From: an uncultured Hyphomicrobiales bacterium
Lineage (GTDB): Bacteria; Pseudomonadota; Alphaproteobacteria; Rhizobiales; Beijerinckiaceae
Direction: 5' to 3'
Assembly (NCBI GenBank): GCA_903900975.1
Contig: CAIUPE010000128.1
Coordinates: 1 to 64,000 of the forward strand
DNA length: 64,000 nt
Position numbers and translations under genes: made by a program. Of this stretch, positions 1 through 64,000 are shown in pieces. Below the pieces are notes generated by a model. It made no database searches, had not been told where the DNA came from, and saw only the letters and a program-made list of their open reading frames with translations. The stretch's first letter is position 1; each line of letters starts with the position of its first letter.

Positions 1-5
1 AGAAT

Positions 6-149
6 ATGAATTTTACCGAATTATGTAACCGCATTTTTAATGAGTCAGTGCTTGATTATCATCAAACTGACTTTGTCGATGCCCCGATTAACAACAAGTA
101 CGAACTTAAAACCATTGAGTATTATTTATACTTAAAAAACAATCGATGA
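6..149 (+). pseudogene. N-terminal fragment of a Bacteroidota-type DUF4254 protein
   Basis: An ATG at 6 opens a 47-codon reading frame that ends at 147-149. The peptide contains DYHQTDFVDAPINN followed by YYLYLKN. From memory this is the conserved start of DUF4254 proteins of Bacteroidota, where PINN and YLLYLKNWIDTVQWH are hallmarks. The match stops just after LKN, where the family continues with WIDTVQWH. Shifted by one base, the DNA reads atcgat then caatgcac, a faint echo of that continuation, so indels are possible. Base use is AT-rich, unlike everything to the right. The full protein would be several times longer. It is either a transferred remnant or a chimeric contig edge. Confidence 0.5.
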
Positions 150-244
150 ATCAATGCACAAAAAAATGTCGACATAATATTTTATATTTTTTTTGTAATT
201 TTATCGCGTAATTTCTCGATATCTTCGCTAAGGAATGAAGCTAA

Positions 245-577
245 ATGAGCGTGCAAGACATCGATTGGCTAAAGAGGCGACTTAAGATCGCTATGCTTGA
301 GAGCAAGCTTTTCAAAATCAGGCATGATTACCAATTGCTGATGCTTTTATATCTCGGTGCCCGACCTTCCCCGATGAGCAGAAGCGCATTGGTGAAAAAG
401 ATTGGCTGCAGCGAGGTCTCGTTTCGAAAATATTACCACGACCTCGCCGATCAGGGATTGATCGAAATTCTGACGTCGAGTTCAGACAAGCGCAAAAAGA
501 GTGTTGGCTTGACGCCCGTCGGCCGTGCCCTGTTGCGCGAGTATGAAAAGGCGTTTCACCAGATCGCCCGCCCCTGA
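245..577 (+). CDS. Small MarR-like winged-helix DNA-binding protein
   Basis: A 110-residue protein with the pattern of a winged helix. A basic N-terminal helix (residues 5-30) precedes helices at about 30-45 and a helix-turn-helix at about 46-72 (SRSALVKKIGCSEVSFRKYY). A wing follows with SSSDKRKKSVGLTPVGRALL, the usual MarR-type strand and terminal helix. AAGGA about ten bases upstream supports the ATG at 245. There is no ligand domain, and the protein is shorter than a classical MarR dimeric repressor, so it may bind DNA without sensing a ligand. No target operon is adjacent, and I do not recognise a named family member. Confidence 0.65.
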   Translation: MSVQDIDWLKRRLKIAMLESKLFKIRHDYQLLMLLYLGARPSPMSRSALVKKIGCSEVSFRKYYHDLADQGLIEILTSSSDKRKKSVGLTPVGRALLREYEKAFHQIARP

Positions 578-628
578 CAGACCGCCCCTCGAAACAGGCT
601 GAACCAGCTTGGAAAAGGACAAAAAACG

Positions 629-862
629 TTATGATAGCCCGCTTTCACGTTCCTCCAGGCTGGCAATCAAATGTTCGATCTGCGCTTTGGAATCGTCCAT
701 CAACGACGATAAAAACATCGCAGCCCGCAGGGCTTTGCTTGCATCGTTCGCGTCAAACGCCACGTGATCCCGTAAACTAACCAAAGCACAATGCAGCCCA
801 ACGCTCACGACTTCGACAGCTTTTTCAAGGGTAAGGGGTTTGGAAAAATCGATCCCGGACAT
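629..862 (-). CDS. Small protein of unknown function downstream of a structured RNA
   Basis: A 77-residue protein starting MSGIDFSKP and ending in EERESGLS. A longer reading with an upstream start is possible, but the ATG at 862 has AAAGGGTG about ten bases before it and begins the globular-looking part. The peptide is mostly helical by eye, with no signal peptide or membrane span. One helix resembles KALRAAMFLSSLMDDSKAQI. I do not recognise a family. It lies about 20 bases downstream of a rho-independent-type hairpin on the same strand, so its expression could depend on read-through of the structured RNA at 881-1095. Confidence 0.5.
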   Translation of the reverse strand: MSGIDFSKPLTLEKAVEVVSVGLHCALVSLRDHVAFDANDASKALRAAMFLSSLMDDSKAQIEHLIASLEERESGLS

Positions 863-880
863 GGCGGTCACCCTTTTTAA

Positions 881-919
881 AAAGAAAACGGCCCCAGCGC
901 AAAGATCGCGCTGGTGCCG
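881..919 (-). terminator. Rho-independent-type terminator after the structured RNA
   Basis: On the minus strand a stem of 11 pairs with one mismatch (916-919 with 889-892, then 908-914 with 894-900) has a seven-base loop. It is followed by TTTTCTTTTT. It ends the candidate RNA and stands just upstream of the 77-residue gene at 629-862, a placement typical of an attenuator or of the 3' end of an sRNA. Confidence 0.6.
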
Positions 920-1095
920 GGGTGCTAAGAAAACCACTCAAACATGGCCGCGACGCTTTTAGCCTTGCGACCTGGACATAACGCCGCCACCCCGACGTAA
1001 ATGCGTCAGGGCAGTTTGGTGACGGCAGATGCACTGCCGGTTTGAGCGGAGGTTTCTTAGGCCCCAAGCCATGCGGATGCATGACCTTAGGGAAA
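881..1095 (-). ncRNA. Candidate multi-branched structured RNA (class unknown)
   Basis: Read on the minus strand, this gene-free stretch folds into a consistent set of helices. A long-range stem pairs 1040-1060 with 925-943: a 10-bp helix including one G-U pair, a small internal loop, then 7 bp. It encloses three local hairpins: 1023-1028 with 1034-1039 (6 bp), 990-997 with 1004-1011 (8 bp) and 946-951 with 967-972 (6 bp, one G-U). A further hairpin, 1062-1068 with 1086-1092, sits at the 5' side and competes with the outer stem for the same CCCC/GGGG tract. The wobble pairs are allowed only if the minus strand is transcribed. It is not an obvious tmRNA, RNase P, SRP or tRNA. It may be a riboswitch or leader for the 77-residue gene, or a free sRNA. 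Confidence 0.5.
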
Positions 1096-1151
1096 TAATA
1101 TCACCCCGCCCGCCAAAATCCAACCCATCGCCATAGACGCGGAGAAGCCTC

Positions 1152-1176
1152 ATAGCAGTATAACGCGTTATGCTAT
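1152..1176. promoter_or_regulatory. Operator-like dyad around TAACGCGTTA
   Basis: A perfect 10-bp palindrome, TAACGCGTTA (1161-1170), is flanked by ATAGCA (1152-1157) and TGCTAT (1171-1176), giving a nested dyad. It lies about 60 bases upstream of the candidate RNA at 881-1095 on the minus strand. That is where a regulator controlling the RNA could bind. There is no direct evidence of binding. Confidence 0.3.
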
Positions 1177-1229
1177 CTTAAGTTGTATTCTAGGATTTTA
1201 GCTAAATTGCAACGGTAGACATCCCCTGC

Positions 1230-1286
1230 CGTCATCTACCATGTTGATTGAAGATTCAATTCTTTCAATCAACATGGTAGATGACG
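1230..1286. repeat. 23-bp perfect inverted repeat (long hairpin) after ispG
   Basis: Bases 1230-1252 are the exact reverse complement of 1264-1286, with an 11-base loop at 1253-1263. It begins about 12 bases past the ispG stop. It is not GC-rich and has no T tract, so it is not a canonical intrinsic terminator, though a stem this long could still stop or stabilise transcripts. GGTAGA at 1214-1219 can also pair with TCTACC of the left arm, offering an alternative fold. A small mobile palindrome is the other explanation. Confidence 0.75.
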
Positions 1287-1298
1287 AACCGCGCTTAC

Positions 1299-2558
1299 TC
1301 ACCCAAACCGCTTCTCAATATACTCCGCCACCATCACCTTAAACTCAGCCGCAATGGTCGGCCCGCGCAACGTCGCTGCCTTTTGGCCGTCGATAAACAC
1401 CGGCGCGGTTGGAGTCTCCCCCGTGCCCGGCAGCGAGATTCCGATATCGGCGTGCTTGCTCTCGCCCGGCCCGTTCACGATGCAGCCCATCACCGCGACA
1501 TTGAGGTTTTCGACGCCGACATAACGCGTTTTCCATTCCGGCATGGAGGTGGAAATCCAATCCTGAATATCCCGCGCCAATTCCTGAAACACGGTCGAGG
1601 TCGTCCGCCCGCAACCGGGGCACGCGGCAACGAGCGGCACGAAGGTGCGAAAGCCCATGGTCTGCAAAATCTCTTGCGCGACTTTGACTTCCACCGTGCG
1701 GTCGCCATTCGGCTCCGGCGTTAGCGAGACGCGGATTGTGTCGCCAATGCCTTCTTGCAACAACACGCCCAAAGCAGCGGATGAAGCGACAATGCCCTTC
1801 GAGCCCATGCCCGCTTCGGTCAGGCCGAGATGGATCGCGTAATCGGAGCGCTTAGCCAGCATCCGGTACACCGCGATCAAATCCTGCACGCCAGACACCT
1901 TAGCCGATAGAATAATGCGGTCTTTCGCCAGCCCTATTTCGGTGGCCCGCTCTGCCGATAGCAGAGCCGATTGCACCATCGCCTCGCGCAACACCGCGCG
2001 GGCTTCAATCGGGTCTGCGGACGCCGCGTTGATATCCATCAAATGGGTCAGCAATTCCTGATCAAGCGAACCCCAATTGGCCCCAATCCGCACCGCTTTA
2101 TTGTGCTTGATCGCCAATTCCACGATGGCCGAGAATTGCCGGTCGCGCTTGTCCTTAAAGCCGACATTGCCGGGATTGATCCGGTATTTATCAAGCGCTT
2201 CGGCGCAGGCCGGATGGTCCTTTAACAGCGTGTGGCCGATATAATGAAAATCGCCAACAAGTGGCACATCAACGCCGCGCTGCAACAGTTTTTCGCGGAT
2301 ATGGGGAACGGCTGCGGCCGCTTCATCGCGATCCACCGTAATGCGCACGAGTTCCGAGCCTGCCCGCGCCAAGGCGGCGACTTGCTTAACGGTGGCTTCA
2401 ATATCCGCCGTATCCGTATTCGTCATGGATTGCACGACGATGGGCGCACCACCGCCCACTTTCACGCCGCCCACCATCACACCAACCGTGGAATGGCGTT
2501 TCAGCGGGGCGGCTTCAATCGGCGTCGGCAGGCAGGATACATCGTTCATGCAGGTCAC
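1299..2558 (-). CDS. ispG: 4-hydroxy-3-methylbut-2-enyl diphosphate synthase
   Basis: IspG (GcpE) makes HMBPP from methylerythritol cyclodiphosphate in the non-mevalonate isoprenoid pathway, using a [4Fe-4S] cluster. The 419-residue protein has the TIM-barrel N-terminal half, opening with the family motif [11 protein letters not shown] (residues 40-50). The C-terminal cluster ligands are CPGCG (C313, C316) and GCIVNGPGE (C359, E366), so all key residues are present. Its ATG overlaps the end of the Zur-like regulator by four bases, which implies translational coupling. It is the last gene of the minus-strand run from xerC, and a long perfect hairpin follows its stop. Confidence 0.97.
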
Positions 2559-3097
2559 TTCTCCTCAAGCCTGCAATGCGCACATAGACCTTGCAGTTCA
2601 ATGACACGCGCATGCGGGGTGAAATGGTGGTCTTCGGTAATGGCGGCCAAAGCCCGCGTTAACGGCTCGGAGGTAACCTCGTCAACGCCGCTGCATTTCT
2701 CGCAAATCATGAACACGACGAGATCGCCGCGGGCATGATGAAACGGACAGGCAATAAACGCATTGCGGCTTGCAAGCCGATGCACAAAGCCTTCGCCGAT
2801 TAAAAAATCCATCGCGCGATAGACCGTAACGGGCGCCAGTTTTTTAATGCCCGCCGCATTTAGGCTGTCGATCACATCATAGGCGCTCATCGGGTGATGC
2901 GTCGCATAAAGCGTCTGAAGCACCTGTTTACGAATGGGCGTCAGGCGTAAGCCGCGCTCCGCACAGTGTTTTTCGGCAGCGGCCAGCGCTTCAGGCGCCC
3001 GCGCAGCATGCGCCTCGCCATGCGCGCACGCCTCACCAACCGCGTGGTCGTGCGGGTGCGAATGGGGTGCGTGCAATGTGGAGTGCGAAACGGCCAT
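2555..3097 (-). CDS. Fur-family transcriptional regulator, Zur-like
   Basis: A 180-residue Fur-family metalloregulator. A histidine-rich N-terminal tail (residues 4-30, with [10 protein letters not shown]) precedes the winged helix (about 48-105, [10 protein letters not shown] and [10 protein letters not shown]) and the dimerisation/metal domain. The structural zinc site is built from CEKC (132, 135) and CAHC (172, 175). The histidine-rich tail and sequence style suggest zinc sensing (Zur) rather than iron sensing, but that is inference. The gene overlaps ispG by four bases. No zinc uptake genes are in the window, and coupling to an Fe-S isoprenoid enzyme is a notable context. Confidence 0.85.
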
Positions 3098-3122
3098 AGC
3101 GGGCTTTTAAAGCATTCCCCGT

Positions 3123-3776
3123 TCAAACTGAAGCGGCGAGACGAAAAACCTTGGTGTGTTTAACGTCCATATCCTCAATCGCCCGGGTCGTCGCCACCCG
3201 ATACTCAGCCAGCTCAACGAGATCGGCTTTAGGCAAAAAAGCCCGACCAGGATCGCCCAGCACCACATCCATGCCCGACGCTTGAAGTACTTTCAGCCAA
3301 TCGAGCACGCGCAGCGCCATATCGCGGTCATAGCAAATATCGCCCGCCAATACCGTGTCCCACGCGCCCGATTGCCCAACAATATCTTCGCAGCGGATCG
3401 AAAGCTCGATGCCATTGGCCGCCGCATTCAACCGCATGGCCTCCGCCGCAAAGCCGTCAATATCCACCGCCTCGACACTTGCGGCCCCCGCCATCATCGC
3501 GGCAATACCGACAAGACCGGAGCCGGAGGCAAAATCGAGCACGCGCTTGCCGCGCACGGTTTCGGGATGATCGAGAATATAACGCGCCAAACCCTGCCCG
3601 CCTGCCCAGGCAAACGCCCAAAACGGCGGTGGCAGGCCGATTTTTTCCAAATCTTCTTCGGTTTTATGCCAAAGCTCGGTGACTTCATCGGCGACATAAA
3701 GCCGAATCTCTGGCGCGTGCGGCACGGGCAGCAGCACGGTATTGGCCTCGATAAAGGCGGCCTTGTCGATGATCAT
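3123..3776 (-). CDS. Class I SAM-dependent protein-lysine methyltransferase (ETFB-type)
   Basis: A 217-residue methyltransferase with the SAM-binding motif I DFASGSG at 81-87 and a post-I acidic strand, AVDID. The block PPPFWAFAWAGGQ (49-61) upstream of motif I is typical of the METTL20/ETFB lysine methyltransferase group and of related nicotinamide-type methyltransferase folds. An Agrobacterium member is known to methylate the electron transfer flavoprotein beta subunit; that this protein does so is inference. The motif LAGDICYD occupies the place of the active-site loop. It lies ten bases after xerC and 26 bases before the Zur-like gene, in one co-directional run. Confidence 0.8.
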   Translation of the reverse strand: MIIDKAAFIEANTVLLPVPHAPEIRLYVADEVTELWHKTEEDLEKIGLPPPFWAFAWAGGQGLARYILDHPETVRGKRVLDFASGSGLVGIAAMMAGAASVEAVDIDGFAAEAMRLNAAANGIELSIRCEDIVGQSGAWDTVLAGDICYDRDMALRVLDWLKVLQASGMDVVLGDPGRAFLPKADLVELAEYRVATTRAIEDMDVKHTKVFRLAASV

Positions 3777-3785
3777 ACCAAACTT

Positions 3786-4718
3786 TCAGGCGCGTGGATG
3801 GGCTGCATCAAAGGCTTTAAGCAGCATCGCGCCATCGACTTCCGTATAGATTTGCGTCGTGGAAAGCGAGGCATGGCCCAATAATTCCTGAATAGCCCGC
3901 AAATCACCGCCCCGCGATAAAAGATGCGTCGCAAAAGAATGGCGAAGCGCGTGTGGTGTGGCCGAATCCGGCAGGCCAAGCCCGCCCCGCAGCCGCTCCA
4001 TCGTCAACTGGATGATCCGTGGCGAGAGCTTGCCACCCCGCGCACCCAAAAACAGCGGGCCTTTCGGCTCCAGATCATAAGGACATTGCGCGCGATAGGT
4101 CTCAATAGCCGTGATCGCAGGAGCAATCACCGGCACAATCCGCGTCTTGCCGCCTTTGCCGAGCACGCGCACGGTGTCGCGCGTTGAGGTTGGCGCATCT
4201 TCAACGGTCAACCCCAGCGCCTCCGAAATACGCAGTCCGCAGCCATAAAGCAGCGTCATCACCGCCGCATCGCGCGCCAAAATCCAAGGCTCGCGGGTGT
4301 CGCCTTCGCGCTCAGACGGATCAACCAGCCGCTTCGCCATGGAAGGGGCAACGGGCTTGGGCAGTAACCGCCCGAGCTTCGGCCCGCGAATAACCGAAAG
4401 AGCGGAAGCATCCGCCAGCCCTTCCTTTTCCAGAAAGCGCAAAAACGAACGAATGCCAGCCAGCGATCGCATCAGGCTGCGGCTACCCACATCATCGGCC
4501 CGCCGCGAGGCCATAAAGCCGCGCAGATCAGCAGGCTTTAAATCGCGTAATTTATCGACCCCGTCATCGTCCTCAAGCGTTGCACCGAGCCAAGCCAAGA
4601 ATTGACGCACATCCCGCCCATACGCCTCCAGCGTCTTGGGCGATAACCGCCGCTCACCGGACAAATGCCGCTGCCAAGCGAGAAAGGGGCGGGAGGATGG
4701 GTTAGGAGAAGCGCTCAT
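3786..4718 (-). CDS. xerC: Tyrosine recombinase XerC
   Basis: Site-specific recombinase that, with XerD, resolves chromosome dimers at dif. The 310 residues show the N-terminal SAM-like core-binding domain (11-100, with RRLSPKTLEAYGRDVRQFL). The catalytic domain has Arg163 (YGCGLRISE), the HxxR pair His256/Arg259 (HALRHSFATHLL), His282 (LGHAS) and nucleophile Tyr291 (QIYTEVD). Length and N-terminal style fit XerC better than XerD or a phage integrase. The surroundings are housekeeping genes without attachment sites, so it is not a mobile-element integrase. It heads the run continuing into the methyltransferase gene. Confidence 0.9.
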   Translation of the reverse strand: MSASPNPSSRPFLAWQRHLSGERRLSPKTLEAYGRDVRQFLAWLGATLEDDDGVDKLRDLKPADLRGFMASRRADDVGSRSLMRSLAGIRSFLRFLEKEGLADASALSVIRGPKLGRLLPKPVAPSMAKRLVDPSEREGDTREPWILARDAAVMTLLYGCGLRISEALGLTVEDAPTSTRDTVRVLGKGGKTRIVPVIAPAITAIETYRAQCPYDLEPKGPLFLGARGGKLSPRIIQLTMERLRGGLGLPDSATPHALRHSFATHLLSRGGDLRAIQELLGHASLSTTQIYTEVDGAMLLKAFDAAHPRA

Positions 4719-4866
4719 AGGCTCATTTTATACGGGCTTGATTAACGGCGTGTAAGCAGAGGCCCCGCATCATCATGAAGGGCCGAATGCCCTTTTGCTT
4801 ATGCCCAAGAATAGGCTATGGCATGCGCCAAGAGCTAACAAAAACCACTTAAGCCGGAGATATAAG

Positions 4867-5988
4867 ATGGAAGAGATCGGCATCGGCATTATTGGCACGG
4901 GCTTCATGGGCAAATCCCATGCGATTGCTTATCGCGCCGCTGGTGGCATCTTTCCGCTGAAGCACCGGCCTGTGCTCGAAATGGTAGCCGATAACAATGA
5001 AGCCGCAGGCTTGGCCGCCCATCGCCAGCTCGGCTTCCGCCGTGTGACAACCGATTGGCGCGCGCTGGTCAATGATCCAGCGGTCCATGTCGTCTCCATC
5101 ACCACGCCGAACACGCTGCACAAGGAAATGGCGCTGGCCGCCATTGCCGCCGGCAAACATGTTCATTGCGAAAAGCCGATTGCGCCAAGTGCGGCGGATG
5201 CCAAGGAGATGCTGGAAGCGGCTGAGAAAGCAGGCGTCAAAACCCAAGTCGGCTTTAATTATATCAAAAACCCCGTGCTAAAGCTCGCTCGCGATATGAT
5301 CGCATCAGGCGAGCTCGGCGACATTATCGGTTTTCGCGGCATTCATGGCGAAGACTATATGACCGATCCGGATGGCGCCTGGTCATGGCGGCTTGACCCT
5401 AAAGGGGGTGGCGGTGTGATCGCCGATCTCGGCAGCCACATCATCGGCATGGCGCGTTTTCTGTTGGGCCCAATCACCGAAGTTTTCGCCGATCTCGAAA
5501 CCGTGGTGCCGACGCGTCCCGTTGCCCCCGGTGCAAGCGAGCGCCGCGCGGTCGAGGTCGATGATATTGCCCGCCTCACCGTGCGTTTCGCGCGCGGTTG
5601 CCGCGGAACGATTGAAGCCAATTGGTGCGCCACGGGCCGCAAAATGCAGCTTGGCTTTGAGATTGCGGGCACCAAAGGCGGCCTTGTGTTCACGCAAGAG
5701 CGTTTCAACGAATTGCAATATTACAAAGTGGGCGGCGATCCACGCCATCAGGGCTTCACCCGCATTGAGGCCAGCCCTGCGCATTCGCCCTATGGTCTGT
5801 TCTGCGTCGCAGGCGGTCACCAAATCGGTTTCAATGATCTAAAAACCATTGAGGCCGCCGAGTTTCTGGCCACCATCGAGGGCAACGGCCCGTCGGGCCC
5901 CGATTTCCGCGAGGCGTATGAAATCCAGAAAATCGTCGATACCGCCATTCAGGCGTCGCTTAGCCGAAACTGGATGTCGATAAGCTGA
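4867..5988 (+). CDS. Gfo/Idh/MocA-family NAD(P)-dependent oxidoreductase
   Basis: A 373-residue sugar- or inositol-type dehydrogenase. The Rossmann motif GIIGTGFMGKSHA is at 7-19, the conserved EKP that contacts nicotinamide and substrate is at 102-104 (HCEKPIAPS), and the C-terminal alpha/beta substrate domain follows. An upstream in-frame ATG exists, but CCGGAGA about ten bases before 4867 and the immediate Rossmann start favour this one. The family acts on sugars, inositols and their acids; the substrate here cannot be read from sequence. It is a lone gene between xerC (divergent) and folD. Confidence 0.85.
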   Translation: MEEIGIGIIGTGFMGKSHAIAYRAAGGIFPLKHRPVLEMVADNNEAAGLAAHRQLGFRRVTTDWRALVNDPAVHVVSITTPNTLHKEMALAAIAAGKHVHCEKPIAPSAADAKEMLEAAEKAGVKTQVGFNYIKNPVLKLARDMIASGELGDIIGFRGIHGEDYMTDPDGAWSWRLDPKGGGGVIADLGSHIIGMARFLLGPITEVFADLETVVPTRPVAPGASERRAVEVDDIARLTVRFARGCRGTIEANWCATGRKMQLGFEIAGTKGGLVFTQERFNELQYYKVGGDPRHQGFTRIEASPAHSPYGLFCVAGGHQIGFNDLKTIEAAEFLATIEGNGPSGPDFREAYEIQKIVDTAIQASLSRNWMSIS

Positions 5989-6055
5989 AACGCAAACCGG
6001 CCAATCTCGCCTAGCGTCGTTGCAAGAACGACCCAATTGAATTGAGGAAACACCC

Positions 6056-6946
6056 ATGACAGCCACGATCATCGACGGCAAAGCCTTTGCGGCGAAAGTG
6101 CGGGCCCAAGTGGCTGACCATGTCAGTAAAATCAAAGCCGAGCGCGGCGAGGCCCCGGGCCTCGCTGTTGTCTTGGTGGGTGAAGACCCGGCCAGTCAGG
6201 TCTATGTCCGCAACAAGGGCACGCAGACCGTCGAAGTCGGCATGAAGTCAATCGAGTATAAGCTTGATGCGTCAACGCCACAGAACGAGTTAGTAGCCCT
6301 CATTCACAAGCTCAATGCCGATCCCGAAGTGCATGGCATTCTGGTGCAATTGCCCCTGCCCGGCCATCTCAACTCCGATCTTGTTATCAACACGATCGAT
6401 CCCGCCAAGGATGTTGACGGCTTTCACATCTCGAATGTCGGCTTGCTGGGCACCGGCCAGAAAAGCATGGTGCCGTGCACTCCGTTAGGCTGCCTGATGA
6501 TGCTGCGCGATCACCATGGTTCGCTCGCGGGCATGAATGCGGTGGTGGTCGGTCGTTCCAACATTGTCGGCAAGCCGATGGCGCAATTGCTGTTAGGGGA
6601 TAGCTGCACGGTAACCATCGCCCATAGTAAAACCAAGGATTTGGGCGCGGTGTGCCGTGGTGCGGATATTCTGGTCGCCGCCGTCGGTCGTCCCGAAATG
6701 GTCACCGGTGAATGGGTCAAGCCCGGCGCAACCGTGATCGATGTCGGCATCAACCGCATCGAGCGCGACGGCAAAACCAAGCTTGTGGGCGATGTGCATT
6801 TCGAGAGCGCGGCGAAAGTGGCCGGTGCCATAACGCCGGTTCCGGGCGGCGTCGGCCCCATGACCATTGCCTGCCTCTTGGCCAATACGCTCACCGCCTA
6901 TTGCCGTGCCAAAGGCCTGCCTGAGCCCAAAGGGCTAACCGCCTGA
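6056..6946 (+). CDS. folD: Bifunctional methylene-THF dehydrogenase / methenyl-THF cyclohydrolase
   Basis: FolD interconverts 5,10-methylene- and 10-formyl-tetrahydrofolate in cytosolic one-carbon metabolism. The 296 residues include YVRNK (50-54) with catalytic Lys54, VQLPLP (97-102), the dinucleotide motif GRSNIVGKP and the C-terminal PGGVGPMT signature. GAGGAAAC seven bases upstream supports the ATG at 6056. A strong intrinsic terminator follows about 20 bases after the stop. Together with glutathione-dependent formaldehyde oxidation (adhC) it fits an ordinary heterotrophic one-carbon route. Confidence 0.97.
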
Positions 6947-6964
6947 GAGCTCCTCAAACGTGGT

Positions 6965-7000
6965 AAAAAAAAGGGCGCCCCGATTGGAGCGCCCTTTTTT
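6965..7000. terminator. Bidirectional intrinsic terminator after folD
   Basis: AAGGGCGC (6971-6978) pairs with GCGCCCTT (6989-6996). An A-run precedes it and a T-run follows to 7000, so the hairpin has a U-tract in both directions. It serves folD (plus) and the convergent secreted-protein gene (minus). Confidence 0.9.
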
Positions 7001-7018
7001 AATTCTCATAAAAATCTC

Positions 7019-7444
7019 TCATTCGCCGCCGATTTGCAGCTTCTTGTCCTTGCAGAGATCGGTTTCGCTTGGTTCGACCGTCGATCCGTCTTCAAAAACG
7101 GCCGAAATGGTGACTTTGCAAGCTTTACCCAAGCTAACATTCGCCGATTTCTGCGCTGCAATTGGACTCTTCAAGAGCTCAACCGTACGCGTCGTTGGGG
7201 CTGGTGGAGCTGCTGGCATCAATGACGAAACCATATCAACCGGCGCCATCCACCAATCGCTGCTTTTAGCAGGTGCAGGAGCTGAGACTGCTGGAACCAC
7301 TTCCGTCAAGGTCAGCGAGGTTAGCGCCGAACTGCCCGTGTTGACGACCATAATCATGAAGTCAGCAGGCTTTTTTGCATTTTTTGCATAGGCTGGAGCA
7401 GCAATAGCGGCAACAAGCGCAACAATAGCGATCAATTTCTTCAT
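7019..7444 (-). CDS. Small exported protein of unknown function
   Basis: 141 residues with a clear Sec signal peptide (MKKLIAIVALVAAIAAPAYA, cleavage after AYA at 20). The mature part is a beta-rich, proline/alanine-interrupted chain. It has two cysteines in the last third (GKACKV and DLCKD) that could form a disulphide in the periplasm. GGAG ten bases upstream selects the ATG at 7444 over a longer upstream reading. No family is recognised. It converges on folD through a shared bidirectional terminator and is divergent from the HAD phosphatase. Confidence 0.75.
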   Translation of the reverse strand: MKKLIAIVALVAAIAAPAYAKNAKKPADFMIMVVNTGSSALTSLTLTEVVPAVSAPAPAKSSDWWMAPVDMVSSLMPAAPPAPTTRTVELLKSPIAAQKSANVSLGKACKVTISAVFEDGSTVEPSETDLCKDKKLQIGGE

Positions 7445-7687
7445 TCGTCGAGGCTCCTTCAATCCTGCACGATACACTGCCATAATCGGGTTCATATCGA
7501 CCCCGGGAAGATCGCGCTTGGAAAGATATGCTAGACCGAAGCAACCATCTCTACCGATACACGCGACTATTCATAAAACTACCTATCGCGAATTGTCGGC
7601 CTTAAAAACAAAAATCTTTCCAAATCGTCATATTATCAAGCACTATTGCATCGGATGATCCTTCTTCAACTTCACAAAGCTGGGCCA

Positions 7688-8356
7688 ATGGCAACGACTG
7701 AACTCGTTATTTTTGATTGCGACGGGGTATTGGTGGACAGCGAAGTAATCTCAGCCTCCGTTTTTATCGAGGAATTGCAGAAAAGCGATATCCACATGGA
7801 GCAACGCGTCTTTTTCGAGCGCATGATTGGACGGAGCTTCGAGCAGGGCGTTGCCACCATTCGGGAAGTAACCGGCAAAACGCCACCGTCTCATTTCAAG
7901 GAAGCTGTTCGTCACACGCTTCTTGAGCGCTTTACAGAAGCCCTTCAGCCTATCAAAGACATCGCAACCCTGTTGCAAGCGCTGAATACACGTGTTTGCG
8001 TGGCCACCAGTAGCGATCCCATCCGGGCGGCGCGCTCTCTTGCTATAACGGGGCTTGATGGCTTTTTCACTGATCGCGTGTTTACCGCCTCTATGGTCAA
8101 AAACGGCAAGCCCGCGCCTGATCTTTTCTTGCACGCGGCAAGCGCGCTCAACACGAAAGCCGAACGCTGCATCGTCATTGAAGATAGCGCCTATGGCCTG
8201 ATTGCGGCCAAAGCCGCTGGCATGAAAGCGTGGCATTTCACCGGCGGTGGCCATTTCAGCAAAGGCTATTCGGTTGACCCCAAGATTGCGCGGGATCGGT
8301 CGTTTGCTGATATGAAGGCCTTGCTCGCGGAAGCCAAAACGCTTTCACTCGCCTAA
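7688..8356 (+). CDS. HAD-superfamily phosphatase (beta-phosphoglucomutase-like)
   Basis: A 222-residue haloacid dehalogenase-type hydrolase. Motif I DCDGVLVDSE is at 10-19 with nucleophile Asp10 and acid/base Asp12, motif II is the TSSD block, and motif III/IV is KPAPDLFL plus VIEDSAYGL. The alpha-helical cap of subgroup IA lies between motifs I and II. TTG at 7646 and ATG at 7655 are alternative starts, but the family normally begins only a few residues before motif I, so ATG 7688 is preferred despite a weak ribosome site. Substrates in this subgroup are small sugar phosphates or phosphoglycolate; which one is unknown. Confidence 0.85.
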   Translation: MATTELVIFDCDGVLVDSEVISASVFIEELQKSDIHMEQRVFFERMIGRSFEQGVATIREVTGKTPPSHFKEAVRHTLLERFTEALQPIKDIATLLQALNTRVCVATSSDPIRAARSLAITGLDGFFTDRVFTASMVKNGKPAPDLFLHAASALNTKAERCIVIEDSAYGLIAAKAAGMKAWHFTGGGHFSKGYSVDPKIARDRSFADMKALLAEAKTLSLA

Positions 8357-8459
8357 ATCCAGACGCGTCTGCGCCCTTTGCAGGTCCTATCCGAGGGTGT
8401 ATGAACGCGCCAAACACCTGCTTTCATCTTGATCGAATGAACCATATTCGGAGCCTATC

Positions 8460-9941
8460 ATGTCAAGTGCGTCCTCAACTCTTCTTTCCAATCTTCTGAC
8501 CGATAAGAGCCTGTTTCGTCAGGAGTGCTATATCAATGGTCACTGGGTAGGATCGGACAAGCGCATTGAAGTGACCAACCCCGCCACGGGCGTGGTGATC
8601 GGTTCCATTCCGTCGCTGGGCCAAAAGGAAACCGCCGAAGCCATCAAAGGCGCTGAAATCGCCCAAAAAGAATGGGCGAAAACCCCTGCCAAGCAGCGCG
8701 GCCAGATTATGCGCCGGTGGTTCGAGCTGATGATGCAACATCAGGATGATCTGGCCCGCATCATGACCGCCGAGCAAGGCAAGCCGTTTGCTGAGGCCAA
8801 AGGCGAAATTACCTATGGGGCAAGCTTCGTCGAATTTTTCGCGGAAGAAGCCCGCCGCATCTATGGCGAAACTGTTCCTTCCCCTTGGCCGAATGGCCGC
8901 ATTGTCGTCATCCGTCAGCCCGTCGGCGTCGTTGCCGCCATTACGCCTTGGAATTTCCCGAATGCTATGATCACCCGCAAAGCCGCCGCAGCTTTGGCCG
9001 CCGGTTGCGCCTTTGTCGTCAAGCCATCGGAGGAAACGCCGTTTTCGGCGTTCGCGCTGGCAGAACTTGGCGAACAGGCGGGTATTCCAAAAGGCGTATT
9101 TTCCGTCATCACGGGCGTAGCCAAAGACATTGGCCGCGAGATGACCTCCAACCCTATCGTGCGCGCGATCTCGTTTACGGGCTCGACAGCAGTGGGTAAG
9201 CTTTTGATGGCGCAATGCGCCTCAACAGTGAAAAAGATCGGCCTTGAGCTAGGCGGTAATGCACCGTTCATCGTGTTTGACGATGCCGATCTCGATGCAG
9301 CCGTTCAAGGCGCGATGGTTTCCAAATATCGCAATGCAGGTCAAACCTGCGTTTGCGCCAACCGCATGTTGGTGCAAGACGGCATCTATGATGCCTTCGT
9401 CGCCAAACTGACCGAGGCCGTTAACAGACTGAAGGTCGGCGAAGGCTTTGGCGAAGGCGTTACCACCGGCCCGCTGATCAATGCCAAAGCAATCAAAAAG
9501 GTCGAGGAACATGTCGCCGATGCGGTTGCCAAAGGCGGCACGGTAACCACGGGTGGCAAGCGTCACGCGCTCGGCGGCAGCTTTTTCGAGCCGACCATCA
9601 TCCGCGATGTTACCACCGACATGCTGGTTGCACGCGAAGAGACCTTCGGACCCGTTGCCCCGATCTTCCGCTTCAAGACGGAAGAGGAAGCCATCGCCAT
9701 GGCCAATGATACCGAGTTTGGGCTCGCCTGCTATTTCTACACCCGCGACATTGGCCGCGTCTGGCGCGTCGGTGAAGCGCTTGAATATGGCATGGTCGGC
9801 ATCAATGAAGGCATCATTTCGACAGCCGAGGCACCCTTCGGCGGCGTCAAGGAATCGGGCGTCGGCCGCGAAGGCTCGATCCACGGCATCGATGAATATG
9901 TCGAAATCAAATATATGCTGATGGGTGGACTGGGGAAATAA
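8460..9941 (+). CDS. gabD: NAD(P)-dependent succinate-semialdehyde dehydrogenase
   Basis: Aldehyde dehydrogenase of 493 residues that oxidises succinate semialdehyde to succinate at the end of GABA catabolism. Visible are the NAD(P)-binding block [20 protein letters not shown] (164-183), the general base Glu263 in LELGGNAPF, and the catalytic Cys297 in NAGQTCVC. The second cysteine two residues on and the whole [16 protein letters not shown] block are typical of GabD rather than of betaine- or lactaldehyde dehydrogenases. No GABA transaminase lies nearby, so it may also serve other semialdehydes. It converges on the sulfatase gene with a 30-base gap. Confidence 0.92.
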
Positions 9942-9971
9942 TCCCCAGCCCACGACCTGCTTAGTAGGCGC

Positions 9972-11546
9972 TTATACCGTTCCGTATAGAGCGTCCGGCT
10001 GTCCGCGCGGATCGCTCTTATAGATCACGCCCTTGGGCGACAGCATCGCATTGGTGAGCGTGCGTTCAGCATGCAACAATCGATGCGACAACAGACGCTG
10101 CGCATAGGTAGCAACCGTCGCGCCATAGGCCGGATCATCGGCCAGATTAACAAGCTCGCCCGGGTCTTTGCGAAGGTCGAACAGCAAAGGCGGCAGCGCC
10201 GTGAAATGCACATATTTGAAATCGCGATCACGGATCACATTCAGCGTGCATTCGTCAGGCGATAGGCCCAACGCCTTCTCATAGCGCTCGGTAACGGGAT
10301 TGCGGAAATCAAACTCCCAGAACGCAGCCTTGCGCCACCGCTTAGGCGTTTCGCCCGAAATCCACTCCATCAGCGAATGACCATTGTTTTCCGCCGGAAT
10401 AGGAGAACCCATCCATTCCAAAATCGTTGGCATCAGATCCACCGACTCGGTAAACGCCGAAACCTGCCGCCCGCGCGCGGCTTTCGATGCATCGGGGTCG
10501 CGGATGATCAGAGGAATATGGTTGGAGCCGTCAAAGAAGCCGCCTTTACCCCAGCACCAATGCTCGCCCAGCATTTCGCCATGGTCGGAGGTGAAGATGA
10601 TCAGCGTCTCGTTATATTCGCCGGTTGATTTCAAATAGTCGATAATCTTGCCAATTTGCGCATCGACCTCGGCCACTAGCCCGAAATAAACTGCGCGCAT
10701 TTCCTCACGATCACTTTCAGGCAAAGCGTGAATATCAAACGGCGCATCGAAATAGCCGGGGTTCGACATTTCTTTCAGCCAGACATCGAGATAGGGATGG
10801 CGCGCTGCCTCCTGCTCGCGGCTTGGCATCCGCACGGGCTTTGGCGGCACGGAAACATCAATCAAACTGTCATAGGGCGCAGGCGCAATCAGCGGCGGAT
10901 GGGGCCTCAGAAACACCGCATGGATCAGCCAGTCTTCCTTGCGACGCAGCCGCAAATAATCGATCACCTTATCGGCAATATAGGCCGTGTCGCTATCCTC
11001 GGCCTTGTATTTTGCAGGCCCACGCCAGAAGCGTTTTGGATCGGCCTTGGGGTCTGACGGCGAATAGATATCAAACAATGGCTCCGGTACGTCATAGCCC
11101 TTGCGCGCCAATTCCGTCATCCAGCCCGACAGCGCGCCCTCGTTTAGCGTCGCCTCCAGTCGGAAGCCGGGCAGCACGCCTTCAAAGCTTCTCAACCGCG
11201 GATCATCGGGCGCCATCTCGCGCGGATCGGCCGAGCTATCAGTATAGCCGAACAGCACCGGATCACGTCCCGCCCGTCTTGCCTCCAGTGCAAGATTGGT
11301 ATGGCGCCGGTCAAGCGGCGTACCATTGCGCACCGAGCGATGGATAAACGGATAAAGCCCGGTCAGCAGCGTGGTACGCGCCGGGCCACACGGCGCGGAC
11401 GCGGTGTAATGATCGCGAAACAACACGCCATCGGCTGCCAATTGATCAAGATTGGGCGTTAAAGCTGCAGGGTGCCCGAGGCAGCCCAGCGCATCGCCAC
11501 GCCATTGATCGGCGGTAATAAACAGAACTTTACGGTGAGACATCAT
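9972..11546 (-). CDS. Phosphonate monoester hydrolase / arylsulfatase-family enzyme
   Basis: A 524-residue alkaline-phosphatase-superfamily hydrolase. The sulfatase signature CGPARTTLLTG starts at about residue 52 from this start, and its cysteine is the one converted to formylglycine. Metal ligands appear at TADQW near the N-terminus and in TSDHGE. The whole layout, including APCGPAR, PLDRRHTNLA and CxLNVIxDRDFKYVHF, follows the phosphonate monoester hydrolases of Rhizobium and Burkholderia, which also cleave sulfate and phosphate esters. Natural substrate is unknown. Its ATG shares one base with the adhC stop (TGATG), so translation is coupled. A formylglycine-generating enzyme must be encoded elsewhere. 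Confidence 0.87.
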   Translation of the reverse strand: MMSHRKVLFITADQWRGDALGCLGHPAALTPNLDQLAADGVLFRDHYTASAPCGPARTTLLTGLYPFIHRSVRNGTPLDRRHTNLALEARRAGRDPVLFGYTDSSADPREMAPDDPRLRSFEGVLPGFRLEATLNEGALSGWMTELARKGYDVPEPLFDIYSPSDPKADPKRFWRGPAKYKAEDSDTAYIADKVIDYLRLRRKEDWLIHAVFLRPHPPLIAPAPYDSLIDVSVPPKPVRMPSREQEAARHPYLDVWLKEMSNPGYFDAPFDIHALPESDREEMRAVYFGLVAEVDAQIGKIIDYLKSTGEYNETLIIFTSDHGEMLGEHWCWGKGGFFDGSNHIPLIIRDPDASKAARGRQVSAFTESVDLMPTILEWMGSPIPAENNGHSLMEWISGETPKRWRKAAFWEFDFRNPVTERYEKALGLSPDECTLNVIRDRDFKYVHFTALPPLLFDLRKDPGELVNLADDPAYGATVATYAQRLLSHRLLHAERTLTNAMLSPKGVIYKSDPRGQPDALYGTV

Positions 11547-12658
11547 CAATACACCACAACAGAGCGAATGGATTTGCCTTCATGCATCAGATCGAAGGCG
11601 GTGTTGATGTCATTGAGCGGCATCGTGTGCGTGATCAAACTATCAATATCGATCTTGCCGTCCATGTACCAATCAACGATCTTCGGGACATCGGTACGGC
11701 CACGCGCGCCGCCAAAGGCCGAACCCTTCCAGACGCGCCCCGTAACCAGCTGGAACGGACGGGTCGATATTTCCGTGCCCGAGGGAGCAACGCCAATAAT
11801 GATGCTCTCGCCCCAACCGCGGTGGCAGCATTCCAAAGCCTGACGCATCGTGTGCACATTGCCGATGCATTCAAAAGAAAAATCAGCACCACCGCCGGTA
11901 ATATCAACAATGGCTTCCACCACTTTGTCGCGACCGACCACATCCGGATTGATGAAATGTGTCATGCCAAATTTCTTGGCCATCTCGATCTTGGCGGGGT
12001 TGAGATCAACGCCGATGATTTTATCGGCCCCCACCATACGCGCGCCTTGTATGACGTTCAGCCCAATGCCGCCCAGCCCGAACACCACGACATTGGCCCC
12101 GGGCCAAACTTTAGCCGTATAAACTACCGCGCCGATGCCGGTTGTAACCCCGCAGCCGATATAGCAAATCTTGTCGAAAGGCGCGTCCTCCCGCACTTTA
12201 GCGAGCGCGATTTCTGGCAGAACAGTGAAGTTCGAAAAGGTCGAACAGCCCATATAGTGAAACACTTCGCTGCCCTCACACGAAAAGCGCGAGGTACGAT
12301 CCGGCATCAGCCCTTGGCCCTGTGTGGCGCGGATCGAGGTGCAAAGATTCGAGCGCTGCGACAGGCATGTTTTGCACTGCCGACATTCCGGCGTGTAAAG
12401 CGGAATAACATGATCGCCCGGCTTCACCGAGGTAACACCCGCGCCAATTTCGCGAACAATGCCTGCGCCCTCATGGCCCAAAATCGCCGGAAACTTGCCC
12501 TCGGAATCAAGCCCCGACAGCGTGTATGCGTCCGTATGGCAGACGCCCGTTGCCATGATCTCAACAAGCACCTCGCCCGCCTTCGGGCCGCCGATCTCGA
12601 TGGTCTCGATGGTGAGGGGCTTATTGGCAGCCCAAGCCACAGCAGCGCGCGTTTTCAT
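11546..12658 (-). CDS. adhC: S-(hydroxymethyl)glutathione dehydrogenase (class III alcohol dehydrogenase)
   Basis: A 370-residue zinc-dependent class III alcohol dehydrogenase. It oxidises the formaldehyde-glutathione adduct to S-formylglutathione and can reduce S-nitrosoglutathione. The catalytic zinc site is built from GVCHTDA and the GHEGAG block. The structural zinc loop has four cysteines in [15 protein letters not shown], and the NAD fold shows [14 protein letters not shown]. The usual partner, S-formylglutathione hydrolase, is not next door. Instead the stop codon overlaps the start of the sulfatase/phosphonate hydrolase gene. The glutathione supply gene gshB is in the same window at 58.8 kb. 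Confidence 0.95.
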
Positions 12659-12716
12659 GCCTTATTTCCTTTATTCGACGGTAGCAGCGTCAAAGTCCTT
12701 TTTTCTTATCAGTCCT

Positions 12717-13178
12717 TCAACCACGGCCACGATAGCTGGCAACGCCTTGATCGGGAATCCAGACGCCCTTGGGCGGTTCCCCCGTCTGCCAGAACACATC
12801 AATCGGAATGCCGCCACGCGGATACCAATAGCCGCCGATGCGCAACCAGCGCGGTTGCAGCAAGCTGACGAGGCGGCGACCAATCGCGACCGTGCAATCC
12901 TCGTGAAAGGCACCGTGGTTGCGAAACGAGGTGAGATAGAGTTTCAGTGATTTCGACTCGACCAGCCAATCGCCCGGCACATAATCAATCACCAAATGGG
13001 CAAAATCGGGCTGCCCTGTTACCGGACAAAGCGATGTAAATTCGGGCGCAGTAAAGCGCGCCAGATAATCAATATCCGCATGCGGGTTAGGCACGCGATC
13101 CAGCACCGCAGCCTCTGGTGAGGCGGGGATTTCTGTTGGTTGGCCGAGTTGGTTGGCACCGGTCACTGAGCTGGTCAT
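12717..13178 (-). CDS. queF: NADPH-dependent 7-cyano-7-deazaguanine (preQ0) reductase
   Basis: QueF reduces the nitrile of preQ0 to preQ1 in queuosine biosynthesis for tRNA. At 153 residues it is the short, unimodular type. The catalytic Cys51 sits in [13 protein letters not shown], followed by the substrate-binding ESKSLKLYL and the FHED zinc/substrate block. GGAAGGTAG lies about ten bases ahead of the ATG. It is 58 bases upstream of adhC on the same strand; a shared transcript is possible but no functional link is evident. I saw no preQ1 riboswitch upstream. Confidence 0.95.
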
Positions 13179-13227
13179 AGGGATCTACCTTCCTGATTAA
13201 GGGACATCCATACAACCAAATGGAGGT

Positions 13228-14370
13228 TTACCGAAAGAAGCTTGAACGGCTCACAAGCGCGAAGATAAGACCGATCAAACTGACACACGCCCCCGCCAGA
13301 GCAAGGGCCGGGAACGGAAAGCCCGCACCAATCAGCAACCCACCAATCCATGCACCCCCTGCATTGCCCAAATTAAACGCCGCAATGTTAAGCGCTGATG
13401 ACAGGTTGGGCGCGCCTTCTGCCGCCTGCATTATACCGATCTGCAGCGGCGGAATGGTACCAAAAGCGGCCATACCGATCAGGAAAATGGTGATCGTTGC
13501 CGGTATAAACGACGCCATCGTTACCGAGAACAGCGCCATAAGCACAATCAAAGCAGCCAGCACGCCAATCAGAGCTAGCGACAGCGACTTATCCGCCCAA
13601 TGCCCCATGAAGTGATTGCCGAGTGTCAGACCAATACCAAACACGAAGAGAACGCCCGTAATCCATTCGGGCGAAAGCCCCGTAGCGGTTCCGAGAATCG
13701 GCGCAATATAGGTCCACACGACAAAAACGCCGCCAAACCCGAAGGTCGTGGTACCGAGCGCCAGCCAAACGCGCGGACGCATCAAAGCCGAAATCTCATT
13801 GGCAATGCTGCCAGACGCATCGGCAGCTTGTGGTTTGAGCACCGCGAACAGAAATCCGCCCGAAGCAAGGCCGAGCAGGCTGACGAGAAGAAACGTCACG
13901 CGCCAGCCAACGGCCTGCCCAATTGCGGTGCCAAGCGGCACCCCGACAATATTCGACATTGCGAGGCCGGAAAACATCAGCGCTAAAGCCCGCGCCTGCT
14001 TTTCCTTAGGCACAAGCGAGGCCGCAACCACCGAGCCGACACCGAAGAATGCTCCATGCATCAGCGATGATATGATCCGGCCTGCCAGCAAGACGCCGTA
14101 GCTCGGCGCAAGCCCCGCCATTAAATTACCGATGAAAAAAAGGCTCATCAGGCCGACAAGCAAAGTCTTGCGGTCGATCTTGGTGGTGCCCAACGTCATA
14201 ATCGGTGCGCCAAGCACAACGCCGAGCGCATAGCCGGTAACGAGCAGACCGGCTGCCGGAATCGAAACAGAAAGATCAGAAGCCACCAAGGGCAACAATC
14301 CCATGATCACGAATTCGGTCGTGCCGATGGCGAAAGCGCCGAGGGCGAAGGCATAAAGCTGAATCGGCAC
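13228..14370 (-). CDS. MFS transporter of the DHA1/AraJ type
   Basis: A 380-residue, twelve-span major facilitator. It opens with LYAFALGAFAIGTTEFVIMGLLP, the signature start of AraJ/YdhP-like drug/arabinose-efflux proteins. The loop 2-3 motif appears as LGTTKIDRKTLL and motif C-like glycines in the fifth span. The GTG at 14370 has GGAAA seven bases upstream and matches the family N-terminus; a TTG twelve bases earlier lacks a ribosome site. It exports an unknown small molecule across the inner membrane. It is co-directional with the LVIVD gene upstream and ends 50 bases from queF. Confidence 0.85.
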   Translation of the reverse strand: MPIQLYAFALGAFAIGTTEFVIMGLLPLVASDLSVSIPAAGLLVTGYALGVVLGAPIMTLGTTKIDRKTLLVGLMSLFFIGNLMAGLAPSYGVLLAGRIISSLMHGAFFGVGSVVAASLVPKEKQARALALMFSGLAMSNIVGVPLGTAIGQAVGWRVTFLLVSLLGLASGGFLFAVLKPQAADASGSIANEISALMRPRVWLALGTTTFGFGGVFVVWTYIAPILGTATGLSPEWITGVLFVFGIGLTLGNHFMGHWADKSLSLALIGVLAALIVLMALFSVTMASFIPATITIFLIGMAAFGTIPPLQIGIMQAAEGAPNLSSALNIAAFNLGNAGGAWIGGLLIGAGFPFPALALAGACVSLIGLIFALVSRSSFFR

Positions 14371-14471
14371 GGGTATTTCCAATCTATAAGCAAAAGAGGA
14401 GGCGCCCTAAAGTTAAAGGCCGCCTGATTTCATCGTTTCATTCGCTTGAGAGCAAGCTGGTTATACGTATC

Positions 14472-15734
14472 TCAGCCTTTATATTCGAGGATATACAGGC
14501 CGCCATTATAATCATTGGCGTAAACCAGCCCTTCTTTGTCGACATAAACATCGCACGATTGGATGACGAGCGGACGATTAGGCCGCCCATCGATCAGCTT
14601 CGGTGGCTTGGGCGGCACGAAATAGGCGACTTCCTCGGGGCGATATTCGTTTTTGATATCGTAGACGCGGATACCGGCATTTTGCAGCGTGGCGAAAATC
14701 GTGTTCGAGGACACGAACCCGTCTGGCCGGTTTTCATGGATGTTATGCGGGCCGAAATGTCCGCCTTTGTGGCGATAATCCGCCTCTTGCGGGGTTGGAA
14801 AGGTCGAGATCGATACCGGATTTGTGGGTTCGCGCACATCAAACAACCAGATCGGCTTGAAGCCATCCTCGTAATCATCGAGCACCGCTTCATCGACCAC
14901 AACCAGCAGATTGCGATCCGGCAAATGCAAGCAATTATGCGTGCCGCCGTTAAACGGAGGCGACCAGTTCTTGTGCAAAATCAGCGACGGGTTGGCGCGG
15001 TCTTTCACATCAATCATCACAAGGCCAGCATCGCGCCACGCGCCATAGGCCGTGTCACCGCTAACCGTTGCGTGATGCAATCCGAACCGCTTATTGGCAG
15101 GCCACGAAATTTTCTCGCCTGCAGCCGTGTTCATACCCTCAAGCCATAGCTTACCCGCTGGCTTTGGGTTGGTTGGGTCGGCCATATCAACCGTCATGAA
15201 AATATAATCGGTAAAGCCATCGAGCAGCACCGACACATAGGCCCAGCGTCCACCCGTATACCAGATGCGATGCACGCCACCGCCGTCCACCGGCATAAAG
15301 CCGATTTGCTTCGGCTCTTTCGGATTTTTGATGTCGTAAACGGCTAGTCCCGCCGACCAATCGCGGACGGGGGCAGTGGAAGCCGAAGCCGTGCCCACTT
15401 TCTCGCCGAGCGCGCCTTTGTAATAGGCTTTTTCATCCTGGAATTCGGCGGCAGCGAACATGTCTTTAGCATGGATCACCAGCAGCAAATCGCCATGCGT
15501 TTGAAGGTGTATGTTCCAGGTGTTATGCGGCGCGGCAACATAGGTCACAGGCTTCGGGTCACGCGGATTTGTGCAGTCCACCACCGAGAAGCCCTTGGAG
15601 AACATATGGCCGATAAAGGCGTGGCCCTTATTGACCATCAACTGCACGCCATCAGGGCGGCCACCTTGGTCAGAATGACCAATCAGCGTTATATTTTTCG
15701 CAGCATCAGGCTTTGGTAGGTTTTGCGATGACAT
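14472..15734 (-). CDS. LVIVD-repeat beta-propeller protein
   Basis: A 420-residue protein made of repeated blades of the LVIVD type, each ending in a strand such as GFSVVDCTNPRDPKPV, LAVYDIKNPKEPKQIG or IRVYDIKNEYRPEEV. This indicates a six- or seven-bladed propeller. No signal peptide or lipobox is seen, so it should be cytosolic unless exported by another route. Conserved His and Asp between blades (HNTWNIHLQTHGD, GGTHNCLHLPD, GPHNIHEN) could form a metal or catalytic site. It is the last gene behind a ribose-type ABC importer, separated by a palindromic repeat, which suggests a role with the imported compound. Function is unknown. Confidence 0.75.
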   Translation of the reverse strand: MSSQNLPKPDAAKNITLIGHSDQGGRPDGVQLMVNKGHAFIGHMFSKGFSVVDCTNPRDPKPVTYVAAPHNTWNIHLQTHGDLLLVIHAKDMFAAAEFQDEKAYYKGALGEKVGTASASTAPVRDWSAGLAVYDIKNPKEPKQIGFMPVDGGGVHRIWYTGGRWAYVSVLLDGFTDYIFMTVDMADPTNPKPAGKLWLEGMNTAAGEKISWPANKRFGLHHATVSGDTAYGAWRDAGLVMIDVKDRANPSLILHKNWSPPFNGGTHNCLHLPDRNLLVVVDEAVLDDYEDGFKPIWLFDVREPTNPVSISTFPTPQEADYRHKGGHFGPHNIHENRPDGFVSSNTIFATLQNAGIRVYDIKNEYRPEEVAYFVPPKPPKLIDGRPNRPLVIQSCDVYVDKEGLVYANDYNGGLYILEYKG

Positions 15735-15846
15735 CGGGCAAGTTCCTATCGATCAGGGTTTAAACAGTCGGAGGCATTTCGGCTGGGACGCGGAATGGCT
15801 GCGAATGTTCAGGGGTGGAGTAGATTGTGAGATTTATCAAAACGAC

Positions 15847-15967
15847 TTCCCTCTCCCCTTGCGGGAGAGGGTGGCCTCCGAACGGGGGGTCGGGTGAGGG
15901 GATGGCTGCCGCTAACCCCTCATCCGTCATCCGTTGGATGACACCTTCTCCCGCAAGGGGAGAAGGG
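15847..15967. repeat. Palindromic intergenic repeat (REP/BIME-like)
   Basis: Two GC-rich hairpins in opposite orientation, CTCTCCCCTTGCGGGAGAG near 15851 and its mirror CTTCTCCCGCAAGGGGAGAAG near 15945, flank a core with GTGAGGGG and CCCCTCA arms. The whole unit is itself palindromic. Elements with this wording are scattered between genes in many Hyphomicrobiales. It sits between the binding-protein gene and the LVIVD gene and may stop or stabilise the importer transcript. Its six-frame translations are not genes. Confidence 0.85.
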
Positions 15968-15989
15968 TACCGTTGTAGCATATCAACCC

Positions 15990-17093
15990 TTATTTGCCCC
16001 AGATCTTGGCATAGGCATCGCGGTAGCCATTGTCTGGATCATACGTGTTCTTCGGTCCGCCATCCGCCTTGATGTTGGATGGGAGGAACAGATGCGGAAG
16101 TGCCACGAAGCCGCTTTCCTTCGCCTTGTTCAGCGCGCGGTTGGCTTCGTCGACAATCTGCCAGCCCTGCAGGTTCAGAGGCTCTGCAACGGTACCGGCC
16201 TGATATTCGCCGGAACGGATACGCTGGAAGGCAACTTCCGATCCGTCACCGGCCGAAATCGCAATCGGGTTACCATCCCCCTTGATGCCAGCTGCTGACA
16301 GAGCAGGCGCCATGAAGTCGAAGGTGAGATCGTTGATCGAAAGCGCATGCGTCCAAGCCTTGCCGTATTTCTGCAGCAGAGCGGTCGTCAACTGAGGCAT
16401 ACGGGTTGACGCTTCGGCCAGAGGCGTATCGACGATTTCCAGAACCTTGGAATTGCCGCATGCTTTGATGTAGTCAGCCATTGCCGTTGATTTACGAACC
16501 GCGATTTCATAGTTCGAGTCGGTGAACACAACAGCGCCGACATTGCCCTTGGTGGTGGCGCATGGATAGGCCGCAGCCGATTTCGCAACTTCAATCGGAT
16601 CGGTTGTGATGTTGTTGAAGATCGGCAGCGTTTCATGCGCACCTGGATGGGCATAAGCATGCCAGCCGATGACAACAATGCCTTGCTTACCGGCTTCTTC
16701 AACCGCTGTTGCCTGCTCCTTGGCATCAACGCCACCGAGCACGATCACGTCTGGCTTGGAAGCAATCGCCTGCGCCATGGCCGAAGCCTGACCCGAGACC
16801 GAGCCCTTGCCGTCGATCAGCTTGAAGGTCCAGCCGATTTTCGCAGCCGCTTCCTTCACGCCATTGCCAGCGCCGAGCGCGCCGCCATTGTTCTGGTTGG
16901 TGGAGACATAGATGATGGTCTTGCCAGCAGCCGCTTTCGGACCCGTGGTTGGGCCAGTCCAAGGGGCGTTTGGCGTGCTCATCACATCAACGGTTTTCTG
17001 CGCGTCAGATACCGCGTCGGCATGCGCCGCAATTGCCATCATAGGAAGCGCGACGGTGGCGGCAAGGAGCGCCAGAGAGTGCTTAAGTTTCAT
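15990..17093 (-). CDS. ABC transporter periplasmic substrate-binding protein (ribose/sugar type)
   Basis: A 367-residue periplasmic binding protein of family 1. The signal peptide runs about residues 1-25 (MKLKHSLALLAATVALPMMA, cleavage after AHA). The mature part opens its first lobe with GKTIIYVSTNQNN and has VIVLGGVDAKEQATAVEEA, typical of the RbsB fold. TGGAGGAA precedes the ATG at 17093; the longer reading upstream lacks one. The ligand cannot be read from sequence. It is the third importer gene in order ATPase, permease, binding protein. Confidence 0.88.
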   Translation of the reverse strand: MKLKHSLALLAATVALPMMAIAAHADAVSDAQKTVDVMSTPNAPWTGPTTGPKAAAGKTIIYVSTNQNNGGALGAGNGVKEAAAKIGWTFKLIDGKGSVSGQASAMAQAIASKPDVIVLGGVDAKEQATAVEEAGKQGIVVIGWHAYAHPGAHETLPIFNNITTDPIEVAKSAAAYPCATTKGNVGAVVFTDSNYEIAVRKSTAMADYIKACGNSKVLEIVDTPLAEASTRMPQLTTALLQKYGKAWTHALSINDLTFDFMAPALSAAGIKGDGNPIAISAGDGSEVAFQRIRSGEYQAGTVAEPLNLQGWQIVDEANRALNKAKESGFVALPHLFLPSNIKADGGPKNTYDPDNGYRDAYAKIWGK

Positions 17094-17166
17094 GGGTATT
17101 CCTCCAGTTTTCGTTGTTACTTCCAGCCTATAGGCTTGAAGAGCGGGTGCCACGGCCTAGGCTAAA

Positions 17167-18234
17167 CTAAGTAGCCGGGGGCGGTGGCGAATTCGGTTGT
17201 TGGGCGCGGGTATGCGTAACGCTGCCACGCCGCCGTTGCGCATAGCCTGCAAGGCCAATCGCGATCAAAAGCGTGATGCCATTAAACAAAGGTTCGACAT
17301 AAAAATCGCCACCCATTTGTTGAATGCCGGAAATGCCGATGGCCAGAATGGCGACGCCAAACAGAGTGCCCCACACATTCACACGACCCGGCTTAATCGT
17401 GGTTGATCCGAGGAACGCACCGACCAAAGCGGGCAACAAAAATTCAAGCCCGACACTGGCCTGCCCGATGCGCAAACGGGCAGCGAGCAGAATGCCCGCA
17501 ATCGCTCCCAAAACACCGGACGCCACAAAGCTGCCAATCACATAGCGCCGGGTCGGAATGCCATTTAAAAGCGCCGCGCGCTGATTGGCGCCAATGGCAT
17601 ATAAATAGCGTCCAATCGGCAAATATTCAGCCACAGCCCAAAGCGCTGCGGCAATCGCTGCGACGTAGAAAGCGGATACCGGAATGCCAAGCGGCATGGA
17701 GGAATAAAGTTCCGTAAAGCCCTTCGGCAACACGCCGATAATCTGCCGTCCTTCCGTATACCATTGCGCCAAAGCATACAGAATCGTGCCGGTACCGAGC
17801 GTTGCAATGAAGCTGTCAATCTGCGCGAGTTCGACCAGAAAACCATTGATCAACCCCAACACGCAACCAAGCAAAATCACAATAACGCAGGCCATCGGCC
17901 AACTGATCCCCATCTTGGTTTGCAGCGCAATCGCCAACACATGCCAAAGCACGATGCCATAGCCGACGGTCAAATCAATCCGCCCTGCCATCATCGGAAT
18001 CATCGCCGCCAGAGACAAAATCGCGATGATCGATTTATCGTTCAAAATCGACCGCATATTCAGCATCGTGGGGAAAGTGTCAGGCAAAATGATCGAGAAC
18101 AAAACCACAAGCACAATGGTGAAAATCGGCAAGCCAAAAACCGGCGCTAGACGCCACAGTTTTTGCATCGTGGAAAGCGTTTCCAACTCGGCTTTGGTTG
18201 GCTCAAGCGCGGTTGATTTGATCGAAGAACTCAT
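17167..18234 (-). CDS. ABC transporter permease (RbsC/AraH family)
   Basis: A 355-residue inner-membrane permease with about nine to ten spans and the family block GxxxGLINGFLVELAQIDSFIATLGT. The EAA-like loop around GIPTRRYVIGSF faces the ATPase. The N-terminal 30 residues and the C-terminal tail (QPNSPPPPAT) are cytosolic and poorly conserved. Three bases separate it from the ATPase gene, so the two are certainly co-transcribed. As a member of the CUT2 group it probably works as a homodimer with the double-domain ATPase. Confidence 0.9.
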   Translation of the reverse strand: MSSSIKSTALEPTKAELETLSTMQKLWRLAPVFGLPIFTIVLVVLFSIILPDTFPTMLNMRSILNDKSIIAILSLAAMIPMMAGRIDLTVGYGIVLWHVLAIALQTKMGISWPMACVIVILLGCVLGLINGFLVELAQIDSFIATLGTGTILYALAQWYTEGRQIIGVLPKGFTELYSSMPLGIPVSAFYVAAIAAALWAVAEYLPIGRYLYAIGANQRAALLNGIPTRRYVIGSFVASGVLGAIAGILLAARLRIGQASVGLEFLLPALVGAFLGSTTIKPGRVNVWGTLFGVAILAIGISGIQQMGGDFYVEPLFNGITLLIAIGLAGYAQRRRGSVTHTRAQQPNSPPPPAT

Positions 18235-18237
18235 CGT

Positions 18238-19773
18238 TCAGTGCACCTTATGTGTAGAGGCAAGCGAGGTCGCTCGCGTGATCGATTCAACAGAGAGGTC
18301 TTCGCCCGCAATTTCCGCAACAACACGCCCGCCTTGAAACACCAAAGCGCGATGGCAAATGGCAGATACTTCTTCAAAATCGGTTGAAACCAGCAACACG
18401 GCCTTACCATCAGCTAAGGCCGAACCAAGCAGGCGATAAATCTCTGCCTTGGCGCCAACATCAACACCGGCGGTAGGGTCTTCAAGCACCAATACGTTGG
18501 GCCCAATCCGCATCCACCGCGACATCACAATTTTTTGCTGATTGCCACCCGAAAGTGTTTCAATCGCCGCTTCTGGATTGTTGGGTGAAAGGCCTACATC
18601 CGCCCCCAGCGCTTTACTTTCCATTGCCTCGTCGGCGGGCTTACGCGCATCAAACAGCCCGCGTCCGGTAGCGCCCGGATTGATAAACATGTTTTCCCGA
18701 ACCGAAAGCCCCGTCGCCACCGATTCAGCCACCCGGTCAGCCGCCACAAAACCAATGCCGGAATGAACCGCTTGATGGGGAGATGCGTTGTTCAGCGGCT
18801 CACCACGCAGCAAAACCCGCCCTGCTTTGGTGCGATCATCGCCAATCAGCGCGCGGCCAACCTGCTCCTGTCCCGCCCCCCTAAGGCCAACAAGCGAGAG
18901 CACCTCGCCGGCATTCAATGTGAAACTGATGGGGCCAATATCAGCCACCATCAACCCCTCGCAGCGCAACAATGGCGTAGATGTCGGGGCGGGCGGCCTG
19001 ACAAACACGCTCTCCGGACGTCGCCCGATAATCGCAGCAATCAACCCTTCCGGGTCGGCATCACATGTCATGCGCTCATCAACGAGCTTGCCATCGCGCA
19101 ACACAACCAACCGGTCCGAAATGGCAAAAATTTCATCTAAGCGATGCGACACATACATCATGCTCACGCCCTGTGCCTTCAAACCGCGCAACACATCGAA
19201 CAACAGTTGCACATCGTCTTGCGGCAGACTCGCGGTGGGCTCATCCAGCACCAAAACGCTGGCATTGATGCCAAGCGCGCGGGCAATCGCGACCAATGAT
19301 TTTTCCGTGCGCGTCAGATCGCTGATCCGCAGACGCGGGTCGATATCATAGGCGATCATGGCCAGCGAGCGGCGCGCGATCTCCTCAACCGCTTTCCAGT
19401 CCACAAAGCCGTTTTTGCGTGGATACCCTTGGGCCATGGCGATGTTTTCGGCCACCGTCATCCATTCAATTAGGCCAAGATCTTGATGGATGAAGGCAAT
19501 GGAATTGCCCTTGGCGCGCGGATCATGCAGCTCGCCATCCATATACATTTCGCCAGCATCCGGTTTGTAAACACCTGCCAGCATTTTGATAATTGTGGAT
19601 TTTCCGGCCCCATTTTGGCCCAGCAAAGCGAGAATTTCACCGCGCGGAAGGTCAAAACTGACATCATTGACAGCGAGTGTTCCGCCAAACGCCTTCATCA
19701 TGCCACGCAGTGAAAGCGCGGCATCCTGAGCAACGCGATGCGTACCCGCTGATGCGAGATGTGCTACCGCCAT
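18238..19773 (-). CDS. ABC transporter double ATPase (RbsA/XylG family, variant motifs)
   Basis: A 511-residue fused ATPase that powers the sugar-type importer. The first nucleotide-binding domain has Walker A GQNGAGKS (about 53-60) and Walker B VLVLDEPTASL, but its signature reads LTRTEKSLVAIARAL rather than an LS-type motif. The second domain has a normal LSGGNQQK signature, a degenerate Walker A (GLRGAGQE), and a Walker B reading LVLEDPTAGVDVG, where the usual DE is ED. Asymmetric sites are normal in this family, but the ED swap removes the usual catalytic glutamate. It is first in the operon, with AAGGGGACGG before the ATG. Confidence 0.9.
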   Translation of the reverse strand: MAVAHLASAGTHRVAQDAALSLRGMMKAFGGTLAVNDVSFDLPRGEILALLGQNGAGKSTIIKMLAGVYKPDAGEMYMDGELHDPRAKGNSIAFIHQDLGLIEWMTVAENIAMAQGYPRKNGFVDWKAVEEIARRSLAMIAYDIDPRLRISDLTRTEKSLVAIARALGINASVLVLDEPTASLPQDDVQLLFDVLRGLKAQGVSMMYVSHRLDEIFAISDRLVVLRDGKLVDERMTCDADPEGLIAAIIGRRPESVFVRPPAPTSTPLLRCEGLMVADIGPISFTLNAGEVLSLVGLRGAGQEQVGRALIGDDRTKAGRVLLRGEPLNNASPHQAVHSGIGFVAADRVAESVATGLSVRENMFINPGATGRGLFDARKPADEAMESKALGADVGLSPNNPEAAIETLSGGNQQKIVMSRWMRIGPNVLVLEDPTAGVDVGAKAEIYRLLGSALADGKAVLLVSTDFEEVSAICHRALVFQGGRVVAEIAGEDLSVESITRATSLASTHKVH

Positions 19774-19911
19774 TCCGTCCCCTTAAACGCTCATTTGTTC
19801 GAGCGATTGATATTCTTAGCAGGCAGGCTATCCATTCAACGGCAAGCCGTCAATCGGGGGTAATGTCGCATCTCTGCTGAATATTGCGGCAGTTCTCGAC
19901 CGGTTAAACCA

Positions 19912-20613
19912 TCAAACCGAGAGCAGTTTTCTTACTTCACCGGTATCCAGATGCGCCCGATCACCCGAGCGTACGACTTGCCCGCGATCCATTACAGCGT
20001 AAAAATCACATAGTTCCCGCGCAAAATCGAAATATTGCTCCACCAAAAGGATCGCCATATCGCCTCGCTCGCGCAAAAATGAGATTGTGCGACCAATGTC
20101 TTTAATCACCGACGGTTGAATACCCTCGGTTGGCTCATCCAAAATCAAAAGCTTCGGGCGCATCACCAGTGCGCGCCCAATCGCCAATTGCTGCTGTTGG
20201 CCGCCGGAAAGATCGCCGCCCCGCCGATTCTGCATATCGGCCAGCACCGGGAAAAGGTCGAAGATAAAGTCAGGTATGTTACGCTCATAGCGTGACACCG
20301 CTGCATAGCCTGTTTCAAGGTTTTCGCGCACCGTCAGCAACGGGAAAATCTCGCGGCCTTGCGGCACAAAACCAATGCCCATTCTTGCGCGTTCAAACGA
20401 CGGCAACGCCTTGATCGAAACACCACCAAACCGGATATCGCCTGCACGGATCGCTTGCTGCCCCGTAATCGCGCGCAAGAGAGAGGTTTTACCAACGCCG
20501 TTGCGGCCCAGCACTGCCGTTACTTTGCCGAGCTCGGCACGGATTGAAACCCCGCGCAAGGCTTGGGCGGCGCCATAGAAAAGATCAATCGAGGTTACAT
20601 CCAACTTTGCCAT
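19912..20613 (-). CDS. urtE: Urea ABC transporter ATPase UrtE
   Basis: A 233-residue ATPase of the branched-chain-amino-acid type (LivF-like). Walker A is GRNGVGKT, the signature LSGGQQQLAIGRAL, and Walker B LLILDEPTEGIQPSVI. The stretch EPTEGIQPSVIKDIGR is characteristic of UrtE. It closes the five-gene urt operon two bases after urtD and works with UrtD to energise the UrtB-UrtC channel. No urease genes follow, so urea hydrolysis must be encoded elsewhere. Confidence 0.93.
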   Translation of the reverse strand: MAKLDVTSIDLFYGAAQALRGVSIRAELGKVTAVLGRNGVGKTSLLRAITGQQAIRAGDIRFGGVSIKALPSFERARMGIGFVPQGREIFPLLTVRENLETGYAAVSRYERNIPDFIFDLFPVLADMQNRRGGDLSGGQQQQLAIGRALVMRPKLLILDEPTEGIQPSVIKDIGRTISFLRERGDMAILLVEQYFDFARELCDFYAVMDRGQVVRSGDRAHLDTGEVRKLLSV

Positions 20614-20615
20614 TC

Positions 20616-21368
20616 TCAGCGCCCTAAATACACATCGATGACGCGGTCATTTGCCGAGACAAGATCAATCGATCCTTCGGCTAAAACCGATCCTTCATGC
20701 AGACAGGTGACCTTGCAATTCAGCGTGCGCACAAAGCTCATATCATGCTCGACCACCACCACCGCATGATCGCCTGCAATGCTGGTCAAGAGCCGCGCGG
20801 TTTCTTCCGTCTCGGCATCGGTCATGCCGGCCACCGGTTCATCGACCAAAAGCAGTTTCGGATTTTGCGCGAGCAACATGCCAATTTCGAGCCATTGTTT
20901 TTGACCATGCGAAAGGCTGCCCGCAAGCTTGGCTCGAAGATCACCAAGCCGCACAATGGCTAAAACATCCAGCACTTGCTCGACTGCTACACGGCTGCGC
21001 CATCCAAACAAGGATGAGACCGCGCTACGCGGACCTTCAAGCGCCAGCAACAAATTATCCTCAACCGTCTGGCCATCAAACACCGTAGGCTTTTGAAATT
21101 TACGCCCGATGCCCAGCGCGGCAATGGCGGCCTCGTCCATTGCGGTTAGGTCAGTTGAGCCATCAAACACCACGGTGCCATTATCGGGCCGTGTCTTGCC
21201 GGTGACGACATCCATCATCGTCGTTTTGCCCGCGCCATTGGGCCCGATAATCGCGCGCAATTCCCCGCGGCCAACGACGAGCGATAAATCATTTAGCGCG
21301 CGGAAGCCGTCAAAGCTCACGCTGACTGCGTCGAGATAGAGAATGGAATCGGTGAGGTCAGGGTTCAT
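20616..21368 (-). CDS. urtD: Urea ABC transporter ATPase UrtD
   Basis: A 250-residue LivG-like ATPase, with Walker A GPNGAGKTT, signature SLSHGQKQWLEIGMLL and Walker B LLLVDEPVAGMTDAE. The SHGQKQWLEIGM and DEPVAGMTD wording is diagnostic for UrtD. Its start overlaps the end of urtC by four bases and its stop is two bases before urtE, as expected for stoichiometric coupling. Confidence 0.94.
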   Translation of the reverse strand: MNPDLTDSILYLDAVSVSFDGFRALNDLSLVVGRGELRAIIGPNGAGKTTMMDVVTGKTRPDNGTVVFDGSTDLTAMDEAAIAALGIGRKFQKPTVFDGQTVEDNLLLALEGPRSAVSSLFGWRSRVAVEQVLDVLAIVRLGDLRAKLAGSLSHGQKQWLEIGMLLAQNPKLLLVDEPVAGMTDAETEETARLLTSIAGDHAVVVVEHDMSFVRTLNCKVTCLHEGSVLAEGSIDLVSANDRVIDVYLGR

Positions 21369-22471
21369 GCCGCATCTCCTTCACCGCGTTGCCCAAAGCG
21401 TGCGGCTAAGGCACCAACAATACCCTTCGGCAAAAACAACGTGACGAGGATAAACAGCGCACCCAGCCCGTAGAGCCAGAACTCTGGCGAGGTACCGGTC
21501 AGCCATGTCTTGGCAAAGTTAACGAGCACCGCGCCAATCGCTGCCCCCACCAGCGTGCCACGTCCACCAACGGCGACCCAGATGACCGCTTCAATCGAAT
21601 TGGCGGGCGCAAATTCCGACGGGTTGATGATACCCACTTGCGGCACATAAAGAGCGCCCGCAATACCTGCCATGGCGGCAGAAACAACAAACACCAAAAG
21701 CTTATAATGCTCGACCCGATAGCCCAAAAAGCGCGTGCGCGATTCTGCATCACGAATGGCTGCCAAGACTTGCCCGAAACGCGACGTGACAAGCGCGCGT
21801 GCAACGAGAAATCCAAGGGCCAAGAACACCGCCGTTAGCGCAAACAATGCCGCTCGCGTCGAAGGCGATTGAATGGAAGCGCCCACAATATCTTTGAAAT
21901 CGGTCAAGCCATTATTGCCACCAAATCCCATATCATTACGGAAAAAAGCCAGCAGCAACGCATAGGTCAAAGATTGCGTGATGATTGAAAGATAAACACC
22001 CGTCACCCGCGAGCGAAACGCAAACCAACCAAACACTAATGCCAGCAGAGAGGGCACCAGCACAACCATCAAAGCCGCATAGGCGAAGTGATCAAAAAAG
22101 TACCACGTATAAGGAAGTTCCTTCCAATTCAGGAACACCATGAAATCGGGCAAAATCGGATTGGCATACACACCACGCGCACCAATTTGGCGCATCAAAT
22201 ACATGCCCATCGCATAGCCGCCGAGCGCGAAGAACGCACCATGACCGAGCGACAAAATTCCACAATACCCCCACACCAAATCAAGCGCCACAGCGAGCAA
22301 CGCATAGCTCAAATATTTGCCCCACAACGCCACCAGATAATTCGGGATATGAAACGCAGAAGTTTCAGAAACCACGAGATTAAACACAGGTACCAGCACT
22401 GCAATCAAAGCCAGTGCGAGGATGAAACCTGTTGCGGTTTTATCGAAACGGCGAAACAGAAAAGCGATCAT
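21365..22471 (-). CDS. urtC: Urea ABC transporter permease UrtC
   Basis: A 368-residue LivM-like inner-membrane permease with about ten hydrophobic spans. It has the block CGILSLGHGAFFALGGYAMG and the AAIRDAESRTRFLGYRV cytosolic loop that docks on the ATPases. The inserted segment around LPDFMVFLNWKELPYTWYFF is typical of UrtC and lengthens it relative to LivM. Its ATG overlaps the urtB stop, and its own stop overlaps the urtD start. Confidence 0.94.
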   Translation of the reverse strand: MIAFLFRRFDKTATGFILALALIAVLVPVFNLVVSETSAFHIPNYLVALWGKYLSYALLAVALDLVWGYCGILSLGHGAFFALGGYAMGMYLMRQIGARGVYANPILPDFMVFLNWKELPYTWYFFDHFAYAALMVVLVPSLLALVFGWFAFRSRVTGVYLSIITQSLTYALLLAFFRNDMGFGGNNGLTDFKDIVGASIQSPSTRAALFALTAVFLALGFLVARALVTSRFGQVLAAIRDAESRTRFLGYRVEHYKLLVFVVSAAMAGIAGALYVPQVGIINPSEFAPANSIEAVIWVAVGGRGTLVGAAIGAVLVNFAKTWLTGTSPEFWLYGLGALFILVTLFLPKGIVGALAARFGQRGEGDAA

Positions 22472-24072
22472 GATTCCACCGCCCTTCCCTTTAACGCAAA
22501 TAACCCGCGCGGACGCCGTTGAATGAATAAAATGATGATCGCCAACAGCACGATTTTGCCAAGCACAGCACCCGCCAAGGGCTCTAGAAATTTATTCGCC
22601 AAACCGAGGCTCAACGCACCAAGCAATGTTCCCCACAAATTGCCTACGCCGCCAAACACAACAACGAGGAAACTATCGATGATGTAAGACTGTCCAAGAT
22701 TGGGTGACACATTGTCGATCTGCGATAGAGCAACACCCGCAATGCCTGCGACGCCCGAGCCCAACGCAAACGTCAACGCATCAATAACGGGTGTTCGAAT
22801 ACCCATCGCCGCCGCCATGCGTCGGTTTTGAATCACGGCCCGCATGCGAAGGCCGAGCGAAGTGCCTTTCATAACGACGAGCAGTGCCAAAAAAACGGCG
22901 AGGCTGAACACGATAATCCAGAGCCTGCCATAGGTGATTTGAAAGCCGCCGAGATCCCAAACACCGGTCATATAAGACGGCGCACCGACCTCACGGTTAT
23001 TTGCACCGAAAATCGAGCGAACAGCCTGTTGCAACACCAGGCTCACTCCCCATGTCGCCAGCAATGTTTCAAGCGGACGACCATAGAGATGGCGGATGAT
23101 CAGACGTTCAATCAAAAGACCGACAAGGCCCGAAACACAAAACGCCAGAGGAATAGCAATCGGCAATGACCAATCAAAAAGGGAGGGTGCTTTTGCGCGG
23201 ATAAATTCTTGCACGACAAAGGTTGTGTAAGCGCCCAGCATCACCATTTCGCCATGCGCCATATTGATGATGCCCATCACGCCGAAGGTGATGGCAAGCC
23301 CGATCGCGGCCAGCAACAACACGGAACCGAGCGAGAGACCATACCATGCATTTTGCGCGGTCGAGAGCAGCGCCAGCCGCCGCTCAATACCCTTGGCCGC
23401 TAGGCTCGCGGAAGCAACAACATTTGCTGGCGCATTAGCCTCAGTGACGCTGCTGAGCAGTGCAAGGGAATCCTGATCACCCCGCGCGCCGAGTGTATTT
23501 GCAGCAGCCACGCGATCTGCTTCAGGTGCATCTGATTTTAACATCAACACAGCGGCGCGCGCGTCTTCAAAATGGCGTTTAACGGTTGCATCCGCCTCTT
23601 TGCTGATGACGGCATCGAGCGCTGCCAGTGTATTCGCATCGCGCGATTTAAACACAGCATCAGCGGCTGCAATCCGCTTTAGTGGATCAGGCGACATCAA
23701 AGTCATCGAACCCAACGCCGCTTCCAGCGCACGACGAACACGGTTGTTCACTTTGACAGGTTTTAAACCCATCGGAACTGATGCGGGTGTTGCGTTAGTT
23801 GCCGCTTCCATCCACGCGCCTGAGGCGTCTTTAATGAACAATGCTTTGTCGGATGGGCGATAACTCAGCCGACCATCCGCAAGCGCGTTTAAGATAATTT
23901 CTGATCCTGCAAGACCACTCGATGCCAGTGCCGTAATACCCGATTCAATATCGCCATAATTATCGGTAGCCAGTCGGCTCAATAGTGCGGCGCTATCATC
24001 GGCACGCACGGGAAGGGGCGACAGCAACGAGCATGAAAGCAAGCCGAGGATCAGCAGGATCGCGCGCATCAT
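22468..24072 (-). CDS. urtB: Urea ABC transporter permease UrtB
   Basis: A 534-residue permease. A signal-like N-terminus (1-24) precedes a long helical region (about 25-240) of HEAT-like repeats, then the LivH-like membrane domain beginning near WYGLSLGSVLLLAAIGLAITFGV. This long N-terminal extension distinguishes UrtB from LivH. The docking loop is MRAVIQNRRMAAAMGI. It follows urtA after a strong intercistronic hairpin and overlaps urtC by four bases. Confidence 0.94.
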   Translation of the reverse strand: MMRAILLILGLLSCSLLSPLPVRADDSAALLSRLATDNYGDIESGITALASSGLAGSEIILNALADGRLSYRPSDKALFIKDASGAWMEAATNATPASVPMGLKPVKVNNRVRRALEAALGSMTLMSPDPLKRIAAADAVFKSRDANTLAALDAVISKEADATVKRHFEDARAAVLMLKSDAPEADRVAAANTLGARGDQDSLALLSSVTEANAPANVVASASLAAKGIERRLALLSTAQNAWYGLSLGSVLLLAAIGLAITFGVMGIINMAHGEMVMLGAYTTFVVQEFIRAKAPSLFDWSLPIAIPLAFCVSGLVGLLIERLIIRHLYGRPLETLLATWGVSLVLQQAVRSIFGANNREVGAPSYMTGVWDLGGFQITYGRLWIIVFSLAVFLALLVVMKGTSLGLRMRAVIQNRRMAAAMGIRTPVIDALTFALGSGVAGIAGVALSQIDNVSPNLGQSYIIDSFLVVVFGGVGNLWGTLLGALSLGLANKFLEPLAGAVLGKIVLLAIIILFIQRRPRGLFALKGRAVES

Positions 24073-24113
24073 AAGGTCAACTCGCGGGTAGGGCGGGGAA
24101 GCGGGGGAAGGGT

Positions 24114-24143
24114 GAGCGGACGGTTCCCCCGAACCGTCCGCTC
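24114..24143. terminator. Intercistronic hairpin between urtA and urtB
   Basis: A perfect 13-bp stem (24114-24126 with 24131-24143) with a four-base CCCC loop lies just after the urtA stop. There is no T tract, so it is more likely a 3'-end stabiliser or partial terminator that keeps binding-protein mRNA in excess over the permease genes. Confidence 0.75.
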
Positions 24144-24157
24144 TTGGCTAAATACGA

Positions 24158-25444
24158 TCAGCTTTTGCCACCGCACTTGCCAGTCTTGACGTTGAAATTG
24201 CCGCACGAAAGAGGCGCGCGCCAATCAGCGATAAGGTCTTTAGAGCCTTCAAGGTAGGGCGACCATTCATTCGCCACCACGGTGCCCGGCGTCTGCCAGA
24301 CGGTGTTGAACTGGCCGTCGGCCTTGATCTCGCCAATCAACACAGGCTTCGTAATGTGATGGTTTGGCATCATGGTGGAAATACCACCGGTCAAATTAGG
24401 CACTGCCACGCCGATCATAGCGTCGATCACCTTTGAAGCATCCGTGGTGCCGGCCTTCTCGACCGCCTTCACCCACATGTTGAAGCCGATAACATGGGCT
24501 TCCATCGGATCATTGGTCGTGCGCTTCGGGTTCTTGGTATAGGCCTGCCATTTGGCGATAAATTCCTTGTTTTCAGGAACGTCAACCGACTCGAAATAAT
24601 TCCAAGCAGCGAGATGGCCGACCAGCGGCTTGGTGTCGATACCGGCGAGTTCTTCTTCGCCGACCGAGAAGGCGACAACTGGAATATCGGTCGCCTTGAC
24701 GCCTTGGTTGCCGAGTTCCTTATAGAACGGCACGTTCGCATCGCCATTGATGGTCGAAACGACAGCGGTCTTTTTACCCGCCGAACCGAACTTCTTGATA
24801 TCAGCCACAATCGTCTGCCAATCGGAATGACCGAACGGCGTGTAGTTGATCATGATGTCCTCAGCCTTGACGCCCTTAGACTTGAGATAGGCTTCCAAAA
24901 TCTTGTTGGTCGTGCGCGGATACACGTAATCGGTGCCGGCCAAAACCCAACGCTGAACCTTCTCATTTTCCATCAGATAATCAACCGCTGGAATAGCCTG
25001 CTGGTTTGGAGCGGCGCCCGTGTAGAAAATGTTTTTCGAGGATTCTTCACCCTCATATTGCACAGGGTAGAAGAGGATCGAATTCAGCTCTTCAAACACC
25101 GGAAGTACCGATTTACGCGAGACGGATGTCCAGCAGCCGAAGGTTGCAACAACCTTGTCCTTGGTGATCAGCTCGCGAGCCTTTTCCGCAAACAATGGCC
25201 AGTTGGAAGCCGGATCAACCACGACGGCTTCAAGCTTCTTGCCAAGAACGCCACCCTTCTTGTTCTGCTCATCGATGAGATAGAGCATCGTATCCTTCAA
25301 CGTCGTCTCGGAGATGGCCATCGTGCCCGAGAGCGAGTGCAGAATACCGATCTTGATCGTGTCTTCGGCTTTCGCCGCAATGGAGGCCGCGAGGCTGCCA
25401 GCGACAACCGCCGACACCGCGAGTTTGGATAAAAGTCGTTTCAT
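24158..25444 (-). CDS. urtA: Urea ABC transporter substrate-binding protein UrtA
   Basis: A 428-residue periplasmic protein with a Sec signal (MKRLLSKLAVSAVVAGSLAA, cleavage near AKA). The mature start DTIKIGILHSLSGTMAISETTLKD is the classical UrtA opening, and FGCWTSVSRKSVLPVFEE and LFYPVQYEGEESS are also family marks. AAGGGACG ahead of the ATG at 25444 decides this start over one five codons earlier. It is the first gene of urtABCDE, about 40 bases downstream of a sigma-54-type promoter. Confidence 0.96.
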   Translation of the reverse strand: MKRLLSKLAVSAVVAGSLAASIAAKAEDTIKIGILHSLSGTMAISETTLKDTMLYLIDEQNKKGGVLGKKLEAVVVDPASNWPLFAEKARELITKDKVVATFGCWTSVSRKSVLPVFEELNSILFYPVQYEGEESSKNIFYTGAAPNQQAIPAVDYLMENEKVQRWVLAGTDYVYPRTTNKILEAYLKSKGVKAEDIMINYTPFGHSDWQTIVADIKKFGSAGKKTAVVSTINGDANVPFYKELGNQGVKATDIPVVAFSVGEEELAGIDTKPLVGHLAAWNYFESVDVPENKEFIAKWQAYTKNPKRTTNDPMEAHVIGFNMWVKAVEKAGTTDASKVIDAMIGVAVPNLTGGISTMMPNHHITKPVLIGEIKADGQFNTVWQTPGTVVANEWSPYLEGSKDLIADWRAPLSCGNFNVKTGKCGGKS

Positions 25445-25485
25445 GGAACGTCCCTTCACGTAAGATTTCTGACCGAAGGACTAAC

Positions 25486-25500
25486 GCAAGCGGTGTGCCA
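25486..25500 (-). promoter_or_regulatory. Sigma-54 (-24/-12) promoter of urtABCDE
   Basis: On the minus strand the site reads TGGCACACCGCTTGC. It has the invariant GG and GC separated by exactly ten bases and agrees with TGGCAC-N5-TTGC. The predicted start is about 12 bases on, leaving a short leader before the urtA ATG at 25444. Sigma-54 control, normally with NtrC, fits a nitrogen-scavenging operon. I saw no convincing NtrC half-sites upstream, only a loose GCGCAC/TATGCA pair. Confidence 0.75.
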
Positions 25501-25713
25501 GAAATTCGATTCATAGATTTCAATGGTTTATCGCAATGCATAAATTTTGTGCGCCGCAATATTTTGCAGATGGCCTATGACGCGCCTGCTTTTTAAGCAA
25601 TGATCCATGATCGAGGAACGCTGCGGGCTAATCCAGAAGCTGGCTTATCATGGCGACTGGTCCGCGCCGCCCTTCCATGCAAAGATGATGTCCTTTTAAT
25701 GGAGAATTAGACA

Positions 25714-26262
25714 ATGATTGCTTATCCGCCATCACAGCCTGCGCCTGAATCCCAACCTGAGAAGGACAATATGAGCTATTTCAGATTTCATCTTCCCCAT
25801 CTTCATTTGGGTTCCGTGTTCGGTGACGATTGGTTCGCGCTCAAAGCTGAAGCTTTTGCGCGGTTTTTTGGTACACCCGTGTTTCTAATCGGCCAAACCA
25901 TCATCGTATGCTTGTGGATTGTCGTAAATCTGGTCGGCTGGACCCAGTTCGACGTCTATCCTTTTATTCTTTTGAACCTCGCCTTCAGTTTGCAGGCCGC
26001 TTATGCTGCGCCCTTAATTTTGTTGGCGCAAACACGGCAGGCCGATCGCGACAAAGCGCATGCGGAAGCCGATGCGCAACACCGCGAAGATATTGCTCGC
26101 GCCAGTGACGAACGCCAAGCCCTTGCGGCCCAGCAGACGACACTCTTGGTCGATATGCTCCAACAAAATACGCAGTTGACCGAGACAATCAAAGTATTGA
26201 CGGAACGGCTTGAAGCTTTGACGCTGGAAGTCCACAAAAAGCTGTTGGCATCGCAAAACTGA
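25714..26262 (+). CDS. DUF1003 membrane protein
   Basis: A 182-residue protein. A soluble N-terminal part leads to two membrane spans (about 55-75 and 80-102), joined by the family motif FDVYPFILLNLAFSLQAAYA, then APLILLAQTRQADRDKAHAE. A long coiled-coil tail (about 112-178) carries heptad-like leucines and glutamines. This is the DUF1003 layout, whose function is not established. GGAG nine bases upstream supports the ATG at 25714, though an internal ATG at MSYFRF is possible. It stands alone between urtA (divergent) and the polyol regulator. Confidence 0.82.
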   Translation: MIAYPPSQPAPESQPEKDNMSYFRFHLPHLHLGSVFGDDWFALKAEAFARFFGTPVFLIGQTIIVCLWIVVNLVGWTQFDVYPFILLNLAFSLQAAYAAPLILLAQTRQADRDKAHAEADAQHREDIARASDERQALAAQQTTLLVDMLQQNTQLTETIKVLTERLEALTLEVHKKLLASQN

Positions 26263-26346
26263 ACCTTCACACGCTTAAAATAAGCCATTCAGGATTGGTC
26301 ATTCGTCCGGCACTGATTGCCTGCGGGCCATTCGGGGAGACAAACT

Positions 26347-27309
26347 GTGTCACGAAATCCAGAAATTCCCACGCATAGGCTCGATGACGCGGCCCGCGCG
26401 GGCTGGCTATATTATGTCGCGGGCAATACCCAAGACGAAATCGCACGGAAAATGAGAATTTCCCGGCAATCAGCCCAAAGGCTGGTGGCCATTGCGGTCA
26501 GCGAAAAGCTCGTGAAAGTACGGATTGACCATCCCATCGCCCGCTGCATGGATTTAGCCGAGGCGTTAAAAGACCGATTTGGCCTGCGCTATTGTGAAGT
26601 AACGCCAAGCGATCCTGACAGCCATTCCACGACGTTGGGCATCGCGAACGCGGCAGCAAGCGAATTGGAACGCTATCTTGTACGAAAAGAGCCCGCCGTC
26701 ATAGCTATGGGGACAGGCGAAGAATTGCGCGCGACCGCAGAACAATTGCGACCCATGGTGTGCCCGCAGCACAAGCTTGTCTCGCTCGTCGGCAACATTG
26801 CTCCTGATGGCTCTGCCTCGCTTTTCGATGCCGTCAGCCGCGCTGCCGAAATCGTTCGGGCACCCCATTATCCCATGCCATGTTCGGTCATTGCGCCTTC
26901 GAAATCCGAACGTGAAGCCATTATTTCTCAACGTCATATCCGCCAAGTCATCGAACTTGCACAGTCGGCAGACGTCACCTTTATCGGCATTGGCTCAATG
27001 GTGGAAGATGCACCCTTAGTGCGCGACGGCTTCGCAACTTTGGCCGAGATGCGCGCCATGATGGCTCTTGGATCGGCTGGGGAGATTACCGGTTGGGCCT
27101 ATGACGATGAGGGCAATTTCATCAAAGGGGTGACAAATGATCGGGCAATCAGCGCGCCCCCGGCGCGTGATTCAAAACGTGAGGTGATCGGTGTTTCGAT
27201 GGAGCCGGGCCGCCACAGGGCGATCCGCGCGGCGCTGAAAGGCCGCCTGATCAATGGCCTTATCACCAACGATGTCATGGCCGAAAAACTGACCCTACCC
27301 TTGAAATAA
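26347..27309 (+). CDS. SorC/DeoR-family sugar-binding transcriptional regulator (SmoC-like)
   Basis: A 320-residue regulator. The N-terminal HTH (about 12-50, GNTQDEIARKMRISRQSAQRL) is typical of SorC-family proteins. The large C-terminal sugar-phosphate-isomerase-like domain has LVSLVGNIAPDGS, FIGIGSMVEDAPLVRDGF and SMEPGRHRAIRAALKGRLINGLITN. GGGGAGA six bases before the GTG at 26347 selects this start; a TTG ten codons earlier has none. It lies directly upstream of the polyol importer, as SmoC does in Rhodobacter-type loci, so it probably responds to a polyol or its phosphate. Whether it activates or represses is not visible. Confidence 0.85.
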   Translation: MSRNPEIPTHRLDDAARAGWLYYVAGNTQDEIARKMRISRQSAQRLVAIAVSEKLVKVRIDHPIARCMDLAEALKDRFGLRYCEVTPSDPDSHSTTLGIANAAASELERYLVRKEPAVIAMGTGEELRATAEQLRPMVCPQHKLVSLVGNIAPDGSASLFDAVSRAAEIVRAPHYPMPCSVIAPSKSEREAIISQRHIRQVIELAQSADVTFIGIGSMVEDAPLVRDGFATLAEMRAMMALGSAGEITGWAYDDEGNFIKGVTNDRAISAPPARDSKREVIGVSMEPGRHRAIRAALKGRLINGLITNDVMAEKLTLPLK

Positions 27310-27598
27310 GTGGTTAACCTCACTTTCTGCCACCGGTAGAAGCGCATCATATTATCGATCTTTCCGGACGACTCGTGACGTCGGTGGCATGCCTGCATCG
27401 CAGGGCTAGTTGCCAACGTCGAGGCGATTGACATATGCCCGGTCTGTGAGAAGATGCTCACCGAAAAAGGCATCTGGCCGGATGCGGGGGCCGGCAGATT
27501 GTCGCGTTCGTAAAAGCGGCGCGAAAAAAACCTCCGGGAGGAACGGCGAGCAATTCCGGCCTTACAGGGCGGGGTGCTCATATCAATGGGGAATTGCA
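27310..27598 (+). promoter_or_regulatory. Leader region of the polyol operon (no gene seen)
   Basis: These 289 bases between the regulator and smoE hold no convincing gene. An in-frame upstream extension of smoE has no family similarity. A CCTCCGGGAGG palindrome at 27531-27541 could sequester a ribosome site, and GGGGAATTGCA directly precedes the smoE ATG. The operator of the SorC-type regulator is expected here but I cannot place it. Confidence 0.35.
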
Positions 27599-28915
27599 AT
27601 GACTTCCATGTTGAAGACAGCCGGTCTCGGTGTCGGATTGGCGATGATGCTCGCCACCGGCGCAATGGCCGAAACCAAACTGACCATCGCCACGGTCAAC
27701 AATGGCGATATGATACGCATGCAGGGTCTAACTGCCGATTTCACGGCGCAAAACCCAGACATCAAGCTTGAATGGGTGACGCTCGAAGAAAACGTCCTGC
27801 GTCAGAAAGTTACCACTGACATCGCAACCAAAGGCGGCCAATTCGACGTCTTGACCATCGGCACCTATGAAGTTCCGATCTGGGCTAAAAAGGGCTGGCT
27901 CGTTCCGCTCGACAATCTTGACAAAGACTATGACGTTGACGATCTGTTGCCAGCTATTCGTGGCGGCCTTTCGATGGACGGCAAGCTTTATGCTGCTCCA
28001 TTCTACGGCGAAAGCTCGATGGTTATGTATCGCAAGGACCTGTTCGACAAAGCTGGTCTGAAAATGCCGGACGCGCCAACCTGGACCTTTATTGCGGATG
28101 CCGCGCGCAAAATCACCGACAAATCAGCCGAAACCTATGGCGTTTGCCTTCGTGGCAAAGCAGGTTGGGGCGAAAACATGGCCTTCTTGTCGGCAACCGC
28201 CAATTCATTTGGCGCACGTTGGTTTGACGAGAAGTGGCATGCCCAGTTCGATCAGCCCGAATGGAAGAACACGCTCGACTTCTACGTGAAGCTCATGAAG
28301 GACGCTGGCCCTCCCGGCGCATCGTCCAATGGCTTTAACGAAAACCTCGCGCTGTTCAATGCTGGCAAATGCGGCATGTGGATCGATGCGACGGTGGCCG
28401 CTTCCTTTGTGACCAACCCGAAGGACTCGAAGGTTGCTGACAAGGTAGGCTTTGCTTTGGCCCCTGATAACGGCCTCGGCAAGCGTGGCAACTGGCTCTG
28501 GGCTTGGTCCTTGGCTGTTCCATCGGGCTCAAAGAAGACCGCTGAAGCCCAGAAGTTTGTCGCTTGGGCGACGTCGAAAGGCTACCTCAACCTCGTCGCT
28601 TCGAAAGAAGGCTGGGCCAATGTTCCTCCGGGCACGCGTACTTCGCTGTATATGAACCCTGAATACGCAAAGGTTCCTTTCGCCAAGATGACGCTCGACT
28701 CGATCAATGCGGCTGATCCGGTTCACCCAACCGTGAAGCCTGTGCCTTATGTTGGCGTGCAGTTTGTCGCTATCCCTGAGTTCCAGGGTATCGGCACCAG
28801 CGTCGGTCAGATCTTCTCGAAGGCTCTGGCAGGCGACATTAGCGTTGATGATGCGCTCAAGCAGGCGCAAGAGACCACCACACGCGAAATGACAAAGGCC
28901 GGTTACATCAAGTAA
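27599..28915 (+). CDS. smoE: Sorbitol/mannitol ABC transporter substrate-binding protein
   Basis: A 438-residue periplasmic protein of extracellular binding family 1. The signal peptide is about residues 1-25 (LGVGLAMMLATGAMA). The mature start ETKLTIATVNNGDMIRMQ and the block FDVLTIGTYEVPIWAKKGWL are those of SmoE/MtlE. The two cysteines in YGVCLRGK and AGKCGMW may form a disulphide. The ATG at 27599 follows GGGGAA. Polyol binding (sorbitol, mannitol, possibly arabitol) is inferred from family and from the two polyol dehydrogenases in the same operon. Confidence 0.92.
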   Translation: MTSMLKTAGLGVGLAMMLATGAMAETKLTIATVNNGDMIRMQGLTADFTAQNPDIKLEWVTLEENVLRQKVTTDIATKGGQFDVLTIGTYEVPIWAKKGWLVPLDNLDKDYDVDDLLPAIRGGLSMDGKLYAAPFYGESSMVMYRKDLFDKAGLKMPDAPTWTFIADAARKITDKSAETYGVCLRGKAGWGENMAFLSATANSFGARWFDEKWHAQFDQPEWKNTLDFYVKLMKDAGPPGASSNGFNENLALFNAGKCGMWIDATVAASFVTNPKDSKVADKVGFALAPDNGLGKRGNWLWAWSLAVPSGSKKTAEAQKFVAWATSKGYLNLVASKEGWANVPPGTRTSLYMNPEYAKVPFAKMTLDSINAADPVHPTVKPVPYVGVQFVAIPEFQGIGTSVGQIFSKALAGDISVDDALKQAQETTTREMTKAGYIK

Positions 28916-28937
28916 TCCGCCGTCAATCAACGTCCCG

Positions 28938-28964
28938 ACCCGCCCGGCCTTTGGCTGGGCGGGT
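28938..28964 (+). terminator. Intercistronic hairpin after smoE
   Basis: ACCCGCCCGGCC (28938-28949) pairs with GGCTGGGCGGGT (28953-28964) through 12 pairs including one G-U, around a TTT loop. A run of pyrimidines follows but no clear T tract. It probably stabilises the abundant smoE message and limits read-through to the permease genes. Confidence 0.7.
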
Positions 28965-28999
28965 TCCTTCCCCCGACACACCATCCAGCCGAGGACGTC

Positions 29000-29863
29000 A
29001 TGGCAACACATCACGCGATCCGGTTGGGGAGGCTTGCAACGGCCCCCTCCGTTTTGGTGTTGTTCATGTGGATGATCGTGCCACTGGCCATGACCGTGTG
29101 GTTCTCGTTGCTCCGATATAATCTGCTTGATGCAGAAAATGCCTACTTTGCAGGTTTGGATAATTACATCTATTTTGTAACGGACCCGGCCTTTAGCGAC
29201 GCGATTAAAAATACGCTCCTACTCGTCGGTACCGTGCTCGCCGTAAGTGTCATTTTTGGCATTGCTTTGGCCCTCCTCTTGGATCAGGCCATTCTGGGGC
29301 GATCTATTGTCCGCTTGTTGATCATCACACCGTTTTTCGTCATGCCGACCGTCTCTGCGCTGGTTTGGAAGAACATGATGATGCACCCGGTTTCGGGCGT
29401 GATCGCCTACCTATTCAAAATCCTTGGTTTGGCCCCGATCGATTGGTTTGCCGATGCGCCTCGCTCGGCCATTGCCATCATGGTGTCATGGCAGTGGCTG
29501 CCCTTTGCGACGCTAATTTTTCTGACATCGGTCCAGTCGCTGGATGAGGAGCAAAAAGAAGCCGCAGAGATGGATGGCGCTTCGCCCTTCGCCTATTTTT
29601 TCTATATTGTTTTGCCCCATCTTGCGCGCCCGATCACCGTGGTAATCTTGATTGAAACGATTTTTCTCTTGAACGTGTTTGCCGAAATTTATGTCACAGG
29701 TTCAGGCGGCATGGCGGGTAACATGCCCTATCTTGTCTACTTTCAAGGCCTGCTGAATTTCGATGTGGGAGGTGCTTCCGCTGGAGGCATTATTGCCGTC
29801 ATCTTGGCTAATATCGTTGCGGTCTTCCTTATGCGGATGATCGGCAAGACGCTGGAGTCCTGA
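29000..29863 (+). CDS. smoF: Polyol ABC transporter permease SmoF
   Basis: A 287-residue MalF-type permease with six predicted spans. The cytosolic EAA loop reads EEQKEAAEMDGASPFAYFFYIVLPHL (split at about 175-200), which docks on SmoK. The N-terminal stretch LFMWMIVPLAMTVWFSLLRYNLL is typical of MtlF/SmoF. It is four bases upstream of smoG. Confidence 0.92.
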   Translation: MATHHAIRLGRLATAPSVLVLFMWMIVPLAMTVWFSLLRYNLLDAENAYFAGLDNYIYFVTDPAFSDAIKNTLLLVGTVLAVSVIFGIALALLLDQAILGRSIVRLLIITPFFVMPTVSALVWKNMMMHPVSGVIAYLFKILGLAPIDWFADAPRSAIAIMVSWQWLPFATLIFLTSVQSLDEEQKEAAEMDGASPFAYFFYIVLPHLARPITVVILIETIFLLNVFAEIYVTGSGGMAGNMPYLVYFQGLLNFDVGGASAGGIIAVILANIVAVFLMRMIGKTLES

Positions 29864-29867
29864 AGCG

Positions 29868-30698
29868 ATGGCACGCGCTATTCCCCTCCAACGGCGGCTC
29901 TTCATGACGATACTCGCTTGGGCTGCGGGCTTGCTGATTTTCTTTCCGGTATTGTGGACTGTTTTAACCAGTTTTAAGACCGAACTTGAAGCCTTTTCCA
30001 CACCGCCTAAACTGTTCTTTTTTGACTGGACCTTGGAAAATTACAGCATCGTCCAAGAGCGATCAAACTATCTGCGTTTTGCGTCCAACTCGATCATACT
30101 CTCGGTCGGCTCAACCCTGATTGCATTGGCGTTCGGCATTCCGGCCGCATGGGCCATGGCTTTTCAGCCCGGCAAACGAACCAAAGACCTGTTGATGTGG
30201 ATGCTGTCGACCAAAATGATGCCGCCCGTGGGCGCGCTTATCCCGCTCTATCTCGGATTTCGAGATATGGGCTTACTCGATACGCGTGGAGGTTTGATTG
30301 CGGTGTTGTTCCTGATCAACCTGCCCATCGTTGTGTGGATGCTCTATACCTATTTCAAAGAAATTCCGGTCGATATTTTAGAGGCAGCCCGCATGGATGG
30401 CGCATCGCTCTGGAAAGAGCTGGTGTTTGTTCTCGCGCCAATGGCTGTGCCGGGAATCGCTTCAACGATGTTGCTCAACGTCATTCTGGCGTGGAACGAG
30501 GCCTTTTGGACGCTTAATCTCTCAACTTCGGAAGCGGCGCCTTTAACCGTCTTCATCGCGAGTTATTCCAGTCCTGAAGGTTTATTCTGGGCCAAATTAT
30601 CGGCGGCTTCCACTATGGCGATTGCGCCAATTCTTGTGCTGGGTTGGTTCGCACAGCGTCAACTCGTACGCGGCCTCACTTTTGGAGCGGTAAAATAA
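29868..30698 (+). CDS. smoG: Polyol ABC transporter permease SmoG
   Basis: A 276-residue MalG-type permease with six spans. The EAA loop is [19 protein letters not shown]. The block [24 protein letters not shown] is the hallmark opening of the polyol-type MalG proteins. Its TAA overlaps the smoK ATG by one base (TAATG), so the two are translationally coupled. Confidence 0.92.
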
Positions 30699-31705
30699 TG
30701 GGCACGATCAGGCTTCAATCCGTTACCAAACGCTTCGATGCCGTCGAGGTAATCCCCGGCGTTGATTTGTCCATCCGCGAAGGGGAGTTCATCGTTTTTG
30801 TTGGCCCTTCAGGATGCGGTAAATCAACCATTTTGCGACTAATTGCGGGACTAGAAGACGTTTCATCCGGCGAAATTTTCATCGACGAAAAGCCGGTCGC
30901 ACAGGAGCCAGCCTCCCAACGCGGGTTGGCAATGGTTTTTCAATCCTACGCGCTTTATCCGCATATGAGCGTGCGCGGCAACATTGCCTTCGGCCTTAAA
31001 ATGGCCGGACAGCCGAAAGAACTTATCGAGGCCAAAGTCGCCAAAGCGGCTGAGACCCTCAATCTCACCGATTATCTTGACCGCAAGCCACGCCAACTCT
31101 CCGGCGGCCAGCGCCAGCGCGTTGCCATTGGTCGCGCGATTGTGCGCGAGCCCAAGGCGTTTTTATTCGATGAGCCCCTCTCTAATCTCGACGCCGCCTT
31201 GCGCGTGCAGATGCGGCTTGAAATCATGCAACTGCATAAGACGCTGAAAGCAACCATGGTCTATGTCACGCATGACCAAGTGGAAGCCATGACCATGGCC
31301 GATCGCATTGTGGTGTTGAACAAAGGCCGGATCGAACAAGTCGGCACCCCGATGGAACTCTATGATCGGCCCAATAGTCTGTTTGTCGCGGGCTTCATCG
31401 GATCGCCTAAAATGAATCTTGTATCGGGGCCGGCTGCCGAACAATACGGAGCAGCGACCATTGGAATCCGACCTGAACATATCGCCATTGGCGAGGGTGC
31501 GAAGGCAGTAACGGCAAGAATACGGATTGCGGAACATCTCGGCTCCGACACCTTCATCCATCTCGACACCGATGAGCTGGGTGCCCTTACCGTAAGGGCT
31601 CAAGGCCATGTTGAGGCTGCTCCCGGTACATCGCTCTCTGTTATTCTTGACCCTGCCCGCATCCATCGTTTCGACGCCCACGGAAAGGTCATCGTCCATG
31701 CGTAA
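30698..31705 (+). CDS. smoK: Polyol ABC transporter ATPase SmoK
   Basis: A 335-residue MalK/UgpC-type ATPase. Walker A is GPSGCGKS (36-43), the signature [15 protein letters not shown], and Walker [12 protein letters not shown]. The switch histidine lies in [14 protein letters not shown]. The C-terminal TOBE/OB domain (about 240-335) is present with GIRPEHI. The ATG at 30698 overlaps the smoG stop, and its own end overlaps the sorbitol dehydrogenase start by eight bases. Confidence 0.93.
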
Positions 31706-32483
31706 GGGACTGGGACGGCTAGAGGGAAAAGTGGCGCTAATTACGGGTGCCGCGCGCGGCATTGGCGCAGGCTTTGCCGAAGCCTATGTGCGCGAAGGCG
31801 CGCGTGTCGTGATCGGCGATATCAATCTCGAGCGGGCCACCGAAACGGCCAAGGCGATGGGTCCACAGGTCAGCGCGGTCTTTCTCGATGTCACTCAACA
31901 AGCTGCCATTGATGCTGCGATAACAAGCATTGAATCCAGCCATGGCGGACTCGATATTCTCGTCAACAACGCCGCGTTGTTTGATCTTGCGCCCATCGTC
32001 GAGATTACGCGCGAGAGCTGTGATCGACTATTCGCAATCAATGTTTCCGGAACCCTCTTTATGATGCAGGCCGCGGCTAAATCGATGATCGCTCGAGGCA
32101 AAGGTGGCAAAATCATCAATATGGCAAGCCAAGCGGGTCGTCGTGGCGAGGCGCTGGTTGCGGTTTATTGCGCCACAAAGGCCGCTGTCATCAGCCTTAC
32201 CCAATCAGCGGCGCTGAACCTCATCCAGCATCGCATCAACGTCAATGCGATTGCCCCCGGTGTCGTGGATGGCGAGCATTGGGATGGTGTCGATGCGCTG
32301 TTCGCCAAATACGAAAATCGCCCGCTTGGTGAAAAGAAACGCCTTGTGGGCCAGGGCGTCCCCTTCGGCCGAATGGCAATACCGGATGATCTCTCGGGTA
32401 TGGCCATTTTTCTGGCCAGCGCCGAGAGCGATTATATCGTCGCGCAAACCTACAATGTGGATGGTGGACAATGGATGAGCTGA
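31698..32483 (+). CDS. smoS: Sorbitol dehydrogenase, short-chain type
   Basis: A 261-residue short-chain dehydrogenase that converts sorbitol to fructose (and galactitol-like polyols to ketoses) with NAD. The cofactor motif TGAARGIG is at 16-23, NNAAL at 90-94, and catalytic Ser144, Tyr157 and Lys161 appear in [10 protein letters not shown] and YCATK. The sequence follows Rhodobacter-type SmoS closely, including [12 protein letters not shown] and [12 protein letters not shown]. The start inside smoK gives tight coupling, and its last 13 bases overlap the mannitol dehydrogenase gene. Confidence 0.92.
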
Positions 32484-33976
32484 CGCGCAAGGCCCCAAGC
32501 AATAAAGCGGTCGCGCTATCCTTGCAGACGCTTGAAAATCTGCCGGCCTCCGTTGGCCGCCCGTCGTATGACCGCTCATCCTTGACGCCCGGCATTGTGC
32601 ATTTCGGCGTTGGCAATTTTCATCGTGCCCATTTAGCCGTCTATTTGGATGATCTCTTCAATAAAGGTCTCAACCATGATTGGGCCATTATCGGGGCGGG
32701 CATTATGCCGACCGATACAGCTATGCGAGAGCGCCTTAAGGCGCAAGATTATCTAACAACTGTTGTCGAGCAAGATTCGGGCATAAGCACCGCCCATGTG
32801 ACAGGTGCGATGATCGATTTTGTGGCCCCCGACGACCGCGTCGGTTTAATGGTTTGGCTAACAGATCCTCGAATCCGGATTGTTTCGCTTACGATTACCG
32901 AAGGCGGCTATTTTATCGATCCCGCGACAGGCGTGTTCGATCCAACCCATCCGGATATTCAACATGATGGCCGCCATCCCGACGCGGCAAAAACAGTCTT
33001 CGGAATTCTGGTTGCAGGCTTGAAGGCGCGCAAGGCCATCGGCCTTAACCCCTTCACCATCATGTCCTGTGATAACGTGCCCCATAACGGCGTTGTTACA
33101 CGTAATGCAGTTGCAGGCGTTGCACGTCTGTCGGATCCGGCGCTAGCTGACTGGATTGTCGCTGACGTTGCTTTCCCTAATTCAATGGTTGATCGCATCA
33201 CGCCCGCTACGACCGACCGCGAACGCGAAATTGCTAAAAATCAATTTGGTGTGATCGATAGCTCGCCAGTATTCTGTGAAGAATTCAAGCAATGGGTGCT
33301 GGAAGATCATTTTCCTTTGTGTCGGCCGGATTTTGATAAGGTTGGCGCAACCTTCGTTACCGATGTTGCACCGTTCGAGACGATGAAAATCCGCATTTTG
33401 AATGGCGGACACGCCATCATCGCCTATCCCGCGGGGTTGCTTGATGTGCATTTCGTCCATGAGGCGATGGAGCACACGCTCATCCGTGATTTTCTTGTCA
33501 AAGTCGAGCGCGACGAAATCATCCCCATCGTGCCTCCGGTTCCTGAAACCAGCCTAGAAGAGTATTTCAAGCTGATCGATCGGCGTTTTTCCAATCCCGC
33601 GATTGGCGATACGATCCGAAGACTCTGTCTCGATGGCTCAAACCGGCAACCCAAATTCATCGTTCCAAGCATTGCGGACGCGCTAAAGGCTGGACGGAGC
33701 TTTAGGGGCCTAACATTACTCTCTGCTTTATGGTGCCGCTATTGCTATGGCACCACTGAGAGCGGTGCCATCATCGAAGCCAATGATCCGAATTGGGAAC
33801 GCTTGCAGAAAACTGCCCACGCGGCAAAAGCGGATCCAATGGCATGGCTGGCAATGGCCGATATATATGGCGCGATTTCCGCCAACGAGGCGTTCCGTGC
33901 TGCATTTGCGCAAGCCATGAACGCGGTCTGGTCTGAAGGAGTCGAGAAGGCGGTTAAAGCCTACTTGGCCAACTGA
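32471..33976 (+). CDS. mtlK: Mannitol 2-dehydrogenase (long-chain polyol dehydrogenase)
   Basis: A 501-residue long-chain dehydrogenase that oxidises mannitol (and often arabitol or sorbitol) to the ketose. The Rossmann opening GIVHFGVGNFHRAHLAVYLDD is near residues 38-58. The active-site lysine lies in the block NGGHAIIAYPAGL, preceded by MKIRIL, as in the MtlK family. It is last in the polyol operon, and fructose produced by it and SmoS would then need a kinase not seen here. A fructokinase often follows in such operons, but this one stops and a convergent gene begins. Confidence 0.93.
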   Translation: MDELTRKAPSNKAVALSLQTLENLPASVGRPSYDRSSLTPGIVHFGVGNFHRAHLAVYLDDLFNKGLNHDWAIIGAGIMPTDTAMRERLKAQDYLTTVVEQDSGISTAHVTGAMIDFVAPDDRVGLMVWLTDPRIRIVSLTITEGGYFIDPATGVFDPTHPDIQHDGRHPDAAKTVFGILVAGLKARKAIGLNPFTIMSCDNVPHNGVVTRNAVAGVARLSDPALADWIVADVAFPNSMVDRITPATTDREREIAKNQFGVIDSSPVFCEEFKQWVLEDHFPLCRPDFDKVGATFVTDVAPFETMKIRILNGGHAIIAYPAGLLDVHFVHEAMEHTLIRDFLVKVERDEIIPIVPPVPETSLEEYFKLIDRRFSNPAIGDTIRRLCLDGSNRQPKFIVPSIADALKAGRSFRGLTLLSALWCRYCYGTTESGAIIEANDPNWERLQKTAHAAKADPMAWLAMADIYGAISANEAFRAAFAQAMNAVWSEGVEKAVKAYLAN

Positions 33977-33980
33977 CGAA

Positions 33981-34271
33981 TTAGGGAGGCGAAACTAGGC
34001 CAATGACCCGATCAAGGTCTTCTTCAAACGGAAGATAGACCTTGATGCGCAGGCTTCGATCCGCCTTTAGCTCCCAACTATGGTTCTTTATTCGCGCGCC
34101 ATTGCGTTTTAGCTTTTCGGCAAAGGCATCGCCCAGTTTGCGGGCCACGATATCGGTAAAGTCCATACCCGTGGTGCTATAGCCGCCTGTTTCCAGCGTG
34201 CCGACGAGGCGATGAATTTCGCCTGCGAAATCGGCCGCCGAAATACTGTGCGTCAAAGCGGTAATTTTCAT
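33981..34271 (-). CDS. Small protein of unknown function
   Basis: A 96-residue protein beginning MKITALTHSISAADF. GGGAG six bases upstream favours the ATG at 34271 over one 11 codons earlier. It looks like a small alpha/beta domain with a conserved-looking basic strand (KNHSWELKADRSLRIKVYL) and ends in LDRVIGLVSPP. There is no signal peptide or membrane span. It converges on mtlK with a four-base gap. No family recognised. Confidence 0.6.
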   Translation of the reverse strand: MKITALTHSISAADFAGEIHRLVGTLETGGYSTTGMDFTDIVARKLGDAFAEKLKRNGARIKNHSWELKADRSLRIKVYLPFEEDLDRVIGLVSPP

Positions 34272-34393
34272 CCCATTCTCCCAAACCGAACCCAATGTGA
34301 GCATATGTCGCTTTACGCCACAATCATGGCAAATTTCGTGCTATCATAGAAATTGACCATGCACGATGGCCGCAAACCCCTGAGGAGAAGTCG

Positions 34394-34537
34394 ATGGCAA
34401 AAGGTCAACCCAAGAGCAACAAAGAAACAAAAAAGCCGAAAGCCGACAAAAACCAGTCGAAGGCTGGCAGCTCGGCCTACAAACTATCCCAAAGCTCGGG
34501 CGGGCAGTCTGCCCTCATTGCACCCAAAAAATCCTGA
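34394..34537 (+). CDS. Small basic lysine-rich protein (47 residues)
   Basis: A short gene starting MAKGQPKSNKETKKPK and ending in LIAPKKS, preceded by GAGGAG at the right spacing. The N-terminal half is almost all Lys, Asn, Gln, Glu and the C-terminal half Ser/Gly-rich, so it is probably disordered. From memory, small proteins starting MAxGQxRSNKExKKPK recur in many Hyphomicrobiales without known function. The competing frame 34353-34553 has no such similarity and is rejected. Confidence 0.7.
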   Translation: MAKGQPKSNKETKKPKADKNQSKAGSSAYKLSQSSGGQSALIAPKKS

Positions 34538-34661
34538 TCATCGCTGCATTTGACGAAGCGCGGATACCCATCGGACAGTGAAGTGAGCGGATCGATTGTC
34601 CGTATGACCCCACTTCCCATTTTTTGAATGCTCCTGTTCAAAAACCACGAAAGTTCATGCC

Positions 34662-35018
34662 ATGCGAAAAATTGCCATTATTACAGCTGCCCTCGTGTCA
34701 CTGGCGGCCCTTCCAGCACAAGCAACGAATGTAATCAAAAAGGTACCAAAAAAGTCCGCCGCCATGATGGCACCATCCAGCGACGGAATTCTGGTCTGCG
34801 GCCTCTGGATTGTTCCGGCCCATTGTTCGACACAAGATCGCGTCATCGGCTCGATCCTTGATGGCGCCGCAATTGGCATTTCTGCAGGCTATATCGCCGC
34901 CTGGACCGGAGCCTCCATTGCAGGCGGCGCTACGGTTGCGGAAACCGTACAAAACGGTGCGTTAATCGGTACCGGTGTCGGTATCTTCGGCGGCGCGGCA
35001 GCACTGGCCGCCCATTAG
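34662..35018 (+). CDS. Small exported protein with glycine-zipper region
   Basis: 118 residues. The signal peptide (MRKIAIITAALVSLAALPAQA) is cleaved after AQA at about 21. A middle segment has two cysteines, VCGLWIVPAHC, that may pair. A C-terminal half of small residues (GAAIGISAGYIAAWTGASIA and GALIGTGVGIFGGAAALAA) resembles a glycine-zipper membrane hairpin. No family recognised. A strong terminator follows 35 bases after the stop. Confidence 0.7.
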   Translation: MRKIAIITAALVSLAALPAQATNVIKKVPKKSAAMMAPSSDGILVCGLWIVPAHCSTQDRVIGSILDGAAIGISAGYIAAWTGASIAGGATVAETVQNGALIGTGVGIFGGAAALAAH

Positions 35019-35053
35019 ATCCATTAAGACGCAAATTTGCCTCTCTTACACTG

Positions 35054-35078
35054 AAAGCCCCGCTTAGGCGGGGCTTTT
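35054..35078. terminator. Intrinsic terminator
   Basis: AAAGCCCCGC (35054-35063) pairs perfectly with GCGGGGCTTT (35068-35077) around a TTAG loop, followed by T. Being palindromic it can end both the exported-protein gene (plus) and the kinase-UspA gene (minus), which stops at 35088. Confidence 0.9.
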
Positions 35079-35087
35079 GTTTGAATT

Positions 35088-36539
35088 TTAAGCGTCGGGA
35101 TGCATAACGGCCGCGCTCGCCTCTGAGGCCTCGGCAAACCGGCCGGATTGCGGCAACCGAATCACGCTGACGCTGCACGGGGCTTCAGCAACAACTTGGC
35201 TGGATACGGAGCCCAAAAAGCGACGCGTCGACGACGACCCGCGCGCACCGATAAGGATATGATCGACATGGTTGTGCCGGGCATAGTCAATCAGTGCCGC
35301 AGCTGGATCGCTACTTTCAAGGATCGCGCAGGTCATCCGATCTTCCGGCAGACCAAGGCCTGATGCCCAATCGCGCAAGGCCAAGAGGCGGGCAACATGG
35401 ATATGGTTACCCTCTGCATCACGCGCCGTATCAAGACCAATCCGCTTGGTTTTTATAACATTGACGCACGCTATACGCGCGTCAGGTTGTATGATCAGCA
35501 TCCGTTTAACCGAGAGCAACAGCCGGTCAGCGAGCGCTTCCATTTCAGGCGATAGATCGACAGCAGCCATAATAATCGGCGCCATCTCAATCTGAACGGT
35601 CATCAGAGGAGGTGTCTCGAACGGGACAAAAGTTTGTCCGCGCCACCACCGCTTGAAGCGTTTTAAAATTGGATCACGCTTGTTTTTTCCGTCACGCGTC
35701 GTGATCTTGACCTGAGCGGGGTTTCTCAGATCAAACAGCATTTGCGCAGCGGATTGATAGCGATCCTTCGGGTCGGTCTCGAGCGCACGCAAGATGATTT
35801 CCTGAACATAGGCAGGACAATCCGAAACAAGGGACTGAGGCGGTATAGGCTTTTTCCAAAGCCGCCAACGCACTTCGGCCAGCCGAGAGGGCTTGCCAAA
35901 AGGAGCCTTGCCCGTCACCAGCTCATACAACATGGCACCAATGGCAAAAATATCGCTGCGCAAATCATTGCGCTGATGAAGCACTTGCTCCGGTGCGATA
36001 TAGGGGTAGGTGCCCATCGGCATTTCGAATTCTTCCGCCAAGAGATCCGGCAGCCTCGCATGACGCGCGAGCCCGAAATCAATCGCGACAAGGCTTTTAT
36101 CCGCCCGCAGCATGAAGTTTTCGGGTTTTAAATCAAGATGAATGACATTCTGTCGGTGCAGGTCATGCACTGCTTCGGCCATTTTCTCGGCCAAGGCCAC
36201 GGCATCCGGCAGGGCAATCGGCACCCCTTTAAACACCTCCGAAAGCGGCTCACCCTGAATCCGCTCGAAAACAAGGTAAGGCATCACTGCAAAATCGCCT
36301 GCTGCAACGAATTTCGCGATATGTCGCCCAACCAGTTTGGGTACGATCATTTGCTCGACTTCAAACCCGACAATGGTCGGTCCATCAAAGCCATCGGTGA
36401 TAGTCGGCACCTTCATGACCAGGGGACCGGTATGATCGGGATGCTCAACATCCCAAATGGTCGCAAACCCGCCTTTGTGGAGCCTTTCCCCGAGCGTGAA
36501 CCCATCGATGACAAGGCCGGAATGAGGCCGAAGAACCAT
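35088..36539 (-). CDS. Serine/threonine protein kinase fused to a universal stress protein domain
   Basis: A 483-residue fusion. The Hanks-type kinase (about 14-272) has a glycine loop LHKGGFATIWDV, Lys43 in VMKVP, the catalytic HLDLKPEN (134-141), DFG at 154-156 and APE at 182-184. All catalytic residues are present, so it should be active. A basic linker (280-303, RRDGKNKRDP-like, then RWWRGQ) leads to a UspA domain (about 320-462) ending in the nucleotide-binding type motif GARGSSSTRRFLGSVSSQV. There is no membrane span, so it is cytosolic. It starts five bases after the metallophosphoesterase gene, pairing a kinase with a possible phosphatase. Confidence 0.92.
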   Translation of the reverse strand: MVLRPHSGLVIDGFTLGERLHKGGFATIWDVEHPDHTGPLVMKVPTITDGFDGPTIVGFEVEQMIVPKLVGRHIAKFVAAGDFAVMPYLVFERIQGEPLSEVFKGVPIALPDAVALAEKMAEAVHDLHRQNVIHLDLKPENFMLRADKSLVAIDFGLARHARLPDLLAEEFEMPMGTYPYIAPEQVLHQRNDLRSDIFAIGAMLYELVTGKAPFGKPSRLAEVRWRLWKKPIPPQSLVSDCPAYVQEIILRALETDPKDRYQSAAQMLFDLRNPAQVKITTRDGKNKRDPILKRFKRWWRGQTFVPFETPPLMTVQIEMAPIIMAAVDLSPEMEALADRLLLSVKRMLIIQPDARIACVNVIKTKRIGLDTARDAEGNHIHVARLLALRDWASGLGLPEDRMTCAILESSDPAAALIDYARHNHVDHILIGARGSSSTRRFLGSVSSQVVAEAPCSVSVIRLPQSGRFAEASEASAAVMHPDA

Positions 36540-36544
36540 GTGAC

Positions 36545-37285
36545 TTATTTTCCCTTTTGTAGGCGGATGGCTAGGGGCTCGGGCAGCCCCGCCGCGCGCA
36601 GTTTGTGAACGGTTGTCCCGACATCATAGGCGATCCGGCGGAATTCGAATTCCGAGGTGGCCGTATCAAAAATAGCATAGGCCGCCGCTATCGAACCGTC
36701 GCGCGGCTGACCGACCGAGCCTACAACCGCTAGCCATCGCCGCGATCGAAGTAAGGGCACCGGCGCAGCAGTCAACGCCTGATGTTGACGTACCGTCCCC
36801 GCGGTATCCTGACTGATCAAGGTTGGCAGATGGGTATGGCCACACACAATCAGCCTTGCCGTCGTTTGGCGAAAAGAGGTGACCGCGCGCCGATCATCAA
36901 GGATATAGTGCCAGCGCTCCGGCGAATTGAGGCTGGCATGCACCAACGCCACCTCGCCAAGCTCGAGCGTCAAGGGCAAAGCCGCCAGAAAATCGCATTG
37001 GGCTTTCGAGAGCCGCGGTCGCGTCCAATTGATCGTAGCCCGCGCAATCGTATTCATACTTTCTGATGGATCAGCGATAGCATGATCATGATTGCCCTTA
37101 ACCGCCAGAGCACCCGCTTCAACGAGACGCATGGTGGTATCAACACACCATTCCGGGTCAGGTCCATATCCCACATAATCCCCGAGAAGCACGATCTGGT
37201 CGATCCGACGGTCGCTGATATCGTCGAGGGCCGCCGAAAAGCCTTCGCGGTTGCCGTGGATATCGGACATGATCGCCACACGCAT
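36545..37285 (-). CDS. Calcineurin-like metallophosphoesterase
   Basis: A 246-residue metallophosphoesterase. The dimetal motifs are SDIHGN (7-12), GDYVGYGPDPEWC (about 34-46), GNHDHA (about 64-69) and GHTHLP (about 148-153), in order and complete. The GYGPDPEWCV block matches a bacterial group related to phosphodiesterase YfcE and to serine/threonine phosphatases. GGGGGAAC before the ATG at 37285 supports this start. Target may be phosphoprotein or a nucleotide. Placed between an Hsp70-like protein and a kinase, it is a candidate reversing enzyme for that kinase. Confidence 0.88.
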   Translation of the reverse strand: MRVAIMSDIHGNREGFSAALDDISDRRIDQIVLLGDYVGYGPDPEWCVDTTMRLVEAGALAVKGNHDHAIADPSESMNTIARATINWTRPRLSKAQCDFLAALPLTLELGEVALVHASLNSPERWHYILDDRRAVTSFRQTTARLIVCGHTHLPTLISQDTAGTVRQHQALTAAPVPLLRSRRWLAVVGSVGQPRDGSIAAAYAIFDTATSEFEFRRIAYDVGTTVHKLRAAGLPEPLAIRLQKGK

Positions 37286-37415
37286 GACGTTCCCCCATCG
37301 CCCGCCTTTTCGCCGGGCCTGCATCAGCAAGCTTTAGCGGTGCCTTTCAACGCGATCCATTAGGCTTTCGCCGAAGGTCTTACCTTGATCGAGCGCAAAC
37401 ATCGCATAGCCGTGG

Positions 37416-38750
37416 TCACGCTTCCCGAACGGTCCAACGCTCGATATCCGCTTCCTGACCAATCAATGCCAGCCCCGAAGCAATGGATAATAGCTGGTCG
37501 CCGGTTTCCAGCCGATCATTACCGAACCGGGCAAAACGAGCCCGAACAGCGGGGACAAAGGAGCTGCCCCCCGTGAGAAAGACCTTATCGATATCACGAA
37601 GCGTGAGTCCTGCCTGCTCGAGCGCAAGGTCTACTGCTTGATCAATGCGCTGGAGATCGGGTTCAATCCACCGCTCAAAATCTTCGCGCTTGATTGTGGC
37701 TTCGATCGCGATACCGGCGCTGTGGAAAGAAAGCTGTGCTGTGTCATGATGAGACAATGCCAATTTAGCCTCCGACACCGCTTTGTAGAGGGGATAGCCG
37801 AGATCCTCCTCAATCATCGTGATCAACTGTTCGATTGCCTCAGGGGCGTCGCTTGCTTTGGCTAATTGCCGCAATTCGCGCAGAGTCGCGCCCGATTTCA
37901 TAATGGCCAACTGATGCCATGCCGCGAAATTGGCAAAATAATGGATCGGAAAATCCAACATTTTGTCGAAGCTCTTATAGCGGCTGCCTTTTCCCAAACG
38001 CGGGGAGATCACATGGTCGATAATACGATAATCAAATCGATCGCCTGCGAGCCCTACGCCGGTTCTGGCCAAGGGTACACCGCGCAAACCATCCTCGCCC
38101 AACGTAAAACGGACAATGGAAAAATCACTCGTTCCCCCGCCAAAATCAGCGACCAGAACCGTCGCATCTTGCTCAAGACGTTGGGCGAAATAGAAGGCGG
38201 CGGCGACCGGCTCGAAAACAAAATGCACATCCTCGATGCCGCATTTAGCCAAGGCCGCCAAATAGCGGGTTTGTGCCAACCCCGCATCGGGTGCATGTCC
38301 GGCATAGGCCACTGGTCGGCCGATCACGAGTCGGCTACCCGCTCTCGCCAGCGAAGGCTCACCTTTGGCCAACATTTCCTCGATAAAGGCCGCCATCACG
38401 TCCTCATAGCGCCAAGGACGCCCGTAAATGGCGGTGGAGTGAAAGGATGGACTGGCAGCGAAGGTTTTAAATGATTGAAGAAATCGGCAATCCATCGGAT
38501 CTGCGAGATAGCGATCAACCGCCCAAGGACCTACCTCGACCAAGGTCTCGGCAGCCGGTTTGGAAAAACTGATCGCCGAACGACACACCGCTTCCGTCTC
38601 GCCGCCATGTGTAAAACGCGCTGTTTCAACACCGCCATTGGAAGCGACAATAGCGGCTACCGAATTAGTGGTTCCAAAATCAAGGCCGAGGCAAGGAGGC
38701 CGCGTATCCGTGACCGCCGAAAGACCGACGGCGTTCTGAAAGGTCATCAT
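37416..38750 (-). CDS. Hsp70-family ATPase-domain protein (YegD-like)
   Basis: A 444-residue actin/Hsp70-fold protein. Phosphate loop 1 is LGLDFGTTNS (21-30), phosphate loop 2 VLVADFGGGTSDFSIV, and the adenosine motif VFLTGGSSFVPAVRARF. The protein ends soon after the nucleotide-binding domain, with no substrate-binding beta-sandwich or lid, as in YegD-type proteins. Its role is therefore not classical folding and its partners are unknown. It is the first gene of the three-gene minus-strand cluster with the phosphoesterase and the kinase-UspA fusion, 130 bases upstream of the former. Confidence 0.9.
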   Translation of the reverse strand: MMTFQNAVGLSAVTDTRPPCLGLDFGTTNSVAAIVASNGGVETARFTHGGETEAVCRSAISFSKPAAETLVEVGPWAVDRYLADPMDCRFLQSFKTFAASPSFHSTAIYGRPWRYEDVMAAFIEEMLAKGEPSLARAGSRLVIGRPVAYAGHAPDAGLAQTRYLAALAKCGIEDVHFVFEPVAAAFYFAQRLEQDATVLVADFGGGTSDFSIVRFTLGEDGLRGVPLARTGVGLAGDRFDYRIIDHVISPRLGKGSRYKSFDKMLDFPIHYFANFAAWHQLAIMKSGATLRELRQLAKASDAPEAIEQLITMIEEDLGYPLYKAVSEAKLALSHHDTAQLSFHSAGIAIEATIKREDFERWIEPDLQRIDQAVDLALEQAGLTLRDIDKVFLTGGSSFVPAVRARFARFGNDRLETGDQLLSIASGLALIGQEADIERWTVREA

Positions 38751-38946
38751 ACGTCCTTTGTTGTGTGATCGCGATTAGAGTGAAACCGTCTGCCTGTGAC
38801 GGACACTGCCTCGTGCCTGTGTATATCCAAAGCGACCAAGGTTGCCACCCTGGGCAATTCGGCTTCCATCTCGCAGCCAGCGTTCTAAAAAAGGCCAGCC
38901 TTTCACGATACCGGATTGGCGGAGGACGTGCAGCCCTCTAATAAAC

Positions 38947-39021
38947 TGGTGCCGCAGGGGAGGATTGAACTCCCGACCTCACCATTACCAATGGTGTGCT
39001 CTACCACTGAGCTACTACGGC
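38947..39021 (-). tRNA. tRNA-Thr (GGT)
   Basis: On the minus strand the gene starts GCCGTAGTAGCTCAGTGG and ends in GCGGCACCA, with the CCA encoded. The seven-pair acceptor stem (one G-U), the D arm, the T arm GGGAGTTCAATCCTCCC and the anticodon loop ATTGGTAAT are complete. The anticodon GGT reads ACC/ACT threonine codons. Confidence 0.96.
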
Positions 39022-39291
39022 ATCGCGAAAACGCGAGCGCTTCGACGGATACATTTAGCATCCCGAAGCGGCGCGGACACTGCCATAGGCATCGCGTCAT
39101 AGCAAGAAGGTGGCGGTATTTTATTTCCGAATTCGCTCCCACGATGCAAATCTTGGCCTAAAATCGACGTTACGCGATATTCAATGATACTTGATCTTGC
39201 TTGCAACCCGGTACACTTCGCCCTAATCGTGCAGCTCATTGAGTTTGGCAAAAGAATCGATCGCTTGGCGAGCGGTGATGGCGGAATAGGG
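39022..39291. other. Gene-poor stretch between tRNA-Thr and the murA leader gene
   Basis: I see no supported gene here. Open frames crossing this stretch are translations of the tRNA or its flanks. It should hold the tRNA-Thr promoter (minus) and the promoter of the murA operon (plus), neither of which I can place with confidence. Confidence 0.4.
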
Positions 39292-39462
39292 ATGACAATA
39301 CCTCCTAGGCATCCGCGCTTTGAGCGCGCGGCGGCTGCGCTCCGTGAAAATCTAAAACGGCGCAAAGCGCAAACAAGGGCGAGGGTTTCGGGTTCACAAC
39401 AATCGGCCCCGCAAGACGGCAACGCCCCTACGACACAACAAAAGGGTCAAGAGGAACACTAA
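39292..39462 (+). CDS. Small conserved-looking protein upstream of murA
   Basis: A 56-residue basic protein, [20 protein letters not shown] then [11 protein letters not shown], with a disordered Gln/Glu-rich tail. The block [12 protein letters not shown] recalls small proteins seen ahead of murA in alphaproteobacteria. A longer reading from 39184 exists, but the family-like part starts here with GGAATAGG ahead of the ATG. Its TAA overlaps the murA ATG (TAATG), which strongly supports that it is a real, coupled gene. Confidence 0.6.
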
Positions 39463-40757
39463 TGGATCGCATTCGCATCGGCGGTGGCAGAAGGCTGGAA
39501 GGCATTATCCCGATATCGGGAGCGAAAAATGCTGCCCTGCCCTTGATGATTGCCAGCATCTTGTCTCGCGAGACGTTAACGCTGCACAATGTGCCGCGTC
39601 TGTCCGACGTCCGCCTTTTAATGCGTATTTTAGGCAATCACGGTGTTGACGCGGCCATTAGCGGCAAGCGCATGGGGCAATCGGACGAAAGTGGCGAAAC
39701 CATTACACTTTCGGCTCGTGACATTGTCGATACAACGGCGCCCTATGAGTTGGTGTCCCGGATGCGGGCGAGTTTTTGGGTTGTTGCGCCACTGTTGGCC
39801 CGCATGGGTGAAGCTCGAGTTTCGTTACCGGGCGGATGCGCCATTGGCACGCGGCCGGTCGATCTGCTCTTGATGGCGTTGGAAAAGCTGGGCGCGCAGA
39901 TTGAAATTGATGCCGGCTATGTGGTTGCCAAAGCGCCTCGCGGTTTGCGCGGCGGCGAAATCGATTTTCCGAAGGTCACGGTTGGTGGCACCCATATCGC
40001 CTTAATGGCGGCCAGCCTTGCGCGTGGGACAACGGTTATCAAAAACGCCGCTCGCGAACCCGAAGTGACCGATTTGGCTGATTGCCTCATCAAGATGGGC
40101 GCCAAGATCGAAGGCGCTGGCACGTCAGAAATTGTGATCGATGGCGTTGCACGCCTTGATGGCGCGCATCATCAGGTCCTACCCGACCGGATCGAGACGG
40201 GCACCTATGCCATGGCCGTGGCCATGACGGGCGGCAACGTGCTGCTTGAAGGGGCACGGCGTGATCTTCTCGCATCGGCGTTCGAAGTGCTGGAGAATGC
40301 CGGTGTTACCATTTTGGAAGAAAAAAACGGTGTTCGCGTCATCCGCGATGGCACACCCCTTTTGCCCGTTGATGTGACGACCGAACCATTCCCCGGCTTC
40401 CCAACCGATCTACAGGCCCAATTCATGGCGTTGATGACGCGGGCGAATGGCGATTCGATGGTCCATGAGACGATTTTTGAAAATCGCTTCATGCATGTGC
40501 AAGAGCTCGCCCGTCTCGGCGCGCGTATCAGTCTTGATGGCGACAAGGCCTTCATCAAGGGTAATAGCCGGCTGACCGGCGCTCCTGTGATGGCCACAGA
40601 CCTTCGCGCCTCGGTCTCGCTTGTCATAGCGGGGCTTGCTGCAGAGGGCGACACGCTTGTGAACCGCGTCTATCATCTCGATCGCGGTTTCGAGGCGCTC
40701 GAGAAAAAGCTCAGCCGCTGCGGAGCGGATATCGAACGGATAGCGGGCGAAAAATAA
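39462..40757 (+). CDS. murA: UDP-N-acetylglucosamine 1-carboxyvinyltransferase
   Basis: MurA transfers enolpyruvate from PEP to UDP-GlcNAc, the first committed step of peptidoglycan synthesis in the cytosol. The 431 residues include Lys22 in SGAKNAALP, catalytic Cys126 in [12 protein letters not shown] (the fosfomycin-sensitive form), and the EPT-synthase repeats through [17 protein letters not shown]. The ATG overlaps the stop of the small upstream gene. DUF2948 and hisD follow on the same strand, a linkage common in this order. Confidence 0.97.
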
Positions 40758-40851
40758 TCCGCCACAGTCCCTCAGGGGCAGCACCCCGCTTCGCGCCGAA
40801 GCAATTGCGGGTTATCATGGAACAACAACGGCCAAGGGGAATGAAAACAAG

Positions 40852-41238
40852 ATGGTAAAGGTTGCTGCCTTTGATCCGGAAGACTTGGTGGTCATCTCAG
40901 CCCATCTTGAGGGATCCCATCTTCATGCTTCTGACATGGTTTTTCTGCCGAAAGAAAATCGCTTTGTCGTCGCGCTTAACCGGCCCGTTGCCGGAACCCC
41001 CGATGACCGCCGCATGACAGGCCTGCATTTCGAGCGTGTCACCCGCGCCATGACCTCGAAAATGCCCTCGAATGCACAAGACACCCTACTGACATTGCTC
41101 GGAATCGATTTTGAAACGGTTGATGCGCCGTCGGGCCATGTGGTTTTACTCTTTGAAGGCGGTGGGGCGGTTCGCCTTTCCGTCGAATGCCTCGAGGCGG
41201 CAATGGCCGATTTGCCCGTTTTGGATACAGGGAAATAA
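40852..41238 (+). CDS. DUF2948 family protein
   Basis: A 128-residue protein with the DUF2948 pattern DPEDLVVISAHLEGSHLHASD then FLPKENRFVVALNR, and a C-terminal VRLSVECLEAAMADL. Function is not known; the family is essentially alphaproteobacterial and found between murA and hisD. AAGGGGAATG lies upstream of the ATG. The stop is four bases before the hisD start, so co-translation with hisD is likely. Confidence 0.88.
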   Translation: MVKVAAFDPEDLVVISAHLEGSHLHASDMVFLPKENRFVVALNRPVAGTPDDRRMTGLHFERVTRAMTSKMPSNAQDTLLTLLGIDFETVDAPSGHVVLLFEGGGAVRLSVECLEAAMADLPVLDTGK

Positions 41239-41242
41239 TAAC

Positions 41243-42538
41243 ATGGCGCTTCGCCTTTCGTCACGAGACCCCGAATTTAATCGCCAGATTACGGATTTGC
41301 TCGCCGCCAAGCGGGAAATCTCGGAAGATGTCGATCAAACGGTCCGCGGCATCCTTGCGGCCGTAATCGAACGAGGCGACGACGCACTGATCGACTATAC
41401 GCAGCGCTTTGACAGGATGGTGATAACTGCTGACCGACTTCGTGTAACCGAAGCGGAGATCGATGCTGCGGTTACACAGTGCGACCGGGCCGCCCTTGAT
41501 GCCTTAACCCTGGCACGCGACCGAATCGAAGCCTATCACACCCGCCAAAAGCCGAGCGATGAGCGGTTCACAGATGCCCTCGGCGTCACGCTCGGCCATC
41601 GTTGGACGGCGATTGAAGCCGTTGGCCTCTACGTGCCGGGTGGGACCGCAAGTTACCCTTCCTCGGTGTTGATGAATTCGGTTCCTGCCAAGGTCGCCGG
41701 AGTGCCGCGGATCGTGATGGTGGTGCCGACACCTGATGGCGTTTTAAATCCGCTGGTGCTGGCTGCAGCGCGGATTGCAGGGATTACCGAAATCTATCGC
41801 GTGGGCGGCGCGCAGGCGATTGCCGCACTGGCCTATGGCACGCAGACCATTGCGCCGGTTGCCAAAATTGTGGGCCCCGGCAACGCGTTTGTTGCAGCTG
41901 CCAAGCGGCGTGTGTTCGGTCAGGTTGGGATCGATATGATCGCTGGGCCCTCCGAAGTTGCCATTTTAGCCGATGGCCACGCAAATCCGGATTGGATCGC
42001 TGCCGATCTTTTGGCACAAGCCGAGCATGACACCGCCGCACAATCGATTTTGGTAACAAATTCGGCTTCGCTCGGCGATCAAGTTGCAGCAGCCGTCGAG
42101 CGGCAGTTAAAAAACCTGCCGCGCGGCGAGATCGCGGGAGCCAGCTGGCGCGACCATGGGGCGATCATTATCGTCGACACGCTCGAAAGCGCCGTACCTC
42201 TGATGGATCGGTTGGCGCCAGAACATCTCGAAATCGAAGCAGATAACGGCGAACAGCTTGCAGGTATGATCCGCAATGCAGGGGCAATTTTCTTAGGCGC
42301 CCATACGCCGGAAGCCATTGGCGATTATGTCGGCGGCACCAACCATGTCCTACCCACCGCCCGTTCGGCTCGTTTTTCGTCTGGCCTTGGTGTGCTCGAT
42401 TTCATGAAGCGGACCTCCATCTTGTCCTGCACACCCGAATCGCTTCGGGCATTAGGGCCTTCCGCCATCGCGCTTGCGGAAAGTGAAGGCCTTGGCGGGC
42501 ATGCACGCTCTGTCGCCATTCGGCTCAATCTCGGCTAA
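41243..42538 (+). CDS. hisD: Histidinol dehydrogenase
   Basis: HisD catalyses the last two oxidations of histidine synthesis, histidinol to histidine, with zinc and NAD. The 431 residues show YVPGGTASYPSSVLMNSVPAK, the signature GPGNAFVAAAKRRVFGQVGIDMIAGPSE, and AEHDTAAQSILVT with the zinc/catalytic histidine. AGGGAA nine bases before the ATG at 41243 selects it over a longer upstream reading that runs through DUF2948. Other his genes are absent from the window. Confidence 0.96.
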   Translation: MALRLSSRDPEFNRQITDLLAAKREISEDVDQTVRGILAAVIERGDDALIDYTQRFDRMVITADRLRVTEAEIDAAVTQCDRAALDALTLARDRIEAYHTRQKPSDERFTDALGVTLGHRWTAIEAVGLYVPGGTASYPSSVLMNSVPAKVAGVPRIVMVVPTPDGVLNPLVLAAARIAGITEIYRVGGAQAIAALAYGTQTIAPVAKIVGPGNAFVAAAKRRVFGQVGIDMIAGPSEVAILADGHANPDWIAADLLAQAEHDTAAQSILVTNSASLGDQVAAAVERQLKNLPRGEIAGASWRDHGAIIIVDTLESAVPLMDRLAPEHLEIEADNGEQLAGMIRNAGAIFLGAHTPEAIGDYVGGTNHVLPTARSARFSSGLGVLDFMKRTSILSCTPESLRALGPSAIALAESEGLGGHARSVAIRLNLG

Positions 42539-42547
42539 GAGGGGCGC

Positions 42548-43033
42548 ATGGCGCCAGCATCGAACCTCGGCAATCGACTAATCTCGATCACCCTCGACGA
42601 GGGATCGATTGGTCGTGGCGGTCCGGAACAGGAGCATGAGCGGGCGATTGCCATTTTTGACCTCATCGAAAGCAACAATTTTGCGGTCACCGGCCACGCA
42701 AGCGGCCCCTACGCGCTAATCGTAAGCCTCCTCTCCAATAAATTGGCCCTCGATATCCGCGACGAGCAGGGCCAGCCCGTTGCCGCGCATATCTTGTCGC
42801 TGACACCGTTCCGACGGGTTGTGAAGGATTATTTCCTGATTTGCGAAAGCTATTATCAAGCGATCCGTTCGGCCAGCCCGTCGCAGATTGAAGCCATCGA
42901 TATGGGCAGACGCGGGCTTCACAATGAAGCTGCCGAACTGTTGATCGGGCGCTTGGAGGGAAAAATTGAAGTCGATTTTGATACAGCCCGCCGGCTGTTC
43001 ACCCTAATTTCTGCCTTGCATTGGAAGGGCTGA
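42548..43033 (+). CDS. UPF0262 family protein
   Basis: A 161-residue protein with the UPF0262 layout: [28 protein letters not shown] at the N-terminus, then [20 protein letters not shown] and the block [18 protein letters not shown]. No function is established; the family follows hisD in many Hyphomicrobiales. AGAGGGG precedes the ATG. It is four bases from the phosphatase gene that follows. Confidence 0.9.
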
Positions 43034-43037
43034 CCAC

Positions 43038-43478
43038 GTGACAGGGCCGCGCAAGGTGCAAGCCGTGCTCTTCGCCTGCGCGATGAATGCGGTCCGTTCC
43101 CCCATGGCCGAAGCGCTCGCACGACATTATTTCGGCCAAACGCTCTATATCCAGTCGGCAGGTATCCGAAAGGGTGTGGTAGACGGGTTTGCCTTGGCTG
43201 TTCTTGAAGAAATTGGCATCGACGCCAAAACCCACAAACCTCATACGCTTGAGGAACTCGCCGAGTGGGAAGGCCTAAATTTCGACCTCATCGTTACCTT
43301 GTCACCCGAAGCCCATCACGCCGCTCTGGAATTGACCCGCACGGCGGCGATAGACGTAGAATATTGGCCGACGCCCGATCCATCGGTGGTTGAAGGCAAC
43401 CGAGAAACCAAACTTGGCGCCTACCGCGCCGTACGCGACAAGCTTGCCGACCGGATCTTGGAGCGGTTGACAGGATAA
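43038..43478 (+). CDS. Low-molecular-weight protein-tyrosine phosphatase-like protein
   Basis: A 146-residue LMW-PTP/ArsC-fold phosphatase. The P-loop CAMNAVRS has nucleophile Cys14 and Arg20 (CX5R). The second acid is in the PDPS motif near 117. The GTG at 43038 directly follows the UPF0262 stop, with GGAAGGGC ahead. The P-loop differs from the textbook CxGNICRS, using AMNAVRS as in the alphaproteobacterial hisD-linked branch. Physiological target unknown; arsenate reduction is possible but lacks any ars context. Confidence 0.85.
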   Translation: MTGPRKVQAVLFACAMNAVRSPMAEALARHYFGQTLYIQSAGIRKGVVDGFALAVLEEIGIDAKTHKPHTLEELAEWEGLNFDLIVTLSPEAHHAALELTRTAAIDVEYWPTPDPSVVEGNRETKLGAYRAVRDKLADRILERLTG

Positions 43479-43481
43479 GCT

Positions 43482-44234
43482 CTATTCGCGCCGCAATATG
43501 TGCTCGACAAACCAATCTGCCCAGGGCTTGGTTTTGAAATCCCGCTCAAGCGCTATGGGGTCGTAAACGGTCTCGACCCAGGTCTGGAAATCAATCCCCT
43601 TGTCCAATCCCTCCACCCGATAGCGCTCAAAAAACGCGTCCAAAATGCCAGTTTTGGCGAATTTGAAATGCCCGTAGCGCCAGGAAAGCTGCTTGAGAGC
43701 TTCGTCCAACGGACGTCCTTCATGCACCAAAAGATAAAGCGTTGCCATAAAGCCCGCACGGTCAGCACCCGATTTGCAATGGGCCAGAACGGGGTAAGCT
43801 AACCCATCGAAAAAAGTCTTTGCCGACGCAATCCGCTCGCGATCCGGCGCACCGCGCGAGCGAATTACGAAATCGACCAAAGCGAGGTCCGATTCCTCGC
43901 AGGCTTCACGTTCAAGCGGCCATGAACCAAATTCGCGCCCGCCCCGCAAATTGACAACCGTCTTAACACCATCCTCTGCAGCTTGATGGATTTGCCCAGG
44001 TGTTGGTTGTGCTGCGCGCCAAAACTGTGGCGAAACGCGGTGCCGGTTAAGATAAACCAACCGAAATATGCCGTGATCAACGAAAACCATGCTGGCCCAA
44101 GCCCACAACCGCTGAAACACGCCTGTCAACGGCCGGTCCCAACGCGCAATGCTGGCCCGCCGGCGCTCATCGCGAAATTTTAAGGTGGTGAATTTCTTGA
44201 TCACTATTGAGCCATAATATCCAGCCGCCGACAC
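43482..44234 (-). CDS. Dual-specificity/tyrosine phosphatase-family protein
   Basis: A 250-residue phosphatase of the dual-specificity type. After a basic N-terminus and a hydrophobic segment (about 40-60) come VSPQFWRAAQPTPGQIHQ and TVVNLRGGREFGSW, then the P-loop HCKSGADRAG with Cys153 and Arg159. This arrangement is that of bacterial DSP/Siw14-like enzymes, some acting on phosphoinositides or inositol pyrophosphates. The start is uncertain: the GTG at 44234 has no good ribosome site, and a GTG ten codons in is an alternative. It converges with the LMW phosphatase with a four-base gap. Confidence 0.82.
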   Translation of the reverse strand: MSAAGYYGSIVIKKFTTLKFRDERRRASIARWDRPLTGVFQRLWAWASMVFVDHGIFRLVYLNRHRVSPQFWRAAQPTPGQIHQAAEDGVKTVVNLRGGREFGSWPLEREACEESDLALVDFVIRSRGAPDRERIASAKTFFDGLAYPVLAHCKSGADRAGFMATLYLLVHEGRPLDEALKQLSWRYGHFKFAKTGILDAFFERYRVEGLDKGIDFQTWVETVYDPIALERDFKTKPWADWFVEHILRRE

Positions 44235-44352
44235 GGCACGCGGCGTGTCCCTACCAGTCTGCTAACGCGAGAGCAAGGCAGACACGCCTTTTCGATCTTG
44301 AGCAAACATGCTATTCAACTCCGCAAACGTTGACCGCATAAGGTTTCTTTTC

Positions 44353-44991
44353 ATGACCTATCTTGATTATTCAGCCCTTGAGCAAGCTCCCCTGCAGACC
44401 GAGCCCTATGAGTATCTGATTGTCGAGAAATTTGTGAAGCCTGAAAAATTTGCCGAAGCAATGGCCGATTTCCCGAGCGTTCCTGGCCCTGGCTCGCATC
44501 CGCCTTCTCAGCTTTCGATCAGCGGCCGCTTCAAAGCCCTTCTCGATGAATTGCAGGATGATGCCTTCCGCAAAGCCATCGAGAAAAAATTCAATATCGA
44601 TCTTACGGGTCGGCCAACCATGTACACGGTTCGCGGCTTTTTGCGCGGAACGGATGGCAGCATCCACACCGACAGCGAAACCAAAATCATCACCGTGTTG
44701 CTATATCTCAACGATGAATGGGGCGTGGAGGGCGGACGCCTTCGTATATTGAAAAACGGCACCGATCTTGATGATTACGTCGCAGAAGTGCCACCTTCGT
44801 TGGGCACACTCTTGGTTTTCAAGCGTTCCGATCACTCATGGCACGGCCATAAGCCTTTCGAGGGGCAGCGTCGTGTTGTCCAGATGAACTGGGTTCTCGA
44901 TGACGACGTCGTCAATCGTGAACAGCGTCGCCACACGCTTTCGACGCAGTTTAAGCGGCTCAAGAATTTTCTGATCGGACGTGCCGCCTGA
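44353..44991 (+). CDS. 2-oxoglutarate/Fe(II)-dependent oxygenase
   Basis: A 212-residue double-stranded beta-helix oxygenase. The iron ligands are HTD (His105, Asp107) and a distal histidine in SDHSWHGHKPF (161-166), and the 2-oxoglutarate-binding arginine is in GQRRVVQMNW. LLYLNDEWGVEGGRLRI matches the 2OG-FeII_Oxy_3 (prolyl-hydroxylase-like) group often linked to surface polysaccharide genes. AAGG nine bases upstream favours the ATG at 44353 over one 15 codons earlier. Its last 32 bases overlap the convergent TerC gene. Confidence 0.85.
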   Translation: MTYLDYSALEQAPLQTEPYEYLIVEKFVKPEKFAEAMADFPSVPGPGSHPPSQLSISGRFKALLDELQDDAFRKAIEKKFNIDLTGRPTMYTVRGFLRGTDGSIHTDSETKIITVLLYLNDEWGVEGGRLRILKNGTDLDDYVAEVPPSLGTLLVFKRSDHSWHGHKPFEGQRRVVQMNWVLDDDVVNREQRRHTLSTQFKRLKNFLIGRAA

Positions 44992-45661
44992 ACGGCCATT
45001 TTCGTTGGATCAAGCCAACTCCGATAGCCATAGCCGCGGTAACTGCTGGAATTATTAATTCGGCCCCTGGGCCGGTTATAGCCTTCAGGTCATCGGCCAC
45101 AAATGGATCGGAAAGAGTGAGTTCACCCGCGGACCAACCGATCATGCCGGCACCCAGATAAAGCAAGACCGGAAATCGATCGACAAGGGTGCCGATCATG
45201 CCGGAACCCCAAACGATCAGAGGTATCGACAGGACCAAGCCAAAAGCCAGCATCCATGGCATGTCATGCGCGATGCCGACGATCACCAGAACATTATCGA
45301 GGCTGAGCACAAGATCGGCCAGCGCGATGGCCCGAACGGCCCGCCATAACAGGTCGTGGGATTGAATGTGTCCCGAAAGGTCCTTTTCCTCGCCTTCGAT
45401 TAGACTGGCGGCAATCCAGACCAACAAAACGGCTCCTGCCAGTTTCAAGCCCGTGACAGCAAGCAGAGGCATTGCCAGCAAGGAAAATACAAGTCGTAAC
45501 GCAATGGCCGAAATCGATCCCAAAATCATGCCCAGGCGGCGCTGTGGCATTGGCAGGTTTTGACAGGCCAACGCAATCAAAATGGCGTTATCTCCCGACA
45601 ACACCAGATTAATCCAAAAAACTTCGACCAATTTCGCGAGAATGGAAAAATCGAAAGGCAT
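44960..45661 (-). CDS. TerC-family integral membrane protein (YjbE-like)
   Basis: A 233-residue protein with seven predicted spans. Two internal repeats carry the acidic TerC motifs INLVLSGDNAILIAL and ADLVLSLDNVLVIVG, whose aspartates are thought to handle metal ions. The group includes manganese exporters of the YjbE/YkoY type, so Mn efflux is a reasonable inference; tellurite resistance is not. The ATG at 45661 begins the family-like part; a longer reading extends 26 codons upstream without similarity. It overlaps the oxygenase gene tail to tail. Confidence 0.85.
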   Translation of the reverse strand: MPFDFSILAKLVEVFWINLVLSGDNAILIALACQNLPMPQRRLGMILGSISAIALRLVFSLLAMPLLAVTGLKLAGAVLLVWIAASLIEGEEKDLSGHIQSHDLLWRAVRAIALADLVLSLDNVLVIVGIAHDMPWMLAFGLVLSIPLIVWGSGMIGTLVDRFPVLLYLGAGMIGWSAGELTLSDPFVADDLKAITGPGAELIIPAVTAAMAIGVGLIQRKWPFRRHVRSENS

Positions 45662-45764
45662 AGCGTTTTGCCTAGCCGCTCTTTCGGGCAAGGGCAATCG
45701 CTTGCGCGTTAACAGAACCATCGACAGCTGAAACCGCACAGGTTATGATGGGTACGACTGTATC

Positions 45765-45838
45765 GCGGGTGTAGTTCAATGGTAGAACGGCAGCTTCCCA
45801 AGCTGCATACGAGGGTTCGATTCCCTTCACCCGCTCCA
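45765..45838 (+). tRNA. tRNA-Gly (CCC)
   Basis: The gene starts GCGGGTGTAGTTCAATGG and ends in CACCCGCTCCA with CCA encoded. The acceptor stem has seven perfect pairs. The anticodon arm GCAGC-TTCCCAA-GCTGC gives anticodon CCC, which reads GGG, and the T arm GAGGGTTCGATTCCCTTC is complete. Confidence 0.96.
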
Positions 45839-45869
45839 TTTTCAGCTGAAAAAGACCGATAAAGTAGCC

Positions 45870-46061
45870 ATGACGCGGATAAACGCCCTCTTGGAGACAT
45901 CGGAAAAGAGTATCTACTCCAACCGTGGCAGTCGAATGGCGCTGATGATCTGGCTCGCAGCGGGCCTTGTGCTGGTGGCTGCGGGGTTGGTTTTGTGGTC
46001 GGTCCGCGGGGAACGCGTGTTCGCCGATATCGTTTCCACCTCGTTGGCCTGGTGTATGTGA
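45870..46061 (+). CDS. Small single-span membrane protein upstream of SCO1
   Basis: 63 residues with one membrane span (about 25-45, IWLAAGLVLVAAGLVLW) and a short tail, VFADIVSTSLAWCM, ending in a cysteine. From memory, small proteins with such a span and a tail near FxDxLxxxxAxC precede SCO-type genes in Hyphomicrobiales; the resemblance is modest. The start may instead be the ATG 22 codons in. It ends 10 bases before the SCO1 start, so co-expression is likely, perhaps in cytochrome oxidase copper supply. Confidence 0.6.
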   Translation: MTRINALLETSEKSIYSNRGSRMALMIWLAAGLVLVAAGLVLWSVRGERVFADIVSTSLAWCM

Positions 46062-46071
46062 GGAATTCTCG

Positions 46072-46653
46072 ATGTCGAAGCGTCGCGTAGTGCTGCCTTT
46101 GGTTGCCTTTCTGATCAGTGTGATCGCGTTTGGCGTGGCCTGGTTCGCGTTTGACCCGATGCAAGAAACCGCAAGCTCGGCGATTGGCGGCCCCTTCACC
46201 CTTACAGCGCAAGATGGCCGGACGGTAACCGAGCGCGATATGCTCGGAGGACCGAGTCTCGTTTTTTTTGGTTATACCCATTGTCCCGACGTTTGCCCGA
46301 CGGCGCTTTATGAAATCGGCCAAATTTACAAGGCATTAGGAACGGATGGCGACCGGCTAAAAACGTATTTCATCACGGTTGACCCCGAACGTGACACACC
46401 GAGCGTAATCAAAGATTATCTCACCAGCTTTGATCCACGCATTACGGGCCTGTCCGGCTCCCCTGAAGCCGTTATTGCAGCCGAAAAAGCCTATCGCGCT
46501 TACGCCAAAAAAATTCCGCTGGAAACAGGCGGCTATACGATGGATCACACCGCTGTAATCTATCTTATGAACCGTAAAGGCCTGTTTCTCTCCAGTTTGA
46601 ATGTCGACAGGCCGCCGGAAGAGAATGCGAAACTGATCGCTAAATCCTTCTAA
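46072..46653 (+). CDS. SCO1/SenC-family copper chaperone
   Basis: A 193-residue thioredoxin-fold protein anchored by an N-terminal span (6-25). The copper ligands are complete: CPDVCP (Cys71, Cys75) and His159 in MDHTAVI. It would deliver copper to the CuA site of cytochrome c oxidase or act as a thiol reductase, on the periplasmic side. GAGGAATTC just ahead selects the ATG at 46072. The 3' end abuts the tail of the broken glycosyltransferase on the other strand. Confidence 0.93.
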   Translation: MSKRRVVLPLVAFLISVIAFGVAWFAFDPMQETASSAIGGPFTLTAQDGRTVTERDMLGGPSLVFFGYTHCPDVCPTALYEIGQIYKALGTDGDRLKTYFITVDPERDTPSVIKDYLTSFDPRITGLSGSPEAVIAAEKAYRAYAKKIPLETGGYTMDHTAVIYLMNRKGLFLSSLNVDRPPEENAKLIAKSF

Positions 46654-48578
46654 CGAGGCTGCGACGTCGGATGTCGTGAGCTTCGTGCGAGCCCATGTTC
46701 GGTCTTGTGCCAATGCGTAGGAGCTGAAACCAATTCATAAAGCGCCCGCCAAGCTGCGGCGGTTTTCATTAATGAATAAAGCAGCAAATACGGTAAATCG
46801 CTCAACCTAATAAGGAGCCCACGACGACGCGCGCCGACCCAGAGAATGGCGAAAGATAAGATACTGCTTGCGATACAGACGACGCTAACAAAGCTCCAGA
46901 GTGTCAAATGGAGGGCAGAGCGGATCACGGAGTCCGAAGGTGGTGCTAGAAAGACGCCAAAGACCAATAGAATTATCGGATGGAAAAGAGCTTATATCAC
47001 GGACGATGTGCTGATGACCGCAATCTCAAAACGCGTCAAGGCGGATACCGATCGTCGCCAGCGCTTTCCGTTTCTTGCCACGACAAAGGCCGTTTGCATC
47101 CAGCCTTTCAACCAGCGTGTTCGTTGATTATACCAAGCTATCCAATCAACAGGGGCTTCCTCCCATGTCGTCGAATCCATAACGATGCAGTGATAGCCTA
47201 GGCCCGCGAGCCGCAAACCCAAATCGGCATCTTCGGTCACATTCCAAGCATCCCATCCTAAGCAGTTATGTAACAGCGATCGACGAAAATGGTTAGACGT
47301 ACCTCCCAAGGGAATGGGTTGCCGCGTTATCGACATTCCCAGCAATAAGCCATCAAAAAGTCCCGCGTATTCAAAGGCAAACATACGGGCAATCCAGCTA
47401 TCAGCCCCATTATCGATGGCGAGCCTAGCTTGAACGCAACCAAGTTTTGGATCCCCTAAGGCAAAATGGGCCGCTGCCTTTCGCAATTGATCGGGATCCG
47501 GCTCATCTTCCGCATCATAGACGACAATATAATCACCCTTTGCATAGGCCAGCCCAATATTTAAGGCCCGTGGCTTTGTTCGTGGAAGACCTGACGGACA
47601 CACAATTATTTCAAAAAAAGGCGGCATTGCCTCACGGATGAGCGCATTTTGCGTCTCATGATCGTCGATTTCGACGATCATCTTGATTTCTAGTTTGGCT
47701 TTTGGATAGTCGATACGTTTCAACCGCTCAATCAACAAAGGAACAATCCGCGCCTCGCGATAAATGGGCACCAATACGGAATAGGTTGGCAAATCTAGAT
47801 CCGATATTTCGGAAAATTTTGGCTCGTAAACACCGGCGGCCACAATTGCCAACGCCTTAAACTGGATCGAAGGTAAGCTCGGATAAAGAAGCATCCCAAA
47901 TGAAATAACGTCCCATGCATCCGGAAAGGCAGCCAAGGTTAGCAAAAGCAACGCCGCAATAGGACCGATCACCGTTATCGTAGGCCGCCCGAAGATCTTT
48001 TCCGCGGACAACGACGGAGCCAACGTGGCCATGCGATGATTGGCTTCATGAGCAATGTACAAGCCGTACCGACGGCGAACCGATTGGGCAAATATCCGTG
48101 GCGTCGTCACCACGACAGTCGAGCCCTCAAAGATCTTGACCCCCGAAGCCTTGGCGTGAAGCAATCCTTCAAAGATTCGGCCCGTCGGAGCAACCGTATA
48201 GCGCACCCCGCCGCTATCGTCTTGGATCGGGCAATGACCGGCAGCTAACAGGCTGGCACCATCCAAGCCATCGGGAACAATAAATTCCTCCGCCATGAAT
48301 GGAAGGTCCAAAAAGCGGGCGAACGCCTCATACAGCATATCCGCTTCAACAAGCCCGTTATGGATAAGATAGCGATCCAACGTCGTACCTGTCGCGGTCG
48401 CTTCTCGCCAGGCACGGGAAACCAACTCATCGCACGATGGGTCAACCCGATCAGCGCTAACAGCGTCGACCTCGGCATGGCTTAACGCATATTCCGAGAG
48501 AAAAGCGGCCATTCGGGCCGAGGCCAATTCCTGTGGCCATCGGCGAATCTCATTGAAGCCAGCAAGCAATGCATTCAC
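46650..48578 (-). pseudogene. GT2-family glycosyltransferase interrupted by one in-frame stop
   Basis: The frame from 48578 runs 528 codons to a TAA at 46992-46994. It then continues open in the same frame for another ~113 codons to 46650. The first part has an N-terminal MshEN-like domain (about 55-95, LDRYLIHNGLVEADML), two spans near 190-245, and the GT2 core with YDAEDEPDP and QRTRW (485-489), as in cellulose-synthase-like enzymes. The part beyond the stop reads ALFHPIILLVFGVFL, more spans, then AAWRALYELVSAPTHWHKTEHG, which is the conserved C-terminus of this family. So the gene is whole except for one nonsense codon. It is a recent pseudogene, a truncated but active form, a read-through product, or a sequence error. 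Confidence 0.85.
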
Positions 48579-48699
48579 GATACCGACCTTTCATCGCTGC
48601 GCGACTATCGGCTATTCGTGGGTCGTTCGGGCACTGGCCATGTTCAAAATGATCGGACCCAATGAATTAAAAAACCTGTACCTTTGGCCAGTAGACGCC

Positions 48700-50505
48700 T
48701 CAGCTATCCATCTTCAAGGCAGCGATAAAGGCTTCCTGAGGAATTTCCACGCGGCCGAATTGGCGCATGCGCTTTTTGCCCTCTTTTTGCTTGTCGAGCA
48801 GCTTGCGCTTGCGGGAAATATCGCCGCCATAGCACTTCGCCGTCACGTCCTTGCGCAGAGCCGAGATCGTCTCGCGCGCAATGATCTTGCCGCCAATCGC
48901 CGCCTGAATCGGGATCTGGAACAGATGCTGCGGGATCAGCTCTTTCAGCTTCTCGCACATCGCACGGCCACGCATTTCGGCACGCGTCCGATGCACCAGC
49001 ATCGAGAGCGCATCGACCGGCTCGGCATTCACCAAAAGTGACATTTTAACGAGGTCGCCCGCGCGGTAATCGGTGATGGTGTAATCGAAGCTGGCATAGC
49101 CCTTCGATATGGATTTCAAGCGATCGTAGAAATCGAACACCACCTCGTTCAACGGCAAATCATAAACCACCATCGCGCGCTTGCCGACATAGTTAAGGTC
49201 AATCTGTGTACCGCGCCGATCTTGGCAGAGTTTCAATACCGAGCCCAAATATTCGTCCGGCGTCAAAATCGTGGCCCGAATCCAAGGCTCTTCAATTTCC
49301 AGAATTTTCATAATATCCGGCATGTCGGCCGGATTGTGCAATTCGATATCGTTCTCGTCGCGTAATTTGAGTTTGTAAATCACGCTTGGCGCGGTCGCGA
49401 TCAGATCGAGATTGAACTCGCGCTCCAACCGCTCCTGAATGATTTCGAGATGGAGGAGGCCCAAGAACCCGCAACGGAAACCGAAGCCAAGGGCGGCGGA
49501 GGATTCCATCTCATACGAGAAACTCGCATCGTTCAGACGCAACTTGCCCATCGCCGCGCGCAAATCCTCAAACTGCGCCGCATCGACCGGGAACAGTCCG
49601 CAGAACACCACCGGCTGGGCAGGCTTAAAGCCTTCCATCGCCTCGGCGCAGGGCCGCTTCGTCTCGGTGATCGTGTCACCCACGCGGGTATCAGCAACCT
49701 GCTTGATCTGTGCCGTGATAAAGCCGATCTCGCCCGGCCCCAATTGCGCAACATCGTTCATTTTAGGCGTAAAGACGCCAATTTTTTCGACATGATAGCG
49801 GGCATCCGTGCCCATCATCTTAATGTCGGCGCCCTTTTTCAAAACACCGTCCATAATGCGCACCAGCACGATGACGCCGAGATAGGCGTCATACCAGCTA
49901 TCGACCAGCAGGGCTTTCAACGGCGCCGACTCATCGCCTTTCGGCGGCGGCAGGCGGGTAACAATCGCTTCCAATACACCTTCGATATTGATGCCGGTTT
50001 TCGCCGAAATCGGCACCGCATCCGAGGCATCAAGCCCGATGACATCCTCGATCTGCTGCTTGATGCGATCAGGTTCCGCAGCAGGCAAATCGATCTTGTT
50101 CAACACGGGGACAATCTCGTGGCCTGCGTCAAGCGCGTGGTACACATTGGCCAGCGTCTGAGCTTCGACACCTTGCGAGGCATCGACCACGAGCAACGAA
50201 CCCTCGCACGCCGCCAGCGACCGGCTGACTTCATAGGCGAAGTCGACATGGCCGGGGGTGTCCATGAGGTTCAGAATATAGGTTTTGCCGTCCTTGGCCG
50301 TGTAGCTCAAGCGCACCGTCTGCGCTTTGATCGTGATCCCGCGCTCGCGCTCGATATCCATCGAATCGAGCACTTGCTCCACCATGTCCCGTGCAGCGAC
50401 CGCTCCGGTGGTTTGAATCAACCGGTCAGCGAGGGTGGATTTGCCATGGTCGATATGAGCGACGATGGAGAAATTGCGAATATTGTCGAAAGTGTGCGTT
50501 GTCAT
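48700..50505 (-). CDS. lepA: Elongation factor 4 (back-translocating GTPase LepA)
   Basis: A 601-residue ribosomal GTPase that remodels stalled or newly forming ribosomes. The G motifs are AHIDHGKS near the start, DTPGHVDF and NKIDLP. EF-G-like domains II, III and V and the LepA-specific C-terminal domain ([25 protein letters not shown]) follow. The ATG at 50505 gives the usual [20 protein letters not shown] opening; an in-frame start 12 codons upstream is possible, and neither has a strong ribosome site. The family length is about 600. Confidence 0.96.
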
Positions 50506-50650
50506 GCGTGTCGCAATAGCAGCAAGAGCCTCATTTTCCAAGCGCTGCTAACGCCACATAGCCGCCATGCGCCGCAAATACGCAATCGCCACGGATCAAT
50601 TCACAGGGTACAGCTAAAAAACTGTATCTTAGCAAAGTTGCGCCGCCCCC

Positions 50651-51493
50651 TTGGATATTCTGCCCTTTCTTGCCGCGCTGTTGAGCGCCATCGCTCATGC
50701 CTCCTGGAACGCGGCCGCGCGCTCACGCACTGATTCGGGCGCAGCGGTAACGGCCACCGTTACCATGGCGGGCGTTATATCCATTCCCGCCCTGTTCTGG
50801 ATTGGTGTGCCGCCAGTGGAAGCGTGGCCTTGGCTGGCGCTGGGCATTGTTTTCAACACGGTCACCTTGCGGATTCTGGTCGCCATTTACCGGATGATGC
50901 CGTTTGCAATGGCCTATCCAATGCTGCGCGGTACGATTCCGCTGGCGGTAACCGGCTTTAACATCGCGCTCTTGCCCATCAGCCTGCCGAACCTCTTTGG
51001 CGTCATCGGCATTTTGATGGTGTCCGGCGGCGTCATCCTGCTTGGCTTTTCCGGTCGGCGGCAGGAAAAAATTGGCTGGAAGCCGATCGCCCTTGCGGTG
51101 CTCGGCGGGGTAACGGCCGCCGCCTATGTCATCACCGATGTGAAGGGCATCTCCGCAACAGGCGACCCGCTCGTTTATGGCGTTGGCGCCGCCATCATCA
51201 ACGCCATCGCGATGCCTCTGTTTTTACGCGCCAATGGCACTTCGTTTTCGCGCATGATGAACGGGCAATTGCTGTTCGGCTTTTTCGCCTCCTTTGTATC
51301 GATGGGCTCGTACGTTCTGTTTCTCTACGCGCTATCGCACGGCCCAATCGGCGCGGCCTCGGCGATGCGCGAGACCAGCGTCTTGTTCGCGCTCGGCATT
51401 TCCATGGTGATGCTCAAAGAAAAAGTCGGCGCCCTGCGCTGGATCGCCTGCGGCCTAGCCTTTGCCGGCGCGGCCTTGCTGCGATTGGCATAA
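50651..51493 (+). CDS. EamA/DMT-superfamily transporter
   Basis: A 280-residue membrane protein with ten spans in two EamA repeats. The end of each repeat shows the usual VSGGVILLGFSGR and LKEKVGALRWIACGLAFAGA blocks. It exports or imports an unknown metabolite. The start is a TTG without a clear ribosome site, so the exact N-terminus is uncertain, although MDILPFLAALLSAIAHASWNA is a normal family opening. It is divergent from lepA and followed by the toxin-antitoxin locus. Confidence 0.85.
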   Translation: MDILPFLAALLSAIAHASWNAAARSRTDSGAAVTATVTMAGVISIPALFWIGVPPVEAWPWLALGIVFNTVTLRILVAIYRMMPFAMAYPMLRGTIPLAVTGFNIALLPISLPNLFGVIGILMVSGGVILLGFSGRRQEKIGWKPIALAVLGGVTAAAYVITDVKGISATGDPLVYGVGAAIINAIAMPLFLRANGTSFSRMMNGQLLFGFFASFVSMGSYVLFLYALSHGPIGAASAMRETSVLFALGISMVMLKEKVGALRWIACGLAFAGAALLRLA

Positions 51494-51515
51494 GCCTATT
51501 TTCATCTTGATTTTT

Positions 51516-51532
51516 ATGCCACTGAGTGGCAT
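51516..51532. promoter_or_regulatory. Palindromic operator candidate of the toxin-antitoxin locus
   Basis: ATGCCACTGAGTGGCAT is a perfect dyad (8-bp arms, one central base) 11 bases before the toxin ATG at 51543. Antitoxins of this HTH type usually repress their own promoter at such a palindrome, so it is the likely autoregulatory site. Confidence 0.55.
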
Positions 51533-51542
51533 AGATTTAAAG

Positions 51543-51923
51543 ATGGCGCGGATCTTCAAGTCTCGACATTTTTCACTAGCGATCTAGAAGTCGCACCTCG
51601 CCGATGAGGCGCTGGAAAAGTCGGCTTTTGAACTTTCCCAAGGCCTGCATGACGGCAATCTAGGCGGCCATGTTTTTAAAAAACGTGTGGCACTTCCGGG
51701 AAAGGGCAAACGCGGTAGCGCACGCACCTTGGTCGCCATTCAAAGCAATCGGCATTGCTTTTTTCTTTACGGTTTCAAGAAAAACGACCGCGCCACGATA
51801 ACAGAGTTAGAATTGGAGGCCCTTCAGTTCTTAGCGAAAGATTTGTTGTCGCTCGATGACGAGCAGATTTCTCGCATGGTTTCGGACGGAGCACTCAAGG
51901 AGATCATCCATGGTAAAGCGTAA
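51543..51923 (+). pseudogene. RelE/ParE-family toxin with premature amber codon
   Basis: The frame opens at ATG 51543 with MARIFKSRHFSLAI and meets TAG at 51585-51587 (codon 15). It then stays open to 51923, through KSHLADEALEKSAFELSQGL, LGGHVFKKRVALPGKGKRG and RTLVAIQSNRHCFFLYGFKK. This is the full pattern of the HigB/RelE-type toxins (DUF1044-like, about 120 residues), where an Arg/Lys/Trp stretch normally occupies the amber position. So the toxin appears inactivated by one base change. Restart at an internal codon would remove the first strand and helix. The tail overlaps the intact antitoxin by 14 bases. Confidence 0.85.
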
Positions 51924-52230
51924 TTCAAAAAGCCCCCTGCTAGCTGCCATTCATCAAACGGCGGATGATATGGCGCGTCTGGGCCTCATCGAAAAACACA
52001 CGATGCGAACCTATGATGCCCTCTGCCTCACGCCGGTTCCTTCCTATGACTCGGAGGACATCAAAGCGCTGCGTAAGACCTATCAACTAAGCCAAGCGGT
52101 TTTGGCAGCTGTCCTGAACACCAGCGCATCGACGGTTAGAAAATGGGAGGCGGGAGAAAAAAGCCCCAGCGGCCCTTCGCTTAAATTGTTGAATATTCTG
52201 GAGCGCAAAGGGCTCGAAACCATTATTTAA
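51910..52230 (+). CDS. HTH-type antitoxin partner (HigA-like)
   Basis: A 106-residue antitoxin. The N-terminal half (ADDMARLGLIEKHTMRTYDAL) binds the toxin in this family. The C-terminal half is a Cro/C1-type HTH, IKALRKTYQLSQAVLAAVLN then TSASTVRKWEAGEKSPSGP, followed by SLKLLNILERKGLE. The ATG at 51910 lies inside the toxin tail, as usual. It is intact although the toxin has a nonsense codon, which fits loss of the toxin first with the antitoxin retained. Confidence 0.88.
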   Translation: MVKRNSKSPLLAAIHQTADDMARLGLIEKHTMRTYDALCLTPVPSYDSEDIKALRKTYQLSQAVLAAVLNTSASTVRKWEAGEKSPSGPSLKLLNILERKGLETII

Positions 52231-52240
52231 GGCCTAAGCC

Positions 52241-53326
52241 TCACCGCCCACTTTCCAGCAATTTCGAAACCACCTTCGCCGTATAATCCACCATCGGGAT
52301 AACCCGCGCATAATTCTGCCGGGTTGGTCCGATAACCCCCAACACGCCGACAATTTTCTGGTTCTGATCGCGAAACGGTGCCGCAATCAGCGACGAGCCC
52401 GATAGCGAAAAGAGCTTGTTCTCAGATCCGATATAAATCCGTACCCCCTCGCCCGTCTCAGCCCTTGCCAAGAGGTCGATCACATCCTTTTTGGTCTCGA
52501 GATCATCAAACAGGAGCCTTATGCGTTCGAGATCTTCAACCGCCTTAAGATCGTCGAGCAGATTAGATTGCCCACGCACGATCAATTGGCGGCTATCCGC
52601 CCCGCCGGCCCAGCTCGCAAGTCCCGTCGCCACAAGCCCGGCGGTTAGCCCATCGAGCTCCCGTTCAGCATCCACACGCGCGCTTTCGATCTCGCCTTTC
52701 AGATCGGCAATCGTTTTTCCCCTGATCCGGTCCGAGAGGTAATTCGAAGCCTCGACCAAAGCGGAAGCGGGTAAACCAGCGGGCAAATCGACGATGCGGT
52801 TTTCAATGCTGCCATCCTCCGACACCAACACGGCCAGAGCGCGCGTCTTCTCGATGCGGACGAACTCAATATGCTTGAGGGGCGATCCCGCTTTGCTCGT
52901 CACTACAACACCCGCCCCGCGCGAAAGGCCGGACAAGAGCGATGAGGCTTCGGTCAACAGGCTCTCGGTGGTCTTTTGCTGGCCCGAGGCGCGCACTTGC
53001 GCTTCAATCCGGCCACGGTCTTCAGACGAAAGATCACCCACTTCCATCAAGGCATCGACAAAGAAGCGCAAACCGCTTTCGGTCGGCAGCCTGCCCGCAC
53101 TGGTATGGGGCGCGTAAATCAGGCCAGAGCCTTCGAGATCCGCCATCACATTGCGAATGGAGGCGGGCGATAAGGCTATTGGAATAATGCGCGACAAATT
53201 ACGCGAACCCACTGGCTCGCCCGTGGCGAGATAGGATTCCACAATCCTGCGGAAAATCTCGCGCGAGCGCTCGTTAAGATCGATCAAGGCACCGCCTTTC
53301 GGGGCTGAAAATTCATTTTGCATCAT
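52241..53326 (-). CDS. hrcA: Heat-inducible transcription repressor HrcA
   Basis: A 361-residue repressor that binds CIRCE elements and controls groESL-type heat-shock genes, with GroEL as its folding sensor. The N-terminal winged helix contains [29 protein letters not shown] and [18 protein letters not shown]. The C-terminal domain ends in [27 protein letters not shown]. The start is uncertain among ATGs at 53326 and 53323 and a GTG at 53362; none has a strong ribosome site. No CIRCE element was seen in the short gap to rph. It is divergent from rph, and grpE is in the window but 10 kb away. Confidence 0.95.
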
Positions 53327-53462
53327 AAAACCGGTATCACCGGCGTCTTTCTGTTGAACCACGCCCTAATGTGCGGTCTCCTTCGCTTGCGATCAAGTCC
53401 ATATCCCTTGCCTGATTGATTTGCCCCGCCTAGAAGAGGGCAGTCTCACTGGAACCCTACCC

Positions 53463-54176
53463 ATGCGCCCCTCAAAACGCTCCCCTGATGAAATGCGTAC
53501 CGTCTCGATGGAGCGCAATGTTGCGCGCTATGCCGAAGGCTCTTGCCTGATTAAATTCGGTCAAACCCATGTGCTCTGCACCGCCTCGCTCGAGGAGAAA
53601 GCGCCCTCATGGCTGCGCGGCTCCGGCAAAGGCTGGGTGACAGCGGAATATTCCATGCTGCCGCGCGCTACCGTTGAGCGTACCCGTCGTGAAAGCACGT
53701 CCGGCAAGCAATCCGGCCGCACCCAAGAAATTCAGCGCCTGATCGGCCGCTCTTTGCGCTCGGTCGTTGATCTCACCCAGCTCGGCGAGAAGCAGATCAC
53801 GCTCGATTGCGACGTTATCCAAGCCGATGGCGGCACCCGCACCGCAGCCATTACAGGGGCTTGGATTGCTTTGCATGATTGCATCCATTGGATGAAATCG
53901 CGCTCGATCATCACCGGCAACCCGCTGCGTGACCATGTCGCCGCCGTTTCCTGCGGAATAGTCAAAGGCGTGCCTGTCATCGATCTCGATTATCCGGAAG
54001 ATTCCTCAGCAGAAACGGACGCCAATTTCGTCATGACCGGTTCGGGCGGCATTGTGGAAGTGCAAGGCACGGCGGAAGGCAAGCCCTTCTCCGAAGCCGA
54101 GCTATTGTCGTTGATGGCACTCGCCAAAAACGGCATTGCGGGATTGGTTGCCATGCAAAAAGCAGCGATCGGCTAA
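53463..54176 (+). CDS. rph: Ribonuclease PH
   Basis: RNase PH trims tRNA 3' ends phosphorolytically. At 237 residues it has the usual length. It opens [18 protein letters not shown] and carries [35 protein letters not shown] and the active-site block [25 protein letters not shown] ahead of the ATG at 53463 and the family start decide against a start 14 codons earlier. It is followed after six bases by rdgB, the standard alphaproteobacterial order. Confidence 0.96.
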
Positions 54177-54182
54177 GCCAGA

Positions 54183-54842
54183 ATGACCAGACCGCTTTCC
54201 GGCCAAATCGTCATCGCCACGCATAATGCAGGCAAGCTCGCCGAGATGCGCGATCTTTTGGCGCCCTATGGGCTGGAATGTCTATCCGCTGCAGCGCTTG
54301 GTCTGCCCGAGCCGAAAGAAGATGGCACGATCTACGCGGAAAACGCTGCCATCAAGGCCCATTCGGCCGCCAAAGCCACGGGATTACCCGCTCTATCCGA
54401 CGATTCAGGCTTAGCAGTCGACGCGTTGGATGGTGCGCCGGGTCTATTCACCGCCGATTGGGCGGGCCAGCCACGCGATTTTAATGCCGCCATGGCACGC
54501 GTTGCCCGTGAGCTCGAAAGCCGCGATGTCGAGCCGCAAGGTGCCAAAGCGCATTTTGTCTCCTCCCTCGTGCTGGCTTGGCCGGATGGTGAAACACTGA
54601 TCGCCGAAGGCCGAATTTTCGGCACGCTCACCTTCCCGCCGCGCGGGAACCAAGGGTTTGGCTATGACCCTATCTTTATCCCCGAAGGCGAAACCCGCAC
54701 CTTTGGCGAAATCAGCGCCGAGGAAAAACACGGCATAAAACTGGAAAATGGCCGCATGACGGGCCTCTCCCACCGCGCCCGCGCTTTTATCCGGCTGGTC
54801 GATAAAGCGGGTCTGGTGCGGACAGGGGCATCCCACCCTTAA
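54183..54842 (+). CDS. rdgB: dITP/XTP pyrophosphatase
   Basis: A 219-residue Ham1-family nucleotide-sanitising enzyme that hydrolyses dITP and XTP. It has IVIATHNAGKLAEMRDLL at the N-terminus, ALSDDSGLAVDALDGAPGLFTADWAG in the active site, and GFGYDPIFIPEGETRTFGE. The TAA overlaps the hemW ATG (TAATG), so rph-rdgB-hemW form one unit. Confidence 0.95.
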   Translation: MTRPLSGQIVIATHNAGKLAEMRDLLAPYGLECLSAAALGLPEPKEDGTIYAENAAIKAHSAAKATGLPALSDDSGLAVDALDGAPGLFTADWAGQPRDFNAAMARVARELESRDVEPQGAKAHFVSSLVLAWPDGETLIAEGRIFGTLTFPPRGNQGFGYDPIFIPEGETRTFGEISAEEKHGIKLENGRMTGLSHRARAFIRLVDKAGLVRTGASHP

Positions 54843-56005
54843 TGGCCACCCGTCCCCCCTTTGACGCCGGTTTTGGTGTTTATATTCACTGGCCGTTTTG
54901 CGCGTCGAAATGCCCCTATTGCGATTTCAACTCGCATGTCCGCCACGCCCCTATCGATGAAGCGCAATATATCGCAGCTTTTGCGAGCGAAATGGCCCAT
55001 CAGGCGGCGATGACCAAGGGCCGTCAGGTCAGCAGTATTTTCTTTGGCGGCGGAACGCCCTCGCTGATGCAGCCTTCCACCATTGGCGCCATTCTGGATG
55101 CCATCGCGCGGCATTGGACCATTGACCCGGCGTGCGAAATCACGATGGAAGCCAATCCGACCAGCATCGAAGCGGGCCGCCTGAAAGGCTATCGCGATGC
55201 GGGCGTCAACCGGTTGTCGATGGGCTTTCAAGCCATGAACGATGCCGATTTGCGCGCGCTCGGTCGCCTGCATTCAGTGGCGGAAGCCTTGGCGGCGGTT
55301 AAAACAGCCGCGAGCATTTTTGACCGTTATTCGTTCGACCTGATTTACGCGCGGCCCAACCAGACACCCGCCGCTTGGGCGGCCGAGCTGAAAGAAGCCA
55401 TCAACCTTTCCGCCGAGCATCTCTCGCTCTATCAGCTCACCATCGAGCCCGGCACGATGTTTGAGCGCATGGTGGCAGCGGGCAAACTGACCCCAATGCC
55501 GGATGACGAAGCGCGCATATTGTTTGATACCACGCGCGAAACCTGCGAGGCGGCGGGCTTCCCAGCCTATGAGATTTCCAACCATGCCCGCAAGGGTGCT
55601 GAATGCCGCCATAATCTCCTCTATTGGCGCTATGGCGAATATGCCGGCATCGGCCCCGGCGCCCATGCACGGCTATTCACCAAGCAAGGACGAGTGGCGA
55701 TTGCGACGGAAAAACATCCCGAAACATGGCTCAAAGCCGTAAAGGCCAAAGGCCACGGCACGGTCGAGGAAGAGCGCCTCGCCCCGCTCGATCAAGCCAA
55801 TGAGTTCTTACTCATGGGGTTGCGCTTGACCGAAGGCATCGATCCCTCCCGCTTTGAAGCCTTAGCCGGCCGCCCGCTCGATCAGGCGCGCGTTATCGAG
55901 ATGATCGACGATGGTTTTGTGGCGAAAGCGACCAATGGTCATCTCTATGTGACCAAAAAGGGCGTTCCGGTGTTGAATGCCGTGGTGGGACGTTTAACGG
56001 TTTAA
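54842..56005 (+). CDS. hemW: HemW-type radical SAM heme chaperone
   Basis: A 387-residue radical SAM protein related to HemN. The cluster motif CASKCPYC has Cys20, Cys24 and Cys27, followed by DFNSH and the FFGGGTPS, EANPTS and SMGFQA blocks. HemW proteins bind and transfer heme rather than oxidise coproporphyrinogen, and they lack the HemN N-terminal extension; this one does too. It is coupled to rdgB through TAATG and ends 67 bases before the convergent lipoprotein gene. Confidence 0.93.
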   Translation: MATRPPFDAGFGVYIHWPFCASKCPYCDFNSHVRHAPIDEAQYIAAFASEMAHQAAMTKGRQVSSIFFGGGTPSLMQPSTIGAILDAIARHWTIDPACEITMEANPTSIEAGRLKGYRDAGVNRLSMGFQAMNDADLRALGRLHSVAEALAAVKTAASIFDRYSFDLIYARPNQTPAAWAAELKEAINLSAEHLSLYQLTIEPGTMFERMVAAGKLTPMPDDEARILFDTTRETCEAAGFPAYEISNHARKGAECRHNLLYWRYGEYAGIGPGAHARLFTKQGRVAIATEKHPETWLKAVKAKGHGTVEEERLAPLDQANEFLLMGLRLTEGIDPSRFEALAGRPLDQARVIEMIDDGFVAKATNGHLYVTKKGVPVLNAVVGRLTV

Positions 56006-56071
56006 GCTAAAAAATATGAAAATGCCCCCCTTCTGCCCTCCGGGAGAAGGAACTTCGATCCCATTTTCACC

Positions 56072-57346
56072 TCAATGAAACGCCGTCGGCGCATCCTCAA
56101 GCTTCGTCGGGCCGTCTTTACCCACCTGCATCACCGCCTCACCGCGTTGTGTGGTGCCATCGGGACGGAAGCGGAACAGGCCATCGAGACCAATCACACC
56201 GTCTTGAGCGGCAAGCTGGGCTTCATCAAAGGCATGTGCTCCGGCTTTTTTGTGCAAGGCATTGGCCAAAAACACCGCGTCATAGGCCAAAGTCGCAATC
56301 CGCGCAGGATCACTGCCATATTTGGTGCGGTAGCGGCTGGCAAAAGCATCAAAACCCGCCTTATCCGGCATAGCAAACCAACCATTTTGAAATTGAGGTG
56401 TGGCATAAATCTTGGGGTCATCCCAAACGCTGGTGCCTAACCATTGGATCTTTTTCGGGTCTAGCCCCGCGGCAGCAATCGCCTTACCGGCAGCCGCAGC
56501 CCCTTCGCCCCCTTCGGGAATAAAGAGACTGTCAATCTGGTCTTTGACGCTCGCCATCCGACCTGCGGCAGCGGCGATCGAGCCTTGAGAATAACGCTCA
56601 ATCGCGAGCAAGCGAATACCGCGCCGCGCCGCGCCGTCTTGCAACACCGAGTTCACCGCTGAGCCATAAGCCGTATCCGGGATAAGGGCGCCAAGAGTCT
56701 TTTTGCCCTTCGAAGCGGCATAATCGAGGATCCGCTCGACATCCGATTGCGGCATGAAACTCAAAAGATAGACGCCACGGCCCGCGACGCCCGAATCGGT
56801 TGAAAATGCAATGATCGGCTTGCCCGCAGCCCGCGCGATTCCGCCAGCCGTTTGAACGGACGAAGCCAGCAAAGGACCAATAAAAGCCGAAGCACCTTCG
56901 GCAAGCGCTTGTTTAGCCACTTCCCGCGCGCCATCCGCCGTACCGCGATCATCTTTTACCACCAGATCGATCGAAGCGCCTGAAAATTCGGACATCGCCA
57001 TATCAGCAGCATTTTTCAGCGATTGCGCCACCGTGCCGGTTGTGCCCGATGCCGAGAGCGGCAGAATCAAGGCCACGCGAATCGTGCCTGCGGGGATCGC
57101 TGTAACCGCCATCGTAGGTGTTGCTTCCGTTGCGGCGGTGCCGGGAGCTGCAAGCTCGGTTCCTTTAATCGGTTGGGACACCTGAGCAGGCTGTTCGACA
57201 TCGGTAGGCTCGTCAGGAAAGGAGGCTTGCGGTGCCATAATTCCGCCGCCGAGTCGGTTCGAAGCAACACAGCCGACCAAGAGGCCGCTCAGGATCACCA
57301 ATCCAGCAAAGGCCAGAATACGGGAATTTCCACGACGGCGTTTCAT
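56072..57346 (-). CDS. Penicillin-binding-protein activator lipoprotein (LpoA C-domain-like)
   Basis: A 424-residue exported lipoprotein. It has a basic N-terminus (MKRRRGNSR), a hydrophobic core and a lipobox LLVGC with Cys26. After a Pro/Thr/Ala-rich linker (about 35-80) comes a periplasmic-binding type I fold with IRVALILPLSASGTTGTVAQSLKNAADMAM and the repeat VKDDRGTADGAREVAKQALA. This is the arrangement of the YraM/LpoA group that activates penicillin-binding protein 1A in some bacteria; in alphaproteobacteria the role is inferred. It is divergent from rsmI, the same context as yraM-yraL in gamma-proteobacteria. Confidence 0.85.
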   Translation of the reverse strand: MKRRRGNSRILAFAGLVILSGLLVGCVASNRLGGGIMAPQASFPDEPTDVEQPAQVSQPIKGTELAAPGTAATEATPTMAVTAIPAGTIRVALILPLSASGTTGTVAQSLKNAADMAMSEFSGASIDLVVKDDRGTADGAREVAKQALAEGASAFIGPLLASSVQTAGGIARAAGKPIIAFSTDSGVAGRGVYLLSFMPQSDVERILDYAASKGKKTLGALIPDTAYGSAVNSVLQDGAARRGIRLLAIERYSQGSIAAAAGRMASVKDQIDSLFIPEGGEGAAAAGKAIAAAGLDPKKIQWLGTSVWDDPKIYATPQFQNGWFAMPDKAGFDAFASRYRTKYGSDPARIATLAYDAVFLANALHKKAGAHAFDEAQLAAQDGVIGLDGLFRFRPDGTTQRGEAVMQVGKDGPTKLEDAPTAFH

Positions 57347-57521
57347 AACAATCTTAACTCCCGAGACCACAAATAACCCGAACACGCAATTTTATCGTTA
57401 CTCATACAGGGTGTCCTTATCAGTCTGCAATGCGGTTCCTGCTTGCTTGTCTGGCTTACCCCATGCCAATCCTTCACCAGTGGTAATTCTGTATGGCGGA
57501 CATAAGGCTCGCCAGGAGACA

Positions 57522-58427
57522 ATGATGTCGAACGAAAGCAGCTCCTTCTATACGGTTTTCGGGATGCGAGCCGAGGCTGAGCGAATTGCACCCGGTCTGC
57601 ATGTCGTTGCAACGCCCATTGGCAATTTACGCGACATATCGTTACGCGCGCTGACAACGCTCGCTTCCGCCAATGCGGTCTTGGCCGAAGACACACGCGT
57701 CAGCCGCACGCTGCTGGCCCATTATGGCATTACAACACCGCTGATCGCCTATCACGAACACAACGCCGCCGAGATGCGACCTAAAATCATGAAGCGGTTG
57801 GAAGCAGGCGAAGCACTCGCTTTGATCTCCGACGCAGGCACGCCGCTGGTTTCCGATCCCGGCTATAAGCTCGTCGAGGCTGTACTCGATGAGGGCATGA
57901 AAGTGACGCCTGTCCCGGGTCCGTCGGCCGTTTTGGCTGCACTTGTTGCCGCAGGCCTGCCGACGGACCGGTTTTTCTTCGAAGGCTTCCTGCCGCCTAA
58001 ATCTTCCGCCCGTTGCGAGCGATTGGCGGTTTTGGCTGCCATTCCCTCCACCCTCGTCTTTTTCGAATCACCCCGCAGGGTGGCCGCCATGTTGGCCGAC
58101 AGCGCCGAAATCTTGGGCGACCGGCAGGCAACGGTGGCGCGCGAATTGACCAAGATGTTTGAAACCGTCAAACGCGGCACGCTCTCCCAACTCGCCGCCG
58201 AATTTGAAGCTTCCGGCCCACCCAAGGGGGAAATCGTGGTGCTGATCGGCCCACCCTCCGCTGAAACCGAAGTGGTGCATGATGACGCCGATCTTGATGA
58301 ACGCATCAAACGCCATCTATCGCGGATGTCGGTGAAGGATGCCACCGTCGTCACGGTTGAAGAAACCGGCCTGCCGCGCCGCCAGATTTATGCCCGCGCG
58401 GTCGCCCTAGCGCGTGGCGACGGTTAA
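57522..58427 (+). CDS. rsmI: 16S rRNA (cytidine-1402-2'-O)-methyltransferase
   Basis: A 301-residue SAM-dependent tetrapyrrole-methylase-fold enzyme that 2'-O-methylates C1402 in the ribosomal P site. It shows GLHVVATPIGNLRDISLRAL, LAEDTRVSRTLL, the LISDAGTPLVSDPGYKL loop, PVPGPSAVLAAL and FFESPRR. AGGAGAC just ahead of the ATG at 57522 selects it over the longer upstream reading. Its stop overlaps yraN (TAATGG). rsmI, yraN and the LpoA-like gene recur together in many proteobacteria. Confidence 0.95.
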   Translation: MMSNESSSFYTVFGMRAEAERIAPGLHVVATPIGNLRDISLRALTTLASANAVLAEDTRVSRTLLAHYGITTPLIAYHEHNAAEMRPKIMKRLEAGEALALISDAGTPLVSDPGYKLVEAVLDEGMKVTPVPGPSAVLAALVAAGLPTDRFFFEGFLPPKSSARCERLAVLAAIPSTLVFFESPRRVAAMLADSAEILGDRQATVARELTKMFETVKRGTLSQLAAEFEASGPPKGEIVVLIGPPSAETEVVHDDADLDERIKRHLSRMSVKDATVVTVEETGLPRRQIYARAVALARGDG

Positions 58428-58804
58428 TGGCCCGCACGCCCGATAGCCGCCGCAAGGCGCTGCGTTTGGGGCATATCGCCGAATGGATCGTCATTCTCTA
58501 CCTGTCGCTGAAGGGTTACCGCATTCTGGCTCGGCGCTATATCGCCAATGGCGGCGAGATTGATGTCGTGGCACTGCGCGGCAAGGTGGTTGCCTTTGTC
58601 GAGGTTAAAGCGCGATCTGATCTCAGCACCGGACTTGACGCGATATCAACCACCAAAATCCACCGTTTCGCGCAAGCCGTAGATGGGTGGCTGATGCGAA
58701 ATGGCTGGGCTTCGGCCTATACGCTGCGCTGCGATGCGGTGATTATCGTGCCCTATCGCCTGCCGTTTCACATCGAGGATGCATTTGAACTGCCCATGGC
58801 GTAG
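58427..58804 (+). CDS. YraN/UPF0102 family nuclease-fold protein
   Basis: A 125-residue protein of UPF0102 with an endonuclease-like fold. The acidic motif is GEIDVVALRGKVVAFVEVKAR, with Asp, Glu and Lys in the PD-(D/E)xK arrangement. It also has the N-terminal RKALRLGHIAEWIVILYLSLKGYRILARRY. The biochemical role is unknown. Its ATG shares a base with the rsmI stop, and gshB follows 33 bases later. Confidence 0.9.
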   Translation: MARTPDSRRKALRLGHIAEWIVILYLSLKGYRILARRYIANGGEIDVVALRGKVVAFVEVKARSDLSTGLDAISTTKIHRFAQAVDGWLMRNGWASAYTLRCDAVIIVPYRLPFHIEDAFELPMA

Positions 58805-58837
58805 AACGAGGGCGGGATAATCAAGGAGAGAACGAGC

Positions 58838-59779
58838 GTGGCGAAGCTAAAGGTAGCGGTCCAGATGGACCCGATCGAAAAAATCAACATTGCAGGCGAT
58901 TCAAGCTTCGCCATGATGCTGGAAGCGCAAGCGCGCGGTCATGCTCTCTTCTATTACACGCCCGACACCATGGCGATGCGGGACGGCAAAGTCAGCGCGA
59001 TGGTCTCGTCCGTCATCGTGCGCGACGTTAAAGGCGACCACGCCACCCTGCAACCCGCTGAACGCACCGATCTGTCGACCATGGATGTTATCTTGCTCCG
59101 CCAAGATCCGCCCTTCGACATGGCCTATATCACCACGACACATCTTTTAGAGCGCATCCATCCGAAGACGCTGGTGGTGAATGATCCGGCCTCGGTGCGC
59201 AACGCGCCTGAGAAAATTCTCGTCACCGAATTCCCCGATTTGATGCCAGCCACCTTGATCACCCGCGATAAGGCCGAGATCGAGGCCTTCCGTCGCGAGC
59301 ATGGCGATGTCGTGATGAAGCCGCTTTATGGCAATGGTGGCGCCGCCGTTTTCAAAGTCTCGGCAAAAGACCCGAATTTCGGCTCGCTCTATGATCTCTT
59401 TTCCGTCACCTTCCGCGAGCCATGGGTCATCCAGCGCTTTTTGCCGAAGGTGGTCGAGGGCGACAAGCGCATCATTTTGGTTGATGGTGTGCCCTTGGGT
59501 GCGGTCAATCGCGTGCCGAGTGGCGACGATATCCGCTCCAATATGGTACGGGGCGGGGCAGCCGAGACCACCGAACTCTCCCCACGCGAACGCGAAATTT
59601 GCGAGCGTATCGGATCAACACTGCGCAAGCAGGGCCTGATTTTTGTTGGCATTGACGTGATTGACGGCCATCTGACCGAAATCAACGTCACCTCGCCAAC
59701 GGGCCTTCGCGCCATTAAGCGGCTTGGCGGCCCCGATCTCGCGGCGGCCCTTTGGGATGCAATTGAAGCGAAGCGCTGA
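58838..59779 (+). CDS. gshB: Glutathione synthetase
   Basis: GshB joins gamma-glutamylcysteine and glycine with ATP. The 313 residues show the ATP-grasp layout: [24 protein letters not shown] at the start, [14 protein letters not shown] in the nucleotide loop, and [20 protein letters not shown] with metal and substrate residues. AAGGAGAG ahead of the GTG at 58838 supports this start. Its stop TGA and the stop of the convergent PhnA-type gene together make the palindrome TGATCA at 59777-59782. Glutathione from this pathway feeds adhC at 11.5-12.7 kb. Confidence 0.96.
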
Positions 59780-60013
59780 TCAGTTCACGCGCTTTAAAAA
59801 CTGCGTCTTCAAAACGAGGCCCTTAATGCCTTCCACGCGGCATTCGATCTCGTCTGCGACATCGGTAAGCCGGATACCCTTGATTTTGGTACCCTGCTTG
59901 ATAACCGAAGACGTGCCCTTGACCTTCAAATCCTTGATCACGTGAACGGTATCACCCTCATTCAATCGTGTACCGTTGCAATCTTTCACAATGATCTCGT
60001 CTTCGTCGGCCAT
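59780..60013 (-). CDS. PhnA/YjdM-type small protein
   Basis: A 77-residue protein equal to the C-terminal PhnA/YjdM domain: VKDCNGTRLNEGDTVHVIKDLKVKGTSSVIKQGTKIKGIRL, ending in VLKTQFLKRVN. The zinc-ribbon N-terminal domain found in longer YjdM proteins is missing. Despite the old name, a role in phosphonate use is not demonstrated. GGAGATAG before the ATG is a good ribosome site. It is convergent with gshB with no intervening bases. Confidence 0.9.
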   Translation of the reverse strand: MADEDEIIVKDCNGTRLNEGDTVHVIKDLKVKGTSSVIKQGTKIKGIRLTDVADEIECRVEGIKGLVLKTQFLKRVN

Positions 60014-60161
60014 GGTCTATCTCCTTTTAGCTGGTTGATCTGCCGAGGTCTTTAAAGGCCGGATGCCAAATCTCCAAATCTCGTTCAATCGGCAATGGTT
60101 GACGCGACGGGGTGAAGCGGGCACTTGATCCTTGTCGCAACGCTTTATCAATCTGGCGAAC

Positions 60162-62918
60162 ATGGCCCAAAATCCCACTCACGAGTCCTTCGATCCAGCC
60201 ATCCCCATGACGGCCATTCGCGAGGCCGCATCGGGTCCGGGCGAGCCTAGCCTTCGCCGACAGGCCGTTGTTGCCATTCTTCGCGATGTCTTGGCCAAGG
60301 GCCGGGCTGACGCCGAGCGCTCGCTGATCGAACACGGTAATGGGCTCGAATGCGTAACCGCGCTTTCCACCCTCATGGATGGCATCATCCGCGCGCTGTT
60401 TGATGTCGCCACCACGGTTTTCTATCCCGCGACCAATCCAACCTCGTCAGAGAAAATGACGCTGGCTGCCGTTGGCGGCTACGGACGCGGCACGCTGGCC
60501 CCCGGCTCCGATATCGATCTGCTGATCTTGCTGCCCTATAAGGCAACCCCTTGGTCAGAAAGCATTGTCGAAATCATCCTCTACGCTTTGTGGGATTTGA
60601 AACTGAAGGTCGGCCATTCCGTCCGCACCGTCGATGAATGCGTGCGCGAAGCCAAGGCCGATATGACGATCCGCACCGCGCTGCTGGAAGCGCGTCCGCT
60701 GGCGGGCGATCAAGCGCTCTTTACCGAATTTCAAACGCGTTACGACCGCGAGGTTGTCACCGGAACGGCCGCCGAATTCGTCGCCGCCAAACTAGCCGAG
60801 CGTGAAACCCGCGTATCGCGTGCAGGCTCCTCACGCTATCTCGTCGAACCCAATGTCAAAGACAGCAAAGGCGGGTTGCGCGATCTCAACACGCTGTTCT
60901 GGATCGCCAAATATGTCTACCGCGTCCGCGATGTCGGCGAATTGGTCGAGGTCGGCCTGTTCAGCAAAGAAGAGCGCCAACTCTTCCTGCGCTGCGAAGA
61001 ATTTTTATGGCGCGTGCGGTGCCAATTGCACTTTGTCACAGGGCGAGCCGAAGAGCGGCTTTCTTTCGATGTGCAGCGGGCGATTGCCGAACGTTTAGGC
61101 TATGCGAGCCATGGCGGCATGTCGGGCGTTGAACGCTTCATGAAGCGTTATTTTCTTGTCGCCAAAGATGTCGGCGACCTCACCGCCATTGTGTGTGCCG
61201 CCCTTGAGGCACGCCAAGCCAAACCGGCCTCGGGGCTCAACCGTTTTGTAGATCGTCTGAAACGCAAAAGCACCAAAATTGCGGGTTCAAAAGACTTCAT
61301 CATCGAAAATGAGCGCCTAACCGTCGCGCATGACGAGGTCTTCACGCAGGATCCGGTTAATCTGATCCGGCTTTTTCACATCGCCGACAGCATGAACCGG
61401 GCGATCCATCCGCACGCCGCACGCCTCGTCACCCAATCGCTTCGGCTGGTTGACGCGACGCTGCGAACCAACCCGGAAGCGAACCGCCTTTTTGTTGAAC
61501 TTCTGACCTCGAATCATTCGCCGGAAATTACGCTCCGCCGCATGAATGAGGCTGGCCTCTTGGGCAAATTCGTGCCCGAATTTGGCCGTGTCGTCGCGAT
61601 GATGCAGTTCAATATGTACCATCATTATACGGTCGATGAGCATTTGCTGCGCTCCCTCGGCGCACTCGCCGAAATCGAGGCGGGCCGGCACGCCTCCGAG
61701 CTGCCAGTCGCCCATGAGATCATGCCCATGATCCGCAATCGTCGAATTTTGCATGTCGCCGTGTTTCTGCACGATGTAGCCAAAGGTCGGCCCGAGGACC
61801 ATTCGATTGCGGGTGCCAAAGTGGCCCGCCGCCTCTGCCCGAGATTGGGGCTGAATGAGGCCGAAACGGAAGCCGTCGCTTGGTTGATCGAGCATCATCT
61901 CGATATGTCCACCGTCGCGCAAAGCCGCGATCTATCCGACCCCTCAACGATTGAAGCGTTTGCCGCCACCGTCCAAACGCTCGAGCGGCTCAGAATGCTG
62001 CTAATCCTCACCGTGTGCGATATTCGCGCGGTAGGCCCCGGTGTCTGGAACGGTTGGAAGGGTCAATTGCTCCGCACGCTGTTCTGGGAAACAGAAATCG
62101 TGCTGGCGGGCGGCCACTCAGCCATCAACCGCGAGCAACGCGTTCGTGCCTCACAAGACGAATTACGCCGGGCTTTGCCCAATTGGAGCGATGCCGAACT
62201 CGACATCTATGTCGGTCGGCATTATCCGGCATATTGGCTCAAAGTGGATCTCCCGCGCCGGATCAAACACGCGCAATTTATTTATGGGGCCGAGCGCGAT
62301 ATGCGGACGCTAGCTACTGAGGTAGCTACCGATAAATTCAGGGGTGTCACCGAACTAACTGTTTCTGCCCCAGACCATCCTCGTCTCTTGGCCATCATTA
62401 CTGGCGCTTGCGCTGCTGCAGGTGCCAATATTGTGGATGCCCAGATTTTTACAACCAATGACGGCATTGCGCTCGATACGATCTTTGTATCCCGCGCCTT
62501 TGATACCGATGAGGACGAATTGCGCCGCGCCGCGCGTGTTGCCCAAGGCATTGAGCGTGCGTTAAAAGGTGAAATAAAGATCGCCGAAGCGGTGGCCGCG
62601 CGGGCGCCGCACCGAGGTCATTCTGCCAAAACCTTCTCGGTGGTCCCCGAGGTCGTGCTGGACAATGCCGTATCGAATAAGTTTACCGTCATTGAAATAT
62701 CGGGCCTTGATCGGCCAGGTCTATTGTACGAACTGACAACGACCCTCGGCAGGCTGCATCTCAACATCGCTTCCGCCCATATCGCTACCTTTGGCGAAAA
62801 GGCCGTTGACGTGTTTTACGTCACCGACCTAACGGGGGGAAAAGTGGGCCACGCTGCGCGGCAAGCTACAATTACCCGCACTTTGCTCGAACTTTTCGGC
62901 ATGCGCGAGACCGCGTGA
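60162..62918 (+). CDS. glnD: Bifunctional uridylyltransferase / uridylyl-removing enzyme
   Basis: GlnD uridylylates and de-uridylylates PII proteins in response to glutamine and so sets nitrogen control through NtrB/NtrC. The 918 residues show the nucleotidyltransferase domain (GYGRG at 106-110, DID at 117-119), a central helical region, the HD domain (VAVFLHDVAKGRPEDH) and two C-terminal ACT domains (VSAPDHPRLLAIITGACAAA and ISGLDRPGLLYELTTTLG). A TTG ten codons upstream is an alternative start; neither has a strong ribosome site. Together with the sigma-54-type urt promoter it links this window to nitrogen regulation. Confidence 0.95.
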   Translation: MAQNPTHESFDPAIPMTAIREAASGPGEPSLRRQAVVAILRDVLAKGRADAERSLIEHGNGLECVTALSTLMDGIIRALFDVATTVFYPATNPTSSEKMTLAAVGGYGRGTLAPGSDIDLLILLPYKATPWSESIVEIILYALWDLKLKVGHSVRTVDECVREAKADMTIRTALLEARPLAGDQALFTEFQTRYDREVVTGTAAEFVAAKLAERETRVSRAGSSRYLVEPNVKDSKGGLRDLNTLFWIAKYVYRVRDVGELVEVGLFSKEERQLFLRCEEFLWRVRCQLHFVTGRAEERLSFDVQRAIAERLGYASHGGMSGVERFMKRYFLVAKDVGDLTAIVCAALEARQAKPASGLNRFVDRLKRKSTKIAGSKDFIIENERLTVAHDEVFTQDPVNLIRLFHIADSMNRAIHPHAARLVTQSLRLVDATLRTNPEANRLFVELLTSNHSPEITLRRMNEAGLLGKFVPEFGRVVAMMQFNMYHHYTVDEHLLRSLGALAEIEAGRHASELPVAHEIMPMIRNRRILHVAVFLHDVAKGRPEDHSIAGAKVARRLCPRLGLNEAETEAVAWLIEHHLDMSTVAQSRDLSDPSTIEAFAATVQTLERLRMLLILTVCDIRAVGPGVWNGWKGQLLRTLFWETEIVLAGGHSAINREQRVRASQDELRRALPNWSDAELDIYVGRHYPAYWLKVDLPRRIKHAQFIYGAERDMRTLATEVATDKFRGVTELTVSAPDHPRLLAIITGACAAAGANIVDAQIFTTNDGIALDTIFVSRAFDTDEDELRRAARVAQGIERALKGEIKIAEAVAARAPHRGHSAKTFSVVPEVVLDNAVSNKFTVIEISGLDRPGLLYELTTTLGRLHLNIASAHIATFGEKAVDVFYVTDLTGGKVGHAARQATITRTLLELFGMRETA

Positions 62919-62959
62919 GTGTTGATAGACGCAGAATCTCGGGATTTATCGTGCATCCC

Positions 62960-62988
62960 CTTGATTTTCTTGTACGGAAACCTGATAT
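62960..62988 (+). promoter_or_regulatory. Heat-shock (sigma-32-type) promoter candidate of grpE
   Basis: CTTG at 62960-62963 is followed, after 17 bases, by CCTGATAT at 62981-62988. This resembles the alphaproteobacterial sigma-32 pattern CTTG-N17-CYTATNT with one mismatch in the -10 element. It lies about 40 bases upstream of the grpE start, a normal distance for a heat-shock gene. Confidence 0.4.
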
Positions 62989-63030
62989 CGAGCATGCAAG
63001 AGACCTACCACCCAACCATGATTGAGTGCC

Positions 63031-63615
63031 ATGACCGATAAGCCTTCGAACGATGCTCCCCAACACGATACTGCAGCACCTGCGTCCACTGAGAAAACAG
63101 AGGCTGACATTCTGGCTGTGATCGAAGCTCTCAATGCCGAAAATGCGAGCCTAAAGGACAAATCGCTTCGTACGTTGGCTGACATGGAAAATCTTCGCCG
63201 CCGGACAGAGAAAGAAGTCGCCGATGCACGTAATTACGCGGTGACGGCCTTTGCGCGTGACATGCTGTCTGTAGCCGACAATGCTCGGCGTGGCATCGAG
63301 AGCATTCCGGCTGATGCGCTCGCGTCGGCGAATGGCGCATTTAAAACACTGATTGAAGGCGTTGAGCTGATCGAACGCGATCTTCTTAAGACTTTGGAGC
63401 GGCACGGGATCAAGAAGCTCGAGCCTCAAGGCGAGAAATTTGATCCTAACGTGCATCAAGCTATGTTCGAAGTGGAAGATGCAACAGTTCCGTCGGGCAC
63501 CGTGACACAAGTTGTTCAGGCCGGCTTCGCCATTGGCGAGCGGGTGTTGCGACCAGCACTGGTGGGCGTCTCGAAGGGTGGTCCAAAGGCAAATAGCATC
63601 AATGCAACCGCTTAA
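63031..63615 (+). CDS. grpE: Nucleotide exchange factor GrpE
   Basis: A 194-residue GrpE that releases ADP from DnaK. The long N-terminal helix (about 25-75) includes [20 protein letters not shown] and [20 protein letters not shown]. The C-terminal beta-wing domain ends in [25 protein letters not shown]. The ATG at 63031 is preferred over a TTG three codons upstream. Neither dnaK nor hrcA is adjacent; in many relatives hrcA and grpE are neighbours, but here hrcA is about 10 kb away. Confidence 0.95.
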
Positions 63616-63624
63616 CCAACTGGC

Positions 63625-64000
63625 TTAGTGCTGGGCTTTGGTGACCCGCCTCAATGTCAGATTGATGCGACCACCATTGGGCAGCAATGATGATGTGCCA
63701 GCATAAATTCGGCTAATGCCATGGAACGCCAGCCTAGCTGGGCCTCCAAAGGCGATCACATCGCCGGAATTCAATTTAAGTGATTCGGTCGGTCCGGTCC
63801 GCTCTTCCGTACCGATCCGAAATAAAGCACTATCCCCCAAGGATACGGAAACGACAGGAGCGTCTAGGTCCTGCTCATCTTTATCCTGATGCAGGCCCAT
63901 TTTCGCCGAGGGCCCGTAGTAATTAATCAAACAGGCTTCAGGACTATCGAAACGTCGCTTGGGAGTATCTGAAACGCTTGCGAGATTACCTGAGTTATCC
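63625..64000 (-). CDS. alkB: AlkB-type 2-oxoglutarate DNA/RNA dealkylase (5' end beyond window)
   Basis: The C-terminal ~125 residues of AlkB. They include CLINYYGPSAKMGLHQDKDE with the HxD iron ligands, SLGDSALFRIG, the distal histidine in PARLAFHGI, and the arginines in RINLTLRR that bind 2-oxoglutarate. AlkB removes methyl lesions from single-stranded DNA and RNA. The frame is open through the right edge, so the N-terminus lies outside the window. It is convergent with grpE with a nine-base gap. Confidence 0.93.
   Translation of the reverse strand, partial: DNSGNLASVSDTPKRRFDSPEACLINYYGPSAKMGLHQDKDEQDLDAPVVSVSLGDSALFRIGTEERTGPTESLKLNSGDVIAFGGPARLAFHGISRIYAGTSSLLPNGGRINLTLRRVTKAQH

Follow-up and report, generated by a model that had tools for sequence, protein, structure and literature searches.

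A structured RNA with hypervariable arms ahead of a small-protein gene in Alphaproteobacteria: relation to sRNA-Xcc1 and a probable C4-type antisense leader

Introduction

The phage P4 CI RNA is a leader-encoded antisense RNA that is processed by RNase P and acts on its own leader. For C4 antisense RNA, PMC5320573 describes processing by RNase P and a b' loop that overlaps part of the ribosome-binding sites, and it also reports a large group of C4-like sRNAs in A. baumannii. The c4 RNA is listed for Proteobacteria and phages in the corresponding entry of Weinberg 2010 (PMC2864571). A further described RNA, sRNA-Xcc1 (Rfam RF02221), was found by RACE to be 88 nt long and was once thought to be possibly specific to X. 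campestris pv. campestris, as stated in excerpts of PMC2996969. Seven homologues, five of them clustered in an island, are given for Xylella Temecula1 in the relevant section of PMC12189769, and a passage of PMC12444791 describes the most widespread Xanthomonas integron cassette as symE with sRNA-Xcc1 upstream. Both sRNA-Xcc1 and C4 antisense RNA are named in that section of PMC12189769, as separate entries, and it is the one paper in the literature searched that has both; in the same literature, C4 antisense RNA was not found named together with Alphaproteobacteria.

The window analysed here is a 64,000-nucleotide stretch from an uncultured Hyphomicrobiales bacterium (contig CAIUPE010000128.1, positions 1 to 64,000). 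An initial annotation, made from the letters alone, had placed at 881–1095 on the minus strand a candidate structured RNA that fits no recognised class and could be a riboswitch, an attenuator or an independent sRNA, ahead of an orphan 77-residue gene. Judged from the comparisons presented below, this RNA family is new, real and widespread, yet related to known kinds, and is no formal member of RF01695 or RF02221, although the sequence evidence has it working as they do. The evidence favours an antisense leader, an RNA that would serve the small gene as leader and also be an sRNA precursor, and we consider the locus to be probably of the C4 (RNase P) type.

Results

Fold and parts of the locus

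On the minus strand, the stretch 870–1095 folds to −111.9 kcal/mol (z −7.3), which none of 200 shuffles equalled. The plus strand of the same stretch gave z −4.9, likewise with no shuffle out of 200 as good, and the minus strand is consequently favoured rather than proven. The strongly folded minus-strand RNA at 881–1095 thus agrees with what the initial annotation had described. Its long-range closing stem, CTAAGAAACCTCCGCTCAAAC at 1040–1060 (−) with a partner at 925–943, is exact on both sides, and the exact pattern of its arms occurs in the window's own genome at these two places only. The proposed multi-branched core is supported by the computed fold and by covariation in the copies, and the hairpin said to compete for a GGGG tract is present and matches a second, C4-like fold (996–988 with 924–916). 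The terminator suggested at about 881 fared less uniformly: a hairpin with U-tract appears in the computed fold, but is not among the calls of a strict terminator scan. A consensus promoter scan of 600–1320 reported no promoter. The gene ispG (GcpE) lies upstream of the RNA on the same strand, the 77-aa gene downstream. The parts are as follows.

1095–1123 (−): promoter-like TTGGAT-17-TATTAT, inside a TTTGYGTTTTGG..GATAAT block common to the genus copies (alignment of 29 copies; absent from the consensus scan)
1067–1086 (−): 5' hairpin GGTCATG..CATGGCT (helix 1 of alignment A4: 91.0% of cells paired, 4 of 6 pairs doubly changed)
1062–1066 (−): outer UGGGG strand, whose partner in the precursor fold is the CCCC strand at the 3' end (folds, covariation)
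1053–1060 (−): arm a1 (CUAAGAAA), complement of a' (helix 2, 95.2% paired; own-versus-swapped arm test)
1040–1047 (−): hypervariable arm b1 (GCUCAAAC), complement of b' (helix 4: 99.1% of cells paired, 6 of 6 pairs doubly changed)
1023–1039 (−): hairpin CGGCAG-UGCAU-CUGCCG (helix 5, 98.6% of cells paired)
987–1014 (−): precursor-fold hairpin burying the GUCGGGG strand (helix 6: 90.2% paired, 0 pairs doubly changed)
988–996 (−): GUCGGGGUG, 5' strand of the C4-like closing (acceptor-like) stem and predicted 5' end of the processed RNA (A/U match in 75 of 76)
950–987 (−): P2-like hairpin with conserved GGCGUUAUGUCCAGG..CUAAAAGCG (fold, covariation)
932–949 (−): P3-like hairpin whose loop contains b' (GUUUGA), from folding the cut RNA
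925–931 (−): a' (UUCUUAG), which stays unpaired in the C4-like fold, likewise from folding the cut RNA
916–924 (−): CACCCCGGC, shared 3' strand with possible partners at 1062–1066, at 988–996 or, through CACCC, at the Shine-Dalgarno (SD) sequence 869–873
877–919 (−): hairpin GGCACCAGCGC..GCGCTGGGGCC with U-tract, probable intrinsic terminator (fold and sequence)
869–873 (−): SD-like GGGUG, complement of CACCC at 920–924 (sequence; association of GGGTG with CACC ends)
629–862 (−): 77-aa gene, whose product is predicted to have two helices and matches no family at E 0.001

In the Rfam search of the window two tRNAs alone reached the cut-off and the RNA itself stayed below every cut-off; tRNAs alone were likewise found at gathering score in 20 loci. 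The statement that it fits no RNA class thus holds at the level of cut-offs, but not of kinship, as the RNA is a distant full-length relative of sRNA-Xcc1 with the layout of C4. Neither Rfam nor ARAGORN supports 6S, SRP, tmRNA or RNase P RNA, and these readings were dropped. A near-perfect palindrome with arms of about 25 bp occupies 1230–1286, between ispG and the RNA; it draws microRNA-type Rfam rows, which were set aside.

Precursor fold and hypervariable arms

Pairs were counted on a model-based alignment (A4), because in some copies the closing stem was wrongly placed by MAFFT (alignment A1). A4 has 37 rows, namely 36 copies and one weak opposite-strand match (L004, 30.1 bits), and is fitted to the structure of the covariance model R1, which was itself made from 13 of the same copies. 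On this alignment 94.2% of the cells pair in the precursor fold, and 23 of its 54 pairs carry changes on both sides; doubly changed cells number 189, against 54.4 in shuffles, and sliding the partners by 1–3 columns lowers pairing to 33–45%. In the inner arm helix (b1/b') 99.1% of the cells pair and every one of the six pairs is doubly changed.

Within a copy, the predicted binding of the 5' arm to the 3' arm averages −20.1 kcal/mol, compared with −8.9 kcal/mol for swapped arms, and the own partner was the best in 32 of 36 copies. Between copies the b1 arm shows an identity of 43% versus 44% by chance (from column composition) in 46 copy pairs with cores at least 93% identical. Of the 36 b1 arms 34 are distinct; the two that recur (L008/L035 and L009/L012) do so in different genomes, with no recurrence within a genome. 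As far as aligned copies can tell, the stem is different in nearly every copy though complementary within each copy. A retron- or DGR-like origin of the variable stem was considered and dropped in view of the C4 layout.

Distribution

R1 was built from 13 copies, and the window's own genome and genus are included in all its counts. In the window's genus it matched 40 places, which are spread over 11 of 12 genomes with as many as 14 in one of them, and outside the genus level it was found in 30 of 347 genomes (18 of 134 genera) of the order, 27 of 385 genomes (26 of 277 genera) of the class and 11 of 349 genomes (6 of 185 genera) of a phylum sample. A DNA similarity search retrieved the RNA from 9 of 199 genomes of the family (own included), all of them of the window's genus. 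A DNA pattern search returned 36 stretches from GTDB contigs labelled Alphaproteobacteria, Hyphomicrobiales, Rhizobiales or Beijerinckiaceae, with one from Sphingomonadaceae; together with the window these amount to 36 distinct cores. The genus DNA pattern had 0 matches in viral contigs, and two DNA queries found no match in phage records.

Plasmids carry relatives in number: L165 matched 277 plasmid records by blastn with the gene start included in the query and 200 with the RNA alone, of which 140 are from Agrobacterium or Rhizobium and 163 are conjugative; plasmids of R. etli are among the carriers. In four plasmid records the L165-type RNA precedes a DUF2285 gene (K. vulgare), an HTH gene (R. 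leguminosarum) and, in the other two, unnamed genes. On a Ketogulonicigenium plasmid (L208) the RNA has a divergent HTH gene on one side and a DUF2285 gene on the other, an arrangement that we take to resemble qseC–qseM of conjugative elements. By analogy, it suggests RNA control of conjugation anti-activators. A term search of PMC10359603 brought up no discussion of the qseM leader.

Several local arrangements were recorded. In L148, L149 and L150 two or three RNA copies stand in tandem within about 1.3 kb, and in L148 and L149 a CACCAGAG..CTCTGGTG hairpin is itself repeated. L151–L154 are four copies in 110 kb of one chromosome-sized contig, each ahead of a paralogous 111–117-aa protein, and L181 holds two divergent, back-to-back copies at 2486–2658 (−) and 2763–2927 (+), one of them above the RF02221 cut-off. 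At about 1168–1202 in the window, and 5' of many genus copies, lies a motif like CTAAAATCC..AACTTAARRTTGYATAA, roughly 100 nt before the RNA promoter; in many paralogue pairs similarity starts near this motif and stops near the stop codon of the small ORF, as if the stretch from motif to stop moved as one unit. The cassettes of several genus copies are flanked by REP-like palindromes of the CCGTCATTGCGAGCGAA type.

The 77-residue protein

Of 60 genomes, 11 (the window's own among them) have matches to the 77-aa protein, as many as 8 in one genome, and all 11 belong to the window's genus. A member of this small-protein family follows 28 of the 36 genus copies, other small ORFs follow 7, and after one no ORF was recognised. 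The gene called an orphan thus remains without a family in Pfam and PHROG (no match at E 0.001), and it has relatives within the genus, where the term does not apply. Alignment A5 contains 27 relatives; the protein set omits 8 of the 36 copies (seven without the motif, and L043 at >100 aa), and L047 was also dropped from A5. The ORF is under purifying selection (dN/dS 0.06–0.33 in 11 copy pairs), with synonymous sites saturated in the pair of the window and L002; the copy at G156:C1 has an internal stop. The AlphaFold model consists of two helices (mean pLDDT 89.5). By analogy with icd or SymE in relatives, the protein may possibly be a toxin.

A second, C4-like fold and pairing with the Shine-Dalgarno sequence

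Strand GUCGGGGUG (988–996) is able to pair with CACCCCGGC (916–924). The same pairing can be followed through the family: of the 76 sequences classified, 75 have an internal GGGG(A/U)G that fits their C(U/A)CCCC end (46 + 29) and one has a mismatch, with a Fisher p of 3.6e-20, or 1.3e-17 with the genus excluded, relatedness being ignored in both. Classification covered 76 of 102 distinct sequences and left out 26; A or U alone was admitted at both places. An RNA cut at GUCGGGG is predicted to form a closing stem and two hairpins, the second of which displays b' in its loop, while a' stays single-stranded; the C4-like closing stem appears in the predicted fold of the cut RNA for 36 of 36 genus copies. 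Covariation thus supports two mutually exclusive folds, a putative precursor and a putative C4-like form. In the intact core the precursor fold reaches −86.0 kcal/mol versus −64.1 kcal/mol for the forced C4-like fold, a difference of about 22 kcal/mol that makes a spontaneous switch improbable, so that some aid would be required.

The constant 3' strand can also match the SD sequence. GGGTG precedes a start-like codon in 18 of 60 sequences with a CACC end versus 3 of 55 with a CTCC end (p 6e-4), and GGGAG goes with CTCC ends (25 of 55 versus 6 of 60 with CACC ends, p 2e-5). The test drew on 131 sequences, 16 of which have neither end and were omitted from the Fisher tests, again with relatedness ignored. 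Sequestration of the SD sequence by the constant CACCC strand is therefore plausible in part of the copies; among the genus copies GGGTG stands ahead of a start-like codon in only 12 of 36.

The variable arms behave differently from group to group. In the window's genus the variable 3' arm was compared with 19 windows between −400 and +710 and in no case outdid swapped arms (z −1.1 to +2.8), and its comparison with the SD region (z +0.8) revealed no a2/b2 target. Other alphaproteobacteria, in a far group that omits L146, L205, genus copies and duplicates, gave a weak arm–SD signal (n = 85, z −1.8, 392/10000), and in the antirepressor group L138–L145 the 3' arm matches the SD region (n = 8, z −4.3, 0/10000). 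The constant strand may serve in place of the genus arms, which match nothing near the gene beyond the swapped level. The genus arms seem to address the RNA's own leader only, which is the weakest step of the model.

Relation to sRNA-Xcc1

RF02221 matches the window at 908–996 (−), beginning where strand GUCGGGGUG lies, with 31.4 bits against a cut-off of 53 (E 0.0019). Despite the low score we read this match as homology, because it is supported by the tests that follow. The shape of RF02221 is found in the window, with a closing stem, a pair of hairpins of which the second has a variable loop, and CACC after the stem. Among 15 distant loci of the family, 6 had between them 8 RF02221 matches at E up to 0.1, located on the family's 3' half, and 9 had none at E 0.1; two relatives exceed the cut-off (L146, 61.2 bits; L181, 56.2 bits). 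Searches with RF02221 matched 43 of 200 genomes in the phylum sample (30 above cut-off) and 28 of 210 in the class (4 above cut-off), where 16 of 62 RF02221 places share coordinates with R1 places. One 1.4-Mb genome (G624) holds thirteen RF02221-type matches.

A 5' half of the same kind, unannotated, lies upstream in all 30 RF02221 loci read. Own versus swapped arms, compared in 29 of these 30, gave z −14.1 with the own arm best in 19 of 29, and the 3' arm likewise matched the downstream SD region better than swapped arms did (z −8.9, 0/10000 permutations, own best in 10 of 29). Locus L221 may serve as an example, with leader TGCAAACCCC..ACACAAGCGG and SD region TGCAAAGGAGACACAAGCC-ATG. Profiles of RF02221-type leaders did not match the window, which was part of the database searched.

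Relation to C4 and the genes downstream

None of the 15 Rfam matches of the window at E up to 10 is to RF01695, for which 45 bits would be needed, and in the class RF01695 was found in 2 of 210 genomes. The predicted shape of the cut RNA is that of C4 as drawn by Rfam. The phage P1 record has the order a1, b1, C4 RNA (77 nt), a2, b2, icd. A profile of 19 RF02221-type leaders matches P1 at the C4 leader (E 3.2e-4), as well as all eight of L138–L145 (E 1.5e-12 to 8.2e-7). It should be considered that the similarity to P1 includes a T-rich terminator-like hairpin, which could recur by convergence.

Downstream ORFs were picked by a simple script (109, of which 98 are in alignment A6), and some picks may be wrong. 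Among the best 25 of 37 Pfam families for the 98 proteins are Rha (8), Bro-N (5), HTH_3 (5), P22_AR (3) and one each of AntA, KilA-N and SymE, as well as nucleases and outer-membrane proteins; among the best 25 of 103 PHROG families, anti-repressors and transcriptional regulators predominate.

Discussion

Proposed mechanism

Under a C4-type reading, a single transcript would start at about 1090 and run through a1/b1, a spacer, the sRNA domain with a'/b', the terminator and the small gene. In the precursor fold a1/b1 would lie on a'/b', with the GUCGGGG strand buried. In the second fold GUCGGGGUG would pair with CACCCCGGC as an acceptor-like stem, with b' in a loop and a' unpaired as in P1 C4, and RNase P could cut this form before GUCGGGG to release an sRNA of about 90 nt with a'/b' free. 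The CACCCC strand, which also matches the gene's SD sequence, could then shut translation. Free sRNA that bound a1/b1 of a new transcript would drive that transcript into the off, or processing, state. The outcome would be copy-specific negative feedback, in which the hypervariable arms act as an address that prevents crosstalk between copies.

Alternative readings

A type I-like toxin–antitoxin system, in which the small helical protein would be the toxin and the RNA ahead of it the antitoxin, with arms that diversify so that copies avoid neutralising each other, is possible though doubtful, and is compatible with a C4-type leader. RNA and a 70–80-aa gene do form a unit with up to 14 representatives per genome, the b1 arms of the 36 copies never recur within one genome, the dN/dS values of the 11 pairs are low (0.06–0.33), and genes for P1 icd (a division inhibitor), SymE or YdaS toxins occupy the same place in relatives. 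However, the 77-aa protein itself has no family match, 7 of the 36 copies precede other small ORFs and one precedes none recognised, and the ORF at G156:C1 is interrupted.

It is unlikely that the RNA is a metabolite riboswitch, in which a ligand on the conserved core would stabilise the closing stem and thereby free the SD sequence or control the terminator. Conservation of the core GGCGUNAUGUCCA..CUAAAGGC across a class, covariation of the closing stem, whose 3' strand is in some members complementary to the SD sequence, and diverse downstream genes would all suit such a switch. Yet antirepressors, HTH regulators, nucleases and toxins make up most of the downstream families listed, which share no pathway and suggest no ligand, many proteins being unmatched; b1 stands at chance identity between near-identical cores, which the stem of a riboswitch does not need; and the arm is repeated around the SD sequence in RF02221-type loci, with the layout of P1 C4.

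Quite unlikely, too, is a trans-acting sRNA directed at unrelated host mRNAs, as proposed for sRNA-Xcc1 in the literature. Terminator-like hairpins between RNA and gene, in some copies two or three in tandem, and the display of b' in the loop of the C4-like fold accord with a free sRNA, but the exact a–b target pattern (the only form searched) is confined to the locus in its own genome, and the arms differ from copy to copy. Chance structure or a DNA-level element of repeat hairpins is hardly credible: palindromic repeats are abundant around several copies, but the minus-strand z of −7.3, the many compensatory changes and the class-wide conservation argue against it.

Wider implications

The C4-type reading may tentatively be extended to an address-coded class of RNA switches on alphaproteobacterial plasmids and chromosomes, with relatives beside antirepressors of the phage type and, as published, in integrons and islands; two known corners of this class would be sRNA-Xcc1 and P1 C4. 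Its members would share a CCCC strand with three rival partners (leader, RNase P-ready stem and SD sequence) and a fast-diversifying identity stem, and in the window's genus would form a multi-copy module of RNA and small protein that addresses its own leader only. For sRNA-Xcc1, treated in the available passages as trans-acting or virulence-linked, this would supply a concrete mechanism, C4-type control of the adjacent gene, and the RF02221 model spans about half of the element. The data further suggest C4-type control beyond phage antirepressors, at plasmid DUF2285 genes, SymE-type toxins and small-protein genes on alphaproteobacterial chromosomes. The arms, at chance identity between near-identical cores and complementary within a copy, offer a clean natural case for the study of RNA specificity codes.

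Comparison with known systems

Like the phage P4 CI RNA, the RNA described here would be encoded in a leader on which it acts after RNase P processing. The A. baumannii 'Group 1' C4-like sRNAs are similar in having many chromosomal copies and a variable a' region, and their reads mostly start at an RNase P-type GGW site; unlike the RNA described here they were found through the Rfam C4 motif and are gammaproteobacterial, and the Group 1 passages of PMC5320573, the source for all these features, do not connect them with small genes. In the case of sRNA-Xcc1, the 87-nt Rfam model corresponds to the 3' half of the present family, and its loci share the 5' half, the variable arms and a downstream gene. 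They differ in the core, GAAUACAAUACCC..GGGGAAUAA in RF02221 versus GUUAUGUCCAGG..CUAAAAGCG here, and in repeating the arm around the SD sequence, which the window's genus does not. C4 of P1/P7 (RF01695, with c4-a1b1 as RF03163) has icd/ant downstream where the window has the family-less 77-aa gene, and its a2/b2 at the downstream ribosome-binding site have counterparts in the RF02221-type and antirepressor groups, not in the window's genus. The layout of a1-b1, spacer, sRNA and then gene is common to both, as is an upstream a1/b1 complementary to a'/b', and the predicted fold of the window RNA has the C4 shape throughout: closing stem, P2, P3 with the b' loop, and single-stranded a'.
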